A stretch of 52,952 nt of DNA from Bernardetiaceae bacterium (GTDB taxonomy: Bacteria; Bacteroidota; Bacteroidia; Cytophagales; Thermoflexibacteraceae), in the NCBI GenBank assembly GCA_025454895.1, contig JALONO010000010.1, forward strand, positions 1 through 52,952. Direction: 5' to 3'. Below are positions 1 through 52,952 of this stretch, piece by piece (within the stretch, counting starts at the first letter, position 1; the number at the start of each line of letters is the position of its first letter). The notes under the pieces are model-generated. The model saw only the letters and a list, made by a program, of their open reading frames with translations, had not been told where the DNA came from and searched no databases. A program made the position numbers and the translations under genes.

Positions 1-274
1 TCTCGAACTCCCAAAAAAACTTGAACTGCCCAAACAGGAAGCCGAAAAACAGTAGCACCACCTGATACAAGGGCAAAATCACGAACAGCGAGGCCAACAA
101 GCGCACCCACCACGGGCTGGCGGGCGTAACCCCAATGAGCGGCAGCAGCGGCTCTTTGATAAATAAAACCGAAGTGCCCGTACAGGCAAACACGGCCAAA
201 ATCACGATCACCTGCTTAACGCTGGTTACGCCCCAGCGGGTCTGGAGCTTTTGTACCCAATTAGGAATGACCAT
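1..274 (-). CDS. Small membrane protein, DUF6787-like (3' end cut by window edge)
   Basis: Reading from an ATG at 274 towards the window edge gives 91 codons with no stop, so the C-terminus lies outside the window. The protein starts MVIPNWVQKLQTRWGV, then has a hydrophobic segment at about residues 19-35 (VKQVIVILAVFACTGTSVLF) and a second at about 56-80, with GQFKFFWEFE near the cut end. This layout (short charged N-terminus ending in a W-G pair, two membrane segments, G-Q-F-x-F-F at the end) resembles the small Bacteroidota proteins annotated DUF6787 or, misleadingly, as diacylglyceryl transferases. No catalytic residues are visible, and I assign no enzymatic role. A consensus -7 promoter box lies 76 bp upstream (350-357), with a 14-bp palindrome between it and the start codon. 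Confidence 0.6.
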   Translation of the reverse strand, partial: MVIPNWVQKLQTRWGVTSVKQVIVILAVFACTGTSVLFIKEPLLPLIGVTPASPWWVRLLASLFVILPLYQVVLLFFGFLFGQFKFFWEFE

Positions 275-314
275 TGCAACCGAAAAAATGGGAAATTGAA
301 CTGGTGAAGTGGGC

Positions 315-328
315 ACTGGCTAGCCAGT
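315..328. repeat. 14-bp perfect palindrome in the leader of the first gene
   Basis: ACTGGCTAGCCAGT is its own reverse complement. It lies between the candidate promoter at 350-357 and the ATG at 274 of the minus-strand gene, so it would be in the 5' leader of that transcript. It could be an operator or a small leader hairpin; no T-run follows it. Confidence 0.45.
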
Positions 329-349
329 CTCGGTTTGTTCGCTAGTTGG

Positions 350-357
350 CAAAGATA
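350..357 (-). promoter_or_regulatory. Candidate -7 box (TATCTTTG)
   Basis: The plus strand reads CAAAGATA, which is TATCTTTG on the minus strand, an exact match to the Bacteroidota -7 consensus TAnnTTTG. It faces the truncated membrane-protein gene, 76 bp ahead of its ATG. No clear TTG -33 box was found at the usual 17-25 bp spacing. Confidence 0.4.
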
Positions 358-393
358 GTTATTTAGAACCATTCTAAAAAATCGCGACCACGC

Positions 394-1119
394 CTACAAA
401 TCTTTGAGCACGCCGCTGATACCGCCGTCGATTTGGATGTTGGCCCCGTTGATGAAACCGGCCTTTTCGGAGGCGAGGAACACCGCCACCTCGGCCACTT
501 CGTCAGGCTGGCCAATGCGGCCCACGGGGTGGATTTGGTTGAGTTTCAGGTAGTCGTCGTGGTTGGGGAAACCCGCCCGCAGCATGGGGGTCTCGATGGC
601 CGCCGGGCTAATGGCGTTGACGCGAATGCGGCCCGCCAGGTCGATGGCCAGGGCTTTGGTAAGCCCCACCAAGGCCGACTTGCTGGTCGCGTAAGCCACA
701 AACCGCGGCTTGGTGAGCTGGTGGTGGATGCTGGCCACGTTCACTACCGAGCCTTGGGCCTGTTCCAGCCGGGGCAGTAGCCCCTGGGTGAGCAAAAACG
801 GGGCCGTGAGGTTCACATTGAGGGTGGTGTTCCACTGGTCCACTGTCAGGTCGTCGGTGGGGTTGAGCAACTGCTCGGCCGCGTTGTTAACCAGGCACAC
901 GAGCGGGCGGTCGCCCACCAGTTCGCCCAGTTGGGCCAGCACCTGCGCGCGGAAGGGGGCCTCGAGGCAAAAACGGTTCAGGTCGGAGGCCAGGTGAACG
1001 TCGGCGTTGTTGAGGGGCTGGCGGTCCATCCCGATCACGTAATGCCCCTCCCGGCGGAACAACCGGCAAATCTCGGAACCGATACGCCCCGAGGAGCCGG
1101 TAACAATGACACACTTCAT
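394..1119 (-). CDS. SDR-family NAD(P)-dependent oxidoreductase
   Basis: Classical short-chain dehydrogenase/reductase of 241 residues, the usual family length. The Rossmann cofactor motif T-G-S-S-G-R-I-G is at residues 7-14, the structural NNAA motif at 78-81, the catalytic serine at S130 (VNVAS), and the Y-x-x-x-K dyad at Y143 and K147 (YATSK). The C-terminal D-G-G that closes SDR folds is at 231-233. Acidic residues after the second strand (MDRQP, D32) hint at NAD(H) preference, which is inference. The substrate cannot be read from sequence. The gene stands alone: the next minus-strand gene upstream begins 1.9 kb away, across the repeat-filled gap 1120-1634. A second, divergent SDR is at 3547-4332; the two are not adjacent copies. 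Confidence 0.9.
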   Translation of the reverse strand: MKCVIVTGSSGRIGSEICRLFRREGHYVIGMDRQPLNNADVHLASDLNRFCLEAPFRAQVLAQLGELVGDRPLVCLVNNAAEQLLNPTDDLTVDQWNTTLNVNLTAPFLLTQGLLPRLEQAQGSVVNVASIHHQLTKPRFVAYATSKSALVGLTKALAIDLAGRIRVNAISPAAIETPMLRAGFPNHDDYLKLNQIHPVGRIGQPDEVAEVAVFLASEKAGFINGANIQIDGGISGVLKDL

Positions 1120-1143
1120 GTTAAATGATTAAAGGAATATAGG

Positions 1144-1240
1144 ATTAAATGATTGTATGATTTGGCCATAATCATTTCCAACTTAAAAGATTTATAATAC
1201 TAAAATGACTGAACGAGTATTATAATTGATTATCAATAAC
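1144..1240 (+). repeat. Degenerate copies of the interspersed AT-rich repeat
   Basis: Positions 1144-1172 read ATTAAATGATTGTATGATTT and onward, and 1199-1212 read ACTAAAATGACTG. Both resemble the core AAAATGACTTAATGATTGCA that is better preserved at 11102, 32774 and 38267. At 1225-1237 the palindrome ATTGAT-T-ATCAAT follows, similar to palindromes at 11507 and 46569. These are worn copies and the boundaries are approximate. Confidence 0.45.
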
Positions 1241-1342
1241 TTATGCCATACCCAATACACTGACCTCTTACAAATTAGATTTTAGACAAAGGGAAAGTCC
1301 AAATTTTCATTCAAAACCCACCCTTTTTTGGCCCCACCCTGG

Positions 1343-1359
1343 CCTTCCCCGAGGGAAGG
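1343..1359. other. Small GC hairpin
   Basis: CCTTCCC-CGA-GGGAAGG is a perfect 7-bp stem with a 3-base loop. It sits in the gap downstream of the minus-strand SWIM gene. The flanking CCACCCTGGCCTTCCCC resembles, in inverse orientation, CCTTGGGGAGGGCCAGGGAGG at about 3456-3476, so it is probably another short dispersed repeat. No T-run suited to a terminator adjoins it. Confidence 0.4.
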
Positions 1360-1430
1360 GAACGCCATTGCTACCCGAGCACGAGTAACTTGCAATATAT
1401 CTACTATTTATATTTTATTTTTATTAAATA

Positions 1431-1514
1431 TGTCTTATGTCTTATGTCTTATGTCTTATGTCTTATGTCTTATGTCTTATGTCTTATGTCTTATGTCTTA
1501 TGTCTTATGTCTTA
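1431..1514. repeat. Perfect 12-copy tandem array of a 7-bp unit (TGTCTTA)
   Basis: The 84 bases are exactly twelve uninterrupted TGTCTTA units. Because 7 is not a multiple of 3, all three plus-strand frames are read in turn and none contains a stop, so the array translates as repeats of the heptapeptide MSYVLCL. The minus strand (TAAGACA) is full of TAA stops. It lies between the start of the 394-1119 SDR gene and the end of the SWIM gene, about 120 bp beyond the latter's stop codon. No coding gene plausibly uses it: the plus-strand ORF through it continues only as antisense to the SWIM gene. Perfect copies imply recent expansion. Confidence 0.95.
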
Positions 1515-1634
1515 ACTAGTTATTTAGCCACGCAATTACAAGCTAATTTTGGGCATAGTCTTATTCGTTGGGTAAGAACGGATCATTATAAGTCGGCTCA
1601 TCCCTGCTTGTCCGATCATCCGCGATTGCGCCAG

Positions 1635-3011
1635 TTAGGCCAGCTTGCCGTCTCCGAGGGGCTGGTAGCTGGTCCCGTGCCAATAGCCGAGCACCTGACA
1701 CTGGTCGGCCCGGTAGAGGAGGGCCAGGTTTACGGGCTGCCCACCGCTATGGGCGAGCAAGGCCCAGCGGCTGTCGGGGTCGGTTTGCAGGGGGCGCACC
1801 CGGCCCTCTTGGTCGCTGAGCCACAGGCGTTGGTTGCTCCACAGCGGGGTAAAGCCCATCGCCCCGACGGGCCATTCGTTGTACCAGGGGTTGCGGGCCA
1901 GCCCGGCGGCGTGGGTTTGTTCCAGTAAACCCCAGGTGCCCGCGCCCATCGGCAAGGTGGCCTGCTTCACCAGGGTGGACTGCTTGATGAGCGCCCGCAG
2001 CGGCAAGGCGGCCTGGTAGTACACCAACTCGGCCTCAAGGGTAGCCCCGGGCACCAAGGCCAGCGGAGTGGGGTTGCCCACAAAATAGAAATTGAGGATG
2101 AGGGCAGGCCGGGCCGTTTCGGCGTGGATCAACCAGTATTTTTCGGTGGTTAGCTTATCGTCGGTGCGGGTTTGTTTGCTCAGCACGGCCCAGCGGCCGG
2201 TTACGCCGGTTTGGGCCTTTAGTTCCTCGGCCTTTTGGTTAAAGCCCACCAAGTTGTTTACCTCGCTTTGCAGGTCGGTGGGCAGGGTGTCTAAGTTTTG
2301 GTAGGCCAAAGTGAGCAGATACAGCCGGGTGAGTTTCTCGAGGGCCACGGGCTGCCACTGGTCGGCGTAAAAATCCAGGTCGGCCAGGCTGCGCACGCCG
2401 TTGGCCAGGCCGGGGGCTTGCGCGTCCACCATGCGGGCGGCCACATTTTGCCAAAAGCCGGGCGGTTTTTCCGGCATGGTCAGCAGCCCGCCGCGCAGTA
2501 AATCCTTGAGCCACAGTTGCAGTTCGGCCACGCCGTCGGCCACGCGGGCTTGCCGCTTTTCGGCGGTTTTGGCCGCCGCCTTGGCCCGTTTGGCCGGTTC
2601 CTCGGGCGGGGCTTCTTCGGTGGCCGCCTTCACCTTTTTCTCCGCGTTGGCGGCCCGTTTGGCCAGCCATTCCTCCACCCACTGCGGCGGGGCGGCGGCG
2701 GCCAAGGCGGCAGGTTGGTTGGCCGCCAAAAACATCAGCCCCAGCGCGTGCTTGCAGGGGAACTTGCGGCTAGGACAGGTGCATTTGGATCCCAAGTTGC
2801 CCAAGTCCACCTGGGCTTGGTAAGGGTTGGCCCCGCTACCCTGGCACTCGCCCCAGAGGGCTTGGGGGGTGCTGCCCAGGGTGAGCCACTTGCCGGGCTT
2901 GGCCAGGTCTTTCCCGGCTTTGAGCGAAGCGGGGTCAGGGGCGAGGGCAGCCACTTGGTCGTCGGTGAGCATAGCGGGGCTTTTTGGGCGAAATTGGGAA
3001 AAAAGCGGCAT
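1635..3011 (-). CDS. SWIM zinc-finger protein
   Basis: Protein of 458 residues with a SWIM zinc-binding signature C-x-C-x6-C-x-H at C77, C79, C86 and H88 (CTCPSRKFPCKH). A highly charged Ala/Lys/Glu-rich stretch at about 110-155 looks like a helical linker. The C-terminal two-thirds (about 160-458) is a conserved-looking but unrecognised domain. SWIM domains bind DNA or protein partners. In many bacteria such proteins sit in clusters with MoxR ATPases and von Willebrand factor proteins; none of those is adjacent here, so this copy is an orphan. The ATG at 3011 follows a 535-bp gap. Molecular function is unknown beyond zinc binding. Confidence 0.8.
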   Translation of the reverse strand: MPLFSQFRPKSPAMLTDDQVAALAPDPASLKAGKDLAKPGKWLTLGSTPQALWGECQGSGANPYQAQVDLGNLGSKCTCPSRKFPCKHALGLMFLAANQPAALAAAAPPQWVEEWLAKRAANAEKKVKAATEEAPPEEPAKRAKAAAKTAEKRQARVADGVAELQLWLKDLLRGGLLTMPEKPPGFWQNVAARMVDAQAPGLANGVRSLADLDFYADQWQPVALEKLTRLYLLTLAYQNLDTLPTDLQSEVNNLVGFNQKAEELKAQTGVTGRWAVLSKQTRTDDKLTTEKYWLIHAETARPALILNFYFVGNPTPLALVPGATLEAELVYYQAALPLRALIKQSTLVKQATLPMGAGTWGLLEQTHAAGLARNPWYNEWPVGAMGFTPLWSNQRLWLSDQEGRVRPLQTDPDSRWALLAHSGGQPVNLALLYRADQCQVLGYWHGTSYQPLGDGKLA

Positions 3012-3546
3012 TTGGCAATGCCACGAACGGAGGAAGGGGGGCGATAAAAATCGGCGAGGCTCAATAAACTTCTTGCATATTAGAACATGTTTTGGATTTT
3101 TAAATGTTTGAATATCAGCAACTTACTTGAAATTGCTCATCTTTTACGCCCTTTAGATTTAAATGGTTGGGACTGAGCAAAGTTTTGATCCGGTTTATCG
3201 CAGCCATAGGCCGATCAAAGTAATGTAAGTAAACTTAATTATTTGAATATCAATGTTTTGAAATTCCCAAACAAAATCTTAGACGCACTCGTCTTGAAAG
3301 TTGCGTTACCTCCCCTTGGGCAGGGGTGATCCCTTCTATTTTTGGCGGCTTGAAATAGGTCATTTGCATCCAGTTTGGCACGTTCAAGTGCTTGAAATTG
3401 GCTTTGCGTCTTAGCGGCTTCGCGAGAAATATTTTTGAACGGATCACCTCTGTACCTTGGGGAGGGCCAGGGAGGGATCGGAAAAGGCGGATTAAGAACA
3501 AAAATTCGGGGCTTTCACCCGGCCAAAAACCTAATCTGCAAGAAGT
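3012..3546. other. Long intergenic stretch with short repeats, no convincing gene
   Basis: AT-rich DNA between the SWIM gene and an SDR gene. TTTGAATATCA occurs twice (about 3108 and 3242). Around 3307-3332 and 3456-3476 are CCCCTTGGGCAGGGG-like and CCTTGGGGAGGGCCAGGGAGG blocks, the latter matching inversely the hairpin near 1343. An 83-codon minus-strand frame (3250-3501) crosses these repeats; its Lys/Arg-rich composition and lack of any family resemblance make it an unlikely gene. Confidence 0.5.
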
Positions 3547-4332
3547 CTAATACTGCCCCTCGGCGTGGGTCCAGCCGCCGTCCACCGCCAGCACCTGGCC
3601 GGTGGTAAACCGCGAATGATCCGACATAAAGTACACCGCCGCGCCGTCCAGGTCGTCGGGGCGGCCGTTGCGCCCGCCGTCCAGCGGTTGTTTGGTGCGG
3701 ATGAACGACTGGATCACCTCGTCTTCCGAGGCGCGGGCCGACATGGGGGTTTCTACCAAAGCCGGGGCGATCACGTTGAGGCGAATGTTATGCGGCGCGT
3801 AATAAGCCGCCGTGGCCTTGGTAAACCCAATAATGGCCGATTTGGTGGCCGCGTAGGCGTGGGTGGTAAAATACTTGGGCGAGGGCGAATAACCCAGCAC
3901 CGACCCCATGTTGAGCACCGTGCCCCCGCCGCCCTGGGCCATAAACTGGCGCACGGCGGCTTGGTTCGACAAGAAGAGCGAGGTCAGGTTCAACTCCAGG
4001 GTTTGGTGCCAGCCGTCGAGCGTGATCTCGTGCAGGGGGCCATCGCCGAAGCGGCGGCCGCTGCCCCCGGCCACGTGGTAGAGGCCGTGAAAGCCGCCCA
4101 ACTCGCTAACGGCCAAGGCAATAGCCTGGGGAGCGGTTTCGGGGTGGCTGGCATCGCCGCTGAGGGCGCGGGCCGCCGGGCCTAGGATTTCCAGGGCCGC
4201 TTGGCAACTTTCGGGCTTGCGGCCCACCACCACCACCTGGGCCCCGTGGGCCACAAAAGCCTGCGCCGCCGATAGTCCGAGGCCCGTGGTGCCGCCCACG
4301 ACCACGATTTTTTTACCTTCCAGCCAGTTCAT
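3547..4332 (-). CDS. SDR-family oxidoreductase
   Basis: Short-chain dehydrogenase/reductase of 261 residues. The glycine-rich motif G-G-T-T-G-L-G is at 13-19, the catalytic serine at S144 (NMGSVLG), and the Y-A-A-T-K dyad at Y160 and K164. The NNAG position is replaced by VAGG (87-90). The C-terminal VDGGW (250-254) is typical of enoyl- or 3-oxoacyl-reductase-like members. The basic residue after strand two (VGRKP, R38) suggests NADP(H), by inference. It starts at the ATG at 4332 and lies 63 bp downstream of nothing on its own strand except the ATPase gene ending at 4396, so the two minus-strand genes could share a transcript. The substrate is not deducible. Confidence 0.9.
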   Translation of the reverse strand: MNWLEGKKIVVVGGTTGLGLSAAQAFVAHGAQVVVVGRKPESCQAALEILGPAARALSGDASHPETAPQAIALAVSELGGFHGLYHVAGGSGRRFGDGPLHEITLDGWHQTLELNLTSLFLSNQAAVRQFMAQGGGGTVLNMGSVLGYSPSPKYFTTHAYAATKSAIIGFTKATAAYYAPHNIRLNVIAPALVETPMSARASEDEVIQSFIRTKQPLDGGRNGRPDDLDGAAVYFMSDHSRFTTGQVLAVDGGWTHAEGQY

Positions 4333-4395
4333 AATTTTTTATTAAGAAAAATTCAATCTAAGAAAAAAGAAAATAAGGAAACCACAGTACGCCCG

Positions 4396-5205
4396 CTAAA
4401 ACCCCTCGCGCAGTTGCCGCAAGTATAAACCGGGATCGGTCAAAAAACCTTTGGTAACTTGGTAATGCTCGGTATCTTGATAGGCGATGGGTTTGATGTC
4501 GGTGTCGAGTTGGTAGAGCAGCGCGCCGGGCAGGCCCATCAAAATGGGCGAGTGGGTGGCCAGCACAAACTGGGCCTGTTTCCGCTCGATCATTTGGTGA
4601 ATGAGACCGAGCAAGGCCAACTGCCGCACGGGCGAGAGCGAAGCCTCCGGTTCGTCCAGCACGTACACGCCGGGCTGGGTAAAGCGGGCCTTGAATATCT
4701 GCAAAAAAGCCTCGCCATGCGAAAATGCCGTCAGTTCCTCGCCGTAGCGGCGGGTGATCTCGCGCCGCTGGCTTTGCAACATGCCTTTTACTTTGGCCAT
4801 TTCGGCCGGGCCAAATTGTTGGTTTTCAAAATATTGCAGTTCTTCGTCCAGGCCAGCTTTTTGCCGGGCCACCCGTTCGGTGAGCTTGGCAAAGTCTTCG
4901 GCCCGGAAAAAGAAACCTTGGCGGGTGCGCTTGAGCCAGTTGACCACCAAGTGCTGGGCCAGGGCTTGCCCACCCGCGAGCGTAGGGTCGGGGGCCTCGT
5001 GGGGGCCGCCCAGGCCGGGCAGGGCCAACCCGCAGGCCAGGGCCTCCAGCACGGTGGATTTGCCACAGCCGTTGTCGCCCACCAAAATAGTGGCCCGCTC
5101 GCCCAGCCGCAGCCCCGCCACCTGGGGCAAAAACGGCAGGTGAAAGGGGTAGCCCGCGGGCAAGTCCACCTTAAACCGAAACGAAATAGATTTGATGAAA
5201 GTCAT
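4396..5205 (-). CDS. AAA/ABC-type predicted ATPase (COG3910-like)
   Basis: Stand-alone ATPase of 269 residues. Walker A is G-D-N-G-C-G-K-S-T at 43-51; a degenerate signature FSHGEAFL is at 161-168; Walker B is YVLDEPEASLSP at 181-192, with the catalytic Glu after Asp. The H-loop ATHSP is at 216-220. The central helical region (about 105-155) is shortened compared with SMC-type proteins. This pattern matches the small predicted ATPases of COG3910, whose cellular role is not established. No toxin, nuclease or transporter partner is adjacent: the upstream neighbour is a divergent M61 peptidase and the downstream one an SDR, so a two-gene defence module is not supported. Confidence 0.8.
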   Translation of the reverse strand: MTFIKSISFRFKVDLPAGYPFHLPFLPQVAGLRLGERATILVGDNGCGKSTVLEALACGLALPGLGGPHEAPDPTLAGGQALAQHLVVNWLKRTRQGFFFRAEDFAKLTERVARQKAGLDEELQYFENQQFGPAEMAKVKGMLQSQRREITRRYGEELTAFSHGEAFLQIFKARFTQPGVYVLDEPEASLSPVRQLALLGLIHQMIERKQAQFVLATHSPILMGLPGALLYQLDTDIKPIAYQDTEHYQVTKGFLTDPGLYLRQLREGF

Positions 5206-5267
5206 GGCCTGGCCGGTAACCGCCGGGCAAATTAGCCGTTTCCACCCGCAAAATGGCCGTTTGCGCG

Positions 5268-5275
5268 TAAACTTG
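5268..5275 (+). promoter_or_regulatory. Possible -7 box (TAAACTTG, one mismatch)
   Basis: TAAACTTG matches TAnnTTTG at all but one fixed base and lies 23 bp upstream of the ATG of the M61 peptidase, in the 92-bp divergent gap. It is weak evidence alone, but the spacing is suitable. Confidence 0.3.
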
Positions 5276-5297
5276 TGCTTTCCAGATTGTTTGTTTT

Positions 5298-7103
5298 ATG
5301 CAAAAACCTTTGACCCTCTTTTTCACCCTGGCCTTGCTGGGTTTGGCTACCTTGGGCCAGGCCCAAACCTTGAGTTACACCCTGGGCATGAGTCGCCCGC
5401 ACACCCACTATTTTGAGGTGGAGACCCGGCTCACCGACCTGCCCGCCGCTCTGCTCAAACGCGGATATGTCGATTTTAAAATGCCCGTTTGGGCACCCGG
5501 CTCGTACCTGGTGCGCGAGTTTGCCAAAAACGTGGAAGGCGAAACCGCCCAAGACCTGGCCGGTAACCCACTGGCCGTGCAAAAGGTGAGCAAAAACACC
5601 TGGCGGGTACAATTGGGTAAAGCCAACGGATTGGTTTTTAAGTACTTGGTTTATGCTTTTGAGATTTCGGTGCGCACCAGCTACCTGGATGCCATGCACG
5701 GTTTTGTTAGCCCCAGCGGCATCTTTACCTTCGTGGACGGCCAGTTGGGCCTGCCCGCCACGGTCAAAATTGTGCCCGCCACCGGGTGGACCGAGATCGC
5801 GACGAGCCTGGAGATGGTAAACGGCGACAAGTGGACCCGCCAAAGCCCCCACTACGACCTGCTGGCCGACAGCCCCATCGAGATCGGTACCCACCGCACG
5901 TTCGAGTTCACGGCGGCGGGCATCCCCCACCGGTTTGCCATGCACGGCGTGGTAACCTACGATGCCGAACGGATCAAACGCGACGTGGCCAAAATCGTGG
6001 AAGAACAAGTGAAAGTGTTTGGCGAGCACCCGTGCAAAGATTATACGTTCATCGTCCATCACTACACCAACGGCTCGGGCGGGCTGGAGCACCTCAACTC
6101 GACGGTGCTGGGCGTTAACCGCCTGGCTTATGGCACTTATGGCAACTACCTGGGCTTCCTCAGCTTGGTTTCGCACGAGTATTTCCACCTCTGGAACGTA
6201 AAGCGGCTGCGGCCCGCGCCCTTAGGCCCGTTTGACTACGACAACGAAAACTACACCCGCCTGCTGTGGGTGGCCGAGGGTTTCACTGACTATTACGACG
6301 GTTTCTTCTTGCGCCGGGCGGGCCTGGTAAGCGAGGATTATTACCTCAACCAAATTGTGGACAAGATCAGCGACCACGAAAACGCCCCCGGCAGCGCGGT
6401 GCAGGCGGTTACCGAATCGAGCTTTGATGCCTGGATCAAAGCCTACCGGCCCAACGAAAACTCCCGCAACAACACCATTTCGTACTACGGCTCGGGCGGG
6501 CGGGTGGCTGCCATGCTCGACCTGGAGATCATCCACCGCAGCAAGGCCCAAAAAAGCCTGGACGATGTGATGAAACTGCTCTACGACACCTATTTTAAAA
6601 AACTGAACCGGGGCTTTACCGAAGCCGAGTTCCAAGCCGCCGTGGAAACCGTGGCCGGGCAAAAAATGGACGAGTTTTTTAAGAACCACGTGTACGGTAC
6701 GGCCAAAATCGACTACGACAAGTACCTAGCCTACGCAGGCCTGCGCCTGGAAGTAAAACCCGACCAGGCCGTAACCTTGGGGGCGGGCCTGGCCGACGAG
6801 GGCGGCAAGGTGATGGTGCGCTCGCTGCGCCGGGGCGCGGCCGCCTACGAAGCCGGGCTGAGCGTCAACGACGAAATCCTGGCCATCAACAACTTCCGGG
6901 TAACCTCGGCCGGTAACGTCAACAACACCGTGCTGGGCAAAAAGGTGGGCGAAAAAATAACCCTCACCATTTCCCGCGACGGCGTGCTGCAAAACCTGGA
7001 CATCACCCTGGCCCTGGCCGGCACCGCCGAGTACCAGCTGGTGCACGAGCAGGGTACGCCCGCCCAGCAGCGCGTGTACGAAAAGTGGGTAAACGGCAAG
7101 TAG
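5298..7103 (+). CDS. Exported M61-family metallopeptidase with PDZ domain
   Basis: Zinc aminopeptidase of 601 residues in the glycyl-aminopeptidase (M61) family. A signal peptide (MQKPLTLFFTLALLGLATLG, cleavage near AQA-Q) leads into the N-terminal beta domain. The family hallmark GGLEHLNS is at 261-268, the zinc motif H-E-Y-F-H at 293-297 followed by LWNVKRLRP, and the third ligand region WVAEGFTDYY has E327. A C-terminal PDZ domain spans about 490-570 (GGKVMVRSLRRGAAAYEAGL and onward). Members cleave N-terminal small residues from peptides; the PDZ domain suggests substrate gating. Localisation is periplasmic or outer-membrane by inference. A GC hairpin starts immediately after the TAG stop. 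Confidence 0.93.
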   Translation: MQKPLTLFFTLALLGLATLGQAQTLSYTLGMSRPHTHYFEVETRLTDLPAALLKRGYVDFKMPVWAPGSYLVREFAKNVEGETAQDLAGNPLAVQKVSKNTWRVQLGKANGLVFKYLVYAFEISVRTSYLDAMHGFVSPSGIFTFVDGQLGLPATVKIVPATGWTEIATSLEMVNGDKWTRQSPHYDLLADSPIEIGTHRTFEFTAAGIPHRFAMHGVVTYDAERIKRDVAKIVEEQVKVFGEHPCKDYTFIVHHYTNGSGGLEHLNSTVLGVNRLAYGTYGNYLGFLSLVSHEYFHLWNVKRLRPAPLGPFDYDNENYTRLLWVAEGFTDYYDGFFLRRAGLVSEDYYLNQIVDKISDHENAPGSAVQAVTESSFDAWIKAYRPNENSRNNTISYYGSGGRVAAMLDLEIIHRSKAQKSLDDVMKLLYDTYFKKLNRGFTEAEFQAAVETVAGQKMDEFFKNHVYGTAKIDYDKYLAYAGLRLEVKPDQAVTLGAGLADEGGKVMVRSLRRGAAAYEAGLSVNDEILAINNFRVTSAGNVNNTVLGKKVGEKITLTISRDGVLQNLDITLALAGTAEYQLVHEQGTPAQQRVYEKWVNGK

Positions 7104-7124
7104 GGGCGGGCCTTGTGCCCGCCC
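7104..7124 (+). terminator. GC-rich hairpin directly after the M61 gene
   Basis: GGGCGGG-CCTTGTG-CCCGCCC forms a 7-bp perfect stem whose first base directly follows the TAG stop. No U-tract follows, so termination is uncertain. The sequence GGCCTTGTGCCCGCC recurs upstream of proS at about 28433-28447, pointing to a dispersed repeat. Confidence 0.4.
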
Positions 7125-7305
7125 TGGTGGCCGTTGAACGAATATTTTCTTGAAAGCGACGAGAGTAAGCTTAAAGCCTTGTGCCCACCCTGGTGGCCGT
7201 TGAGCGCCCGTCAGCAACCGCTGCCGTGGCTTGGGGCCAACGGCAAGGCTTTGGCCACCCCCGCAACCGCTGCCGTGGCCCGGAGCCAACGGCCGGGTTT
7301 TGACC
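7110..7305. repeat. Two nested direct-repeat pairs
   Basis: A 31-bp unit beginning GCCTTGTGCCC occurs at 7110-7140 and 7176-7206, differing at two positions by my count. A second, 43-bp unit beginning GCAACCGCTGCCGTGG occurs at 7214-7256 and 7263-7305, with more divergence. A fragment of the second unit (CAACCGCTGCC then AAGGCTTTG) reappears at about 36758, upstream of an OmpA gene. The frames across this stretch show no family resemblance. Confidence 0.75.
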
Positions 7306-7389
7306 GCCCCATTGAGGCGGGCGCGAAAAACTCCCCGGCGGGAACTATCCCCGTCGTTTTTTTGGTAGTAACCGAAAAGCACCTTTCTC

Positions 7390-7596
7390 ATGAAAAAGAA
7401 AAAACCAGCCGCCCCGGCCGACGAGAAGCCCAAAGTCCACCCTGATCTGGAAGGCTTCGAGATGAGCATCAACTCGTTTGGGGAAATCGTGAGCACCCAC
7501 AGCATCGACAAACTGAACGAGTTTCTGAACCGCAAAGTGGACGATAAAAAGCTCCGCGACCGCGACGACCTGGCCCCGCCCGCCGCCGAGGCTTGA
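7390..7596 (+). CDS. Small conserved hypothetical protein
   Basis: Sixty-eight residues, rich in Lys, Asp and Pro at both ends, with a central core DLEGFEMSINSFGEIVSTHS, then a segment ending LNRKVDDKKLRDR. I recall similar core sequences in small cytosolic proteins across the Bacteroidota, but no function is known to me. There is no signal peptide or membrane segment. The ATG at 7390 follows an A-rich stretch. A strong terminator hairpin begins 51 bp after the stop, so this is probably the end of its transcription unit. The charged tails suggest a partly disordered protein. Confidence 0.7.
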   Translation: MKKKKPAAPADEKPKVHPDLEGFEMSINSFGEIVSTHSIDKLNEFLNRKVDDKKLRDRDDLAPPAAEA

Positions 7597-7646
7597 TCGG
7601 CCCGCCCGGCCAACAAAAATCGCCCGGGCGTGGTTTACCTGTTATT

Positions 7647-7694
7647 CCTAAGCCTAACGCCCCCTTCGAGCCAACTTGGGCTTAGGTTTTTTTT
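7647..7694 (+). terminator. Intrinsic terminator or attenuator just upstream of bshC
   Basis: CCTAAGCC (7647-7654) pairs perfectly with GGCTTAGG (7679-7686), with a 24-base loop, and is followed by eight T residues (7687-7694). This is the best hairpin-plus-T-tract in the window. It ends only 16 bases before the bshC ATG at 7711. It may simply terminate the small upstream gene, or it may attenuate bshC. Confidence 0.75.
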
Positions 7695-7710
7695 GTGTTG
7701 TTTTGGCCTC

Positions 7711-9276
7711 ATGAAAACTACCTGTATTGGTTTCCGCGAAACGGGCAAATTTTCCCGACTTTTTTGCGATTATGTGGATAACCACCCCGATTTGCAGCCC
7801 TTTTACGGCTTGCCACCAACTTTGGCTAATTACCAAGCGCAGATCGGGCAGAAGCAGGCCAGTTACCCGGCCGCTTCCCGGCCGATTTTGCAGCAAGCCC
7901 TGCAACGGCAGTACGCCCACCTGGCCAACCCGCCCGCCGCCAACTTAGATAAATTGCTGCAAACCAACACCTTCACGCTCACCACGGGGCACCAGCTCAA
8001 TATTTTTACCGGGCCGTTGTATTTTCACTACAAAATCATGACGGTGATCAACGCCGCCCGGTGCCTGGGCCAAGCCTATCCCGACTACCATTTTGTGCCC
8101 GTGTACTGGATGGCCAGCGAGGACCACGATGCCGACGAGATCAGCGAGTTCACTCTGTTTGGCCAACCCTACCGCTGGCAGCCCCAGCAAACCGGGGCCG
8201 TGGGCCGCTTTTCGCCCCATTCGCTGGCCCAAGTAATGGCCCAAACCCCCGAAATGGACGGCCTGTTCCAGCGGGCGTACACCCAATGTGCCACCTTGGC
8301 CCAGGCTACCCGCCTGATCGTGAACGAACTATACGGCCACCACGGCCTGGTGGTGGTCGATGGCGACGATGCCGACCTGAAACGGCTGTTCGCCCCGACC
8401 CTGCGCGACGAGTTGCTGCACCAGCCCAGCTACCCGGCCATGCAACGGGCCACCGCCGGGCTGCAAACCCTAGGCTATCCCGCCCAGGTGAACCCGCGCG
8501 AGATCAACCTGTTCTACTTGCGCGAGCACACCCGCGAGCGCATCGTGGCCGACCCGGACAACCAGGCTTATCAGGTGCTCAACAGCCCCTGGAAGTTTAC
8601 CCAGGCCGAGCTATTGGCCGAATTGGCCGCCCACCCGGAGCGGTTTAGCCCCAACGTGGTGCTGCGGCCCGTGTACCAAGAAACCATTTTGCCCAACCTC
8701 AGCTACACGGGCGGCCCCGGCGAGTTTGCTTATTGGCTACAACTGAAACCGGTGTTTGCGCATTTCAACCTCCCCTACCCCATTTTGCTGCCCCGCAATT
8801 TTGGCCTGGTAATCAACCCCATTCAACAGGCCCGGATGCAAAAACTGGGGCTGGAGGTACCCGCCCTCTTCCAGGGCATGGAAAAACCCAAACAGAAACT
8901 GATCGACCAGCACGCCCAGGGCAACCTGGGCACCGAGGCCGAGGCCGAACTGCTGGGCCAGGTATTTGCCCAACTGGGCCAGCGGGCCACCCAGGCCGAC
9001 CCCACTTTGACCAAACTGGTGGCCGCCGAACAACAAAGGGCCTTGCAAAGCCTGGGCAAGGTGGGCAAGCGCATCCGCCGGGCCTACGAGCGCCAGGCCG
9101 AAACTGAGCTACGTCAGTTGCAGTCGCTTTGGGGACAGCTTTTCCCCGGGGGAGGGCTGCAAGAACGCACCGAGAATTACTTGACCTTTGCCCTCAACGA
9201 CCCCGACTTTTTGCCCCAAGTGGCCGCCGCGTTTGACCCGTTTGACCTGCGGTTTTACGTGCTGCAAACCGAGTAA
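7711..9276 (+). CDS. bshC: Putative bacillithiol synthase, cysteine-adding enzyme BshC
   Basis: The 521-residue protein begins MKTTCIGFRETGKFSRLFCD. It contains the BshC hallmarks TTGHQLNIFTGPLYFHYKI (about 90-108) and PVYWMASEDHDADEISEF (about 130-147), which form the Rossmann-like nucleotide-binding core, and a C-terminal helical region (about 420-490). BshC is believed to join cysteine to glucosaminyl-malate in the last step of bacillithiol synthesis, in the cytosol. I chose the ATG at 7711 over an in-frame GTG at 7630, because the family N-terminus starts here and the earlier start would translate through the terminator hairpin at 7647-7694. bshA and bshB are not in the window, but the partner reductase ypdA is at 47738-48727. 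Length matches the family. Confidence 0.92.
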   Translation: MKTTCIGFRETGKFSRLFCDYVDNHPDLQPFYGLPPTLANYQAQIGQKQASYPAASRPILQQALQRQYAHLANPPAANLDKLLQTNTFTLTTGHQLNIFTGPLYFHYKIMTVINAARCLGQAYPDYHFVPVYWMASEDHDADEISEFTLFGQPYRWQPQQTGAVGRFSPHSLAQVMAQTPEMDGLFQRAYTQCATLAQATRLIVNELYGHHGLVVVDGDDADLKRLFAPTLRDELLHQPSYPAMQRATAGLQTLGYPAQVNPREINLFYLREHTRERIVADPDNQAYQVLNSPWKFTQAELLAELAAHPERFSPNVVLRPVYQETILPNLSYTGGPGEFAYWLQLKPVFAHFNLPYPILLPRNFGLVINPIQQARMQKLGLEVPALFQGMEKPKQKLIDQHAQGNLGTEAEAELLGQVFAQLGQRATQADPTLTKLVAAEQQRALQSLGKVGKRIRRAYERQAETELRQLQSLWGQLFPGGGLQERTENYLTFALNDPDFLPQVAAAFDPFDLRFYVLQTE

Positions 9277-9532
9277 TGGCGGTAAATGACCGAGGTAAAG
9301 CGTTACTTTGGGCAAGGTTAGGATACGAAAGGGGCGGGTTTGCCCCGAGGCACCTCTGGGCCAACACCCGGCCATGGGAGCGTGAGCGTACCCAAACGTC
9401 GGCCCGGCCTGGAAGACCCCGCACTTGAGCATCCATGAAAACGCCCTCAGGCTGGCGCAAAATCCCATAAAAAGGAATTCGCATCTTTTGTAATGACTTA
9501 TTTTTCAATGTTTTATCAAGACTTTTCTTCCT

Positions 9533-11113
9533 ATGCTCGCGGGCGTTCAACTCATTGGCTACTCCACTTCGGGCTTGGGCCAGGTAACGTTTACCGGCCA
9601 TAACCCGGCTACCGGGGCCGCACTGGCTCCTTCGTTTCGCCAGGCCACCGAAGCCGAAATCGACCAGGCGGCCCAACTGGCCCACCAAGCTTTTGCCGAA
9701 TACCGGCGGTGGACTGGCCCGCAAAAAGCGGCGTTTTTAGAACAAATCGCGGAGGAAATCCTGGCCCTGGAGCCGCTGATTGCCACGGCCCAGGCCGAAA
9801 CCGCCCTTCCCGAAGCCCGCCTCGTGGGCGAGCGCGGGCGCACGGTGGGCCAACTGCGCCTGTTTGCCCAGTGGGTGCGCCAAGGCCACTGGGTGGGCGC
9901 GCGCATCGACCGGGCCTTGCCCCAGCGGCAACCCCTGCCCCGCCCTGACCTGCGGCAAATGCTGGTGCCCCTCGGCCCGGTAGCGGTGTTCGGGGCATCT
10001 AACTTTCCGCTGGCATTTTCGGTGGCCGGGGGAGATACCGCCTCGGCCTTGGCGGCGGGCTGCCCAGTGCTGTTTAAGGCCCACCCGGCCCACCCGGCCA
10101 CCTGCCAACTGGTGGGCCAGGCCATAGTGGCGGCCGCCCAAAAGCTGGGCCCGCCCGAGGGGGTGTTCTCGCTCCTGCACGGCCCGGCCCCAGCCGTGGG
10201 GGCTGCCTTGGTGCAGCACCCGCTGGTAAAAGCCGTGGGCTTTACCGGCTCGTTTGCCGGGGGCAAGGCCCTCTACGACCTGGCCGCCCGTCGCCCCGAG
10301 CCGATCCCGGTATTTGCCGAGATGGGCAGCACCAACCCGGTGTTTTTGCTGCCCGGGGCCTTGCGCGAGCGCGGCGAGGCCATTGCCAAAGGGTTGGCCG
10401 CGTCCGTTACGTTGGGCGTGGGCCAGTTTTGCACCAATCCGGGCGTGTTCGTTACCGCCAACGGCCCGGAGCGGTCGCCGTTTTTGGCCCACCTGGCCCA
10501 GGCCCTGGCCCAAACCCCCGGCGGCATCATGCTCACCGAGGGCATTAGGCAGGCTTACGGGCAGGGGCTGGCCCGCCTGCAAACCGACGGGGCCACCCCG
10601 CTGGCCCAGGGCAGCCAGGAACCGGCCACCCGGCAAGTGGCGGCCCAGCTTTGGCAAACCTCCGCCCAGGCGGTGGCCCAGCACCCGCACCTGCTCGAGG
10701 AGGTGTTTGGGCCAGTGTCGGTCCACGTGGCCACCGAGAGCCGCGACGAGCTGCTGGCCCTGGCCCGGCAGCTCACCGGCCACCTCACGGCCACCGTCCA
10801 CGGCACCGAGGCCGACCTGGCCCAGTACACCGACCTGCTCGACGTGCTGGCCACCAAGGCGGGCCGCTTGATCATCAACGGGTTCCCCACGGGCGTGGAG
10901 GTGAGCCACGCAATGGTCCACGGCGGCCCCTACCCCGCCACTACCGATAGCCGCAGCACCTCGGTGGGCACAGCGGCCATCGCCCGCTTTGCCCGGCCCC
11001 TTTGCTACCAAGATTTCCCTAACCACCTGCTGCCCAACGAGTTAAAAGACGAAAACCCGCTGAAAATCTGGCGGTTGGAAGAAGGCGAGTGGATCAATTA
11101 TAAAATGACTTAA
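9533..11113 (+). CDS. Aldehyde dehydrogenase, 2-oxoglutarate-semialdehyde type
   Basis: NAD(P)+-dependent aldehyde dehydrogenase of 526 residues. Visible features are the oxyanion/cofactor region GASNFPLAFS (154-163, N157), the cofactor lysine in VLFKAHPAHP (K182), the FTGS loop (237-240), the general base E263 (FAEMGSTNP) and the nucleophile C300 (GQFCTNPG). The GASNFPLAFSVAGGDTA and GQFCTNPG signatures are those of the 2,5-dioxopentanoate (alpha-ketoglutarate semialdehyde) dehydrogenase group, which ends sugar-acid or hydroxyproline degradation. No companion catabolic genes are adjacent, so the in vivo substrate is inferred. The last three codons and the stop (AAA ATG ACT TAA) lie inside a copy of the interspersed repeat starting at 11102. 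The C-terminus therefore ends in repeat-derived K-M-T. Confidence 0.9.
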   Translation: MLAGVQLIGYSTSGLGQVTFTGHNPATGAALAPSFRQATEAEIDQAAQLAHQAFAEYRRWTGPQKAAFLEQIAEEILALEPLIATAQAETALPEARLVGERGRTVGQLRLFAQWVRQGHWVGARIDRALPQRQPLPRPDLRQMLVPLGPVAVFGASNFPLAFSVAGGDTASALAAGCPVLFKAHPAHPATCQLVGQAIVAAAQKLGPPEGVFSLLHGPAPAVGAALVQHPLVKAVGFTGSFAGGKALYDLAARRPEPIPVFAEMGSTNPVFLLPGALRERGEAIAKGLAASVTLGVGQFCTNPGVFVTANGPERSPFLAHLAQALAQTPGGIMLTEGIRQAYGQGLARLQTDGATPLAQGSQEPATRQVAAQLWQTSAQAVAQHPHLLEEVFGPVSVHVATESRDELLALARQLTGHLTATVHGTEADLAQYTDLLDVLATKAGRLIINGFPTGVEVSHAMVHGGPYPATTDSRSTSVGTAAIARFARPLCYQDFPNHLLPNELKDENPLKIWRLEEGEWINYKMT

Positions 11114-11638
11114 TGATTGCATGACTAAATGATTATCCATCATTTAAACACAGAAAACACGCAATCTCTACTTGCTTTTGGTATGAGCCCAACCTGTAAT
11201 CCGGGCATCGGGCCGATAAATCTTTCCCCCAACAATCCGCCACCGCCTGAGGGCTTGCCCCGCGCGCGGGCACCCATGTGCGAGGGTGTGCCTGTACGTT
11301 CGCACGCGGGGCCGGGGTGCTCCGGAGTCCGGCCAAGCCTCCCGAACGCTCCTTACGTCGCGCCCTCCGCCCCCCTAAGCCGGCCACGGCCCGGCCGTAC
11401 CGCCTTGGGGTCAATAGAATAATTCTACATGCCACCTGCTACACCTAAAATCCAATAACTTAAACCAAACCAAATAAAGATTGAGCACTTGTAATGATAC
11501 AACTGTTTGATAATCAATCATAAAAATTATTTAACCATGCTATCATTAAGCCATTTTAGTATTCCCGGCCACTTGGCCCATAGGTATTTTACAATCAAGT
11601 AGCACAATCATTTAATCATGCCATCATTCTATCATTTT
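11102..11638. repeat. Gap bounded by inverted copies of the AT-rich repeat (MITE-like layout)
   Basis: A plus-oriented 35-bp copy at 11102-11136 (AAAATGACTTAATGATTGCA and onward) faces a minus-oriented copy at 11604-11638; by my hand alignment about 29 of 35 bases match. A third, minus-oriented, more diverged copy lies at about 11523-11557. The 537-bp interval also holds a GC-rich island (11230-11420) and the palindrome TTGAT-A-ATCAA at 11507-11517. No transposase is present and no target duplication was identified. It may be a non-autonomous element or a pile-up of independent repeats. Confidence 0.6.
11230..11420. other. GC-rich non-coding island
   Basis: About 190 bases of very GC-rich sequence (for example GGCTTGCCCCGCGCGCGGGC and CGCTCCTTACGTCGCGCCC) abruptly inside AT-rich flanks. 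Open frames of about 100 codons exist on both strands but show Arg/Pro-rich low-complexity translations with no family resemblance. The CGCTCCTTACGTCGC type of block is reminiscent of intergenic repeats seen in other GC-rich Bacteroidota genomes, from memory only. A similar island lies at about 30040-30185. Confidence 0.45.
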
Positions 11639-11678
11639 GGTATAATTTGGCCTGTTTTTCCCCGCTTGCTCGGTAAAC

Positions 11679-12317
11679 ATGACCATTGACCCCGCCGCTG
11701 TTAAACGCCACCTGGCCCAAGATGCTACGCTCAAAACCTTGGTGGACACCATCCCCTTCCCCGAGGCCAAGCCCACCCAAGATTTGTACCTGGCCCTGCT
11801 CGAGTCGATCGTCTCCCAACAGCTCTCGGTCCGGGTGGCCGATGTGATCTGGGGCCGGGTGCTAGCCCTCTTCCCCGGCAACTACCCGGAGCCGGAGCGG
11901 GTATTGGCCCTGCCCGTGGAAACCTTGCGCGGCGTGGGCTTGTCGTTCCAAAAGGCCGGGTACTTCCAAAACGTGGCCCGTTACGCGCTCGACAACCAAC
12001 TGGCCCACGCCGACCTAGCCCCCGTCGGCGACGAGGAGTTGATCGCCCGGCTGAGCCAGATCAAGGGGGTAGGCCGCTGGACGGTCGAGATGCTGCTCAT
12101 GTTCGCCCTGGGCCGCCCGGATATCTTCTCGGTGGACGACCTGGGCATCCGCCAAGCCATCATCAGTCTTTACCAAGTAGAAGAAACGGGTAAATCGTTA
12201 AAAATCAAGCTAATAGAGCTATCGGAGGCATGGCGGCCTTACCGCAGCTACGCCTGCCGCTACCTGTGGCGCTGGAAGGACAACCCGCCGCTTACCGGCC
12301 AAACCCCCGCTGCCTAA
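11679..12317 (+). CDS. DNA-3-methyladenine glycosylase II-like (HhH-GPD) enzyme
   Basis: Base-excision repair glycosylase of 212 residues, AlkA-like but without the AlkA N-terminal domain. The conserved helix LLESIVSQQLSVRVADVIW is at 40-58. The helix-hairpin-helix IKGVGRWTVEMLL (128-140) binds the DNA backbone, and DIFSVDDLGIRQA (148-160) carries the catalytic aspartate, probably D154. It should excise alkylated purines such as 3-methyladenine. No Ada or AlkB gene is nearby. The stop codon TAA overlaps the ATG of the next gene by one base (TAATG), so the two are translationally coupled. Confidence 0.9.
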   Translation: MTIDPAAVKRHLAQDATLKTLVDTIPFPEAKPTQDLYLALLESIVSQQLSVRVADVIWGRVLALFPGNYPEPERVLALPVETLRGVGLSFQKAGYFQNVARYALDNQLAHADLAPVGDEELIARLSQIKGVGRWTVEMLLMFALGRPDIFSVDDLGIRQAIISLYQVEETGKSLKIKLIELSEAWRPYRSYACRYLWRWKDNPPLTGQTPAA

Positions 12318-12787
12318 TGTTTTGGCTGGCTAAACTACGCGGGCGCACCTTTACCTTTTTGGCCTATTTGGGCATTGCCCTGGTGGTAACGGTGGGGCTG
12401 GGCTACACCTCGCTGGCCCAGTGGGAAACCGCCCGCCAACTGCTCGACGATTTCCCTTACGTTTGGCTGCTTACCATTGCTTTGGGGCAAGGCCACCGGG
12501 CCATCCTCCGCTGGCTGGACCGCCCGGCCGGGTGGCCCGTTTGGTTGCGCTGGCCGCTGGTGGTAGTTACGTTATTGGGCTTTTCCCTGGCCACCATTTT
12601 GCTGGGGCACTACCTGTTCATCGTGGTGCCCAAGGGCGGCGGCTGGGCCGAACCCGTGCACTTTTGTTACCTGTTCCGCAAGCACGGGGCCGCCTACTTC
12701 GTGCCCGAACTGCTGCTCGCCGCTTTTGCCATCCAGGAACTTTGGGAGGCTTACTTGGGCCGCCACGGGGCCAAACCGGCCAGCTAG
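12317..12787 (+). CDS. Multi-pass membrane protein of unknown function
   Basis: The 156-residue protein starts at the ATG at 12317, overlapping the glycosylase stop in TAATG. An earlier in-frame start at 12230 lies inside the glycosylase gene and is rejected. Hydrophobic segments are at about 12-34, 46-58, 79-104 and 127-141, with positive residues concentrated at the N-terminus (KLRGR) and between segments. I recognise no family. Coupling to a DNA-repair gene is probably just operon packing. A bidirectional terminator follows 20 bp after the stop. Confidence 0.75.
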   Translation: MFWLAKLRGRTFTFLAYLGIALVVTVGLGYTSLAQWETARQLLDDFPYVWLLTIALGQGHRAILRWLDRPAGWPVWLRWPLVVVTLLGFSLATILLGHYLFIVVPKGGGWAEPVHFCYLFRKHGAAYFVPELLLAAFAIQELWEAYLGRHGAKPAS

Positions 12788-12806
12788 CATCTTGAAGACC
12801 AAAACA

Positions 12807-12832
12807 AAAGCCCGGCTGACGGGCCGGGCTTT
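12807..12832. terminator. Bidirectional intrinsic terminator
   Basis: AAAGCCCGGC-TGACGG-GCCGGGCTTT is a perfect 10-bp stem with a 6-base loop, A-rich on its left side and T-containing on its right. It lies between the convergent ends of the plus-strand membrane-protein gene (12787) and the minus-strand oxidase subunit IV gene (12859), so it can serve both. Confidence 0.85.
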
Positions 12833-12858
12833 CCAAGGATGATTAAACAGAAAGTTCG

Positions 12859-13179
12859 TTAACGAGCGTAATCGGTGATAAAACTACCTTCGGCCAATAA
12901 GGCCACCACCAGCCACACCACAAAAGCCATGGGCAACACAATGGCGTAAATGAGCACTTTTACCTCGCCCCGCAAGTGCATAAACTCGGCTACGATATAA
13001 AAGGCTTTTACAATCGTTAAAATCAAGAACGTGGCGGTGCGCAACAGGCTGGCCGGGAAGGCAAACGCGATGATAAACTCAAAAATGGTTACGATGGATA
13101 AGATGGCGGTTACCGTCAAAATTTTCCGCACATTGGCTTTGCGGGCTTCTTCGGGCGAAAGGTTAGCGTTATGGGCCAT
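12859..13179 (-). CDS. Cytochrome c oxidase subunit IV family protein
   Basis: The 106-residue membrane protein has a short charged cytoplasmic head (HNANLSPEEARKANVRKI) and three membrane helices at about 21-42, 46-66 and 76-97. The pairing of helix two with MHLRGE just after it is characteristic of the small subunit IV (CaaD/CyoD-like) of heme-copper oxidases in Bacteroidota. It assists assembly or stability of the oxidase in the inner membrane and has no cofactor ligands. It lies 122 bp downstream of the subunit III gene on the same strand, so the two are probably co-transcribed. Subunits I and II are not in the window. Confidence 0.88.
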   Translation of the reverse strand: MAHNANLSPEEARKANVRKILTVTAILSIVTIFEFIIAFAFPASLLRTATFLILTIVKAFYIVAEFMHLRGEVKVLIYAIVLPMAFVVWLVVALLAEGSFITDYAR

Positions 13180-13301
13180 AACTAGGATGTCTTAAACAGA
13201 AATTTCAAAATGAAGATAAAATCAATAAGGCTACCATCACCTAATTGGCAAATGGGCTACCTAAAATTTTGTCTAGGCCGACAAAAGGCATATTAATTGG
13301 C

Positions 13302-14039
13302 TTAGATGAGATAAAAGAAGGTGAACACAAACACCCACACTAAATCCACAAAGTGCCAATAAAGGCCCACTTTTTCCACCATTTCGTAGTGGCCGCGCCG
13401 GGCAAACACGCCCATAACCGCTTGGTAAAAGATGATGATGTTTAACACCACCCCGCTAAACACATGGAAACCGTGAAAGCCCGTGATGAAGAAGAATAAG
13501 TCGGCAAAAGCGGGCGGGCCATACTGGTTCTGCACCAAGTTAGCCCCCACAAAGTACTCACCATTGGCCATGAGCGTACCCTTGCCCTCGCCGTGGATAA
13601 AGTGCGACCATTCCCAGGCTTGGCAACTTAAAAAGGCAATGCCGCCCACGATGGTCCAAAGCATCCATTTCTCCACATCTTTTTGATCGTTACGGTGGCC
13701 CGCTTCTACGGCCAGCACCATGGTTACCGAGCTGAGGATGAGCACGAACGTCATAATCCCCACAAAAATCAAAGGATAGTGCCCGCTGATAAACGGCAGG
13801 GCGGCATACACTTGTTCGGGGATGGGCCAATACTCAATAGAAAAGGTAAAATCTGCCGGGGCCCCGGAGTAGGCCGGGTGCATGTAGCGGATCATGCCGT
13901 AGGTGATGAGCAGGGCCGAGAAGGTAAAAGCATCCGAGAGGAGGAAGAACCACATCATCAGTTTGCCGTAGCTCACCTTGAGTGGTGACTCGCCGCCGTC
14001 CCAAACGCTGCGATTTTTTGGTACCGTAACAGTTGACAT
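13302..14039 (-). CDS. Cytochrome c oxidase subunit III (heme-copper oxidase)
   Basis: The 245-residue polytopic protein has about five membrane helices. Family motifs include KLMMWFFLLSDAFTFSALL (26-44), WEWSHFI in the middle, FFITGFHGFHVFSGV, and the C-terminal signature GLYWHFVDLVWVFVFTFFYL. Subunit III stabilises the catalytic core of aerobic terminal oxidases and may guide oxygen entry. It is followed by the subunit IV gene. Its upstream neighbour is an unrelated exported protein, not subunit I or II. Bacteroidota often carry two subunit III paralogues; whether this is the only one here is unknown. Confidence 0.93.
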   Translation of the reverse strand: MSTVTVPKNRSVWDGGESPLKVSYGKLMMWFFLLSDAFTFSALLITYGMIRYMHPAYSGAPADFTFSIEYWPIPEQVYAALPFISGHYPLIFVGIMTFVLILSSVTMVLAVEAGHRNDQKDVEKWMLWTIVGGIAFLSCQAWEWSHFIHGEGKGTLMANGEYFVGANLVQNQYGPPAFADLFFFITGFHGFHVFSGVVLNIIIFYQAVMGVFARRGHYEMVEKVGLYWHFVDLVWVFVFTFFYLI

Positions 14040-14173
14040 ATTAGATGGTTAAGTAAGATGCACGCAGGTTACCATACCCCGCTTTTTGGGCGTAAAATTA
14101 GTTAAAATTGCTTAGCACCAAAATTTTTTGTGCCCCGGCGGGCGCGGCTTGCCCCAGTCATTGCTAAGTAGGC

Positions 14174-15103
14174 TTAGCGGTTGCCGTAGATGGTCTCCTC
14201 GCGCTTGCGCACCCGCTTGAGGATCTCGCGCTTTACGGCCGGATCGAAATTGAGTTCCTTGAGTTGGCCGTTGATTTTGTTCACCTGTTCAATTTTATTG
14301 TGGTACACCACGAAATAACGGCCGTCGGCCAGTTGGCTGCAATCTACCTCATCGCTCACCCCTTTGGCTACGGCCTGGTGCTGCTCATTGAGGATTTCGT
14401 AGGCCACCGTCTCCGAGAACCCGATCACGTTAGCGTACAACTGGTGGTGGGCCACTAGTTTTTCTAAGGTAAACTCCGCCTCGGTGGAATAGTGGGTGCG
14501 CCCGGTTTTGGTATCGAAATAGCGCAACCGATAGCGGTTAAGGCCGGGGATATGCAGTACCGGCAATTGGCGCATGGCACTGGGCCGAGCTTGGTCGCAG
14601 GTGAGGGTGTTTACCACCTGCCAGTGGTTGTTTTGGAAACTCTCGAGAAAATAGCGGCAACCCACGCACTCGCCCAGACCCTGCCAGGTAACCAGGTGGG
14701 CATCGGCCCGAAGGTCGTACGCCCGAAAGCCCTTGGCGGGGTCTAAAGATTTGGGGTTCAATAGCTTAAGGGCTGGGCAATTACTCAGGTAGTTCACCAC
14801 GATTTCTACCGTATCGTCGCGCTCCAGGCCTGACAGGTCGATTTCCAGGGTGGATTGGGGCACAAACGCCACCGCTTTTCCGTTAAGGGCGACGGCCTGC
14901 ACGCAGGCCAGGTTCTGGGCGCTCCGGGCCGGGTTATACAAAAACACGTTGGAGCCGTTGTAAGTACCTTTAAAAACTTGTTGGGCCAAGGCCGGCATGG
15001 TATCGGTTAGCGCCGTTGGGGCAACGGGTGCCGCGATTTGGGCCAAAGCCGCTTGGCAAAGTAAGAAGGGCAAGAAGGACAAACAGGGGTACAAACGTTT
15101 CAT
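14174..15103 (-). CDS. Exported cysteine-rich protein of unknown function
   Basis: The ATG at 15103 gives 309 residues beginning with a signal peptide (MKRLYPCLSFLPFLLCQAAL, cleavage near AQA). A TTG nine bases upstream is rejected because it only weakens the signal. The mature part contains several cysteines: ACVQ, SNCP, a C-V-G-C motif (GLGECVGCRYF), TCDQ and DCSQ. These could form disulfides. A region near 185-225 (GLNRYRLRYFDTKTGRTHYS) looks like one sheet of a fibronectin-III-type fold. The C-terminus is strongly basic (KREILKRVRKREETIYGNR). No catalytic motif is recognised. It lies 134 bp upstream of the oxidase genes on the same strand, but a functional link is not demonstrated. A sequence TAATTTTG on its strand at 15117-15110 is unusually close to the ATG. 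Confidence 0.7.
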   Translation of the reverse strand: MKRLYPCLSFLPFLLCQAALAQIAAPVAPTALTDTMPALAQQVFKGTYNGSNVFLYNPARSAQNLACVQAVALNGKAVAFVPQSTLEIDLSGLERDDTVEIVVNYLSNCPALKLLNPKSLDPAKGFRAYDLRADAHLVTWQGLGECVGCRYFLESFQNNHWQVVNTLTCDQARPSAMRQLPVLHIPGLNRYRLRYFDTKTGRTHYSTEAEFTLEKLVAHHQLYANVIGFSETVAYEILNEQHQAVAKGVSDEVDCSQLADGRYFVVYHNKIEQVNKINGQLKELNFDPAVKREILKRVRKREETIYGNR

Positions 15104-15416
15104 ATCCGACAAAATTAAACCTACAAAAACAAAGGGAAAGGCAGTGCCTGTCGCAGATTGAGTTAGACTGTCAGGATAGTTTCAGACAAGAAATGGGCGA
15201 GGTGCAGATGTGCCCAGAAATGGGCTGAAGGCTTACTTGGCGTTGTTATATTGGCAAAAATAGGGCTGCAAATTGTTAAAAGCAATTTAGCAAATCTTTT
15301 TCCGCCCAAAAATCACTTGCATTTGAAAAACCCTTTTTTAACACCATTTGAGACCGGAAAAGTGATGACTGACTGGTCTGAAGTTAGCCGACTGGTATAA
15401 GTAGCAAGGCATGTTC

Positions 15417-15424
15417 TATCTTTG
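15417..15424 (+). promoter_or_regulatory. Candidate -7 box (TATCTTTG)
   Basis: Exact TAnnTTTG match ending 19 bp before the ATG at 15444. It supports that start rather than the ATG at 15411, which would lie upstream of the box. The rest of the 340-bp gap 15104-15443 is AT-rich and I see only a short direct repeat (AGAAATGGGC near 15189 and 15218). Confidence 0.55.
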
Positions 15425-15443
15425 GCCACCAAAACCTTCGTCC

Positions 15444-16121
15444 ATGAAACCGAGTATTGCGGCCATTGTGCCCATGCGCCACAACAGTGAGCGGGTTCCC
15501 GGCAAAAATTACCGCGCCTTCAATGGTAAGCCATTGTTCCACCACATCGTCAAAAACTTACTGCTGGTGGAGGCGATCGGCCAGGTGGTGATCGATACCG
15601 ACAGCCCTACCGTGATGGAGTACGCCCGGCAGCATTTCCCGCAGGTGCTGTTGTTGGAACGGCCCGCCCACCTGCGCGACGGCAGCATTCCCATGAACGA
15701 CGTGCTGCTGAACATCATTGGCCAGGTGCAGGCCGATTTTTACCTCCAAACCCATAGCACCAACCCATTGCTAAGCGCGGAAACGATTAGCCGGGCGGTG
15801 AACTTATTCCTTAAACATTACCCCATTTACGACTCGCTGTTTTCGGTTACGCGCCTGCAAACTCGCCTTTGGGACCAGTTGGCCCGGGCCGTTAACCATA
15901 ACCCGGCTATTTTACTACGCACGCAAGATTTGCCCCCCATTTATGAGGAAAACTCTTGCATCTACCTGTTCAGTAAGGCGATCTTACTTGAGCGGCACAA
16001 CCGGGTGGGCCACCGGCCCTACCTGTTCGAGATCGCCAAAGAAGAGGCCCTCGATATTGACGAAGAGACTGATTTCTTGGTGGCCGAAATGGTACACCGG
16101 ATCAAGTACCCCAATGGCTAA
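15444..16121 (+). CDS. Cytidylyltransferase, acylneuraminate (NeuA) type
   Basis: The 225-residue nucleotidyltransferase begins MKPSIAAIVPMRHNSERVPG-KNYR. The nucleotide-binding loop A-I-V-P-M-R-x-N-S-E-R-V-P-G-K-N (residues 7-22) matches CMP-sialic acid/CMP-KDO synthetase enzymes. Other features are VIDTDSPTVMEYA and LQTHSTNPLLSAETI, the latter the substrate-adjacent segment, and the acidic C-terminal DIDEETDF that supplies metal ligands. It should activate a nonulosonic or other sugar acid with CTP for surface glycan synthesis. No sialic acid synthase or glycosyltransferase is adjacent, so the sugar is unknown. The start at 15444 is favoured by the promoter box at 15417-15424. Confidence 0.85.
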   Translation: MKPSIAAIVPMRHNSERVPGKNYRAFNGKPLFHHIVKNLLLVEAIGQVVIDTDSPTVMEYARQHFPQVLLLERPAHLRDGSIPMNDVLLNIIGQVQADFYLQTHSTNPLLSAETISRAVNLFLKHYPIYDSLFSVTRLQTRLWDQLARAVNHNPAILLRTQDLPPIYEENSCIYLFSKAILLERHNRVGHRPYLFEIAKEEALDIDEETDFLVAEMVHRIKYPNG

Positions 16122-16247
16122 CTTGGTCGGCCGTTTGGTAATTAGGCATTTATTGATAATTTAGTCCGCCAGGGCCAGGCTTAGCCCGCTTGCCCCCATC
16201 GAGAACGCCCCGCCTTTTTTGTGCGCACCCTGCTTTCGCCCACTTAC

Positions 16248-18026
16248 ATGACTAAACCTAAAAAATCCGCGCTCATTACCCCAGAAGAGTTTGCTAGTTC
16301 ACTTAAATTGAACAAGTTGAAACTCAACTTATTGGCTACGCCGTTGATGAAGCTACTGAAAATAGACAAGCTCAACGACGTATACAACAAAGCCCAGCAA
16401 CATGAGGGTTTGGGGTTTATTGAGCGGGGGCTTAAGGAGTTTAACGTGCATTACGAGGTGGACCCCGACGAACTGGCCAACTTGCCCAAAGACCGGCCCT
16501 TCATCACCGTATCGAACCACCCTTACGGCGGCATCGACGGCATGATCCTCATTGCGGCGGTAGGCAGCGTGCGCCCTGACTTCAAGGTGATGGCCAACTA
16601 CATATTGCAGGCTTTCGAGGAAATCCAGCAGTACTTTATCTCGGTAAACCCGTTCGAGAACGCGCAGAACAAGCAAGTGAACGTGAGCGGGATCAAAACC
16701 GTGTTGGCCCAACTCAAAGAAGGGCACCCGGTGGGTATTTTCCCGGCGGGCGAGGTATCGGCGTTCCAAACCGATAAGCGTAAAATCGAGGACCGCGAGT
16801 GGCACCCGTTGGTCGGCAAAATCATCGAGAAAGCCAAAGTAGAGGTAGTGCCCATTTACTTTTCAGGAGGTAATAGTCTGTTTTTCAATGTATTGGGATT
16901 GATCCATCCCAATTTGCGCACGGCCCGGCTACCTACCGAAATGTTCAAGGTAAAGCAAACCGTAAAAGTGCGGATTGGCAAACCCGTGCCCTACCCCAAA
17001 CTGACCGAGTTTGCCGATACGTCGCAAATGCTGCGTTACCTGCGGGCTAAAACGTATGCTCTTGGCTCGTCGATCAAACTTAAACCGTTTTTTTTCCGCA
17101 ACCCGTTGGCGTTTTTGGCCCAGCCCCAGCCCATTGTGGACCCTACCCCCGTGGCAAAGCTGCTGGCCGATATTGAGGCCATCCGCCCCACCGATTTGCT
17201 TTGCCAGCACCAGAACTACGAGGTTTTTCTGTCCGAGGCCCCGGCCATCCCGCACGTGCTGCGCGAGATCGGGCGCCTGCGCGAGGTTACCTTCCGGGAG
17301 GAGGGCGAAGGCACCAACCACAGCATTGACCTGGATGAGTACGACGTACACTACAACCACCTGTTTATTTGGGACAACGAGGCCCAACGCTTGGTAGGTG
17401 CGTACCGCATCGGCAAGGGTAAAGACTTGTACAACAAATTCAAAATCAAGGGGTTTTACCTCAACGAACTTTTCTCGATGAGCAAACGGATGGCCCCGAT
17501 TTTGCGCCGTTCGCTGGAAATGGGCCGCTCATTCGTGGTCAAAGATTACCAGCGCAAGCACATCTCGCTCATGCTGCTGTGGAAGGGCGTGCTGGTAACC
17601 TTGCGCCGCCACCCGGAATATCGTTACCTGATTGGCCCGGTGAGCATCAGCAATAATTTCTCGAACCTGAGCAAGGAACTGGTGGTGCGGGTGATCAAAG
17701 AAAACTACTTTGACCACGAACTGGCCAAACTGGTGCGCCCCCGCCGCAAGTTTGAGCCCCAACTCGACGAAACCGGGGAAATGCTGCTTCAATCCAAGCA
17801 ATTTGATATTAAGGAATTAGATATGCTCATTGCCGAAATCGAGTCGTCGCACAGCAAACTGCCCGTACTGCTCAAAAAGTACATTCTGCAACTCAATTCC
17901 AAAATCATCGGCTTCAACATCGACCCCAAATTCAACAACACGTTGGACGGGTTCATCATCATGGACCTGGAAAAAGTGCCCGCCGAAGTGTTCAAAATGT
18001 TGGACAAAGAGGGCGGCATCAGCTAG
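16248..18026 (+). CDS. Bifunctional lipid acyltransferase (PlsC-like plus GNAT-like; OlsF-type)
   Basis: The 592-residue protein combines two acyltransferase halves. The N-terminal half resembles lysophospholipid O-acyltransferases: VSNHPYGGIDGM at 88-99 is the active-site block, with H91 and D97, and FPAGEVSAF at 165-173 is the glycerophosphate-binding-like block. The spacing is H-x5-D rather than the usual H-x4-D. The C-terminal half (about 300-500; REIGRLREVTFREEGEGTN, YRIGKG, SFVVKDYQRK) resembles the hemolysin/OlsB-type N-acyltransferase. This order is that of OlsF, which makes ornithine or glycine aminolipids in Flavobacterium and Serratia. The amino acid used here is unknown. The ATG at 16248 is preferred over an in-frame GTG at 16221. 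Its stop shares CTAG with the argH stop on the other strand. Confidence 0.82.
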   Translation: MTKPKKSALITPEEFASSLKLNKLKLNLLATPLMKLLKIDKLNDVYNKAQQHEGLGFIERGLKEFNVHYEVDPDELANLPKDRPFITVSNHPYGGIDGMILIAAVGSVRPDFKVMANYILQAFEEIQQYFISVNPFENAQNKQVNVSGIKTVLAQLKEGHPVGIFPAGEVSAFQTDKRKIEDREWHPLVGKIIEKAKVEVVPIYFSGGNSLFFNVLGLIHPNLRTARLPTEMFKVKQTVKVRIGKPVPYPKLTEFADTSQMLRYLRAKTYALGSSIKLKPFFFRNPLAFLAQPQPIVDPTPVAKLLADIEAIRPTDLLCQHQNYEVFLSEAPAIPHVLREIGRLREVTFREEGEGTNHSIDLDEYDVHYNHLFIWDNEAQRLVGAYRIGKGKDLYNKFKIKGFYLNELFSMSKRMAPILRRSLEMGRSFVVKDYQRKHISLMLLWKGVLVTLRRHPEYRYLIGPVSISNNFSNLSKELVVRVIKENYFDHELAKLVRPRRKFEPQLDETGEMLLQSKQFDIKELDMLIAEIESSHSKLPVLLKKYILQLNSKIIGFNIDPKFNNTLDGFIIMDLEKVPAEVFKMLDKEGGIS

Positions 18027-19369
18027 CCCGCAGGCACGGTTTCGCCCAGCAGTTGGTACATGCGCTGGGCACGCTCAAAGACAAAACCCTCCCAAACCAA
18101 AGCCCACTTTTGGGCGATTTCGGAGTTGCACAGGTTGCCAAGGCTACCCACGTGGGTGTGGGCGAGCGAGCGCGGCGGGTCAAACCGGCCCTCCTCGATT
18201 TCTAAGCCCACTTGGCGGTAAGCGTCGCGGAAGGTGGTGCCAGCCAACACGCGGCGGTTCACTTCTTCCACACTAAATAGGTAGAGGTATTTGTCGTCGT
18301 TGAGGATGCCCTCGCGCACTTGCACCTGGCCCAGCATGTAGTGGGTCATGTGCAGGCACTGACCAATTTCGGCAAAAGCGGGCAGCATATTCTCTTTAAT
18401 CAACTGTAAATCACGGTGGTAGCCCGAAGTAAGGTTGACCAGCACCAGCGTAATCTCGTTGGGCAAGGCTTGCAGGCGGTTGCAGCGGGCGCGCACCAGT
18501 TCAAACACATCCGGGTTTTTTTTGTGCGGCATAATGCTGGAACCGGTGGTGAGTTCCTTGGGGAAGGTGATGAAGTCGAAGTTTTGGCACATGTATTGGC
18601 ACACGTCGGCGGCTAGTTTGGCCAAAGTGGCCGCCAAGCTGGCAATGGCAGTGGCCGCCACGCGCTCGGTTTTGCCCCGGGTCATTTGGGCGTACACCAC
18701 GTTGTAGTTGAGGGTGGCAAAACCCAGCAAATCGGTGGTGAGTTGCCGGTCCAGCGGGAACGACGAGCCGTAGCCCGCCGCTGACCCCAGCGGGTTTTGG
18801 TCGGCCACGCGGTAGGCGGCTTGCAGCAGGTGCAGGTCGTCCACCAGGCTCTCGGCATAGGCGGCAAACCACAGCCCAAACGACGACGGCATGGCCAACT
18901 GCGTGTGCGTATAGCCGGGCAGCAACACGTGCCGGTAACGCTCGCTTTGCGAGATCAACAGATCAAATAACTGGTGAACTATCCCGGCCAACTCCTTGAT
19001 TTCGTGGCGGATGAATAGTTTCAAATCCACCAGCACTTGGTCGTTACGGGAGCGGCCGCTATGGATTTTTTTGCCCACTTCGCCCAGCCGCTGGGTGAGC
19101 AGCAGTTCCACCTGCGAGTGTACATCTTCCACCCCCGGCTCGATGCGGAACTCGCCCGCCTCGATTTCGCGGTAAATTTGGCGCAGGCCGGTTTGCAAAG
19201 TAGCCAGTTCCGAGGCCGTGAGCAGGCCAATTTGCTGGAGCATCTGGGTATGGGCCAGCGAGCCAAGCACGTCGAAACGGGCCAACCAAAGATCGCTTTC
19301 CCGGTCGCGGCCGGTGGTAAACTGTTCTACCTCAGCGTGAACGTCGAAATTTTTTTGCCAGAGTTTCAA
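18023..19369 (-). CDS. argH: Argininosuccinate lyase
   Basis: The 448-residue protein belongs to the fumarase/aspartase superfamily. Signatures are HSGRSRND at 103-110, the GYTHTQLAMP block at 152-161 with H155, and the catalytic loop GSSIMPHKKNP at 276-286. It splits argininosuccinate into arginine and fumarate, the last step of arginine synthesis. The reading frame has a TAA eight codons upstream and no ATG between, so translation must begin at the TTG at 19369 (TTG AAA CTC TGG, M-K-L-W), which fits the conserved family N-terminus. No other arg genes are in the window. Its TAG stop overlaps the stop of the convergent acyltransferase gene within CTAG (18023-18026), so there is no room for a terminator between them. 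Confidence 0.96.
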   Translation of the reverse strand: MKLWQKNFDVHAEVEQFTTGRDRESDLWLARFDVLGSLAHTQMLQQIGLLTASELATLQTGLRQIYREIEAGEFRIEPGVEDVHSQVELLLTQRLGEVGKKIHSGRSRNDQVLVDLKLFIRHEIKELAGIVHQLFDLLISQSERYRHVLLPGYTHTQLAMPSSFGLWFAAYAESLVDDLHLLQAAYRVADQNPLGSAAGYGSSFPLDRQLTTDLLGFATLNYNVVYAQMTRGKTERVAATAIASLAATLAKLAADVCQYMCQNFDFITFPKELTTGSSIMPHKKNPDVFELVRARCNRLQALPNEITLVLVNLTSGYHRDLQLIKENMLPAFAEIGQCLHMTHYMLGQVQVREGILNDDKYLYLFSVEEVNRRVLAGTTFRDAYRQVGLEIEEGRFDPPRSLAHTHVGSLGNLCNSEIAQKWALVWEGFVFERAQRMYQLLGETVPAG

Positions 19370-19418
19370 AGGGAGATTGGTTTGAAGGGCTTAACCGCAA
19401 TCGGGGCCGTCGGTGAGG

Positions 19419-19610
19419 TCAATCCAAAAAATTCAGTTGCCGCAAAGCGGCCCGCAAATTTTGCGCGAAATCTTGGAACGAAGTCAGTTTTCCCAATTTT
19501 TCCAGTTGAAGTTGTTGGCCAATGGCGGTGTACAAATCCTCGATCTGTAATTCATCGCGCCGCCGCTTGGGCCGGTGGGCTTGGGCCAGGCGGTTTGCCA
19601 AATCACTCAA
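19419..19610 (-). CDS. Possible small protein, 63 codons
   Basis: This frame fills the space between the HhH gene and argH. It overlaps the HhH stop by 8 bp, with a TTG start inside the last codons (TTGAGTGA) and an in-frame TGA two codons earlier. The product is 63 residues, basic near the N-terminus (HRPKRRRD) then helix-prone (ELQIEDLYTAIGQQLQ and LTSFQDFAQNLRAALRQ). I recognise no family. It is supported by lying on the operon strand, by its overlap, and by the absence of a competing gene. Against it are the TTG start and short length. It could be a coupled regulator-sized protein or a chance frame. Confidence 0.4.
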   Translation of the reverse strand: MSDLANRLAQAHRPKRRRDELQIEDLYTAIGQQLQLEKLGKLTSFQDFAQNLRAALRQLNFLD

Positions 19611-20613
19611 ATTTCAAATATGGCCGCAACTTGGCTAATTTCTCCGCATCGATGACCTGGGTCTTCAGCAGGTCGTCCGGGGTGGCGAAGGGACCGTGCT
19701 GTTGGCGATAGTTCACGATCACCTGGGCCAAATTGTAGCCTAGGTAAGGGTGGGTTTTCAGGGTGTTCACGTCGGCTTGGTTGATGGCCAGCCCGTTTAT
19801 GGCCGGGGCCGGGGGCAAGGTGGCCACCTCGAGCAGGGCCTGGCGGGCCTCCGGGGGTAGGCCGTACACCTCTTGCAGTTGGTCCAAACTGTGGAACCCG
19901 CCCAGCCCCCGCCTAAACTTGATGATCCGCTCGGCCAGTACCGGGCCAATGCCCCGCACGGCCCGCAGTTGGGCGGTGTCGGCCTGGTTGAGGTCGAAAC
20001 TGGCCGGGGCCGGGCGCCCCCGCACGGGCGCAGGCGCATGGGCGCGCTCGCCTTCGGGCGCGGGCGGGGCCGATCTGGCGGAGGCCACCACCTGGTCTTG
20101 GCCGTTGAGCCAGCCCTTTTCCAAACTCTCCGGCAATTGGATGTAGGCTTGTAATTGATCGTAGGCAAGTTCGGGGAAGCCGTAAATCTTTTTCAAATCG
20201 GCCTTGATGCGGAACTTGCCGCCCCGGCTCCGGTATTTGACGATCCGTTGGGCCAGCCAGGGCTTGAGGCCCAGTTTTTTCCACTGCTCTTCGGTAAGTT
20301 GGTTGGGGTCGAACGGGAAGGGGCGCAGGGCCACTTGCTCCGGCCCGGGCGAAAAGTCGCGGGTGGCGGGTTTGTCCACCTCGGCCTCGGCCTGGGGGCG
20401 TTGCTCAAGTTGGATGGCGGCCACGGCTTGGTCGAGCAGGGCCGCATCGGTGGGGTTGGGCGGCAACGTGGGGCTGGGCCAAAATGATTGGACGGCCAGC
20501 GGCCCCACCACCAACACCGCCAACAGGCCCAGCAAAGCCAAAAAACCGTTGGCTTCGGTAGGCGAAAACCCAAAGGCGTTTTGGGCTTGGCGTTGCAGGC
20601 GGTTCCAGATCAT
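19603..20613 (-). CDS. Helix-hairpin-helix (ComEA-like) membrane-anchored protein
   Basis: The 336-residue protein has one membrane anchor at about 22-43 and a Pro-rich linker. Three ComEA-type helix-hairpin-helix units follow: FDPNQLTEEQWKKLGLKPWL and onward (about 100-160), FDLNQADTAQLRAVRGIGPV and onward (about 205-265) and LAINQADVNTLKTHPYLGYN and onward (about 275-335). Each has the F/I-N-x-A-D/T-x-x-x-L pattern followed by K-F/Y-R. ComEA proteins bind double-stranded DNA during natural transformation. Triple-HhH proteins are common in Bacteroidota, where their role is not settled. A candidate -7 box lies 35 bp upstream. Confidence 0.82.
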   Translation of the reverse strand: MIWNRLQRQAQNAFGFSPTEANGFLALLGLLAVLVVGPLAVQSFWPSPTLPPNPTDAALLDQAVAAIQLEQRPQAEAEVDKPATRDFSPGPEQVALRPFPFDPNQLTEEQWKKLGLKPWLAQRIVKYRSRGGKFRIKADLKKIYGFPELAYDQLQAYIQLPESLEKGWLNGQDQVVASARSAPPAPEGERAHAPAPVRGRPAPASFDLNQADTAQLRAVRGIGPVLAERIIKFRRGLGGFHSLDQLQEVYGLPPEARQALLEVATLPPAPAINGLAINQADVNTLKTHPYLGYNLAQVIVNYRQQHGPFATPDDLLKTQVIDAEKLAKLRPYLKFE

Positions 20614-20647
20614 GAAAGCAAATTAAGCTGATGCTCAACTTATTAAG

Positions 20648-20655
20648 CAAAAATA
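20648..20655 (-). promoter_or_regulatory. Candidate -7 box (TATTTTTG)
   Basis: The minus-strand reading TATTTTTG is an exact TAnnTTTG match, 35 bp ahead of the ATG of the HhH gene and just beyond the terminator of the upstream ABC permease gene. That order (terminator, promoter, gene) supports an independent transcription unit. Confidence 0.5.
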
Positions 20656-20659
20656 ACGC

Positions 20660-20687
20660 AAAAAACCAAGGCAGCCGCCAAGCTGCC
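20660..20687 (-). terminator. Intrinsic terminator of the ABC permease gene
   Basis: On the minus strand GGCAGC-TTGGCG-GCTGCC is a 6-bp stem starting right after the TAG stop at 20688, followed by TTGG and six T residues (20660-20665 on the complement). Confidence 0.7.
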
Positions 20688-22007
20688 CTAGCCTTTGTAA
20701 AACAGCCACTTGCCTACTTCTTTAAAGGTGGGTTTTTTACCGTACATCAAGATGCCCACGCGGTAAATGCGCCCGGCCAACCAAACGGCCCCTACAAATG
20801 AGGCTACCAACAGGGCCATCGACAGAAACAACTCCCAGTTGGCCCCAATAAAGGGCACGCGCACCATCATCACCACCGGCGAGGTGAGCGGGAACATCGA
20901 TAGCCAAAAGGCCAGGCTCCCGTCCGGCTCGCTGATGACCACCCCCAACGACACGATGGCCAAGATGAGCGGAATGGTGAGCGGCAACATAAACTGTTGA
21001 GTATCAGTTTCATTGTCCACCATCGCGCCCACCGCGCCAAACAAGGCCCCGTACATGAAATACCCTCCAATGAAATAAAACACAAAACAGGCCAGCACCA
21101 GCGGCAAATTAATGGAGGCCATCGATGCGAACACTTTTTGCACAGCCTCGCGATCCACCTCGGGCTGGGCGGTTTGGCCGGGCATGGGCTGCACCAGGGC
21201 TTGGTTGGGCGGCGCGGACGACAGGCCAAACGCGGCCTGGACCCCACTGCTCACCACAAAGCCTAGTACAATCCAGATAATAAATTGGGTGAACGCTACT
21301 GCCCCAATCCCTAAAATTTTCCCCATCATGAGTTGAAACGGCTTCACCGACGAGATGACGACCTCGACAATCCGGTTGGTTTTTTCTTCCAACACGCCGC
21401 GCATTACTTGGGCACCGTACAAAAAAATGAAAATATAGATAAAGAAGGCCCCCAAATAGCCCACAATCGAGGCAGCATCGGTACTACTCACTTTTTCGCC
21501 GCTCTCGCTGGTAACAATGTTGGTGATGGACACATTGGTGCGGATACTGTCCAGCACGCTTTTGCGGATGCCGGAACGGAGCATTTTCTGGTTCTCGATC
21601 TGTTTTTCCAAGATTTTTTCCAGCTCGCTCTTGGCGGTAATGGACAAGCCTTTTTCGGAGAAAAGCACAAAACCTTGGGGCCGGTCCAAATTCACTTCGG
21701 GCAGGTACAGCAGGGCATCGTAGCCCGCCTTGGGCTGGCTGAAATTGGTGCGGGCTTGGGCCGAGTCGAGCCGGGTGTAGTTAAACGTGAGGTTGTCGGT
21801 AGGGCTACTTTTAAACGCGGCCTCAAACTGCCCCGTGGCATCCGACACGAGGATCGTCTTGCTTTCCCCGGCCCACAAAGTGAGCAGCGCGGGCACGATC
21901 AAGATCAGTCCAAACAGCAGCGGGGCCAACAACGACATAATGATGAATGCCCGCTTGCGTACCCGCGACAGGTACTCGCGCTGCATGATGAGGAATATCT
22001 TATCCAT
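20688..22007 (-). CDS. ABC-2 type transporter permease (NatB/YhaP-like)
   Basis: The 439-residue membrane protein has the ABC-2 permease layout. It starts with a cytoplasmic head MDKIFLIMQREYLSRVRKRA, then helix one at about 20-45. A long external domain runs from about 46 to 175, with several predicted helices. A C-terminal bundle of five or six helices follows from about 180, including a conserved segment near VMRGVLEEKTNRIVEVVISS, PFQLMMGKILG, and FPLTSPVVMMVRVP. Members export sodium, drugs or unknown substrates. The ATP-binding subunit is usually encoded directly upstream, but here the upstream neighbour is a 133-aa protein of unknown function, so the ATPase must be elsewhere. The substrate is unknown. 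Confidence 0.85.
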   Translation of the reverse strand: MDKIFLIMQREYLSRVRKRAFIIMSLLAPLLFGLILIVPALLTLWAGESKTILVSDATGQFEAAFKSSPTDNLTFNYTRLDSAQARTNFSQPKAGYDALLYLPEVNLDRPQGFVLFSEKGLSITAKSELEKILEKQIENQKMLRSGIRKSVLDSIRTNVSITNIVTSESGEKVSSTDAASIVGYLGAFFIYIFIFLYGAQVMRGVLEEKTNRIVEVVISSVKPFQLMMGKILGIGAVAFTQFIIWIVLGFVVSSGVQAAFGLSSAPPNQALVQPMPGQTAQPEVDREAVQKVFASMASINLPLVLACFVFYFIGGYFMYGALFGAVGAMVDNETDTQQFMLPLTIPLILAIVSLGVVISEPDGSLAFWLSMFPLTSPVVMMVRVPFIGANWELFLSMALLVASFVGAVWLAGRIYRVGILMYGKKPTFKEVGKWLFYKG

Positions 22008-22065
22008 AAAAATAATAAAGCTATTTATTTGAAAACTAGATAACTAAAACTGTACTGACAACATT

Positions 22066-22467
22066 TCACGCTACTGGATTGAGCACCACGCTCAGCACCG
22101 TGATAGAATGAAGCTCGCGGCCATAGTACAATTTGTCCAACGCCTCGTAAACATGGCGGGCCCTAAAGTAGGAGGTTTGCAGCTCGCGCGCGCCCACGGG
22201 CACCCACTGGATGGTGTACGTGGCTTCGCGGTCTTGGTAATGGCGCACGTAATCCAGCATTTTCGTCAGCGCGTCCACCCGGTCCACCCCCCAGGCAGTG
22301 TGGAACAAAAACGACTGGTTATGGCGGCGGTTTACAGTAACCAAGTCCAAACGTACCTTGCCGTCTTGCTGGGCAAAGTCATAAATCAAATTGCCCTCCA
22401 CGCCCAGGTGTCGCTCAATTTCTTGTTGCAGGCGGGCACTTTCCACGTGCAAGTCGGGTTGGTTCAT
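22066..22467 (-). CDS. Conserved-looking hypothetical protein
   Basis: The ATG at 22467 gives 133 residues. An in-frame start 60 bases upstream is rejected because a TAnnTTTG promoter box lies between the two (22497-22504). The protein is soluble and mixed alpha/beta: QQEIERHLGVEGNLIYDFA, then LDLVTVNRRHNQSFLFHTAW, and a C-terminal segment with SYFRARHVYEALDKLYYGRE and VLSVVLNP. I have a vague memory of similar uncharacterised Bacteroidota proteins, but no function. It is 58 bp upstream of the ABC permease on the same strand and may share its transcript. Confidence 0.7.
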   Translation of the reverse strand: MNQPDLHVESARLQQEIERHLGVEGNLIYDFAQQDGKVRLDLVTVNRRHNQSFLFHTAWGVDRVDALTKMLDYVRHYQDREATYTIQWVPVGARELQTSYFRARHVYEALDKLYYGRELHSITVLSVVLNPVA

Positions 22468-22496
22468 AAACAAAAACGGGGGCCTGAAATGATGGC

Positions 22497-22504
22497 CAAA
22501 AGTA
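22497..22504 (-). promoter_or_regulatory. Candidate -7 box (TACTTTTG)
   Basis: Exact TAnnTTTG match on the minus strand, 30 bp ahead of the ATG at 22467. It helps fix that start codon. Confidence 0.5.
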
Positions 22505-22578
22505 GCCGGAATTTGCCCCTTAGCCAAGCCTTGGCCTGCAACTGACCATAATCCGCCCTAAACCCGTAACCCCAGCGG

Positions 22579-23700
22579 CTAAAAGCCGATTTTGGCTTTG
22601 TCAGGCTTGAAATCGGGTTGCTGCTGGTTGTAAATATCGCTGAGGGCGGTCGGCTTGCTCAGTTGGGTATTGAACCCCAGCGAGTCGCTAAGGGCTTGGG
22701 CCTTGGCCACCCCCAGCTCTTTAAACTCATACTTGGCAATCAGGCGGCCTTTGCGCAACAAGGCTTCATCGATATTGGTGATGGGCATATTGAAGGTACA
22801 AATGATCTGGATGTTCAAACAGTCGGACAGCAGCCCGTCGGAGATGTTGAGCAGGGTGGACACCGCCGAGCTGCCCCGCTGGCCCCGGTCCATGATGATG
22901 TTTTCCGCGTCCTCGATTACCAAAACCGAGTTGGGGTTATCCACCAAAATATTCACAAAATCAGGGTTGGCCATGTTGGCCGCAATATTGGGCGGCACAA
23001 ACAACATGGGCTTTTTCAATAGGCCGATTAAGTATCGCAAATAAGTAGTTTTGCCCGTGCCCGGCATCCCGTGCAATAGCACAATGCCTTTATCATTTTT
23101 ACGATTGAGCCGCTCAAAAATTAACTTGTGTACCGGCAAAAAATCATCGTTGTAATTACTGGCCAGGTTGAGCTTGGTGCGGTTGATATCGATGCGGCTC
23201 AAGTCCAACCCATTGGCCGACACCGTAATCAAATTGATCTCGTTGGGCTTTTTACGTCGCTTGATCTTGAAACCCCGCAACTGGCTCACAATAGGCTCAA
23301 ACAATTGATGATCAGGCTTATAGTTCATTACCCGACAAATAAATCCCTCGTTGAACGACACCATCGTATCGTTATCCAAGATAAAAAATATCTCCGAATA
23401 TTCGTAACGCTTGCGGCGGCGATTGTACTCCTTCTTAAAATAATGATCAATAATCCGGCCTCTATAATTCTCTTTGAAATAAGCAATTGCCTTCTCCAAT
23501 TCCAATTCGGTTACTACGTAAACATTAGGCAGTTTATTGAAATACTTGTAATAGAACCGGTAATCGTGTAGGTACAAATCATTGATAATGGGGGTATAAT
23601 CTCCCTGGTGCATATTCAAGCTATTTTCTTGATTGAAAGCATGATCGGCCTGCACCTTGCGCATGACCAACTCTACATCTTTCTCGTTATGGAAGTGCAT
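22579..23700 (-). CDS. AAA+ ATPase with N-terminal domain of unknown function
   Basis: The 373-residue protein pairs an N-terminal mixed domain (1-175, with an unusual run HYFKKEYNRRRKRYEYSEIF at 86-105) with a C-terminal AAA+ module. Walker A is G-M-P-G-T-G-K-T-T at 211-219, Walker B VLVIEDAEN at 259-267, sensor-1 N304 (CTFN), and an arginine-finger-like LLRKGRL at 314-320. The AAA module is closest in feel to BCS1/spastin-like members that act on single protein partners. The tail after 330 is poorly structured. The gene is visibly more AT-rich, with more AAA/AAT/ATT codons, than its neighbours, hinting at a different history. No partner nuclease or protease adjoins it. The function is unknown. 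Confidence 0.8.
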   Translation of the reverse strand: MHFHNEKDVELVMRKVQADHAFNQENSLNMHQGDYTPIINDLYLHDYRFYYKYFNKLPNVYVVTELELEKAIAYFKENYRGRIIDHYFKKEYNRRRKRYEYSEIFFILDNDTMVSFNEGFICRVMNYKPDHQLFEPIVSQLRGFKIKRRKKPNEINLITVSANGLDLSRIDINRTKLNLASNYNDDFLPVHKLIFERLNRKNDKGIVLLHGMPGTGKTTYLRYLIGLLKKPMLFVPPNIAANMANPDFVNILVDNPNSVLVIEDAENIIMDRGQRGSSAVSTLLNISDGLLSDCLNIQIICTFNMPITNIDEALLRKGRLIAKYEFKELGVAKAQALSDSLGFNTQLSKPTALSDIYNQQQPDFKPDKAKIGF

Positions 23701-23975
23701 GTTAATACAGTTAAGTTCAAGGCTGGAGGGGTAGCTACCCCATCTTAGCCAGAAGTTTGATTTAGTTTAAACCGGAGCAACCCCTAGTCTTTCCTTGCAA
23801 TTTACTCCATTGCCCATAAAACACCGACAATGGCCAAAAAATTCCCGCCGTTTTTAGGGGGAAACGCCCCGGCCAGGGCAAAAAAAATCGGAGTGGATAG
23901 GCCGCTAAAACTCCGCCTTCCCTATATTCGCGCCAGCTAAACGGCTAGACCGCTAAATCTAAAAACTGAACGCAA

Positions 23976-24923
23976 ATGAAAGTAACTGTTGTGGGTGCTG
24001 GTAACGTGGGCGCCACCTGTGCCGACGTGCTGGCCTATAAAGAAATCGCCAACGAAATTGTGTTGGTCGACATCAAAGACGGCATTGCCCAAGGCAAAGC
24101 CCTCGATATTTGGCAAAAAGCCCCGATCGACTTGTACGACAGCCGTACCGTGGGCGTTACGGCCGACTACGCGCGCACCGAAGGCTCCGATGTGGTGGTG
24201 ATCACCTCCGGGTTGCCCCGCAAACCGGGCATGAGCCGCGACGACCTGATCGCCGTTAACGCCGACATTGTTACCTCGGTAACCGAGAATATCGTCAAAT
24301 ACTCGCCCAAGGCTATCATCATCGTAGTGTCTAACCCGTTGGACGTGATGACCTACGCCGCCCACCTGGTTTCGGGGTTCCCTCGCGAGCGGGTGATCGG
24401 CATGGCCGGTATTTTGGACACAGCGCGTTACCGGGCCTTCTTGGCCGAAGCGCTCAACCTGTCGCCTAAGGATATTCAAGCCATGATTTTGGGCGGCCAC
24501 GGCGACACCATGGTGCCCCTGCCCCGCTACACCACCGTGAGCGGCATCCCCATTACCGAACTAATTGACAGCGAACGGCTTAACGCCATCGTAGAACGCA
24601 CCAAAGTTGGCGGGGGCGAACTGGTGAAACTCATGGGCACTTCGGCTTGGTACGCGCCCGGCTCGGCGGCGGCCCAAATGGTAGAAGCCATCGTGCGCGA
24701 TCAGAAACGGGTGTTCCCCGTGTGCATCAAACTCGAGGGCGAATACGGCATCAATGGTACTTATTTGGGCGTACCCGTAGTGCTGGGCAAAGCCGGGGTG
24801 GAGCGGGTAATTGAACTGAAGCTCGACGCGGCCGAAACCAACTCGTTGGAAGTTTCGCGCGGGCACGTGCAAGAAGTGATGAACGCTTTTGATAACATGC
24901 GGAAAGCCAAGGCGACCGCCTAA
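23976..24923 (+). CDS. mdh: Malate dehydrogenase
   Basis: The 315-residue protein is of the LDH-like MDH type common in Bacteroidota. The NAD-binding motif G-A-G-N-V-G is at 7-12, with D32 (LVDIKDG) selecting NAD. The substrate loop SGLPRKPGMSRDDL (78-91) has R82 and R88, and R82 marks malate rather than lactate specificity. R151 follows in LDTARYR, and the catalytic histidine is H175 in GGHGDTMVP. It interconverts malate and oxaloacetate in the citric acid cycle. The gene is monocistronic: a 275-bp gap precedes it and a terminator hairpin follows 35 bp after the stop. A partial -7 box (TATATTCG) is at 23923-23930. Confidence 0.97.
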   Translation: MKVTVVGAGNVGATCADVLAYKEIANEIVLVDIKDGIAQGKALDIWQKAPIDLYDSRTVGVTADYARTEGSDVVVITSGLPRKPGMSRDDLIAVNADIVTSVTENIVKYSPKAIIIVVSNPLDVMTYAAHLVSGFPRERVIGMAGILDTARYRAFLAEALNLSPKDIQAMILGGHGDTMVPLPRYTTVSGIPITELIDSERLNAIVERTKVGGGELVKLMGTSAWYAPGSAAAQMVEAIVRDQKRVFPVCIKLEGEYGINGTYLGVPVVLGKAGVERVIELKLDAAETNSLEVSRGHVQEVMNAFDNMRKAKATA

Positions 24924-24958
24924 AAGTTATTCTATTTGCTTTTTCATAGTTTTTTGGT

Positions 24959-24996
24959 AAAGCCACCAGTAGTTTACGGGTGGCTTTCTGTTTTTT
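24959..24996 (+). terminator. Intrinsic terminator of mdh
   Basis: AAAGCCACC (24959-24967) pairs perfectly with GGTGGCTTT (24979-24987) around an 11-base loop, followed by CTG and six T residues. Confidence 0.85.
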
Positions 24997-25442
24997 CCGC
25001 TCGTTAATCTTGATCTGGGATGGGGCAATTGAGCAGAAACTTGGCAAAAACCCGGATGGTGATTTTTTTCGGCAAAAACCCATTTAACCGTACCAGCCTG
25101 TCCTCCTATTCAAGCAACCCTGGCTAAGGAGTTAACCTGTCTGAAAATAAAAATAACTTGTTCATTATCAATATTTTGGAAGGAATAACTCAAGCAAAGT
25201 GTTCGTCCACTGGCATTGCAAAAGCCCAACCAATCGCCAGGTCAAGCTTTCAGCCAATCGGTTACTATTGACTTTTATCAAGGAATTGCGAACAAAAATA
25301 GATCATTCAAGTTATTGGTTTACAATTATTTATGTCAATAACTCATCATTATCAGGTACTTTGTAAGGCACTCTCATTTAAATTAACTGCTTGTAAGATT
25401 TGTACCACTTCCCAATCAACTGTTCCCCATTTATCTCCATCC
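24997..25442. other. Intergenic stretch, nothing recognised
   Basis: AT-rich gap of about 450 bases between the mdh terminator and the TPR lipoprotein gene. I found no RNA gene, strong hairpin or exact promoter box. A TTATCAAT motif at about 25166 resembles part of the interspersed repeat. An in-frame ATG at 25332 could extend the TPR protein, but the added residues lack coding character. Confidence 0.4.
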
Positions 25443-26216
25443 ATGAACAACCTTTGCCGTCGTTCAGCCGCCCTTCCTACCAAACTTTGTTATATCAGCC
25501 TGTTGCGCCCGAATTTTGCAATTATAATGGTGGGGTTGCTGCTAAGCCTTCAGGCCTGCACCGGGCCTAACGAGGCCCAGTTGGAGCAGCAAACCCGCCA
25601 GTTGCTTGAAAAAGCGGACTACTCAGCGGTGGAGCAATTGCTGGGGCCGCTGAGCACCCAACTTACCAATGCCGACCTGCACAACATGCTGGGGTTTGCC
25701 TTGTTAGAAAACGGCAAAACGGCCCAGGCCATTAATAGTTTTAACCAAGCTATCAAACTGAATAATCAGAACTACAAATACTTTTACAACCGGGGCAATG
25801 CCTATTTGAAAGACAAACAAACCGACGAAGCCCTGGCCGATTTTGACAAAGCCCTGGGGCTAGAAACCAAGGTTTACGAAATTTACCTGAACCGGGCCGC
25901 GGTGCTGTTGTCAATGAACCGGGCCGCCGAGGCCCTGACCGATTTAGACCGGGCCGTCCAATTAAACCAAACTGATAAAAACATTTACTTCAACCGAGGG
26001 CAAGCTTACCTGGCCCTTCGGCAATTTGCCCAGGCCCAGGCCGACTTTGCGGCCAGCAGCCGCTTGGCCCCTGGTTTTGCCCGGGCTTGGTTCGCTTTGG
26101 CCGTCAATGGGGAGCAGGCTGGAGCAAGCCCGGCCCAAATCTGCGACTGGCTGAAGCAAGCCGCCCAACTGGGGCACCCTGAAGCTACTACTTTGATTAA
26201 AACCACCTGTAAGTGA
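25443..26216 (+). CDS. TPR-repeat lipoprotein
   Basis: The 257-residue protein, taken from the ATG at 25443, has an N-terminal lipobox L-S-L-Q-A-C after the hydrophobic run FAIIMVGLLLSLQAC, so it is probably lipidated and held at a membrane. ATGs at 25332 and 25527 are alternative starts. The mature part is about five tetratricopeptide repeats: NADLHNMLGFALLENGKTAQ and onward, then YFYNRGNAYLKDKQTDEALA, IYLNRAAVLLSMNRAAEALT, IYFNRGQAYLALRQFAQAQA, and a final CDWLKQAAQLGHPEA resembling a Sel1 cap. TPRs bind protein partners. The stop TGA overlaps the GTG start of a histidine kinase gene (GTGA), so the two are made together, suggesting the lipoprotein may feed into the kinase. Confidence 0.82.
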   Translation: MNNLCRRSAALPTKLCYISLLRPNFAIIMVGLLLSLQACTGPNEAQLEQQTRQLLEKADYSAVEQLLGPLSTQLTNADLHNMLGFALLENGKTAQAINSFNQAIKLNNQNYKYFYNRGNAYLKDKQTDEALADFDKALGLETKVYEIYLNRAAVLLSMNRAAEALTDLDRAVQLNQTDKNIYFNRGQAYLALRQFAQAQADFAASSRLAPGFARAWFALAVNGEQAGASPAQICDWLKQAAQLGHPEATTLIKTTCK

Positions 26217-27586
26217 ACCTATTTCTACTCAAGCGACTTTGGCAGCGTTTTCCTGTAAGCGGCTCGGCGGCCAAGTTTCCGCTCGAGCACCGGCTGTTTA
26301 ATAGCTGTTGCTTTTTTGGGGCCTGGGCCGCCCTTTTGGGGGCTATTATCAATGCAACCCTTGAACTGCCCACGGTTACCGTGGCGGTCAATTTGTTGTT
26401 TGGGATTGCTTTTATGGTGCTTTACTACTTTTCCCGGGTGCGGCTTTTTTTCAAAACCTTGGTTTGGCCGTTCCTGATTGGCGTACTGTGTTTTGTGAGC
26501 ACGTTGTGGTTTTTTAACGGAGGTAGCACCGGGCCAATGCCTTACTACCTGCTATTGGCTGTACTCATGTCCATTATCCTCACTAAGCAAAAGCGTTGGT
26601 CGGTTCTAATAGTTTTCTCCAACGCAATAGGGCTACTGCTCGTCGAATACCACTATCCAGCGTTAGTGTTTGTTAACCCTAGTCGGGCTAACAACTTCCT
26701 CGATCTGGCCTCTAGTTTCGGAATCGTCATTTCGTTTGCCGCCCTTAGCATTGAGATTTTACACCAAGCGTATCGGCTGGAAAAGGAACGGGTAGAAGCC
26801 CAGAAGCAGGAGCTAGAACACTTTAATCAATTAAAAACCAAGTTTTTATCTATCATCTCGCACGATGTGCGCGCACCTTTGACCTCTATCAAAGGCACTT
26901 TACAGTTGTTGCAAATGGGCGGCCTTACCCCCGCCGAATGGGACGAGCTTAGCGGCAACCTGGCCGCCGAAGTGGATAATACCAACGACCTGCTCGTGAA
27001 CCTGTTGCACTGGAGCCGCTCGCAAACCCAACACCTAAAACTTAACCCTGAGAGCTGCGACCTGGCCGAGCTAGGTACCCAAACTTGCCAACTACTGGCA
27101 CCCTGGGCCGCCAAAAAGGAAGTGCGTTTGGTTTGCCAATTACCACCGGGCACCCAGGCTTGGGCCGATGCGGAAATGCTCAAACTAATGATGCGCAACT
27201 TGGTGAGCAACGCCATCAAATTTAGCCACTCGGGCGGGCAGGTAACTTTGGGCACCCTGGCCCAACCAGGCTATACCGTGCTCTACATTGCCGACCAGGG
27301 CGTGGGCATTAGTCCTGAGCAACAATCGCTTTTGTTCCAGGACAACCTAACCTCGCAACCAGGCACGGCTAATGAGCGAGGCAGCGGGCTGGGGCTAACC
27401 CTCTGCAAAGAATTTGTGCAACTCAACCAGGGCCACATTTGGGTGGAAAGTATTGAGGGGCAAGGCAGTACTTTTTACATTGCCTTACCGCGCCCAACTG
27501 GCCAATCGGTGGTGGCTCCGTTGGCTTGGCCTGCCTCCGGCCTGGCAACCCCGTATGAGCTTGGCTTAGCCGGCCAACCGATGTAA
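26213..27586 (+). CDS. Membrane sensor histidine kinase
   Basis: The 457-residue kinase starts at the GTG at 26213, immediately preceded by an in-frame TAA, so no longer product is possible. Six hydrophobic segments at about 30-180 form the membrane sensor, with no periplasmic loop domain. A coiled segment (YRLEKERVEAQKQELEHF) leads to the H-box ISHDVRAPLTS with H217. The catalytic domain has the N-box RNLVSNAIKFS (N333), G1 DQGVG at 361-365 and G2 GSGLGL at 390-395. It should autophosphorylate and pass phosphate to a response regulator. None is encoded next to it, and no receiver domain is fused. It overlaps the TPR lipoprotein gene by 4 bp. Confidence 0.92.
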   Translation: MNLFLLKRLWQRFPVSGSAAKFPLEHRLFNSCCFFGAWAALLGAIINATLELPTVTVAVNLLFGIAFMVLYYFSRVRLFFKTLVWPFLIGVLCFVSTLWFFNGGSTGPMPYYLLLAVLMSIILTKQKRWSVLIVFSNAIGLLLVEYHYPALVFVNPSRANNFLDLASSFGIVISFAALSIEILHQAYRLEKERVEAQKQELEHFNQLKTKFLSIISHDVRAPLTSIKGTLQLLQMGGLTPAEWDELSGNLAAEVDNTNDLLVNLLHWSRSQTQHLKLNPESCDLAELGTQTCQLLAPWAAKKEVRLVCQLPPGTQAWADAEMLKLMMRNLVSNAIKFSHSGGQVTLGTLAQPGYTVLYIADQGVGISPEQQSLLFQDNLTSQPGTANERGSGLGLTLCKEFVQLNQGHIWVESIEGQGSTFYIALPRPTGQSVVAPLAWPASGLATPYELGLAGQPM

Positions 27587-27608
27587 CTTTGGGTCTCAAG
27601 CTGTTTTT

Positions 27609-28277
27609 TTGGAACTATCGTCCGTTTTTTTCCGCGCCCTGCGCTGGGCCGCCCCGGCGGTATTGGTCATGCTGGCGCAGTGGGCTTGGCAATTGGACTT
27701 GGCCTGGCTGGGCATTGCGCCCCGGCGTTTTTTGGGGCTGCCCGGTATTGCCCTGGGGCCGTTTATCCATGCCGACTGGGGACACTTGCTCTCCAACTTG
27801 GTGCCATTCGTATTGCTTTTTACTAGTGTGAGATTCTTTTACCCCCGCGTGGCCCGGCCCGTGCTGTGGGTGTTGTACCTAGGCCCCGGCTTGGGGGTGT
27901 GGCTGTTGGCCCGGCCCGCTTTGCACGTGGGCGCGAGCGGAGTGGTGTACGCCTGCGCGGGCTTCCTGTTTTTTAGCGGAGTGTTCCGCAACAGTTTGCC
28001 GTCGCTCATCATTTCGGTGGTGGTGGCCCTGTTGTACGGCAGCATGGTGGCCGGCATTTTTCCGGGCCAACCGGGCAACGTATCATGGGAGTCGCACCTG
28101 CTGGGCGGGCTGGTGGGCGCGGGCGCGGCCTTTGCCGTGCGGCGGCAAACCGAGCCGGGCGAGCAGCCCCCCTCCCCCACCCCCGTTGACGGCCCGCCCG
28201 AGGGCTACCGCAACCTGGCGGGCAAAAACTTCCGCTATGTTTACCGGGAAAACCGGGCAGGCCGGGCCTCCAAGTAA
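27609..28277 (+). CDS. Rhomboid-family intramembrane serine protease
   Basis: The 222-residue protease has about six membrane helices. The loop HADWGHLLSN (54-63) matches the conserved H-x-x-x-x-H-L-x-x-N of rhomboids, the nucleophile is S110 in H-V-G-A-S-G, and the partner histidine is H163 in ESHLLGGLVGA. The cytoplasmic tail is Pro-rich and ends GYRNLAGKNFRYVYRE, a short conserved-looking motif. Rhomboids cleave membrane-protein helices. The start is uncertain: I use the TTG at 27609, since no ATG precedes the first helix and the nearest ATG (27669) falls inside it. It begins 22 bp after the kinase gene and may be co-transcribed with it. Confidence 0.85.
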   Translation: MELSSVFFRALRWAAPAVLVMLAQWAWQLDLAWLGIAPRRFLGLPGIALGPFIHADWGHLLSNLVPFVLLFTSVRFFYPRVARPVLWVLYLGPGLGVWLLARPALHVGASGVVYACAGFLFFSGVFRNSLPSLIISVVVALLYGSMVAGIFPGQPGNVSWESHLLGGLVGAGAAFAVRRQTEPGEQPPSPTPVDGPPEGYRNLAGKNFRYVYRENRAGRASK

Positions 28278-28351
28278 ACTAGCCTCATTCCCTCAATAAG
28301 CCAGAAAGAATAAAAATCGGCCCGTCCTACTTTCGGTAACGCGGTCAAAAC

Positions 28352-28359
28352 TAATTTTG
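28352..28359 (+). promoter_or_regulatory. Candidate -7 box (TAATTTTG)
   Basis: Exact TAnnTTTG match 95 bp upstream of the proS ATG. A second near match (TACTTTCG) is at 28328-28335. Downstream at 28433-28447 the leader contains GGCCTTGTGCCCGCC, shared with the hairpin after the M61 gene. Confidence 0.45.
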
Positions 28360-28454
28360 CGAGCTTTTTAAGGGCTACCCGCTAAGTAGGCGGCCCGTAT
28401 TCCTAAAGCCAAATCTGTTAACAAGCGGTGGGCCTTGTGCCCGCCCCGTTTTTT

Positions 28455-29939
28455 ATGAGCAACAATAAAGGCATTCCGGCCCGGGCCGAAAACTACTCCG
28501 AGTGGTACAACGAACTGGTAAAAAAAGCCGACCTGGCCGAGCACTCGGCGGTGAAAGGCTGCATGGTGATCAAGCCCTACGGCTACGCCATTTGGGAAAA
28601 AATGCAGGCCCAACTCGATAAAATTTTCAAAGACACCGGCCACAGCAACGCCTATTTCCCACTGTTTGTCCCCAAGAGTTTTTTGGAGAAAGAAGAAGGC
28701 CATGCCGAGGGCTTTGCCAAAGAGTGCGCCGTGGTAACCCACTATCGCCTCAAAGCCGACCCGAACGAAAAGGGCAAGCTCATTGCCGACCCTGACTCGC
28801 GGCTGGACGAAGAGCTGATCGTGCGGCCCACCTCAGAGGCAGTGATCTGGAACACCTACCGCAACTGGATCCAAAGCTACCGCGACCTGCCGTTGCTCAT
28901 TAACCAATGGGCCAACGTAGTGCGCTGGGAAATGCGCACCCGCCTGTTTTTGCGTACCACCGAGTTTTTGTGGCAAGAAGGCCACACCGCCCACGCCACC
29001 AAGGCCGAAGCCATCGAGGAAACCGAGCGGATGCTCCACGTGTACGCCGAGTTTGCCGAAAAACACCTGGCCGTGCCCGTGATCCGGGGCATCAAAACCG
29101 AAAACGAAAAATTTGCCGGGGCGGAAACCACTTATTGCATCGAGGCCCTCATGCAAAACGGCTGGGCGTTGCAGGCGGGCACGTCCCACTTTTTGGGGCA
29201 AAACTTCGCCAAGGCGTTCGATGTGCGCTTTACCACCCGCGAGGGTACGCAAGACTTGGTTTGGGGCACCTCCTGGGGCGTGAGCACCCGCCTCATGGGC
29301 GCACTCATTATGGCCCACTCCGACGACGAGGGGCTGGTACTGCCCCCCGGCCTGGCCCCCATCCAAGTGGTGATCGTACCCATTTACCGCAGCGAGGAAG
29401 AGCTAGCCCGCGTTACGGCCCAAGCCTTGGAAATCAAGGCCGAACTACAAAAAGCTGGGATCAGCGTGCGCTACGATGACCGCGATACCCTGCGCCCCGG
29501 CTTTAAGTTTGCCGAGTGGGAGCTTAAAGGCGTGCCAGTGCGCCTGGCCCTAGGCCCCAAGGACCTGGACAATGGCACCATCGAGGTGGCCCGCCGCGAC
29601 CTAAAAACCAAGGAGGTGCTACCCCTGGCCACCGTGGCCCAGCACGTGCCCACCTTGCTGGCCGCCATCCACGACCAGATTTACACCAAGGCCCTCACCT
29701 ACCGCGACTCGCACATCACCCCCGTTAACAGCTACGACGAGTTTAAGCAGGTGTTAGAAACCAAGGGCGGGTTTATTGCCGCCCACTGGGACGGCGACTT
29801 TGCCACCGCCGACCGCATCAAAGACGAAACCAAGGCCACCATCCGCTGCATCCCGCTGGGCAACCCCGCCGAGCTGGGCACTTGCATGGTAACCGGCCGC
29901 CCCAGCCAGCAGCGCGTGCTGTTTGCCCGGGCTTATTAG
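28455..29939 (+). CDS. proS: Prolyl-tRNA synthetase (archaeal/eukaryotic type)
   Basis: Class II aminoacyl-tRNA synthetase of 494 residues without the bacterial editing insertion, the form usual in Bacteroidota. Motifs visible are VRPTSE at 123-128, the motif-2 loop [15 protein letters not shown] at 168-182, and motif 3 in [17 protein letters not shown] with its class II arginine. The anticodon-binding domain covers about 300-410, followed by the zinc-like C-terminal domain; the tail ends R-A-Y. It charges tRNA-Pro with proline. I chose the ATG at 28455 ([10 protein letters not shown]) over an in-frame GTG at 28428 because the extension is translated from a dispersed repeat. Confidence 0.96.
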
Positions 29940-29944
29940 CCACC

Positions 29945-29972
29945 CTCTGCCAGTAGCAAACCCCTGGCAGGG
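29945..29972 (+). terminator. Weak hairpin downstream of proS
   Basis: CTGCCAG (29947-29953) pairs with CTGGCAG (29964-29970), extended by one G-U and one C-G pair, six bases after the stop codon. Only TTT follows, so termination is doubtful. Confidence 0.4.
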
Positions 29973-30039
29973 TTTAGGCGAACTCTTGCCCCTAATATTT
30001 GTTGCCGTTACAGAATGTCCATTAAGCAATGTGGCTCCT

Positions 30040-30185
30040 GGGCACCTCCATCCGCCACGCCCGGCGATGGGAGGGCAGGGTAGGGCCCCTGGTGCGGGCG
30101 GGCGGGGGTGGGCGCACGGCCTGGCGCAGCCGGACGGGGCTGCCCGCCCCCGGCTGCAGCACCACCCAAAACCAAATGACGGTTG
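30040..30185. other. GC-rich non-coding island
   Basis: About 145 bases of very GC-rich sequence (for example GGTGCGGGCGGGCGGGGGTG) between AT-rich flanks, downstream of proS. Frames crossing it give Pro/Arg/Gly-rich translations with no family. Immediately beyond lies an inverse copy of the AT-rich repeat (30211-30240), the same neighbourhood as the island at 11230-11420, although I cannot align the two islands to each other convincingly. Confidence 0.45.
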
Positions 30186-30210
30186 GGCATTCTTTGTATT
30201 CTAGATGATC

Positions 30211-30240
30211 GATAATCATGCAATCAGTTAGTCATTTTAG
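30211..30240 (-). repeat. Inverse copy of the AT-rich interspersed repeat
   Basis: The reverse complement reads CTAAAATGACTAACTGATTG and continues CATGATTATC, close to the start of the copy at 32772. It sits 63 bp upstream of the penicillin acylase start codon. Confidence 0.65.
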
Positions 30241-30266
30241 GATAAGTCATTAAAGGATAAAATCCG

Positions 30267-30274
30267 TAGGTTTG
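30267..30274 (+). promoter_or_regulatory. Candidate -7 box (TAGGTTTG)
   Basis: Exact TAnnTTTG match, 28 bp ahead of the penicillin acylase ATG at 30303. Confidence 0.55.
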
Positions 30275-30302
30275 TCGTCAAAATCCCCCTGATCCACGGC
30301 CC

Positions 30303-32765
30303 ATGCGTTTTTTGCAGTTTTTGCTTTCGCTTAGCCTAACGGTTTTGTTAGCCTACGGCGGCAACACCCGGTTTGGCACGGTGCCCCCCGTGGGCAAGTT
30401 TTTGGACCCGTTTCGCGGTTTTTGGCAAAACTCCGAGGGCAAAGACCCGCAACTGGACACCCTGGTAAAACTGCCCGACCTCAAAGGCAAAGCCAGTATC
30501 GTTTACGACGACCGGTGGGTGCCGCATATTTTCGCCGAGAACGACTACGACCTCTACTTTTTGCAAGGTTATGCCACCGCCCGCCACCGGTTGTGGCAAA
30601 TGGAGTTCCAGACCCACGCCGCCGCCGGGCGGATTTCCGAGATTTTGGCCACCGACCAAACCCTGGCCTTGGACCGGGCCACCCGCCGCAAAGGCATGAC
30701 CTGGGCCGCCCAGCAGGCCCTGGCCGCGATGGACAGCGTGCCCCAACTGCGCGAAACGTGCCTGGCCTATGCCGCCGGGGTCAACGCCTGGATCGCCCAG
30801 TTGAACGAGCAGACCCTGCCCCTGGAGTACAAGCTGCTCGACTACCGGCCCGAGCCTTGGACGCCGCTCAAAACCGCCTTGTTGCTCAAGTACATGGCCA
30901 ACACCTTGGCCAGTTCGGATGGTGATTTGGAGGCCACCAACGCCCTTAACACCTTCGGGCGGCCGCTGTTTGACCTGCTGTACCCGGAGCAATACCCCGG
31001 CCAGGCCCCCGTGGTGCCCACCCGCGAGCACCCGTGGACCTTTGCCCCGCTCAAAATTGAACCGCCCACCGTCCCCGGCGCGCCCGCCACGGCCCGGCGC
31101 GCGGCCCCGGAAGCGGCCACTTGGCCCCAACTTGATCCTGCCGAGGCCCGGGGCATCGGCAGCAACAACTGGGCGGTGGCGGGCCGCAAAACCGCCTCGG
31201 GCCACCCCATCCTCTGCGACGACCCGCACCTCACCCTCAGCCTCCCCTCCATTTGGTACGAAGTGCAACTAACCGCCCCCGGCATCCACTGCTACGGGGC
31301 CAGTTTGCCCGGCTCGCCCGCCATCATCATCGGGTTTAACGACTCGGTGGCCTGGGGCGTAACCAATGCCCAGCGCGACGTGCTGGACTGGTACAAAATC
31401 AAATTCCGCGACGGCCGCCAGCGCGAATACTGGCTCGACGGCCAGTGGAAACCCACCCGCCCGGTGGTGGAGGAGATCAAACGGCGGGGCCAAGCGCCCG
31501 TTTACGATACGGTTTACTACACCGTTTGGGGGCCGATCAGCTTTGACCGTAGTTTCCGGCCCGAGTCGGGCAAGGCGGGCCATGCGCTGCGCTGGGTGGC
31601 CCACGACCCCTCGGTAGAACTGCTCACCTATCTGCAACTGAACCGGGCGCGCAACTTCCGCGACTTTGAAGCCGCCCTCGACCATTTCGACTGCCCGGCC
31701 CAAAACTTTGTGTTTGCCGCCACCAACGGCGATATCGCCATCCGGGTGCAGGGCAAGTACCCGGCCAAATGGCGCGGGCAAGGCAAGTTTTTGCTCGATG
31801 GCAGCACCAGTGCCAACCGCTGGCAGGGCTTCATCCCCGACCAGCAAAACGCCCAAATGCGCAACCCGGCCCAAGGCTACGTGAGTTCGGCCAACCAGCA
31901 CCCGGCCGACTCGCTTTATCCTTATTACGTGTACTCGAACAACTACGAGTACTACCGCAACCGGCGCATCAATACCCTGTTGGACACCATGCAACGCATT
32001 ACCCCCGAGGCCATGATGCGGATGCAAAACGACAATTTTAACCTTCAAGCGGCCGAAAGCCTACCCTTCTTTCTAAGCAAAATCGACCAAACCCAACTTA
32101 CCCCGGCCCAAGCCAAAGTGTACGACCTGCTAAAAGGCTGGGACTTTTTTAACCAAGCCGACAGCGAAGCCGCCAGCTACCACGAAGCCTGGTGGGACAA
32201 GCTGTACCCCTTAGTTTGGGACGAAATGAACCACGACAGCCTGCCCCTGCGTTTCCCCGCCGAGTTTGTTACGATCAAGCTCTTGAAAGAACGGGATAGT
32301 TTCCCGCTCTTCGACGTGCAATCCACCAAAGCGGAGAAAGAAACCGGACAGGACTTGATCCGCCGTTCGTTTGCCGAGGCGGTGGACAGCGTGGCCCGCT
32401 GGCAACAGGCCCACGGCAACCGCCCGCCCCGCTGGGCCGACTACAAGGCCACTACCATTGCCCACCTGGTGCCTTTACTAGGCCCCCTGGGCGTGGCCAA
32501 CGTGCAAAACGGGGGCAACCACGGCATCGTGAACGCCACCAGCAGCCGCAACGGGCCTTCGTGGCGCATGGTGGTAGAACTAGACCCCCAGGGCGTGAAA
32601 GCCTGGGGCGTGTACCCCGGCGGCCAAGTGGGCAACCCCGGTAGCCCGGCCTACGCCGAGTTTATCGACCGGTGGCGGCAAGCGAAGCCTTACGAACTAT
32701 ATTTCATGACCTCGGCCGAGGAGAAAAACGCCCGCGTTAGGGCAAAGCAAGGGTTTAGCCGGTAA
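30303..32765 (+). CDS. Penicillin acylase family Ntn-hydrolase
   Basis: The 820-residue precursor has an N-terminal signal or anchor (MRFLQFLLSLSLTVLLAYGG). The A-chain motif VPHIFAENDYDLYFLQGYATARHRLWQMEF runs from about 73 to 102. A spacer follows, then the autocatalytic site GIGSNNWAVAG at 284-294, where S287 becomes the nucleophile of the B chain. The B chain carries FPAxxxG-like features such as LPGSPAIIIGFNDSVAWGVTN. Members hydrolyse amide bonds of beta-lactams, acyl-homoserine lactones or other N-acyl compounds in the periplasm; the substrate here is not known. Full length for the family. A repeat copy starts just after the stop. Confidence 0.93.
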   Translation: MRFLQFLLSLSLTVLLAYGGNTRFGTVPPVGKFLDPFRGFWQNSEGKDPQLDTLVKLPDLKGKASIVYDDRWVPHIFAENDYDLYFLQGYATARHRLWQMEFQTHAAAGRISEILATDQTLALDRATRRKGMTWAAQQALAAMDSVPQLRETCLAYAAGVNAWIAQLNEQTLPLEYKLLDYRPEPWTPLKTALLLKYMANTLASSDGDLEATNALNTFGRPLFDLLYPEQYPGQAPVVPTREHPWTFAPLKIEPPTVPGAPATARRAAPEAATWPQLDPAEARGIGSNNWAVAGRKTASGHPILCDDPHLTLSLPSIWYEVQLTAPGIHCYGASLPGSPAIIIGFNDSVAWGVTNAQRDVLDWYKIKFRDGRQREYWLDGQWKPTRPVVEEIKRRGQAPVYDTVYYTVWGPISFDRSFRPESGKAGHALRWVAHDPSVELLTYLQLNRARNFRDFEAALDHFDCPAQNFVFAATNGDIAIRVQGKYPAKWRGQGKFLLDGSTSANRWQGFIPDQQNAQMRNPAQGYVSSANQHPADSLYPYYVYSNNYEYYRNRRINTLLDTMQRITPEAMMRMQNDNFNLQAAESLPFFLSKIDQTQLTPAQAKVYDLLKGWDFFNQADSEAASYHEAWWDKLYPLVWDEMNHDSLPLRFPAEFVTIKLLKERDSFPLFDVQSTKAEKETGQDLIRRSFAEAVDSVARWQQAHGNRPPRWADYKATTIAHLVPLLGPLGVANVQNGGNHGIVNATSSRNGPSWRMVVELDPQGVKAWGVYPGGQVGNPGSPAYAEFIDRWRQAKPYELYFMTSAEEKNARVRAKQGFSR

Positions 32766-32773
32766 TTCATGCT

Positions 32774-32870
32774 AAAATGACTTAATGATTGCATGATTAA
32801 GTGATTGCCCCTCCTGTTTATCAATCTCTTACAATATCAGGAACCCGCAATTCTTATTTGATTTGATGCC
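32774..32870 (+). repeat. Interspersed AT-rich repeat, well-preserved copy
   Basis: Begins AAAATGACTTAATGATTGCA eight bases after the penicillin acylase stop and runs about 97 bases, ending near CCCGCAATTCTTATTTGATT. It aligns along its length with the copy at 38267-38365. No terminator-like stem was found in it. Confidence 0.75.
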
Positions 32871-32999
32871 AGTATCAATCCCCTAACCGTCAATTTGTTG
32901 TAAAGATTGGCCTGCCCGGCTGCCGATTATCGGTCGCTGAACGCGGGGTAGTCAGCCGCCCCAGTTGGCCATTTGCCTCCCTTTTGCCGCTTTTTGGGC

Positions 33000-33007
33000 T
33001 AGTTTTG
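33000..33007 (+). promoter_or_regulatory. Candidate -7 box (TAGTTTTG)
   Basis: Exact TAnnTTTG match 31 bp before the purH ATG. A TTG at 32973-32975 is 24 bases upstream, at the long end of the usual -33/-7 spacing. Confidence 0.55.
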
Positions 33008-33038
33008 CACGCCCAATACGGGCCGCAAACTTTTTGTC

Positions 33039-34565
33039 ATGCAGAAAAAAATCCACTCCGCCCTTATTTCGGTTTACTATAAAGATCACCTGGCCCCGAT
33101 CATCCAACTCCTTCATCAACAGGGGGTTAAACTGTATTCTACCGGAGGCACCCAACAATTTATTGAAGAACTGGGCGTACCCGTTACCCCGGTAGAAGAC
33201 CTGACCTCCTACCCTTCCATCTTTGGCGGGCGCGTAAAAACCCTGCACCCCAAGGTATTCGGCGGCATTTTGTACCGGCGCGACGAAGCGCAAGACGTGG
33301 CCACGGCCAAGGAGTTCGGCATCCCGGCCATCGACCTGGTGCTAGTGGACCTGTACCCGTTTGAGGAGACCCTGGCCGCCGGGGCCAGCGAGGCGGAGGT
33401 GATCGAGAAAATTGACATCGGGGGGATTTCGCTCATCCGGGCGGCGGCCAAAAACTTTGCCGACGTGCTCATCGCCTCCTCGCGCGAGCAATACCCGGCC
33501 CTGCTGGAACTGCTCCAAACCGGCCAGGGCCATACTACCCTGGCCCAGCGCCGCGATTTTGCCCGCCAGGCGTTCGACATCACCTCGCATTACGACACGG
33601 CCATTTTTAATTACTTCAACCAAACCGAACCCGCGCCGCTGCCCCGGTTTAAACAAAGCCTCCGCACCGGCCGGGGCCTCCGCTACGGCGAAAACCCGCA
33701 CCAGCCCGGCTATTTCCACGGCAACTTGGACGAAATGTTCGACCAACTGCACGGCAAAGAGCTGAGTTACAATAATTTGGTAGATATTGACGCGGCCGTG
33801 AAGCTCATCGCCGAGTTCGACGAGCCAGCCTTTGCGATTTTGAAACACACCAACGCCTGCGGGGCGGCCACCGGCCCCGGCCCCCGCGAAGCCTACCTCA
33901 AGGCCCTGCAAGCCGATCCCGTGTCGGCCTTTGGCGGGGTGCTGATCACCAACCGGCCCGTGGACCTGGCCACGGCCAAAGAACTAGACCCGCTGTTTTT
34001 CGAGGTGCTCATCGCCCCCATGTTTTACGAGTCGGCGTTGCCGGTGCTGCGGATGAAAAAAAACCGCATTTTATTGCAACAGAAACCCGCCCACTTGCCC
34101 AGCCAGCAGTTTAAAACCCTGCTCAACGGCGTAATTGAGCAAGCCCGCGACGCGAAAACCGAAACCTCCGCCGATTTGAAAGTGGTTACCCAGCGCGCCC
34201 CCACCGCCGAAGAAGAACGGGCGTTGCTGTTTGCCAACAAACTGGTGAAGCACACCAAGTCGAACACCATTATCCTGGCCAACGACGAGCAACTGTTCGC
34301 CAGCGGGGTAGGCCAAACCTCCCGCGTGGACGCGCTCAAGCAGGCCATCGAGAAAGCCCGGCACTTCGGGTTCGACCTGAGCCAGGCCGTGATGGCCTCC
34401 GATGCCTTCTTCCCCTTCCCTGACTGCGTGGAAATTGCCCACCAGGCGGGGATCAAGGCGGTCATTCAGCCCGGCGGCTCGGTAAAAGACCAAGCCTCCA
34501 TCGACTACTGCAACGCCAACGGCCTGGCTATGGTGTTTACCGGCGTGCGGCACTTTTTGCACTAA
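33039..34565 (+). CDS. purH: Bifunctional AICAR transformylase / IMP cyclohydrolase
   Basis: The 508-residue protein catalyses the last two steps of purine synthesis. The N-terminal cyclohydrolase (MGS-like) domain covers about 1-190, with KLYSTGGT (31-38) and GGRVKTLHPKVFGGIL (63-78). The C-terminal transformylase domain has RYGENPHQPGYF and the catalytic Lys-His pair in LKHTNACGAA, then SAFGG and the tail QPGGSVKDQASIDYCN. It formylates AICAR using 10-formyl-tetrahydrofolate and closes the ring to IMP. The gene is flanked by non-purine genes, so it is regulated on its own. A good -7 box precedes it. Confidence 0.97.
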   Translation: MQKKIHSALISVYYKDHLAPIIQLLHQQGVKLYSTGGTQQFIEELGVPVTPVEDLTSYPSIFGGRVKTLHPKVFGGILYRRDEAQDVATAKEFGIPAIDLVLVDLYPFEETLAAGASEAEVIEKIDIGGISLIRAAAKNFADVLIASSREQYPALLELLQTGQGHTTLAQRRDFARQAFDITSHYDTAIFNYFNQTEPAPLPRFKQSLRTGRGLRYGENPHQPGYFHGNLDEMFDQLHGKELSYNNLVDIDAAVKLIAEFDEPAFAILKHTNACGAATGPGPREAYLKALQADPVSAFGGVLITNRPVDLATAKELDPLFFEVLIAPMFYESALPVLRMKKNRILLQQKPAHLPSQQFKTLLNGVIEQARDAKTETSADLKVVTQRAPTAEEERALLFANKLVKHTKSNTIILANDEQLFASGVGQTSRVDALKQAIEKARHFGFDLSQAVMASDAFFPFPDCVEIAHQAGIKAVIQPGGSVKDQASIDYCNANGLAMVFTGVRHFLH

Positions 34566-34601
34566 GCCACCCTTCGTCGTCTGTTTTACCTTTGATCTTG
34601 C

Positions 34602-34609
34602 TAAATTTG
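34602..34609 (+). promoter_or_regulatory. Candidate -7 box (TAAATTTG)
   Basis: Exact TAnnTTTG match in the 118-bp gap between purH and the Bax-inhibitor-1 gene, 74 bp before the latter's ATG. Confidence 0.45.
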
Positions 34610-34683
34610 CTTTAGTTTAACAACTATTGTAATCTCGCTTTACACTATTCCGCGATTTCCAAACTTAATTAAAACAACATCAT

Positions 34684-35442
34684 ATGGCAATGTTCAATTT
34701 TGGCCGCTCTGGCAACCCCGCCTTGGGCGAGAACACCTTCACCCGTTACGGCAACGACCTGTCGGGTACCGAAAGCATGACCATCAACGGCACGGTGAAC
34801 AAAATCGGGATTTTGATGATCCTGCTTGTTAGCTCGGCCGTGGTTACCTGGAAATTGTATTACAGCGGCCAGGCCCTTACCATGCCACTGGTGATGGGCG
34901 GAGCCATCGTGGGTCTTATTTCGGCCTTGGTTACCACCTTCAAAAAAGAATGGGCCTACATTACAGCCCCGCTGTACGCCATTGCCGAAGGTTTGTTCGT
35001 GGGCGGCATCTCGGCCCTGTACGAGGCCCAAACCGGGGGCATCGTGATGCAGGCCGTGCTCCTCACTATGGGCACACTCATCGGCTTGCTGGCCGCTTAC
35101 CGCACCGGGTTGATCAAAGCCACCGAGAATTTCAAACTGGGTATTTTCGCCGCTACCTCGGGCATTGCCCTGGTGTACCTGGCCTCGATGGTGATGCGCA
35201 TGTTCGGCATGAACATCCCCTACATTCACGACAACGGCCTCATCGGCATTGGTTTTAGCTTGTTTGTGGTGGTAATCGCCGCCCTGAACCTGGTGCTCGA
35301 TTTTGACTTTATCGAGAGCGGGGCCGAGCAAAAAGCCCCCAAGTTTTTGGAGTGGTACGGCGCGTTTGGCCTCATGGTTACCCTGATTTGGCTCTATATT
35401 GAATTTTTGCGCCTGCTGAGCAAACTCTCTTCGCGCGACTAA
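34684..35442 (+). CDS. Bax inhibitor-1 / YccA family membrane protein
   Basis: The 252-residue protein has a soluble N-terminus (MAMFNFGRSGNPALGENTFT) followed by seven hydrophobic segments between about 38 and 245. The sequence IFAATSGIALVYLASMVMRM and the late acidic segment LNLVLDFDFIESGAEQKAPK, followed by a last helix ending in KLSSRD, are typical of the UPF0005/YccA branch. Members are proposed proton-sensitive calcium leak channels or stress modulators in the inner membrane. The biological role in Bacteroidota is not established. The N-terminus with Pro/Gly-rich start matches the Bacteroidota subgroup I recall. A strong terminator follows. Confidence 0.9.
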   Translation: MAMFNFGRSGNPALGENTFTRYGNDLSGTESMTINGTVNKIGILMILLVSSAVVTWKLYYSGQALTMPLVMGGAIVGLISALVTTFKKEWAYITAPLYAIAEGLFVGGISALYEAQTGGIVMQAVLLTMGTLIGLLAAYRTGLIKATENFKLGIFAATSGIALVYLASMVMRMFGMNIPYIHDNGLIGIGFSLFVVVIAALNLVLDFDFIESGAEQKAPKFLEWYGAFGLMVTLIWLYIEFLRLLSKLSSRD

Positions 35443-35463
35443 TCATTTGATTTTTAAATTATT

Positions 35464-35493
35464 AAAAGCGGCCCGGAGGCCGCTTTTTGTTTT
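35464..35493 (+). terminator. Intrinsic terminator after the BI-1 family gene
   Basis: AAAAGCGGCC-CGGA-GGCCGCTTTT is a perfect 10-bp stem with a 4-base loop, continuing into TGTTTT. Confidence 0.88.
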
Positions 35494-35706
35494 ATCGCCT
35501 CGTTGCGAAGAGGCAGGGCACGTACCGTCTCGGCGTCGGGCCGCGCTCTCGCGGTTAGGCGCACCCCCGATTTTTACCCCAACGCCCGGCTTTTTTCCAT
35601 TTTCCCGGTTTAGAAACCTTCGGAACTTTGTGGGGTTAATCAATGAGAAAGCAGCAGCCCTTCACCGCCGTTGACCAGTTGATTACTTCATCTAAAACCT
35701 ACTATC

Positions 35707-36642
35707 ATGGAAAATAAAATCCTCGGCCTGCACCACGTAACCGCCATTGCGGGCCAAGCCCAACGCAACTACGACTTTTACACCAAGGTGCTAGGCCTGC
35801 GGTTCGTGAAAAAAACGGTGAACTTCGACGATCCCCACACCTACCATCTTTACTACGGCGACTATAACGGCAGCGGGGGCACCATCCTCACGTTTTTCCC
35901 GTGGGAGCACATCACGCGCGGGCGGCGGGGTACCGGCCAAACCACCGAGGTGGGCTTTTCGGTACCAGCCGGTAGCCTCGACTTTTGGCTGGACCGGCTG
36001 GAGAAACACAACGTGATTTACAACAAAGTGGCCGAAAAGTTTGGCGAGCCATACCTGACCCTGGTGGACCCCGACGGGCTGAAACTGGAACTGACCGTAA
36101 CCAAGAATGCAGACCAGCGGCCCGGCTACGCCCCGGACGACATCGGCGCGGCCAACGGCATCAAAGGCTTCCACCACGTAACCCTCACCCTGGCCGATAT
36201 TAAAGGTACGGCCGATGTGCTCACCGATATTTTTGGGTACAAACTGGCCGACCAGCAAGTAAACCGCTACCGGTTTGTAACCGACGCCGTGGAAAACGCC
36301 GCCACGGTGGATTTGGTGGAAGCCAAAGGCGAACCGATGGGCACGGTGGCGGGCGGCTCGGTACACCACGTGGCCTTCCGCGTAAAGGACGATGCCACCG
36401 AGCTAGCCTTCCGCAAAAAAATCGTGGACAAGGGCTTTAACATCACCCCGCAAATTGACCGGAACTACTTCCACTCGCTGTACTTCCGCGAGCCGGGCGG
36501 GGTGCTGTTCGAGATCGCGACCGACAACCCCGGCTTTGCCGTGGACGAACCCGTGGAAAGCCTGGGCAGCAGCCTCAAGCTACCCGCCCAGCACGAACGC
36601 CGCCGGGCCGAAATTGAGGCCGTGCTGCCAATTTTGAAGTAA
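35707..36642 (+). CDS. Ring-cleaving dioxygenase / glyoxalase family (MhqO-like)
   Basis: The 311-residue protein contains two vicinal-oxygen-chelate (VOC) modules, at about 6-131 and 152-275. Each starts with L/F-H-H-V-T (H9 and H156 regions), and the modules end DGLKLELT and GGVLFEIATD, where E269 is a likely metal ligand together with H220. The extent and arrangement match the MhqA/MhqO group, which removes quinones and catechols through a ring-cleaving dioxygenase reaction. The metal is inferred. No MhqR-like regulator or nitroreductase adjoins it. A near -7 box (GAACTTTG) lies at about 35619-35626. A terminator hairpin follows about 40 bp after the stop. Confidence 0.88.
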   Translation: MENKILGLHHVTAIAGQAQRNYDFYTKVLGLRFVKKTVNFDDPHTYHLYYGDYNGSGGTILTFFPWEHITRGRRGTGQTTEVGFSVPAGSLDFWLDRLEKHNVIYNKVAEKFGEPYLTLVDPDGLKLELTVTKNADQRPGYAPDDIGAANGIKGFHHVTLTLADIKGTADVLTDIFGYKLADQQVNRYRFVTDAVENAATVDLVEAKGEPMGTVAGGSVHHVAFRVKDDATELAFRKKIVDKGFNITPQIDRNYFHSLYFREPGGVLFEIATDNPGFAVDEPVESLGSSLKLPAQHERRRAEIEAVLPILK

Positions 36643-36682
36643 TTTATTGATTTTAAGTATTTTAAGTCTTCCAAATCCAGAC

Positions 36683-36717
36683 AACACCCTAAGAGTTTAA
36701 AAAACCCTTAGGGTGTT
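36683..36717 (+). terminator. Long hairpin after the dioxygenase gene
   Basis: AACACCCTAAG (36683-36693) pairs perfectly over 11 bp with CTTAGGGTGTT (36707-36717) around a 13-base A/T-rich loop. Only a short T-run (GTTTTG) follows a little later, so efficiency is uncertain, but the position suits a terminator. Confidence 0.75.
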
Positions 36718-36907
36718 AATGTTTTGACGATTTCGGCACCTAAGTGATCGGTGCGCCAACCGCTGCCAAGGCTTTGAACCATTACCCGGGAATGGCCTGG
36801 CCCGTTTACCGCGCTTTGGCCTTGGTTCGCCGCCGGGGCAGGCCCACCGGCCGGGCGAGGGGATTTTTGCGAAGGTTCGGCAATTTTTTTGTTTTTTTGG
36901 CTAGCAA

Positions 36908-38263
36908 ATGAATGTGCAAACCATGAACCTACGATTTTTTTGGCCGACGATGGGCCTCGTTTTCACCCTGGCCCAGCCCCTGGCCGCCCAAATTACGCCT
37001 AACGACGGCGATTGGAACAAGCCTTTAGTCTTCCTCAAAAACACGCCGGAAGCGGAGTTTATGGTGCGCGTGGGCGATGTGGACAACCTCAATGCGGGCT
37101 GGCCCCAAAAGCAGGACCCGTTTTTGGGCCAAACCACGCCGCCCCACCCCTACCCTTGGGAAACCGCGAAAACCGACCCCAAGGGCACCGACCGCATTTA
37201 TGTGGTAACCAGTTTTGGCGAAGGCAAGCCCAGTTGCGGGCAAGATGGTTACTCGCGCGCCACTACCAAGCCCGGCAATCGGCCCACGGCCATTTACCTC
37301 CCGCTCAAGGGCGTGCGCGAGGCCACGGCCAAAGTGGTAGTGTTGCAACTGATGATCGACGATTTCCAGGCCCCGACGCACTGCGCCCGCTACATTGTAC
37401 GGCTCAACGGCAAACGGTTTTTTGACCTGGAGCGACTGCTCAACCACGTGGACTTGAGCGGCCCGGTGAGCAAACTGGTAACCGTGCGCTTGCGCGATAA
37501 CTTGCTGCCGCTGCTGAAAGAGTCGCGGCTCAAGTTGGAGATCGACGACAAAGAAACCGGGGCGGGCGACGGGTACGCCATCGACTTCGTGAAATTGCTC
37601 GTGAACCCTAAGCCTGGCTACCCCAAGGTGGGCGGCAACCTGCGCGGCCGGGTGCTGAGCAAAACCGACCGCCAGCCCGTGCCCAATGCCAAGGTAGAGG
37701 TGGCGGGCTTTGGCCTCACCTACACGGACGCACAAGGGAATTTTGCCTTTAAAAACTTGCCCGCTGGCCTTAACTTATTGGAAGTGAATGCCGTTCGCTT
37801 CCTATCCAAACGGCAAGGGGCCGATGTGCTGGCCAGCAAAACCGATAGCCAAACCGAGGTACTGCTAGACCCCGGCCAAGAAAACACCGTGAACCTGGGC
37901 GGCCGCGACCTGCGCGAGGGCGACACCCTGGTATTGCCCAACATCCAGTTTGAGCAAAGCCAAGACGAACTGACCAAGGCCGCCGAGGCGGAGTTGGAAC
38001 GGCTGGCCCTGGCCATGAAAGCCCGCCCGCAAATGGTGGTGGAGCTGGCCGGGCATACCTCCGACGAGGGGCCCGAGCGGCCCAACCAATTGCTGGGCAA
38101 CGACCGGGTGCGCAACTGCCAGCGTTACCTGGTGCGCCGGGGCGTAGAAAAGGAGCGGTTACTCATCATCGGTTACGGCTCGGAAAAGCCGCTGGTGCCC
38201 AACACCACCCCCGAAAACCGGGCCCGCAACCGCCGGGTCGAGTTGAAGATTTTGCGGATGTAA
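36908..38263 (+). CDS. OmpA-family outer-membrane/peptidoglycan-linking protein
   Basis: The 451-residue protein has a signal peptide (the ATG at 36908, or MNLRFFWPTM from 36923, leads to LAQPLAAQ). The first 230 residues form an unrecognised domain (TSFGEGKPSCGQDGYSRATT and so on). A carboxypeptidase regulatory-like beta domain follows at about 240-325 (GGNLRGRVLSKTDRQPVPNA). The C-terminal OmpA domain is at about 345-450 with LAGHTSDEGPERPNQLLGND, retaining the Asp and Arg positions that bind diaminopimelate, and ending RARNRRVELKI. It should tether the outer membrane to peptidoglycan. Immediately after the stop is a copy of the AT-rich repeat. It is single-gene and unlinked to its paralogue at 46629. 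Confidence 0.85.
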   Translation: MNVQTMNLRFFWPTMGLVFTLAQPLAAQITPNDGDWNKPLVFLKNTPEAEFMVRVGDVDNLNAGWPQKQDPFLGQTTPPHPYPWETAKTDPKGTDRIYVVTSFGEGKPSCGQDGYSRATTKPGNRPTAIYLPLKGVREATAKVVVLQLMIDDFQAPTHCARYIVRLNGKRFFDLERLLNHVDLSGPVSKLVTVRLRDNLLPLLKESRLKLEIDDKETGAGDGYAIDFVKLLVNPKPGYPKVGGNLRGRVLSKTDRQPVPNAKVEVAGFGLTYTDAQGNFAFKNLPAGLNLLEVNAVRFLSKRQGADVLASKTDSQTEVLLDPGQENTVNLGGRDLREGDTLVLPNIQFEQSQDELTKAAEAELERLALAMKARPQMVVELAGHTSDEGPERPNQLLGNDRVRNCQRYLVRRGVEKERLLIIGYGSEKPLVPNTTPENRARNRRVELKILRM

Positions 38264-38266
38264 TGC

Positions 38267-38365
38267 TAAATGACTTAATGATTGTATGGTTAAATGATTG
38301 TTCTCCTGGTTTATCAATCATTTACAGCATTCGTAACCCGCAATTCTTATTTGATTTTAATATAA
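38267..38365 (+). repeat. Interspersed AT-rich repeat, well-preserved copy
   Basis: Begins AAATGACTTAATGATTGTAT three bases after the OmpA stop codon. It aligns with 32774-32870, including the shared stretch CCCGCAATTCTTATTTGATT (38337-38356 here). The orientation relative to the upstream gene is the same. Confidence 0.75.
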
Positions 38366-38367
38366 AA

Positions 38368-38385
38368 TACGTAGTTAACTACGTA
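38368..38385. repeat. 18-bp perfect palindrome
   Basis: TACGTAGTTAACTACGTA equals its own reverse complement. It lies in the convergent gap between the OmpA gene and the ggt terminator, right after the AT-rich repeat. A promoter-type operator is unlikely at a convergent junction. A hairpin or protein-binding site is possible. Confidence 0.6.
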
Positions 38386-38415
38386 ATAGTCAATGAACAT
38401 CTGCTCAATTTTTGA

Positions 38416-38462
38416 CAAATAAAAACCCTTCCAAACCAGTGATAACCTGGGCGAGAAGGGTT
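38416..38462 (-). terminator. Intrinsic terminator of the ggt gene
   Basis: On the minus strand AACCCTTC (38462-38455) pairs with GAAGGGTT (38431-38424), with an inner CCAG-GTTATCA-CTGG stem, and is followed by TTTATTTG. It is oriented to end minus-strand transcription from ggt. Confidence 0.75.
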
Positions 38463-38523
38463 GATTTGTATAGGCTTGGGGCGATTAGCCACCTGGTTGC
38501 CCTCATCCCCAAGAAGGCTCGGT

Positions 38524-40239
38524 TCAATATCCAATGGCCAGGCCGTCTTTGCGGCTTTCGGAAGCCCCGTAATACACTTTTTTTACGGGATCGTACATGA
38601 TGGCCTGGTAGCCCCCGTAGCCCCCCAAGCCAAAGCCCACTTGGTGGCCCATTTGCATCAGGCGGCGCACGGTTTCGTAGGAGATGCCGCTCTCGACCGT
38701 GATTTGGCCGCCCCGGGCCATCCGAGGCTCGCCGGTGGGGTCGCTGCTGCCCAGGTGGTCTATCCGGGGCGCATCGCCCGCTTCTTGCAAGTTCATGCCA
38801 AAATCGATCAGGTTTTGCACAATGAGGCAGTGGCCGATCGGCTGGTAGTCGCCGCCCATGAGGCCAAAACTCACCCAAGGCTGGCCGTTTTTGGTGATAA
38901 ACGCCGGGATGATGGTATGGAACGGCCGCTTGCCCGGCGCAAAAGCGTTAGCATGGCTAGGGTCTAAGTTAAATAGTTCGCCCCGGTCTTGCAGCATAAA
39001 ACCCAGGCCGTCGGGCACCAGGCCGCTGCCCATGCCCCGGTAATTACTTTGGATAAACGACACCATGTTACCGTCTTTGTCGGCCGTGGTGAGGTAGATG
39101 GTTTCCTGGGCAAAGGGGGTACCAGCCTGGTAGTTGGGGTTGGCCCGGTTAGGGTTGATCAACTCGCGCCGGCGGGCGGCGTAATTCTTGTCAATCAGCT
39201 CTTTCACTGGTACTTTGGCAAAGTTGGGATCGGCGTAGTATTTGGCCCGGTCCTCGAACACCAGTTTTTTAGCTTCGGTAAAATGGTGGATGTGCTCGGG
39301 GCTGCCAAAACCCCATTTCTTAAAATCGTAAGCCTCCATGATGTTCAGCATTTGTAGCACGGCAATGCCTTGGCCATTGGGGGGCAGTTCCCACACATCG
39401 TAGCCCCGGTAGTTGGTGCTTACGGGTTCCACCCAGTCGCTGGTGTGGGTGGCCAGGTCCTCATAGCTCAAAAAACCGCCCTGCCGTTTCATAAACGCAT
39501 CAATGGTGCGGGCAATGTCGCCTTTATAAAAAGCGTCGCGGCCACCTTTGGCAATTTGCCGCAAGGTATTGGCCAGGGCCGGGTTTTTAAACACATCGCC
39601 CTTCTGCAACGGCTGGCCGCCGGGCATATAGGTTTCGCGGAAGTTGGGGTAGCGGGACGGGTCGTTGCCAAAGGCGACCGCGCTGCGCTGCAAATAATAC
39701 GCGATCAGTTCGCTCACCGGGAACCCGTTTTCGGCGTAGCCAATGGCCGGGGCCAGGATTTCGTCCATTTTGAGCTTGCCAAATTTGCCGTGCAACTCGA
39801 ACCAGCCGTCCACCGCGCCGGGCACGCTCACGGGTAAGGGGCCGTAAGAAGGGATGCTATTGAGGCCTTTCTCCTTAAAATAAGCCAGGGTGAGGCTTTT
39901 GGGCGCGCGGCCCGAGGCATTGAGGCCGTACAGTTTCTGGGTTTTGGCATCCCACACAATAGCGTACAAATCACCGCCCAGGCCGCAGCCGGTGGGTTCC
40001 ATGAGGCCCAGGGCCGCGTTGGCCGCAATGGCGGCATCCACGGCCGAGCCGCCGCGTTTCAAAATTTCCAGGCCCACTTGCGAGGCCAACGGCTGGCTGG
40101 TACACACCATGCCGTTTTGGGCGATCACCTCAGAACGGGTGGCGAAGGTGTGACCAGTGATCCGGTCCTGGGCCTGGCTCCAGGCGGGCGCGCCCACCAG
40201 CAAAAGGGCGAGCAAAAAACGGGTAAACGATCGTTGCAT
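38524..40239 (-). CDS. ggt: Gamma-glutamyltransferase
   Basis: The 571-residue precursor starts at the ATG at 40239, with a signal peptide MQRSFTRFLLALLLVGAPAW and cleavage near SQAQ. A longer upstream frame is rejected because it lacks a start near the signal and runs into the next gene. Ntn-hydrolase features are the substrate-binding arginine in NASGRAP (R110) and the autoprocessing site QETIYLTTADKDGN, where T380 aligns with the nucleophile of E. coli GGT. SNYRGMGSG forms the lid and oxyanion region. It hydrolyses or transfers gamma-glutamyl groups from glutathione-like substrates in the periplasm. Since bacillithiol, not glutathione, appears to be the thiol here, its physiological substrate is open. 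Confidence 0.94.
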   Translation of the reverse strand: MQRSFTRFLLALLLVGAPAWSQAQDRITGHTFATRSEVIAQNGMVCTSQPLASQVGLEILKRGGSAVDAAIAANAALGLMEPTGCGLGGDLYAIVWDAKTQKLYGLNASGRAPKSLTLAYFKEKGLNSIPSYGPLPVSVPGAVDGWFELHGKFGKLKMDEILAPAIGYAENGFPVSELIAYYLQRSAVAFGNDPSRYPNFRETYMPGGQPLQKGDVFKNPALANTLRQIAKGGRDAFYKGDIARTIDAFMKRQGGFLSYEDLATHTSDWVEPVSTNYRGYDVWELPPNGQGIAVLQMLNIMEAYDFKKWGFGSPEHIHHFTEAKKLVFEDRAKYYADPNFAKVPVKELIDKNYAARRRELINPNRANPNYQAGTPFAQETIYLTTADKDGNMVSFIQSNYRGMGSGLVPDGLGFMLQDRGELFNLDPSHANAFAPGKRPFHTIIPAFITKNGQPWVSFGLMGGDYQPIGHCLIVQNLIDFGMNLQEAGDAPRIDHLGSSDPTGEPRMARGGQITVESGISYETVRRLMQMGHQVGFGLGGYGGYQAIMYDPVKKVYYGASESRKDGLAIGY

Positions 40240-40344
40240 TTTTTGGGTGATGTAGTTGGAATGTAAAGGCGAAAACTCACCGTTTTGTTTGCAAGATAGG
40301 CTTACGACCGATGAAATAGCAGCAAACAAATAGCCCGCCTTATG

Positions 40345-40375
40345 CTTGCCTGTGGTTTTTACCCAAACAGGTAAG
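40345..40375 (-). other. Hairpin between the protease and ggt genes
   Basis: CTTACCTGT pairs with ACAGGCAAG on the minus strand (nine pairs, one G-U), beginning just after the protease stop. No U-tract follows; it could slow transcription or stabilise the 3' end. Confidence 0.4.
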
Positions 40376-40376
40376 G

Positions 40377-43300
40377 CTAGTTCAAGGTGAGTCGGGTGTT
40401 TAACACCTCCTCGCCCACGATCAGTTGGACGATGTAAACGCTCCGGGGCAAATGCCCTAACGAGATGGGATAATCTTTCTGAAGCACCCATTCATCGTAC
40501 TCTTGGTAGATCACCTGGCCCAGTAAATTGACTACCCGTACCGTTACCGGGCTAAACTGGCCCAAGTTCACGCTCACCACGGCGTTGCCCGAAGTGGGGT
40601 TGGGGGTAATCCTAAAGTTGTGGATAATGGTGGGCGCGTTGGCACTCTGCACGGGCACTTGCATCTCATAGCTTACCTGGCAGCCGTTTTTTTGGACGGT
40701 GAGTTTGATTTTGTATACCCCAGGGGCGTTGTAGCGCACCGAAACGCGGTTTTCCAGGGCCAACTGTCCGTTGCCTAGCTCCCATTGGTAGGCATCAGCG
40801 GTTAAATCCAAGGCTTCTAACCGCAGGATATCGCCCACGATCAAACCCGCCGGGGGGATTTGCAACCTAAACTCGGCCGATAAGTCGGCCAAACTGACCC
40901 GCACCGGCACCACTTCGCTCTCGCCCAGCGAGTCGATCTGGCTCACGTAAACGGTGGTTGGCCCCCGCAACACGCCCAGGTTAAACGCCCCGCCGCGCCC
41001 CACCCAGGCCGCCGGCGGAGGTTGGGTATAAAACAGGTAAGTGCCACCTCCTTCCGGGCTAATCAAGGCTTCGGTGCCGGGGCACACCACCAGGTCGCGC
41101 ACCTGGGGCGGGGGCACCAGGTGGCGCACCGTTACGGTTTTGGTTACCGTGGCCGTACAACCCAGCCGGTGCCGCGCGGTGAGGCTCACCCGGTAATTGC
41201 CCGGCCGGGCAAACCGATGGCTGGGCTGGCTGACCCCGATCAATGGTGGCTGGCCGTCGTCAAAATTCCAGACCAGGCTAATGTCCGGGTTGTTGGTGAA
41301 GTTGGCGGCGTTAAAATGGATTTGATAAAGTTGGCCAGTTTCGGCAAAACTGAAATCAGGTTTAAGGTCTATTACGGTCACCATAACCGCCCGCGAAGCA
41401 CTTTCTACCACCGAGTCGGCATTGGTTACATAAATCTGGCTCGTTTGGCTGGGCCAAAAACTGTACTGCCGCCCGGTGTAAAACGGTCGGGAATTGGTGG
41501 CCGAGTTGTAAAAGTTGAACCGGGTGCCGTTGCTGGGGCGCAGGGTTACACTGTCGCCCGCGCACACCTGGAACGCCGAGGGCAAATTAGGCAGCGGCCC
41601 CCGCCGGCCCACCCTAAAGGTTTGGCTGGTGCTGTCCACACAACCCAGTAAATCGGTAACCTTGAGCGTAACCGTGTACACGCCTTGGCGCTGGTAGGTG
41701 TAGGCCACCTGCTGGCCGTTGCGTCGCGATCCATCGCCCATGTTCCACTCCCAATGGGTGATGTTAAAGTTCCGGGTGCTGCGATCAACAAACGTAATCC
41801 GGTCAAAAACAATGGTATCGGCCCGGGGCGAATAATCGAACGCCGCCCGCAAACGGCTGCGGGAAATTGCCCCGGCCGCTGGCAGGCTTTCCAAGGCCGA
41901 GTCGAGGTTGGTTACCCAAAACTGGGTGATGGCGGTGTCGGCCACCGTCCAGCTCCGGCCGGTAAACGTGGGGCGCACCCCAGGGCCAGGGGCCTGCCGA
42001 TAAAAGTTGAACCGGCTGCCACCCACCGGGGCTATTTGCACCGGAGCCGTGCGGCAAGCATAAAGCGGGCTAACGATCGAGGGCACCGGTCCCCGCACCA
42101 GATTCACCACTTTGATGGTCCGACTCACCACCGCCGTACAACCTGTCGTGTCGGTGACCGTGAGCGAAACTCGGTAGTTGCCCGTCCGGGTAAATCGGTG
42201 GCGCACCCGGGCGGTGGTTACTTCCGGGCTGCCATCGCCAAAGTTCCAGCGGCGGCTCACCACGGCCAGGCTTTGGTCGGCAAAATGGATAAACGCGGAG
42301 TCCACCAGGTTGAGCGAGTCGGTAGAGGTAACGAACCGAACCGCCGTGAAATGAGGGCGGAAACGATAAGGCAGCAAAGGGCCTTCAATGAGCGAATCGA
42401 CATTGCTGATAAAAATAGTGCGGGCGGAGTCCGCTAACGTTACGGGCAGTTCTGCGCCAATGAGTTGGGGATTGCCCAGGTCGTCGCTGCGGTAAAACCG
42501 GAAACGGGTACCGTTGCCGGGGCGGATCGCGAATGGGGGCGCACTAGCGCACAACCGGGGCGAAACCGTGGGCAGAGGCCCGCGCGGGGTGGCGGCATTG
42601 AGGAAAAGTTCGGCCTGGGCCACCGCCTGGCGGAGTTCGGCCAGGGTAGCCGCCCCGGCCACTACGAAGCTTACCCGCCGCTTTTCGCCGGGCTGCAAGG
42701 CGCGGATTTGGGTGGCTACCACTTGGGCCACATCGCCGCTGGGCGCGGGCGGGCCGTTCAACGCCCCGGTGAGGGCGGTGAATTTCTCGGCCACGGTTAA
42801 CCCATCGGCCCAATTCAAATCTGGACTGGGTTGACTTTTGTGGATGGCCCGGTGGCTGCGCTGGGTACCGCCCAGCACTTTAACGGCCATAAACTGATTA
42901 CCCGCCGCGTTTTGGGTGTAGCCAAACTGGCCCACTTGGTCCCAATTGGCCTGGTCTTGGGGCGAAAGGTCCCAGTCGGCCAGCCAACCCACCCGCAGGC
43001 TGTCCCAAGCCACAAAACCCAGGTTTTGGATATCGTTATGTACCACAAAATACTGATGGTGAGGCGTATTGATCCGGCCGTACACTTGCTGCTCCACCGC
43101 CAAATTGAGGCGGCTAGTTGCCACGCTATCTGTAAACACGCCCCGGGCCGACAGGTGCTGCCACCCGCGTTCAACTACCCGCATGGGTTGGCGTGCCCCA
43201 AAATCGGTCGATTTTTGGCCGGGCAACGAGCGCACCGCGTTCGACACCGCCGTGGCATTGAAACCGATGAGCAGGCCCATTTCTTGGGCCACTAGCTGGC

Positions 43301-45080
43301 CGTTGTACAAAACGCCCAGGCCCTCCCGGTTGGCCGCATCTACGCGGCCCAACCGCCCGTTCGCCGCCGCCGAAAGCGAGAATTTATTGAGTTGTAGATC
43401 GATGAAATAAGGCGAAGTGTAAACTACAAAATATTGATAATCAACGTAGTTCTGATCAATAAAATCCAACTTGAACACCAAGGGCGAATTGGCGGGCGTA
43501 TTGGCGGCCAAAGCCACCCTAAACGGGGCGGCCTGGTTACTCACCGAGTCGCGCGTGACCAGGGCACCTAGCCTAAACTCGGCCTCGCCAAGTACCCGGG
43601 CTTGGGGCGACACTGCGCTCAACCGCACCCGCGCGTTGGCCGTAGTGGCCTGGAGGTAGTTGGCAAACACCGCCCGGATGCTCAGGGTATCCCCGCCGTG
43701 GACGTAGGCCCCGAACCGGTTCTCGGCCCGGAACGAGCGCAAGCGCACCGCCTTGGCCGTGTAGCGCTCCTGCAAAGCCCGCTGGATATTCAAGCGGCCC
43801 CGGCCTAGTTGCTCGTTGGCCAGTTGGTTGGCCGGGCGTTGGTAAATATTGTCGGAGGTAACGCGGAGCAATTCGCCCACTTGCAGGGCGTTCAGTTCGG
43901 GGTAGCGGGCCATCACCAGCCCGGCCGCTCCCGACACAAACGGGGCCGCGAACGAAGTCCCGGTGTGCCCGGACAGGAACCCATCGTTCACGCCGGTCGA
44001 GGTAAGGTCCACCGCCGGGGCAGCCAAATCGACCAAGTGGTTGAACGTAGTGCCCAAAGTAGGGGCTTGGTTGTAGCGATTATCGTCGCGGTCCAACCCC
44101 GCTACCGACAGCACGTGGTCGTAGGAGGCCGGGAAAAGGTACTCCGACCGGTTGGTATTGCCCGCAGCGGCCACCACCAGCACGTTTTTTTGCAAAACCG
44201 CGTAATTGATAATCTCCTGGGCAAACCGCAAAGGCCGGTCGTTAAGGTCGTAAAGCGATAAGTTGACGATCCGCGCCCCGTTGTCGGCCGCGTATTTAAT
44301 GGCTTGGTAAATGGCGGTAGCCTCCAACCTTCCGCGGGCATCGTACACTTTAATGGGCATAAAACGGCAGTTATAACCCACGCCAGCCAAGCCTAAGTTA
44401 TTATTGGGCGTGCTGCTCATGATCCCGGTTACCCAAGTGCCGTGCGACGTGGTAGGGGTCATACCTGGATTGTTGGGATCGGCCAAGTCGACTCCCACCA
44501 CATCGTCCACGTAGCCGTTGCCGTCGTCGTCCACGCCGGAACGGCCATAGTGCTCGGGCCAGTTGCGCCACACCCGGTCGCGCAGGTCGGGGTGGTTAAA
44601 ATGCACCCCGCCGTCCACTACGGCAATCACAATGCTGCTGTCGCCCTTGCTCAATTCCCAGGCTTCGGGGGCTTTTACTTGAAAGTGGCCCCAGCTAGCG
44701 TCGCGGTCAGTGGCGATGAGGGGATCGTTGGGCAACGAAGCGGCCAGGGCATAGGGCACTGGCTCGGCATAAAGCACGCCGGGTTGCTTGGCCAGTTGGG
44801 CCAGGGCTAACCCGATTTCTTGCCCTGGCTGCAAATGCACTTCCACTAACTGGCCCCAGCCACCTTTGGGTTCTGGCAATAACCAGCGGGCCTCCTTCAC
44901 CTGGGGCAACCGCTTTAACTCGGCCAGCGAACTTACGGGGGTCAACTTCACCACTGCTTTGTTGGGCACAAGGCTCAGCCCGCTAACGGGTTGGGGCAGG
45001 GCAAACGGAGTTGGCTGGGAGGATGCCCCCACGCCCAAAACAGTCAAAAACAGGTAGATATAGCGTAAAATAGGCTGCAA
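40377..45080 (-). CDS. T9SS-secreted subtilisin-like serine protease with PKD modules
   Basis: The 1567-residue secreted protease starts at TTG (45080): an in-frame TAG lies two codons upstream, so no longer start exists. A signal-like stretch (YIYLFLTVLGVGASS) precedes a propeptide and an S8 catalytic domain at about 145-430. The triad is D156 (VAVVDGGVHF), H213 (TSHGTWVTG) and S376 (GHTGTSFAAP), with oxyanion N308 (AAAGNTN). After an Ig-like stalk come four alternations of a Cys-initiated module (for example CAGDSVTLRPSNGTRFNFYN) and a PKD domain (for example WNFGDGSPEVTTARVRHRF). The C-terminus (FRITPNPTSGNAVVSVN to LTLN, about 1490-1567) is a type A T9SS sorting domain. It probably degrades extracellular protein. 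Confidence 0.93.
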   Translation of the reverse strand: MQPILRYIYLFLTVLGVGASSQPTPFALPQPVSGLSLVPNKAVVKLTPVSSLAELKRLPQVKEARWLLPEPKGGWGQLVEVHLQPGQEIGLALAQLAKQPGVLYAEPVPYALAASLPNDPLIATDRDASWGHFQVKAPEAWELSKGDSSIVIAVVDGGVHFNHPDLRDRVWRNWPEHYGRSGVDDDGNGYVDDVVGVDLADPNNPGMTPTTSHGTWVTGIMSSTPNNNLGLAGVGYNCRFMPIKVYDARGRLEATAIYQAIKYAADNGARIVNLSLYDLNDRPLRFAQEIINYAVLQKNVLVVAAAGNTNRSEYLFPASYDHVLSVAGLDRDDNRYNQAPTLGTTFNHLVDLAAPAVDLTSTGVNDGFLSGHTGTSFAAPFVSGAAGLVMARYPELNALQVGELLRVTSDNIYQRPANQLANEQLGRGRLNIQRALQERYTAKAVRLRSFRAENRFGAYVHGGDTLSIRAVFANYLQATTANARVRLSAVSPQARVLGEAEFRLGALVTRDSVSNQAAPFRVALAANTPANSPLVFKLDFIDQNYVDYQYFVVYTSPYFIDLQLNKFSLSAAANGRLGRVDAANREGLGVLYNGQLVAQEMGLLIGFNATAVSNAVRSLPGQKSTDFGARQPMRVVERGWQHLSARGVFTDSVATSRLNLAVEQQVYGRINTPHHQYFVVHNDIQNLGFVAWDSLRVGWLADWDLSPQDQANWDQVGQFGYTQNAAGNQFMAVKVLGGTQRSHRAIHKSQPSPDLNWADGLTVAEKFTALTGALNGPPAPSGDVAQVVATQIRALQPGEKRRVSFVVAGAATLAELRQAVAQAELFLNAATPRGPLPTVSPRLCASAPPFAIRPGNGTRFRFYRSDDLGNPQLIGAELPVTLADSARTIFISNVDSLIEGPLLPYRFRPHFTAVRFVTSTDSLNLVDSAFIHFADQSLAVVSRRWNFGDGSPEVTTARVRHRFTRTGNYRVSLTVTDTTGCTAVVSRTIKVVNLVRGPVPSIVSPLYACRTAPVQIAPVGGSRFNFYRQAPGPGVRPTFTGRSWTVADTAITQFWVTNLDSALESLPAAGAISRSRLRAAFDYSPRADTIVFDRITFVDRSTRNFNITHWEWNMGDGSRRNGQQVAYTYQRQGVYTVTLKVTDLLGCVDSTSQTFRVGRRGPLPNLPSAFQVCAGDSVTLRPSNGTRFNFYNSATNSRPFYTGRQYSFWPSQTSQIYVTNADSVVESASRAVMVTVIDLKPDFSFAETGQLYQIHFNAANFTNNPDISLVWNFDDGQPPLIGVSQPSHRFARPGNYRVSLTARHRLGCTATVTKTVTVRHLVPPPQVRDLVVCPGTEALISPEGGGTYLFYTQPPPAAWVGRGGAFNLGVLRGPTTVYVSQIDSLGESEVVPVRVSLADLSAEFRLQIPPAGLIVGDILRLEALDLTADAYQWELGNGQLALENRVSVRYNAPGVYKIKLTVQKNGCQVSYEMQVPVQSANAPTIIHNFRITPNPTSGNAVVSVNLGQFSPVTVRVVNLLGQVIYQEYDEWVLQKDYPISLGHLPRSVYIVQLIVGEEVLNTRLTLN

Positions 45081-45174
45081 ACGCTAAAGATTGGGGTCAG
45101 GTGAGTGGACTAGCTGGTATAACTATTTAGGGTATAGTGGAGCACAGGGTAAAAATGCTGACATGGTTACGTCT

Positions 45175-45182
45175 TACTTTTG
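45175..45182 (+). promoter_or_regulatory. Candidate -7 box (TACTTTTG)
   Basis: Exact TAnnTTTG match in the divergent gap between the protease and the flavoprotein gene, 86 bp before the latter's TTG start. Confidence 0.5.
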
Positions 45183-45268
45183 TAAAACGTTGCAAGCCTA
45201 GGAAATTGTAAAGTAAACCATAATAATTTGCATTTGTTACGATCTGTAAGTTTTGAACCACTATTGCT

Positions 45269-46501
45269 TTGAAACCTTCGGTTTATGTAATTGGCGGCGG
45301 AGCGGCCGGTTTTTTTGCGGCGATACAATGTGCAGCCGCCAACCCCGCTTTGCAGGTAATTATTTTAGAAAAAACCACTAAAATTCTTGCCAAGGTAAAA
45401 ATTTCCGGCGGGGGGCGGTGCAATGTTACCCATGCCTGCTTCCAGGTGCCCGAAATGAGCCGCCACTACCCGCGCGGCGAACGGTGGATGCGCAAAATTC
45501 TGCCTCATTTTATGACGACCGACACCGTGGCCTGGTTCCAACAACGCGGCGTGGCCCTCAAAACCGAAGCCGACGGCCGGATGTTCCCCGTTACTGACGA
45601 CTCGCAAACCGTGATCGACTGCCTGGTGGGCGAGGCAACCCGGCTGGGGGTGCAAGTGCGGCTCCGGGCCGATGTGCAACAAATTGTGCCCCGGCCGCCC
45701 GGTTTTACCTTGCACCTTCGCGGCGGCGAGGCCCTCCTGGCCGGCCGGATAATTGTGGCCAGCGGGGGCAGCCCCAAGCTCGAGGGCCTCGCCTGGCTAC
45801 AGGCCCTGGGCCACGAGGTAGCCCCGCCCGTGCCCTCGCTGTTCACCTTTAATTTGCCGGGGCAGGCCATCACCCAGCTCGCGGGCGTGTCGGTGCCGCA
45901 GGTACGCGCGCGCCTGGGCGGCAGCAAACTGGAACAAACGGGCCCGTTGCTAATCACCCACTGGGGGCTGAGCGGCCCGGCCGTCCTCAAACTGTCGGCT
46001 TGGGGGGCGCGGGCCATCGCCGAGCTGGGCTACCAGTTTACCGCCCACCTCAGTTGGCTGCCTGCCCTCACCGACCACGACTTGCGCCAGCAACTGGTCC
46101 AGCTGCGGCCCTCGCTGGGGCCTAGGCAAATCGGCAACCGCAACCCGTTTGGTTTGCCCGCCCGTTTGTGGGAGTTTTTGTTGGAGAAAATTGCCATCCC
46201 GGCCGCCAAGCCCTGGCGCGAAGTGGGCCAAACCGACCTCAACCGCCTGGCCAACTTGCTCACTAACGACACGTACCCCGTGCAAGGCAAAACCACGTTC
46301 AAGGAAGAATTTGTAACCTGCGGCGGCGTAACCCTAGCCGAAGTAAACCCCGAAACCCTCGAAAGCCGCTTGGTGCCCGGCCTGCACTTTGCGGGCGAGG
46401 TGCTGGACATCGACGGCGTAACCGGTGGCTTCAACTTCCAGGCCGCTTGGACCACTGGCTACCTGGCGGGCCAGGCCGCCGCGAAAGCGGTACTGGCGTA
46501 A
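45269..46501 (+). CDS. NAD(P)/FAD-dependent oxidoreductase, YhiN/HI0933 family
   Basis: The 410-residue flavoprotein opens with the dinucleotide-binding motif V-I-G-G-G-A-A-G at 7-14, then the family signature KISGGGRCNVTH at 44-55. The C-terminal GEVLDIDGVTGGFNFQAAWT, followed by TGYLAGQAA, closes the FAD fold. This is the HI0933/YhiN (BaiN-like) group; a bile-acid role is known only for some gut members and is not implied here. The start must be the TTG at 45269, because an in-frame TGA lies four codons upstream and no ATG intervenes. The gene is monocistronic, divergent from the protease. The precise reaction is unknown. Confidence 0.9.
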   Translation: MKPSVYVIGGGAAGFFAAIQCAAANPALQVIILEKTTKILAKVKISGGGRCNVTHACFQVPEMSRHYPRGERWMRKILPHFMTTDTVAWFQQRGVALKTEADGRMFPVTDDSQTVIDCLVGEATRLGVQVRLRADVQQIVPRPPGFTLHLRGGEALLAGRIIVASGGSPKLEGLAWLQALGHEVAPPVPSLFTFNLPGQAITQLAGVSVPQVRARLGGSKLEQTGPLLITHWGLSGPAVLKLSAWGARAIAELGYQFTAHLSWLPALTDHDLRQQLVQLRPSLGPRQIGNRNPFGLPARLWEFLLEKIAIPAAKPWREVGQTDLNRLANLLTNDTYPVQGKTTFKEEFVTCGGVTLAEVNPETLESRLVPGLHFAGEVLDIDGVTGGFNFQAAWTTGYLAGQAAAKAVLA

Positions 46502-46568
46502 AGTGATCTCAAAAGTGAAGCACTTGCCCTAAAATCAAGTTGGAATTGCGCATTTCTCGTGAGATAAC

Positions 46569-46585
46569 TAATTGATAATCAATTA
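46569..46585. repeat. 17-bp palindrome (TAATTGAT-A-ATCAATTA)
   Basis: Perfect dyad with a single central base in the convergent gap 46502-46628. The core TTGATNATCAA also occurs at 1226-1236 and 11507-11517, each in repeat-rich intergenic DNA and each followed by an A/T-rich tail. Confidence 0.55.
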
Positions 46586-46628
46586 TAAAAACCATTAAAT
46601 CTCAAGAGCGTGATGGGCTAATGCGGCC

Positions 46629-47513
46629 TTACCGCAAAATCTTGAACTCAACCCGGCGGTTTTTTTGCCGCCCTGGTTCGGTATCGTTGGGGGCGAGGGG
46701 CAGCCGCCCGCCGTAGCCGTGCCACTTGAGTTGGGCCGGGGCCACGCCCTGCTGCACCAGGTACTGTGCCACCCGTTCGGCCCGCTGGAACGACAACTGC
46801 ACGTTTTTGTAAGCTGAGCCTACGTTGTCGGTGTGCCCGGCAATCTCGATCCGGGTTTGGGGGTTGCGGGTTAGGTAAGTTGCCAACACGTCGAGCTGGG
46901 GGTGAGCTTGCGGCAACAAGTTGGCCAAGCTCTGCTCAAAATGCACCGCGTCGAGCACTACCGACTGGCCCTTTTCGGCGGCCGCAAAATCCACAGGCGG
47001 GCCGGTGGCTGCAATTGGCTTATCGGTCGGCATTTGATTTTTCCCTTGATTGGCCGGGGCCTTTTTAACCACGGTGGCATTGGCCGGGTCGGGCCGTTCC
47101 AATTTCACCTCGCCCGACTGGCAGTCGGGCGCGGTCCACTTGCCCGTGAGCGACTGGACTTTGCCGTCGCTCTTTAGACTAAGTAACCCTTTTTTAATGC
47201 ACCAAAAGTAAGGAGGCGGGGTACGCTGGTAATCGATCCGCTCTTCTTGGAAAGTGAGTTGGTTATTCTGGAAGGTTCCATTCAAGATGATTTTTGCCTT
47301 GATCCCAGGGTCTTGGGGGCTGGCCACCACCGAGTAGCCCCGTACCTTGGCCCCTTCTTGTTGCAAGTGCATTTCAAAGTTATAGATCAGCAGCAAGCCG
47401 CCCGGGGCTTGGGTGAGTTTGCCCTTCCACACCCCGGCCACGCCTTGGCCCCGCACAAGGGGGCAAGCCAACCAGCCAAAAATCAGTAACCAAGTAATGT
47501 TTTTAAAAGGCAT
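46629..47513 (-). CDS. OmpA-family protein with novel N-terminal beta domain
   Basis: The ATG at 47513 gives 294 residues; a GTG two codons earlier is possible. A signal peptide (MPFKNITWLLIFGWLACPLV, cleavage near RGQ-G) precedes a domain at about 25-140 starting GVWKGKLTQAPGG and ending LTGKWTAPDCQSGEVKLERP. This resembles a small lipocalin-like or beta-sandwich lipid-binding fold, though I cannot name it. A Lys/Pro/Ala linker leads to an OmpA domain at about 185-294 with IEIAGHTDNVGSAYKNVQLS and FQRAERVAQYLVQQG, the canonical peptidoglycan-binding pattern, ending KNRRVEFKILR. It probably attaches the outer membrane to peptidoglycan. Confidence 0.85.
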   Translation of the reverse strand: MPFKNITWLLIFGWLACPLVRGQGVAGVWKGKLTQAPGGLLLIYNFEMHLQQEGAKVRGYSVVASPQDPGIKAKIILNGTFQNNQLTFQEERIDYQRTPPPYFWCIKKGLLSLKSDGKVQSLTGKWTAPDCQSGEVKLERPDPANATVVKKAPANQGKNQMPTDKPIAATGPPVDFAAAEKGQSVVLDAVHFEQSLANLLPQAHPQLDVLATYLTRNPQTRIEIAGHTDNVGSAYKNVQLSFQRAERVAQYLVQQGVAPAQLKWHGYGGRLPLAPNDTEPGRQKNRRVEFKILR

Positions 47514-47681
47514 ATCCACAGGGCGAAACGGAGTTCAAACCAGGGCGGCAACGCTTTGGTCGCGCACTGAGTTTAGCAATTAAGTACTTGACTATCTGAA
47601 ATTTAAGTAAAATTACCTTTCGAAATAAGCCAATATGATGCTGGTAAAAATGTAATTTCACCTTATCCAAATCACACTTGA

Positions 47682-47689
47682 CAAAATTA
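47682..47689 (-). promoter_or_regulatory. Candidate -7 box (TAATTTTG)
   Basis: Exact minus-strand TAnnTTTG match between the ypdA stop and the OmpA-family gene, 168 bp before the latter's ATG. The long leader lowers confidence. Confidence 0.35.
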
Positions 47690-47737
47690 GCCACAAACCT
47701 CAAACCAAAAAAAACGGTGGGCGGTCGGCCAGCCCGT

Positions 47738-48727
47738 TCACGGGGCCAACTGGGCCGTAATGTGGCCCACAATCAACTCGGCGTGCCCGCGCGAGTTCTC
47801 GATAAACCACTTGTTGGTTTCCAGCCCACCGCAGGCCACCCCGGCCAAGTACACGCCGGGCACGTTGGTTTGATGAGTAAGCGGCTCATAATAAGGCTTT
47901 TGCATGGGGTCAGTACCAATTTGCAGCCCCACTTGCTCAAATAGACCGTAGTCGGGCCGGTAACCGGTCATGGCCAGCACAAAATCGTTAGCCAGGGTAA
48001 TCGGCCCTTGGGGCGTGGCCACGTCCACCTCGCCGGGGCGGATGGCCGTCAGTTGGCTGTTAAAGTACGCTTTGATGCTGCCTTCTTGGATGCGGTTGAT
48101 AATGTCGGGCCGCACCCAGTACTTCACCCCCGGCCGGACCTCGGCCTGGCGGACGATCATGGTAACCTCGGCCCCTTTGCGGTAGGTTTCCAGGGCGGCG
48201 TCCACTGCCGAGTTGGCCGCCCCCACCACTACCACTTTTTGGAAGGCATACGGGTGGGCCTCGGTAAAATAGTGGCGCACCTTGGGCAGTTCTTCGCCGG
48301 GGATGCCCAGCCAGTTGGGCTGGTCGTAAAAACCAGTGGCGAACACCAGGTTTTGGGCCAAGTACTCGCCCCGGCTCGTGCGTACCCGCAGGCGCACCGG
48401 GCCGCCCGCAGGTAAGGTTTCTATTTGCGTAACCGCCTCATAAAGTTTGAGTTGTAACTGCCAATGGCTGGCCACCCGGCGGTAATAATCCAATGCCTCG
48501 CGGCGGGTAGGCTTCTCGCCGTGGGCGATAAAGGGCACCCCGCCAATCTCCAACCGATCAGCGGTGGAGAAAAACGTCATCCCCTGCGGGTAATGGTAAA
48601 GCGAGTTCACCAGGCAGCCCTTTTCCAAAATAAGGTAGGGCAACCCAGCTTTGCTAGCCTCGATCCCGCAAGCCAGCCCAATCGGGCCTCCGCCCACAAT
48701 CAATAATTGATACACTGGCAACGACAT
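47738..48727 (-). CDS. ypdA: YpdA-family bacillithiol disulfide reductase-like flavoprotein
   Basis: The 329-residue protein is of the YpdA/Bdr type. FAD-binding GGGPIGLA is at 12-19, the YpdA signature EKGCLVNSLYHYPQGMTFFS at 35-54, and a second nucleotide-binding motif VVVVGAANSAVDAALE at 165-180 for NADPH. In Staphylococcus aureus, YpdA reduces bacillithiol disulfide with NADPH and uses a cysteine in GGGPCG; here that position is isoleucine (GGGPIG). A cysteine at 38 in GCLVNS might replace it functionally, which is speculation. Together with bshC at 7711 it indicates bacillithiol metabolism. It is divergent from the HMG-CoA-lyase-like gene. A -7 box at 48831-48838 could drive it. Confidence 0.88.
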   Translation of the reverse strand: MSLPVYQLLIVGGGPIGLACGIEASKAGLPYLILEKGCLVNSLYHYPQGMTFFSTADRLEIGGVPFIAHGEKPTRREALDYYRRVASHWQLQLKLYEAVTQIETLPAGGPVRLRVRTSRGEYLAQNLVFATGFYDQPNWLGIPGEELPKVRHYFTEAHPYAFQKVVVVGAANSAVDAALETYRKGAEVTMIVRQAEVRPGVKYWVRPDIINRIQEGSIKAYFNSQLTAIRPGEVDVATPQGPITLANDFVLAMTGYRPDYGLFEQVGLQIGTDPMQKPYYEPLTHQTNVPGVYLAGVACGGLETNKWFIENSRGHAELIVGHITAQLAP

Positions 48728-48830
48728 GGCAAACTGGTTTTAACGGGCAAATTTCCATCTTCTTCCCCACAGTTTCAGGTTTTATTTCGATGTAAAATAC
48801 GCACACTTTGTCTTGTAAACAATTGATAAC

Positions 48831-48838
48831 CAAAGATA
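48831..48838 (-). promoter_or_regulatory. Candidate -7 box (TATCTTTG)
   Basis: Exact minus-strand TAnnTTTG match in the divergent gap, 103 bp before the ypdA ATG. Confidence 0.45.
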
Positions 48839-48994
48839 ATAATTCCTTGAACTTGCCATCAACGAGCCATTTTGCCACTAACGGCCCCGGCCGGCCCCTG
48901 TGGCAAATTTATTGCGGGTAAAACCCTTGAGGCCCGCCCGCCCGAAACGCGCCGCCCACCAAACCCGTTATTATTGCACCTGAACTCCGTTTCT

Positions 48995-49852
48995 ATGAGC
49001 CTCACTCTGGTGGAATGCCCCCGCGATGCCATGCAGGGCCTCGAGCACTGGATCGCCACGGCCGATAAGGTGCGCTACCTGCAAACCTTATTGGACGTGG
49101 GCTTCCATACGCTCGATTTCGGCAGTTTTGTTTCGCCGGAAGCCATTCCGCAGATGCGCGATACACCCCAGGTGCTGGCCCAATTGGACCTGAGCCGCAC
49201 CCGCACCGCCTTGCTGGCCATTGTGGCGGGCAGCAGCGGGGCCAAACAAGCCGCCCAGTACCCCCAAATCAAGTATTTGGGCTTCCCCCTGTCGGTTTCC
49301 GAAACGTTTCAACTCCGCAACACCAACCGCACCATTGCCCAGGCCGTGGATACCGTGCGCCGCATCCGCGACCTGGCCCAGCCCGCCGGGCAAACGTTGG
49401 TGGTGTACCTGTCAATGGGCTTTGGCAACCCCTACGGCGACCCGTACAGCCCCGCCCAGGTGGTGGATTTGGCCGGGCAGATGGTGGCCCTGGGCCTGGG
49501 CACGCTCATGCTGGCCGACACGGTGGCTTCGGCCCGGCCCGCCGACATCGGCCCGCTGTTTGGCCAATTGACGGCGGCTTTTCCCCAGGTGGCGTGGGGC
49601 CTGCACCTGCACTCGCCGCCCCGGCTGGCCCAGGCCAAAATGGCGGCGGCCTGGCAAGCGGGCTGCCGCCGGTTCGACACCGCGCTGCTGGGCTACGGCG
49701 GCTGCCCCTTGGCCACCGACCACCTCACGGGCAACCTGCCCACCGAAGTACTGTTGGCTTATTGCCAGCAGCAAGGCGTGCCCACGGGCCTTAACGAGGC
49801 CGCCTTGGCCCAAGCCCTGGCCCTGTGCCCGCAGGTGATGGGGGGAGGGTAA
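48995..49852 (+). CDS. Hydroxymethylglutaryl-CoA lyase-like enzyme
   Basis: The 285-residue TIM-barrel protein is of the HMG-CoA lyase/DRE-TIM family. V-E-C-P-R-D-A-M-Q-G at 6-15 provides the catalytic R10 and D11, FGSFVSPEAIPQMRD (42-56) is the family S-F-V-S-P block, the metal ligands are H204 and H206 (GLHLHSP), and C237 is in GYGGCPLA followed by LTGNLPTEVLL. It should cleave HMG-CoA to acetoacetate and acetyl-CoA, as in leucine degradation. The second half deviates from textbook lyases (FGNPYGD instead of GCPYEG), so a related reaction is possible. The ATG at 48995 fits the family N-terminus; an in-frame extension to 48872 lacks coding character. No leucine-pathway genes adjoin it. Confidence 0.85.
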   Translation: MSLTLVECPRDAMQGLEHWIATADKVRYLQTLLDVGFHTLDFGSFVSPEAIPQMRDTPQVLAQLDLSRTRTALLAIVAGSSGAKQAAQYPQIKYLGFPLSVSETFQLRNTNRTIAQAVDTVRRIRDLAQPAGQTLVVYLSMGFGNPYGDPYSPAQVVDLAGQMVALGLGTLMLADTVASARPADIGPLFGQLTAAFPQVAWGLHLHSPPRLAQAKMAAAWQAGCRRFDTALLGYGGCPLATDHLTGNLPTEVLLAYCQQQGVPTGLNEAALAQALALCPQVMGGG

Positions 49853-49875
49853 GCACGCCGCCCCCAAGCTTACCC
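49847..49875 (+). other. Hairpin spanning the stop codon of the lyase gene
   Basis: GGGTAAGC pairs perfectly with GCTTACCC over 8 bp around a 13-base loop. The left arm contains the TAA stop (49850-49852). No U-tract follows, so it is not a classical terminator. Confidence 0.45.
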
Positions 49876-50005
49876 CACAACAAAAACCTGGCATTCACCT
49901 TGGCACCCTAGAGAGGGGCCGACCCGGCGCATCTGGGCATCAAGTTTGCGGGCAAACAATACGGCCTACCGGCCCCTCGTTTTTTAACCAACCTTCTTGC
50001 CCTGC

Positions 50006-51268
50006 ATGAAATCCATTTTGGTTGCCCCTTTGCTGCTGTGCCTGGGGCTGTTGGCCGCCCCGGCCCTGGCCCAAAAACCCAAACGTGCCCCCGACATGGG
50101 CGGCGACCGCCCCAAGGCCAACGCCCCTAAGCAAGGCATGTTCGATAGCGAACTGAAGGGCAAGGCCGCCCCGGTGGCCCAGAACAACGCCCCCATTACC
50201 GTGGTGGACACCGCCCGCGTGGCCGACCAGCCGCTCCGCATTGTGAAACAGGGCGACCTGATGGGCGTAACCAACGACACGGGCAAGGTGATTTTGCCCA
50301 TCGAGTACGACGAAGTGGGGTTTTTCAACCAAAAAGACTCGGCCTGTAGCCGGTGGGACGGCGTACTCCGCATCAAAAAAGGGGTTTTTTACGGCCTGAG
50401 CCAGCTCAACGGCAAACCACTCACCACCCTCACCTACGAAGACCTGCGCTTTTTCCCCGAAACCTGCGGCAGTAGCCACGCGGCCTCTTACGTGGTCAAG
50501 GCCAAGCTGGGCGGCAAGTACGGCCTCATTAGCGGCAAGGGCGACATCATTATCCGCCCCAGCTACGACGACCTGTGGCTGCTCCGCAACGAAAAAGACC
50601 GCGTAACCAACCCGGAAGTGGCCGTGGTGCGCCGGGCCAGCAAATACGGGATGATGGAACTGCGCTCCGGGCAAATTTTTAAAACCGAATACGACCGCAT
50701 CGAGTACCTGCAAAGCCTGGAAGTGGAAAGTAGGAATAAAACCGAACGCCACCTGCTGCTGCGCCTGCGCCAAGGCGACAAATGGGGCCTGGCCAACCTG
50801 ACCACCAAGGAGCAGTACGACCTTGAATTTGAGGAAATTACATCGTTTTGCGCCGAGGGCTTGGCCCGGGTAAAAAAGGGCGGCAAATACGGCTTTATCG
50901 ACCCGCAGAGTAAGCTCAAGATCAGTTGCCAATACGACCAAGCCGGGGCGTTTAGGCAAGGGCTGGCCCTGGTGGCCAAGGACGGTAAATGGGGCGTGCT
51001 CGCCACCGACAAAAAGGAAGTGATCAAACCCGCTTACGAAGCCATTGAACACCTGCTGGCCGAAGAGAAAAAAAATCCCGACCCGTATTTTGCGGCTTTG
51101 TTTAAGGTGAAGAAAGACGGCAAATGGGGCGTGGCCTACAAAGACGGCAAGCTGGTGGTGCCCTGCCAATACGAAACCCTCGAGTTTTTGCCCCGCAAGT
51201 TTGGGTTCAATGCCACCCAAGCCGGGAAAACCGAGTTTGTGGAATTGCCCGCCCAAGCGGCCAACTAA
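50006..51268 (+). CDS. WG-repeat protein, exported
   Basis: The 420-residue protein starts at the ATG at 50006 (MKSILVAPLLLCLGLLAAPA, cleavage near LAQ); an upstream TTG extension is rejected. After a Lys/Pro-rich spacer come about eight WG-type repeats, each a beta-hairpin with the pattern K-x-G-x-W/Y-G-L/V followed by P/Y-x-Y-D. Examples are KQGDLMGVTNDTGKVILPIE, LGGKYGLISGKGDIIIRP, KKGGKYGFIDPQSK, KDGKWGVLATDKKEVIKP and KDGKWGVAYKDGKLVVP. WG repeats are common surface or periplasmic scaffolds in Bacteroidota, and no enzymatic activity is known. It lies 80 bp upstream of a DUF58 gene with its own promoter-like box. Confidence 0.88.
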   Translation: MKSILVAPLLLCLGLLAAPALAQKPKRAPDMGGDRPKANAPKQGMFDSELKGKAAPVAQNNAPITVVDTARVADQPLRIVKQGDLMGVTNDTGKVILPIEYDEVGFFNQKDSACSRWDGVLRIKKGVFYGLSQLNGKPLTTLTYEDLRFFPETCGSSHAASYVVKAKLGGKYGLISGKGDIIIRPSYDDLWLLRNEKDRVTNPEVAVVRRASKYGMMELRSGQIFKTEYDRIEYLQSLEVESRNKTERHLLLRLRQGDKWGLANLTTKEQYDLEFEEITSFCAEGLARVKKGGKYGFIDPQSKLKISCQYDQAGAFRQGLALVAKDGKWGVLATDKKEVIKPAYEAIEHLLAEEKKNPDPYFAALFKVKKDGKWGVAYKDGKLVVPCQYETLEFLPRKFGFNATQAGKTEFVELPAQAAN

Positions 51269-51299
51269 GCTTCATTTGCCAGTGCCCGGCGGCCAAAAA

Positions 51300-51330
51300 T
51301 TGGCAATTTGGCCCGCTGGGCCTAGTTTTA
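51300..51330 (+). promoter_or_regulatory. Candidate -33/-7 promoter of the DUF58 gene
   Basis: TTG at 51300-51302, a 20-base spacer, then TAGTTTTA at 51323-51330 (one mismatch to TAnnTTTG), ending 18 bp before the ATG at 51349. It is the only candidate here with both elements at standard spacing. Confidence 0.5.
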
Positions 51331-51348
51331 CCCCTTTAGCCCACCCTC

Positions 51349-52233
<885 letters not shown>

Positions 52234-52312
52234 AACTTTGCCCATCTGTTTTTGCTTGGGCCGCCAGTCACGGGGGTATTTTCGCAAGCACTCGCGGCAT
52301 GTTACGATCAGG

Positions 52313-52335
52313 CACTCATCCAATCATTTTAGCAT
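52313..52335 (-). repeat. Truncated inverse copy of the AT-rich repeat
   Basis: The reverse complement reads CATGCTAAAATGATTGGATG, resembling the start of the copies at 32768 and 38264. It overlaps the ATG of the following gene (52334) in AGCATGAG. Confidence 0.4.
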
Positions 52336-52952
52336 GAGTCAACCGCCCATTGCCCACTCGCCCTTGGCGCACTGGCTGGCCCAGCACCCAGGCCCATTTA
52401 GCCCCGTGGTGGACCTGGACCTCAACGCCCCGGCCGTGTGGGTGCCCGACCTTACGGCCGCCAACCCCGCCCTGCACCAACTCAACCTGACCGATACGGC
52501 CGCCTTTGAAGCCTATATTTTTGGCGAAATGGCCCGGCGGCAAACCCCAGTGGCCGTGGGCGGCTACGCCGAAAATCGTTTTTTGTACCAACGGAGCGCG
52601 CATTTTCAAGGCGAGGAGCCGCGCACCGTGCACCTGGGCGTGGACGTGTGGGCGGCGGCCGGCACGCCCGTGTACGCCCCGCTGGCGGGCCGCCTCCACT
52701 CATTTGCCAACAACGACCGCTTTGGCGATTACGGCTACACCGTGATTGTGGCCCACGAGCTAGCCGGGCAAAGCTTTTACACCTTGTACGGCCATTTGTC
52801 GGCTCGGTCGATGGGGTTGTGGCAGCCCGGCCGGGCCGTGGCCGCAGGCGAGCTACTGGCCTGGCTAGGCCCCCCCGCCGAGAACGGGCACTGGCCGCCG
52901 CACCTGCATTTCCAGATCATCGCTGACCTGCAAGGCAGCCACGGCGACTACC
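52334..52952 (+). CDS. M23-family (LytM-like) metallopeptidase, cut by window edge
   Basis: The frame is open from the ATG at 52334 to the window end (206 codons). After an N-terminal region with no signal peptide, the LytM core shows H100-x3-D104 (HLGVD) as the first zinc ligands, H154 in TLYGHLS, and H190-L-H192 (PPHLHFQII), the full M23 set. M23 enzymes cut peptidoglycan cross-bridges. The absence of a signal peptide and the block HLGVDVWAAAGTPVYAPLAG, together with ENGHWPPHLHFQII, match the M23 domain found in large phosphotransferase-M23-class III aminotransferase fusions that I recall from other bacteria. Whether this gene continues into an aminotransferase cannot be seen here. Confidence 0.85.
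   Translation, partial: MSQPPIAHSPLAHWLAQHPGPFSPVVDLDLNAPAVWVPDLTAANPALHQLNLTDTAAFEAYIFGEMARRQTPVAVGGYAENRFLYQRSAHFQGEEPRTVHLGVDVWAAAGTPVYAPLAGRLHSFANNDRFGDYGYTVIVAHELAGQSFYTLYGHLSARSMGLWQPGRAVAAGELLAWLGPPAENGHWPPHLHFQIIADLQGSHGDY

Follow-up and report, generated by a model that had tools for sequence, protein, structure and literature searches.

This locus raises the question of what a strong hairpin, followed by a run of T residues, is doing directly upstream of bshC on the forward strand of the window (the whole stretch of 52,952 nucleotides that was analysed). A sequence-only reading had offered two answers: either bshC is transcribed by attenuated read-through of the hairpin, or it is transcribed from a promoter buried in the right arm. 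We consider it probable that the hairpin is an ordinary intrinsic (Rho-independent) terminator, most likely that of the 68-amino-acid (68-aa) protein gene on its upstream side. RNA polymerase leaving that gene would make an 11-bp hairpin followed by eight U residues and would mostly stop at about 7690-7694. Expression of bshC would then rely on a separate start, with a non-consensus promoter overlapping the hairpin or lying after the T-run, or else on polymerases that read through the terminator. A regulated switch would be unnecessary.

The downstream gene is bshC, which codes for the bacillithiol biosynthesis cysteine-adding enzyme and spans positions 7711-9276 of the forward strand (TIGR03998, PF10079, PF24850). 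On the strength of its protein matches this assignment is secure, the TIGR03998 score being 394.6 bits against a curated cut-off of 265.8. The ATG at 7711 is taken as the correct start because the PF10079 model aligns from residue 1 of the frame that begins there. For the same reason a longer open reading frame from GTG 7630, which would have made the hairpin coding, was rejected; that start is also contradicted by the proteins of relatives, which begin at the corresponding place. The genes bshA and bshB1 are not linked to bshC (they lie on contigs C80 and C150), and inspection by eye of the 160 nt upstream of each revealed no T-tailed hairpin.

An inverted-repeat search places the 5' arm of the terminator hairpin (CCTAAGCCTAA) at 7647-7657 and the 3' arm (TTGGGCTTAGG) at 7676-7686, both read on the forward strand. 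They enclose a loop of 18 nt (7658-7675, same strand) and are followed by a T8 tract at 7687-7694, likewise on the forward strand. The stem has 11 bp, with five G-C pairs and one G-U, and the energy of the 7647-7686 hairpin is about -14.5 kcal/mol. It begins 51 nt past the stop of the 68-aa gene, and 16 bases (7695-7710) separate the end of the T8 tract from the bshC ATG. The sequence-only reading was right about a strong hairpin tightly spaced to bshC; its 8-bp perfect stem, eight T residues and 16 bases to the ATG are all confirmed by the sequence and the inverted-repeat search. Its outer 8 bp are indeed perfect, but the loop is smaller than the 24 bases it gave, since three more pairs leave 18 nt. 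Taken as a whole, the 131-nt leader is not exceptional (z -1.31; at least the same stability in 19 of 200 shuffles). The signal in the leader is thus the T-tailed hairpin and not overall fold stability. The hairpin has the two features by which intrinsic terminators are recognized, namely a GC-containing stem with a T-rich tract directly 3' of it and a position 3' of a same-strand gene, the 68-aa gene, which is presumably transcribed. The possibility that it is a genome repeat was discarded, the arm pattern being found once in the genome.

How such hairpins are distributed in this genome (4.58 Mb in 389 contigs) was assessed in a sample of 638,880 bases, or about 14% of the total, made up of the window and sampled contigs, in which a simple codon-usage caller found 441 genes. 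Under a strict definition (stem of at least 8 bp, at least 6 T in 8), 75 T-tailed stems are present, as compared with 6-15 in five dinucleotide shuffles, an excess of about 6-fold. All but seven, that is 68 of the 75, fall outside called genes, and 48 of these 68 have a same-strand gene end at most 200 nt upstream. T-tailed hairpins therefore mark transcript ends in this genome, being far above chance and mostly situated after gene ends. It follows that the element at 7647-7694 is most likely the terminator of the 68-aa gene. Nor is its tight spacing to the next start very special. Terminator-like hairpins with a stem of at least 7 bp occur in 26 of 192 co-directional gaps of at least 60 nt, and in 10 of these 26 the stem ends no more than 30 nt before the next start; in one of the 10, that start comes only 8 nt after a 13-bp stem. 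With the stricter stem of at least 8 bp, two of the 23 sites that have a same-strand start within 300 nt sit within 40 nt of it.

The 68-aa gene itself is an open reading frame at 7390-7596 of the forward strand and is conserved: counting its own genome, 61 of 79 contain a relative of it. Identity of the protein reaches 71% in other genomes, and no Pfam or NCBIfam model matched it. A weaker second copy is found at G000:C188:6049-6210. The regions downstream of the gene were read at 12 loci (its own and 11 others) drawn from these 61 genomes. By eye, a T-tailed hairpin follows the gene in 4 of the 11 relatives' copies, which fits the simple terminator reading. In the gap that separates the 68-aa gene from the preceding M61-type peptidase gene, two direct-repeat pairs lie within 7104-7330, one with starts at 7111/7177 and one with starts at 7216/7265. 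The first of these (7111/7177), taken as a full repeat, has no other occurrence in the 638,880 bases sampled. At 7336-7359 on the forward strand, hairpin scans also reveal another terminator-like hairpin that carries a T tract. Its stem ends 33 nt before the 68-aa start codon, and it lies more than 230 nt past the stop of the previous gene. The hairpin-before-start arrangement seen at bshC is thereby repeated one gene upstream, before the 68-aa gene.

Conservation of the leader bears directly on any regulatory role. bshC was found in 74 of the 79 genomes, own included. The upstream regions examined numbered 71, as two contig-end fragments (G043, G053) and a partial match (G024) were omitted. 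Two further loci lacking an ATG start (L117, L121) were not counted, which leaves the own locus and 68 others. A T-tailed hairpin within 120 nt of the bshC start is present at only 2 of these 68, and the leader DNA occurs in one of 291 searched genomes, its own; the search covered all 13 genomes of the family, which include no second congeneric species. Neither the conserved leader nor the covarying pairs expected of an attenuator were thus found in relatives, and the idea that the hairpin is a conserved bshC-linked element was dropped on the same counts. Gene order is no better preserved. When 33 bshC loci were searched by tblastn with the 68-aa protein, only the own locus fell below an E value of 0.3, and the closest pair of the two genes on one contig elsewhere is about 28 kb apart. 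Rfam covariance models gave no match at the gathering threshold in the window, and only chance-level hits at 7380-7730. The sequence-only reading had itself named the lack of the hairpin before bshC in relatives as the outcome that would reduce it to an ordinary terminator, so the interpretation falls back in that direction. Stems of at least 8 bp within 120 nt of bshC, T-tailed ones included, occur at 15 of the 68 loci, as against 3.15 in shuffles; L004, L007, L008, L030 and others carry long palindromes without a T tail just upstream of the gene.

If the hairpin ends the upstream transcript, bshC may need a promoter of its own, and one is plausible from what lies upstream of it. A sigma-70-type scan was set aside as being of the wrong promoter type for the phylum. 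The Bacteroidota -7 box TAnnTTTG is enriched in this genome, where it is found within 100 nt of 30 of 140 divergent gene heads (6.9 expected), most commonly at about -25 to -29 from the start. The candidate in the right arm, TAGGTTTT (7683-7690, forward strand), lies at -28 from the ATG and hence at a usual place. However, it is a weak match that lacks the final G, and there is no TTTG-like element at the -33 distance from it. Boxes without that G are not enriched at these positions, TAnnTTTT least of all (2 of 140 divergent heads versus 2.5 expected; 2 of 191 co-directional ones versus 4.2). No sigma-A promoter of the Bacteroidota type is therefore recognizable in the right arm, where the case for one is weak, and the choice between attenuation and a right-arm promoter is not established.

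Further downstream lies another -7-like match, TTGTTTTG, at 7698-7705 on the forward strand (-13 from the ATG), with a TTG at the -33 place (7676-7678). With these two elements 19 nt apart and a transcription start at 7710/7711, bshC would have an almost leaderless promoter past the T-run, and the hairpin would serve only to insulate it. TTGTTTTG is the best match in the stretch, with a score of 7.03 in a weight matrix built from 54 strict sites, and TAnnTTTG boxes at -16 to -10 are known from 8 of 331 gene heads of the genome. Yet it has TT in place of the consensus TA, and its score is not significant, being reached by 10.6% of shuffled versions of that stretch. Leaderless mRNAs are moreover rare in the phylum, at 5.5% in F. 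psychrophilum (PMC9723704), while about 3.7% of 5' UTRs in B. thetaiotaomicron are < 10 nt (PMC7366714). This arrangement is accordingly judged unlikely. The scant promoter room before bshC is in itself not odd, because 5' UTRs in the phylum are normally short: the median is 24 in F. psychrophilum (PMC9723704), and in B. thetaiotaomicron it is 32 with a mode of 23 (PMC7366714).

A route left out by the sequence-only reading, whose pair of options was to that extent incomplete, is plain partial termination. In this model a single promoter serves both the 68-aa gene and bshC, and the hairpin, without regulation, keeps bshC at a constant, reduced level. It would account for the lack of a good promoter both for bshC and within 75 nt of the 68-aa gene, where none was found, and it is in keeping with the second terminator-like hairpin upstream of the 68-aa gene. 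A class of transcripts arising from partial termination is described in F. psychrophilum (PMC9723704). Against it, the pairing of the 68-aa gene with bshC is specific to this lineage, and the missing bshC consensus box says little because so many heads in this genome are without one (see the 30 of 140 above). We regard partial termination as a tentative proposal, somewhat better placed than the leaderless promoter. The likelihoods of both overlap with that of the terminator reading, since both are routes to bshC expression under it.

The suggestion that the loop might pair alternatively is borne out in silico, and from it a possible attenuator can be drawn. Structure prediction yields a hairpin of -17.4 kcal/mol just after the 68-aa stop, at 7600-7634 of the forward strand (a candidate anti-antiterminator), and another of -13.5 kcal/mol at 7626-7662 of that strand (a candidate antiterminator). 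In the latter, the predicted partners of 7626-7637 (GGGCGTGGTTTA) are 7649-7654 and 7657-7662, so that the 5' arm and the loop of the terminator would be sequestered. The 7626-7662 fold and the terminator stem are predicted to be mutually exclusive, and hairpin 7600-7634 would compete with 7626-7662. Translation of the 68-aa gene might then control read-through into bshC, in a manner peculiar to this lineage. By default, hairpin 7600-7634 would form and the terminator would follow. A ribosome positioned on the stop codon that ends the 68-aa gene (7594-7596) would cover 7597 to about 7605-7609 and break 7600-7634, upon which 7626-7637 would capture 7649-7662 and polymerase would read into bshC. 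Ribosomes extend a short way past the stop codon that they occupy and are released from it rapidly.

In the model, pairing of the terminator has a probability of 0.93 in the free leader from 7597, and of 0.014, 0.004 and 0.043 when the first 9, 11 and 13 nt are masked. The fold obtained with the first 11 nt blocked is about 8 kcal/mol less favourable than that of the free leader, and with these three blocks pairing stays at 0.146 or less from 15 to 37 C. When other flanks are placed before the same terminator, a switch of this strict, stop-codon-specific kind arises with 9 of 1000 shuffled ones and with 4 of 438 natural ones; these figures flatter it, because the criterion was defined after the fold was known. 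On upstream truncation, the pairing of the bshC terminator drops to 0.001, which is the lowest among 47 genome terminators (the next is 0.253) and the only value below 0.25, the other 46 being mostly stronger hairpins with smaller loops. Before the 3' arm exists, the 5' arm would pair upstream with a mean probability of 0.62, as compared with 0.24 in shuffles; this is reached by 1.4% of shuffles, or 3.2% with 100 nt upstream. Looser tests are weaker. Among 300 shuffles of its own upstream sequence, as low a minimum is seen in 3% and a flip at one truncation or another in 7.3%, and 15% of such shuffles bring terminator pairing to 0.1 or below at some truncation. In a further test of the 47 terminators, bshC ranks 2 on one measure and 24 on another. 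All folds come from a single RNA energy parameter set. Considering also that leader, hairpin and gene order are all non-conserved, we hold a translation-coupled attenuator to be improbable, more so than the leaderless promoter. The points that speak against the ordinary terminator are nevertheless this specific alternative leader fold, as modelled, and the want of a convincing bshC promoter.

Should the alternative fold work, bacillithiol synthesis would be coupled to translation of the 68-aa gene, and the attenuator of thiol synthesis would be driven by an ordinary protein gene instead of a leader peptide. No such attenuator is mentioned in the titles and abstract openings that literature searches for bshC, bacillithiol and attenuation among Bacteroidetes turned up. 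The trp/his-type attenuators are ribosome-mediated and depend on a short leader peptide that contains control codons. As in those systems, one can draw here three segments that exclude one another (7600-7634, 7626-7662 and 7647-7686), and a translated frame lies immediately before them; unlike in those systems, that frame is the gene of a conserved 68-aa protein. In the partial-termination 3' regions of F. psychrophilum (PMC9723704), too, an intrinsic terminator separates two regions transcribed from one strand, but they were shown by RNA-seq, whereas the bshC case is known from sequence alone. The closest likeness to the preferred reading is with the intrinsic terminators of Bacteroidota, dozens of which are present in this genome as a GC-containing stem and T tract after a gene end. 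The bshC hairpin differs from them in its rather long loop (18 nt), its 11-bp stem and the very close next start, and for now it is best seen as a neat, ordinary terminator before a bacillithiol gene.

Follow-up and report, generated by a model that had tools for sequence, protein, structure and literature searches.

The intergenic interval at 11102-11638 is best read as a pile-up of three degenerate copies of an AT-rich element of about 100 bp, here called A (A1 on the forward strand, A2 and A3 on the reverse strand), around one unrelated GC-rich repeat, B. Each A copy represents a non-autonomous DNA transposon, and we assign this reading a probability of about 90%. The locus lies in a stretch of 52,952 nucleotides from a Bernardetiaceae bacterium (the window), and repeats were searched for in the draft assembly from which it comes, an incomplete genome of 4.58 Mb in 389 contigs, which were sampled. 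The features are compiled in Table 1.

Table 1 Features of the interval and related elements in the window and the source genome.
Feature	Position	Strand	Details
Aldehyde dehydrogenase gene	9533..11113	+	PF00171, E 3.9e-46
MITE copy A1	11098..11183	+	86 bp; 75 of 100 aligned columns equal the 100-bp consensus; profile E 1.6e-13
Repeat B (GC-rich island)	11251..11398	+	lacks the 80-bp hairpin insert C; copies of 89-91% identity at C69, C128, C297
Candidate right-end remnant of A3, beyond A2	11443..11459	-	suggestive only
MITE copy A2	11463..11561	-	99 bp; 78 of 100 columns equal the consensus; profile E 2e-14
MITE copy A3, left part	11565..11642	-	profile positions 1-67, E 5.8e-10; outer flank TAA at 11643-11645
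HhH-GPD DNA glycosylase gene, following the cluster	11679..12317	+	PF00730, E 2.3e-12
Partial A copy	30166..30240	-	profile E 8.6e-10
A copy	32774..32864	+	profile E 2.4e-20; near the stop codon of the preceding gene
A copy, 100 bp	38263..38362	+	profile E 2.9e-19
Partial A copy	46531..46601	-	profile E 1e-10
Partial A copy	48794..48873	-	profile E 4.6e-9
Second MITE-like family, copies	window 3065-3549; L106:18884-19087; L254:8882-9047; L287:10175-10340; others

Architecture of the interval

The initial annotation had described a MITE-like unit of 537 bp bounded by two AT-rich 35-bp repeats in opposite orientation. Inverted AT-rich repeats are indeed present, since 11102-11134 and 11606-11638 are complementary at 85% over 33 nt and a better pairing, 82% over 39 nt, is found between 11096-11134 and 11525-11563. 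However, alignment of the copies revealed that the 35-bp motif covers just the left third of element A, and that the inverted motifs represent the left ends of three distinct copies, rather than two, each of which has two ends of its own; the 537 bp are thus not bounded as a unit. The GC-rich island between the AT-rich repeats was borne out in the sequence, and so were the palindromes, CTCCGGAG at 11320-11327 and CGCGCGCG around 11261-11268.

The three A copies have decayed to different degrees. A1 carries a 14-bp internal deletion, and the trinucleotides just outside it, CAA (11095-11097) and TGA (11184-11186), differ from each other: its target duplication has decayed. A2 is flanked by TTA (11460-11462) and TTC (11562-11564), a target duplication with one mismatch. 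That A1 and A2 lack perfect duplications speaks against the pile-up reading. A3 is probably interrupted by A2, as its left part and the segment 11443-11459 together form a 98-bp element. Among nearby 17-mers, a likeness to the consensus right end as good as that of this segment is seen in only 0.27%, but joining it to A3 raised the profile score merely from 35.5 to 36.1, and its identity as the A3 right end is only suggestive.

A1 has taken over the end of the upstream aldehyde dehydrogenase gene, providing its stop codon and final residues (about NYKMT), so that the product terminates in ...WRLEEGEWINYKMT, while aligned homologues end, for example, in ...FRLVDGEWQK. The best of these homologues reach about 63% identity in named genomes, mostly of Bacteroidota.

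Element A is a dispersed MITE

Full copies of A usually have the form TNA/TACYAAAATSA…TSATTTTRGTA/TNA. Their ends form imperfect inverted repeats, TACTAAAATGACTTAATGATTGC on the left and, as reverse complement, TACCAAAATCAAATAGAGATTGC on the right, with the shared pattern TACYAAAATSA..TA..GATTGC. Of 66 full copies, 49 measure exactly 100 bp; the mean identity of the copies to the consensus is 80%, and at this divergence we see no sign of recent activity. The conservation along the element is uneven, with a conserved centre, TTGATTATCAATCATTTA, and the interior holds a short tandem array of TNNATGAY octamers (8/16-nt units), which has grown to 6-12 units at some loci. Expanded arrays were observed at L002:62-200, where a 16-bp unit is repeated about eight times, and at L102:1431, L105:7928, L112:16045 and L248:11693, with 12 octamers; these arrays are candidate variable-number tandem repeats.

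The A profile gave 143 matches in 1.03 Mb of the source genome and none in the reversed sequence, which places the repeat well above chance expectation. Since 20 of the sampled stretches were chosen for the A copies on their contigs, the copy number was estimated only from the 60 contigs picked regardless of A; these contain 64 matches in 597 kb, so that the 4.58-Mb genome is estimated to carry about 490 copies. Genome-wide, the right-end TIR with up to three mismatches was found 205 times, and the reversed pattern not once. From its copy number and length, A would occupy about 1.1% of the genome, making it a high-copy MITE family in a little-sampled lineage.

The flanks of A point to transposition by direct target duplication. 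Where TNA flanks a copy on either side (25 copies), the middle base is identical in 17, compared with an expectation of 8.4 (permutation p 0.00025), and complementary in no more than 2, which argues for a direct duplication and not for an extension of the inverted repeat. Over all 79 full copies, the two sides share the base at N in 43 cases, compared with 14-24 at positions further out, one outlier reaching 34. By joining the flanks across each A and searching the sampled sequence with the result, we found on contig C213 a 100-bp A nested in an older, partly degraded A, with a perfect TAA on both sides; this self-nested insertion is the only empty site for A within the genome. From the size of less than 500 bp, the non-coding and multi-copy nature, the terminal inverted repeats and the 3-bp TNA duplication we conclude that A is a genuine MITE. 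The suggestion of a non-autonomous mobile element therefore holds for the AT-rich unit of about 100 bp, in view of its TIRs, TNA duplication, copy number and self-nesting, but not for the 537-bp interval.

Repeat B is a dispersed family separate from A, with about 20 copies in the source genome. Most of them contain a hairpin insert of about 80 bp (C), which is absent from the window copy. Insert C is a near-perfect hairpin (-53 kcal/mol, z -9; L008:1594-1675, L020:1595-1677), and similar hairpins are also seen at sites without a B match. Like REP/BIME sequences, B is GC-rich, palindromic, intergenic and dispersed; it differs in having only about 20 copies and in that the source genome lacks a REP-associated Y1 transposase (no match to PF01797, with positive controls), so that a REP/RAYT system was rejected for B.

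It is very improbable that the whole 537 bp (A1-B-A3) form a composite mobile unit with outward-facing A left ends and B as cargo. The outer flanks CAA (11095-11097) and TAA (11643-11645) agree at two of three bases, and all nine well-scored A copies near B turn their right end towards it, as would fit such a unit. Yet A stands on both sides of B in the window only, i.e. in 1 of 19 B copies, and a well-scored A lies within 160 bp of only about 7 of the 19 copies examined, most B copies having no A nearby. The gaps between A and B vary from 18 to 157 bp (173 for the next-nearest copy in the window), and the spacers are non-homologous, as judged by eye. Flanking on both sides in a single copy, together with non-homologous spacers, indicates that A and B did not travel together. 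In the source draft genome the AT-rich ends turn up on dozens of contigs with no tie to the GC island, and hundreds of A copies stand alone, many with TNA duplications of their own. The initial annotation had named as evidence against its reading that the two copies never move together elsewhere in the genome, and this is what was observed: A copies are dispersed singly and B occurs mostly without flanking A. As a caution, AT-rich inverted repeats around a gap between genes can represent several independent MITE insertions instead of one element. The loci at which A faces B, at gaps of 18-173 bp with unrelated spacers, comprise the window copy of B and those at C69, C119, C131, C280, C297 and C376.

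Genomic placement and a possible function of A

Element A is almost wholly intergenic, with only 4 copies within open reading frames. Based on crude, mechanical ORF calls, its density per kb of non-coding DNA is highest in convergent gaps (2.32), followed by tandem (0.94) and divergent gaps (0.50; chi-square p 1e-9), a pattern that is expected if selection removes insertions in genes and promoters. With respect to transcription, no orientation bias was apparent in tandem gaps (25 copies in the same, 28 in the opposite direction). Two stop codons, TAA and TGA, are of the TNA form, so that a copy inserted exactly at a stop restores one, and in one count the target duplication coincided exactly with the stop codon in about 13 of 35 copies. 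A targeting of stop codons was nevertheless rejected, as 10 coincidences were observed and 7.0 ± 2.2 are expected from a random choice among the TNA sites of the gap. A preference of the A left end for gene ends was likewise not upheld: the signal was strong at first, weaker with extrapolated ends and also present at 5' ends, and it is affected by the crude ORF calls.

Whether this placement reflects a function can be weighed against the same data. It is unlikely that A is chiefly a domesticated 3'-end element rather than a parasite, retained downstream of genes as a terminator, mRNA stabiliser or protein-binding site, and slightly less likely still that it has been recruited throughout the genome as a 3'-end module, e.g. 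as a terminator or as a putative DNA site at which a nucleoid or regulatory protein would recognise the TNNATGAY octamers. Such a module would explain the conserved centre, the uniform length of 100 bp and the strong concentration in convergent gaps, which are the observations in its favour. However, the pairing within A shows no covariation, TNA targeting by itself accounts for the duplications that fall on stop codons, and the balanced orientation in tandem gaps likewise counts against such a role. In addition, the QMITEs of Coxiella also cluster at the 3' ends of genes, with insertion tolerance as a possible reason (PMC5896051). The initial annotation had also raised the possibility of a structured RNA unit; that the interval represents a structured RNA gene or cis-regulatory RNA is hardly credible. 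Although the A consensus folds better than shuffled sequences (z -3.1), this follows from its terminal and internal inverted repeats; its pairs covary no more than those of shuffles, RNAalifold predicted no consensus structure (0 pairs), no Rfam family was found apart from a sub-threshold chance match, and the window copy of B has no folding advantage over its shuffles (z -0.8). The most plausible reading of the inverted repeats is therefore that they are DNA sites.

Relationship of A to known elements

Returning to A as a transposon, we searched for a partner element. No autonomous element with A ends was found in the source draft assembly or in 390 genomes of the order. DDE_Tnp_1 (PF01609) has one match in the genome, an IS5-family element on C209, and PF13359 and PF13586 have none. 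The C209 element was rejected as the partner of A, as this sole IS5-family element found has a different TIR, CTAAGAAGCTGTTTGAGTTAAA. The lone DDE_Tnp_1 element (L141:1165-2015) is apparently an intact IS5-family member, with perfect TIRs of 22 bp.

Insertion sequences of the IS1031 subgroup of the IS5 family generate 3-bp TNA repeats (PMC12016507), a likeness shared with A; in contrast to them, A has no transposase, and no insertion sequence with its TIR was found. It is by the target duplication only that A may be assigned to IS5/IS1031. In the mechanism we propose, a DDE transposase of the IS5 family with IS1031-like target choice would act in trans on the ends of A and move it as DNA, the source being an element now lost, unassembled or unrecognised. 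A inserts at TNA, duplicating these 3 bp, and its copies would persist between genes, mostly downstream of them, owing to selection against insertions in coding sequences and promoters. The A end sequences could serve as probes for the missing transposase in the source genome.

As far as the collections searched reach, A appears to be a new MITE family. The exact right end was absent from the other genomes in the contig collection, which may omit the source genome, and the ends as a family were not found in 390 genomes of the order, with one or two stray matches in each of 12 genomes besides the source. Matches in the relatives G005 and G022 were dismissed as chance AT-rich matches.

ERIC elements resemble A as small, high-copy, intergenic MITEs of similar abundance, and differ from it in sequence, target site and host phylum. 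They occur in enterobacteria, with up to 711 copies in Photorhabdus (PMC10969869), and the copy number of A lies in the upper portion of their cited range.

The nearest described analogue is BrickBuilt/MITEPgRS (MITE464) of Porphyromonas gingivalis, a MITE of the Bacteroidota with TIRs, an internal tandem-repeat array (minisatellite) and ends related to IS5-family elements (PMC4596501). Its TIR, GAGACCTTYGCA, differs from TACYAAAATSA of A, its repeat unit has 23 nt whereas A is built of 8/16-nt TNNATGAY units, it is present in 19 copies compared with about 490, and it has a known matching insertion sequence (ISPg1/ISPg9), while none was found for A (PMC4596501). Given the different ends and tandem unit, an identity of A with BrickBuilt was rejected.

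QMITE1 and QMITE2 of Coxiella burnetii gather at the 3' ends of genes, some of them supplying C-terminal codons or stops, and some are themselves targets of other insertions (PMC5896051). All three traits, i.e. clustering at 3' ends, supply of codons or stops and being inserted into, are common to A, but both QMITEs are longer, and the duplications of QMITE2 measure 7-9 bp compared with 3 bp (PMC5896051).

A second MITE-like family was also observed, with ends AGACCTCTTGCNNATTAG, a size of mostly 166-320 bp and apparent flanking duplications of ANT (AAT or ATT). In 1.03 Mb we counted 53 of its ends, forming 21 inward-facing pairs, and none in the reversed control. Its copy on L106 sits inside an A element.
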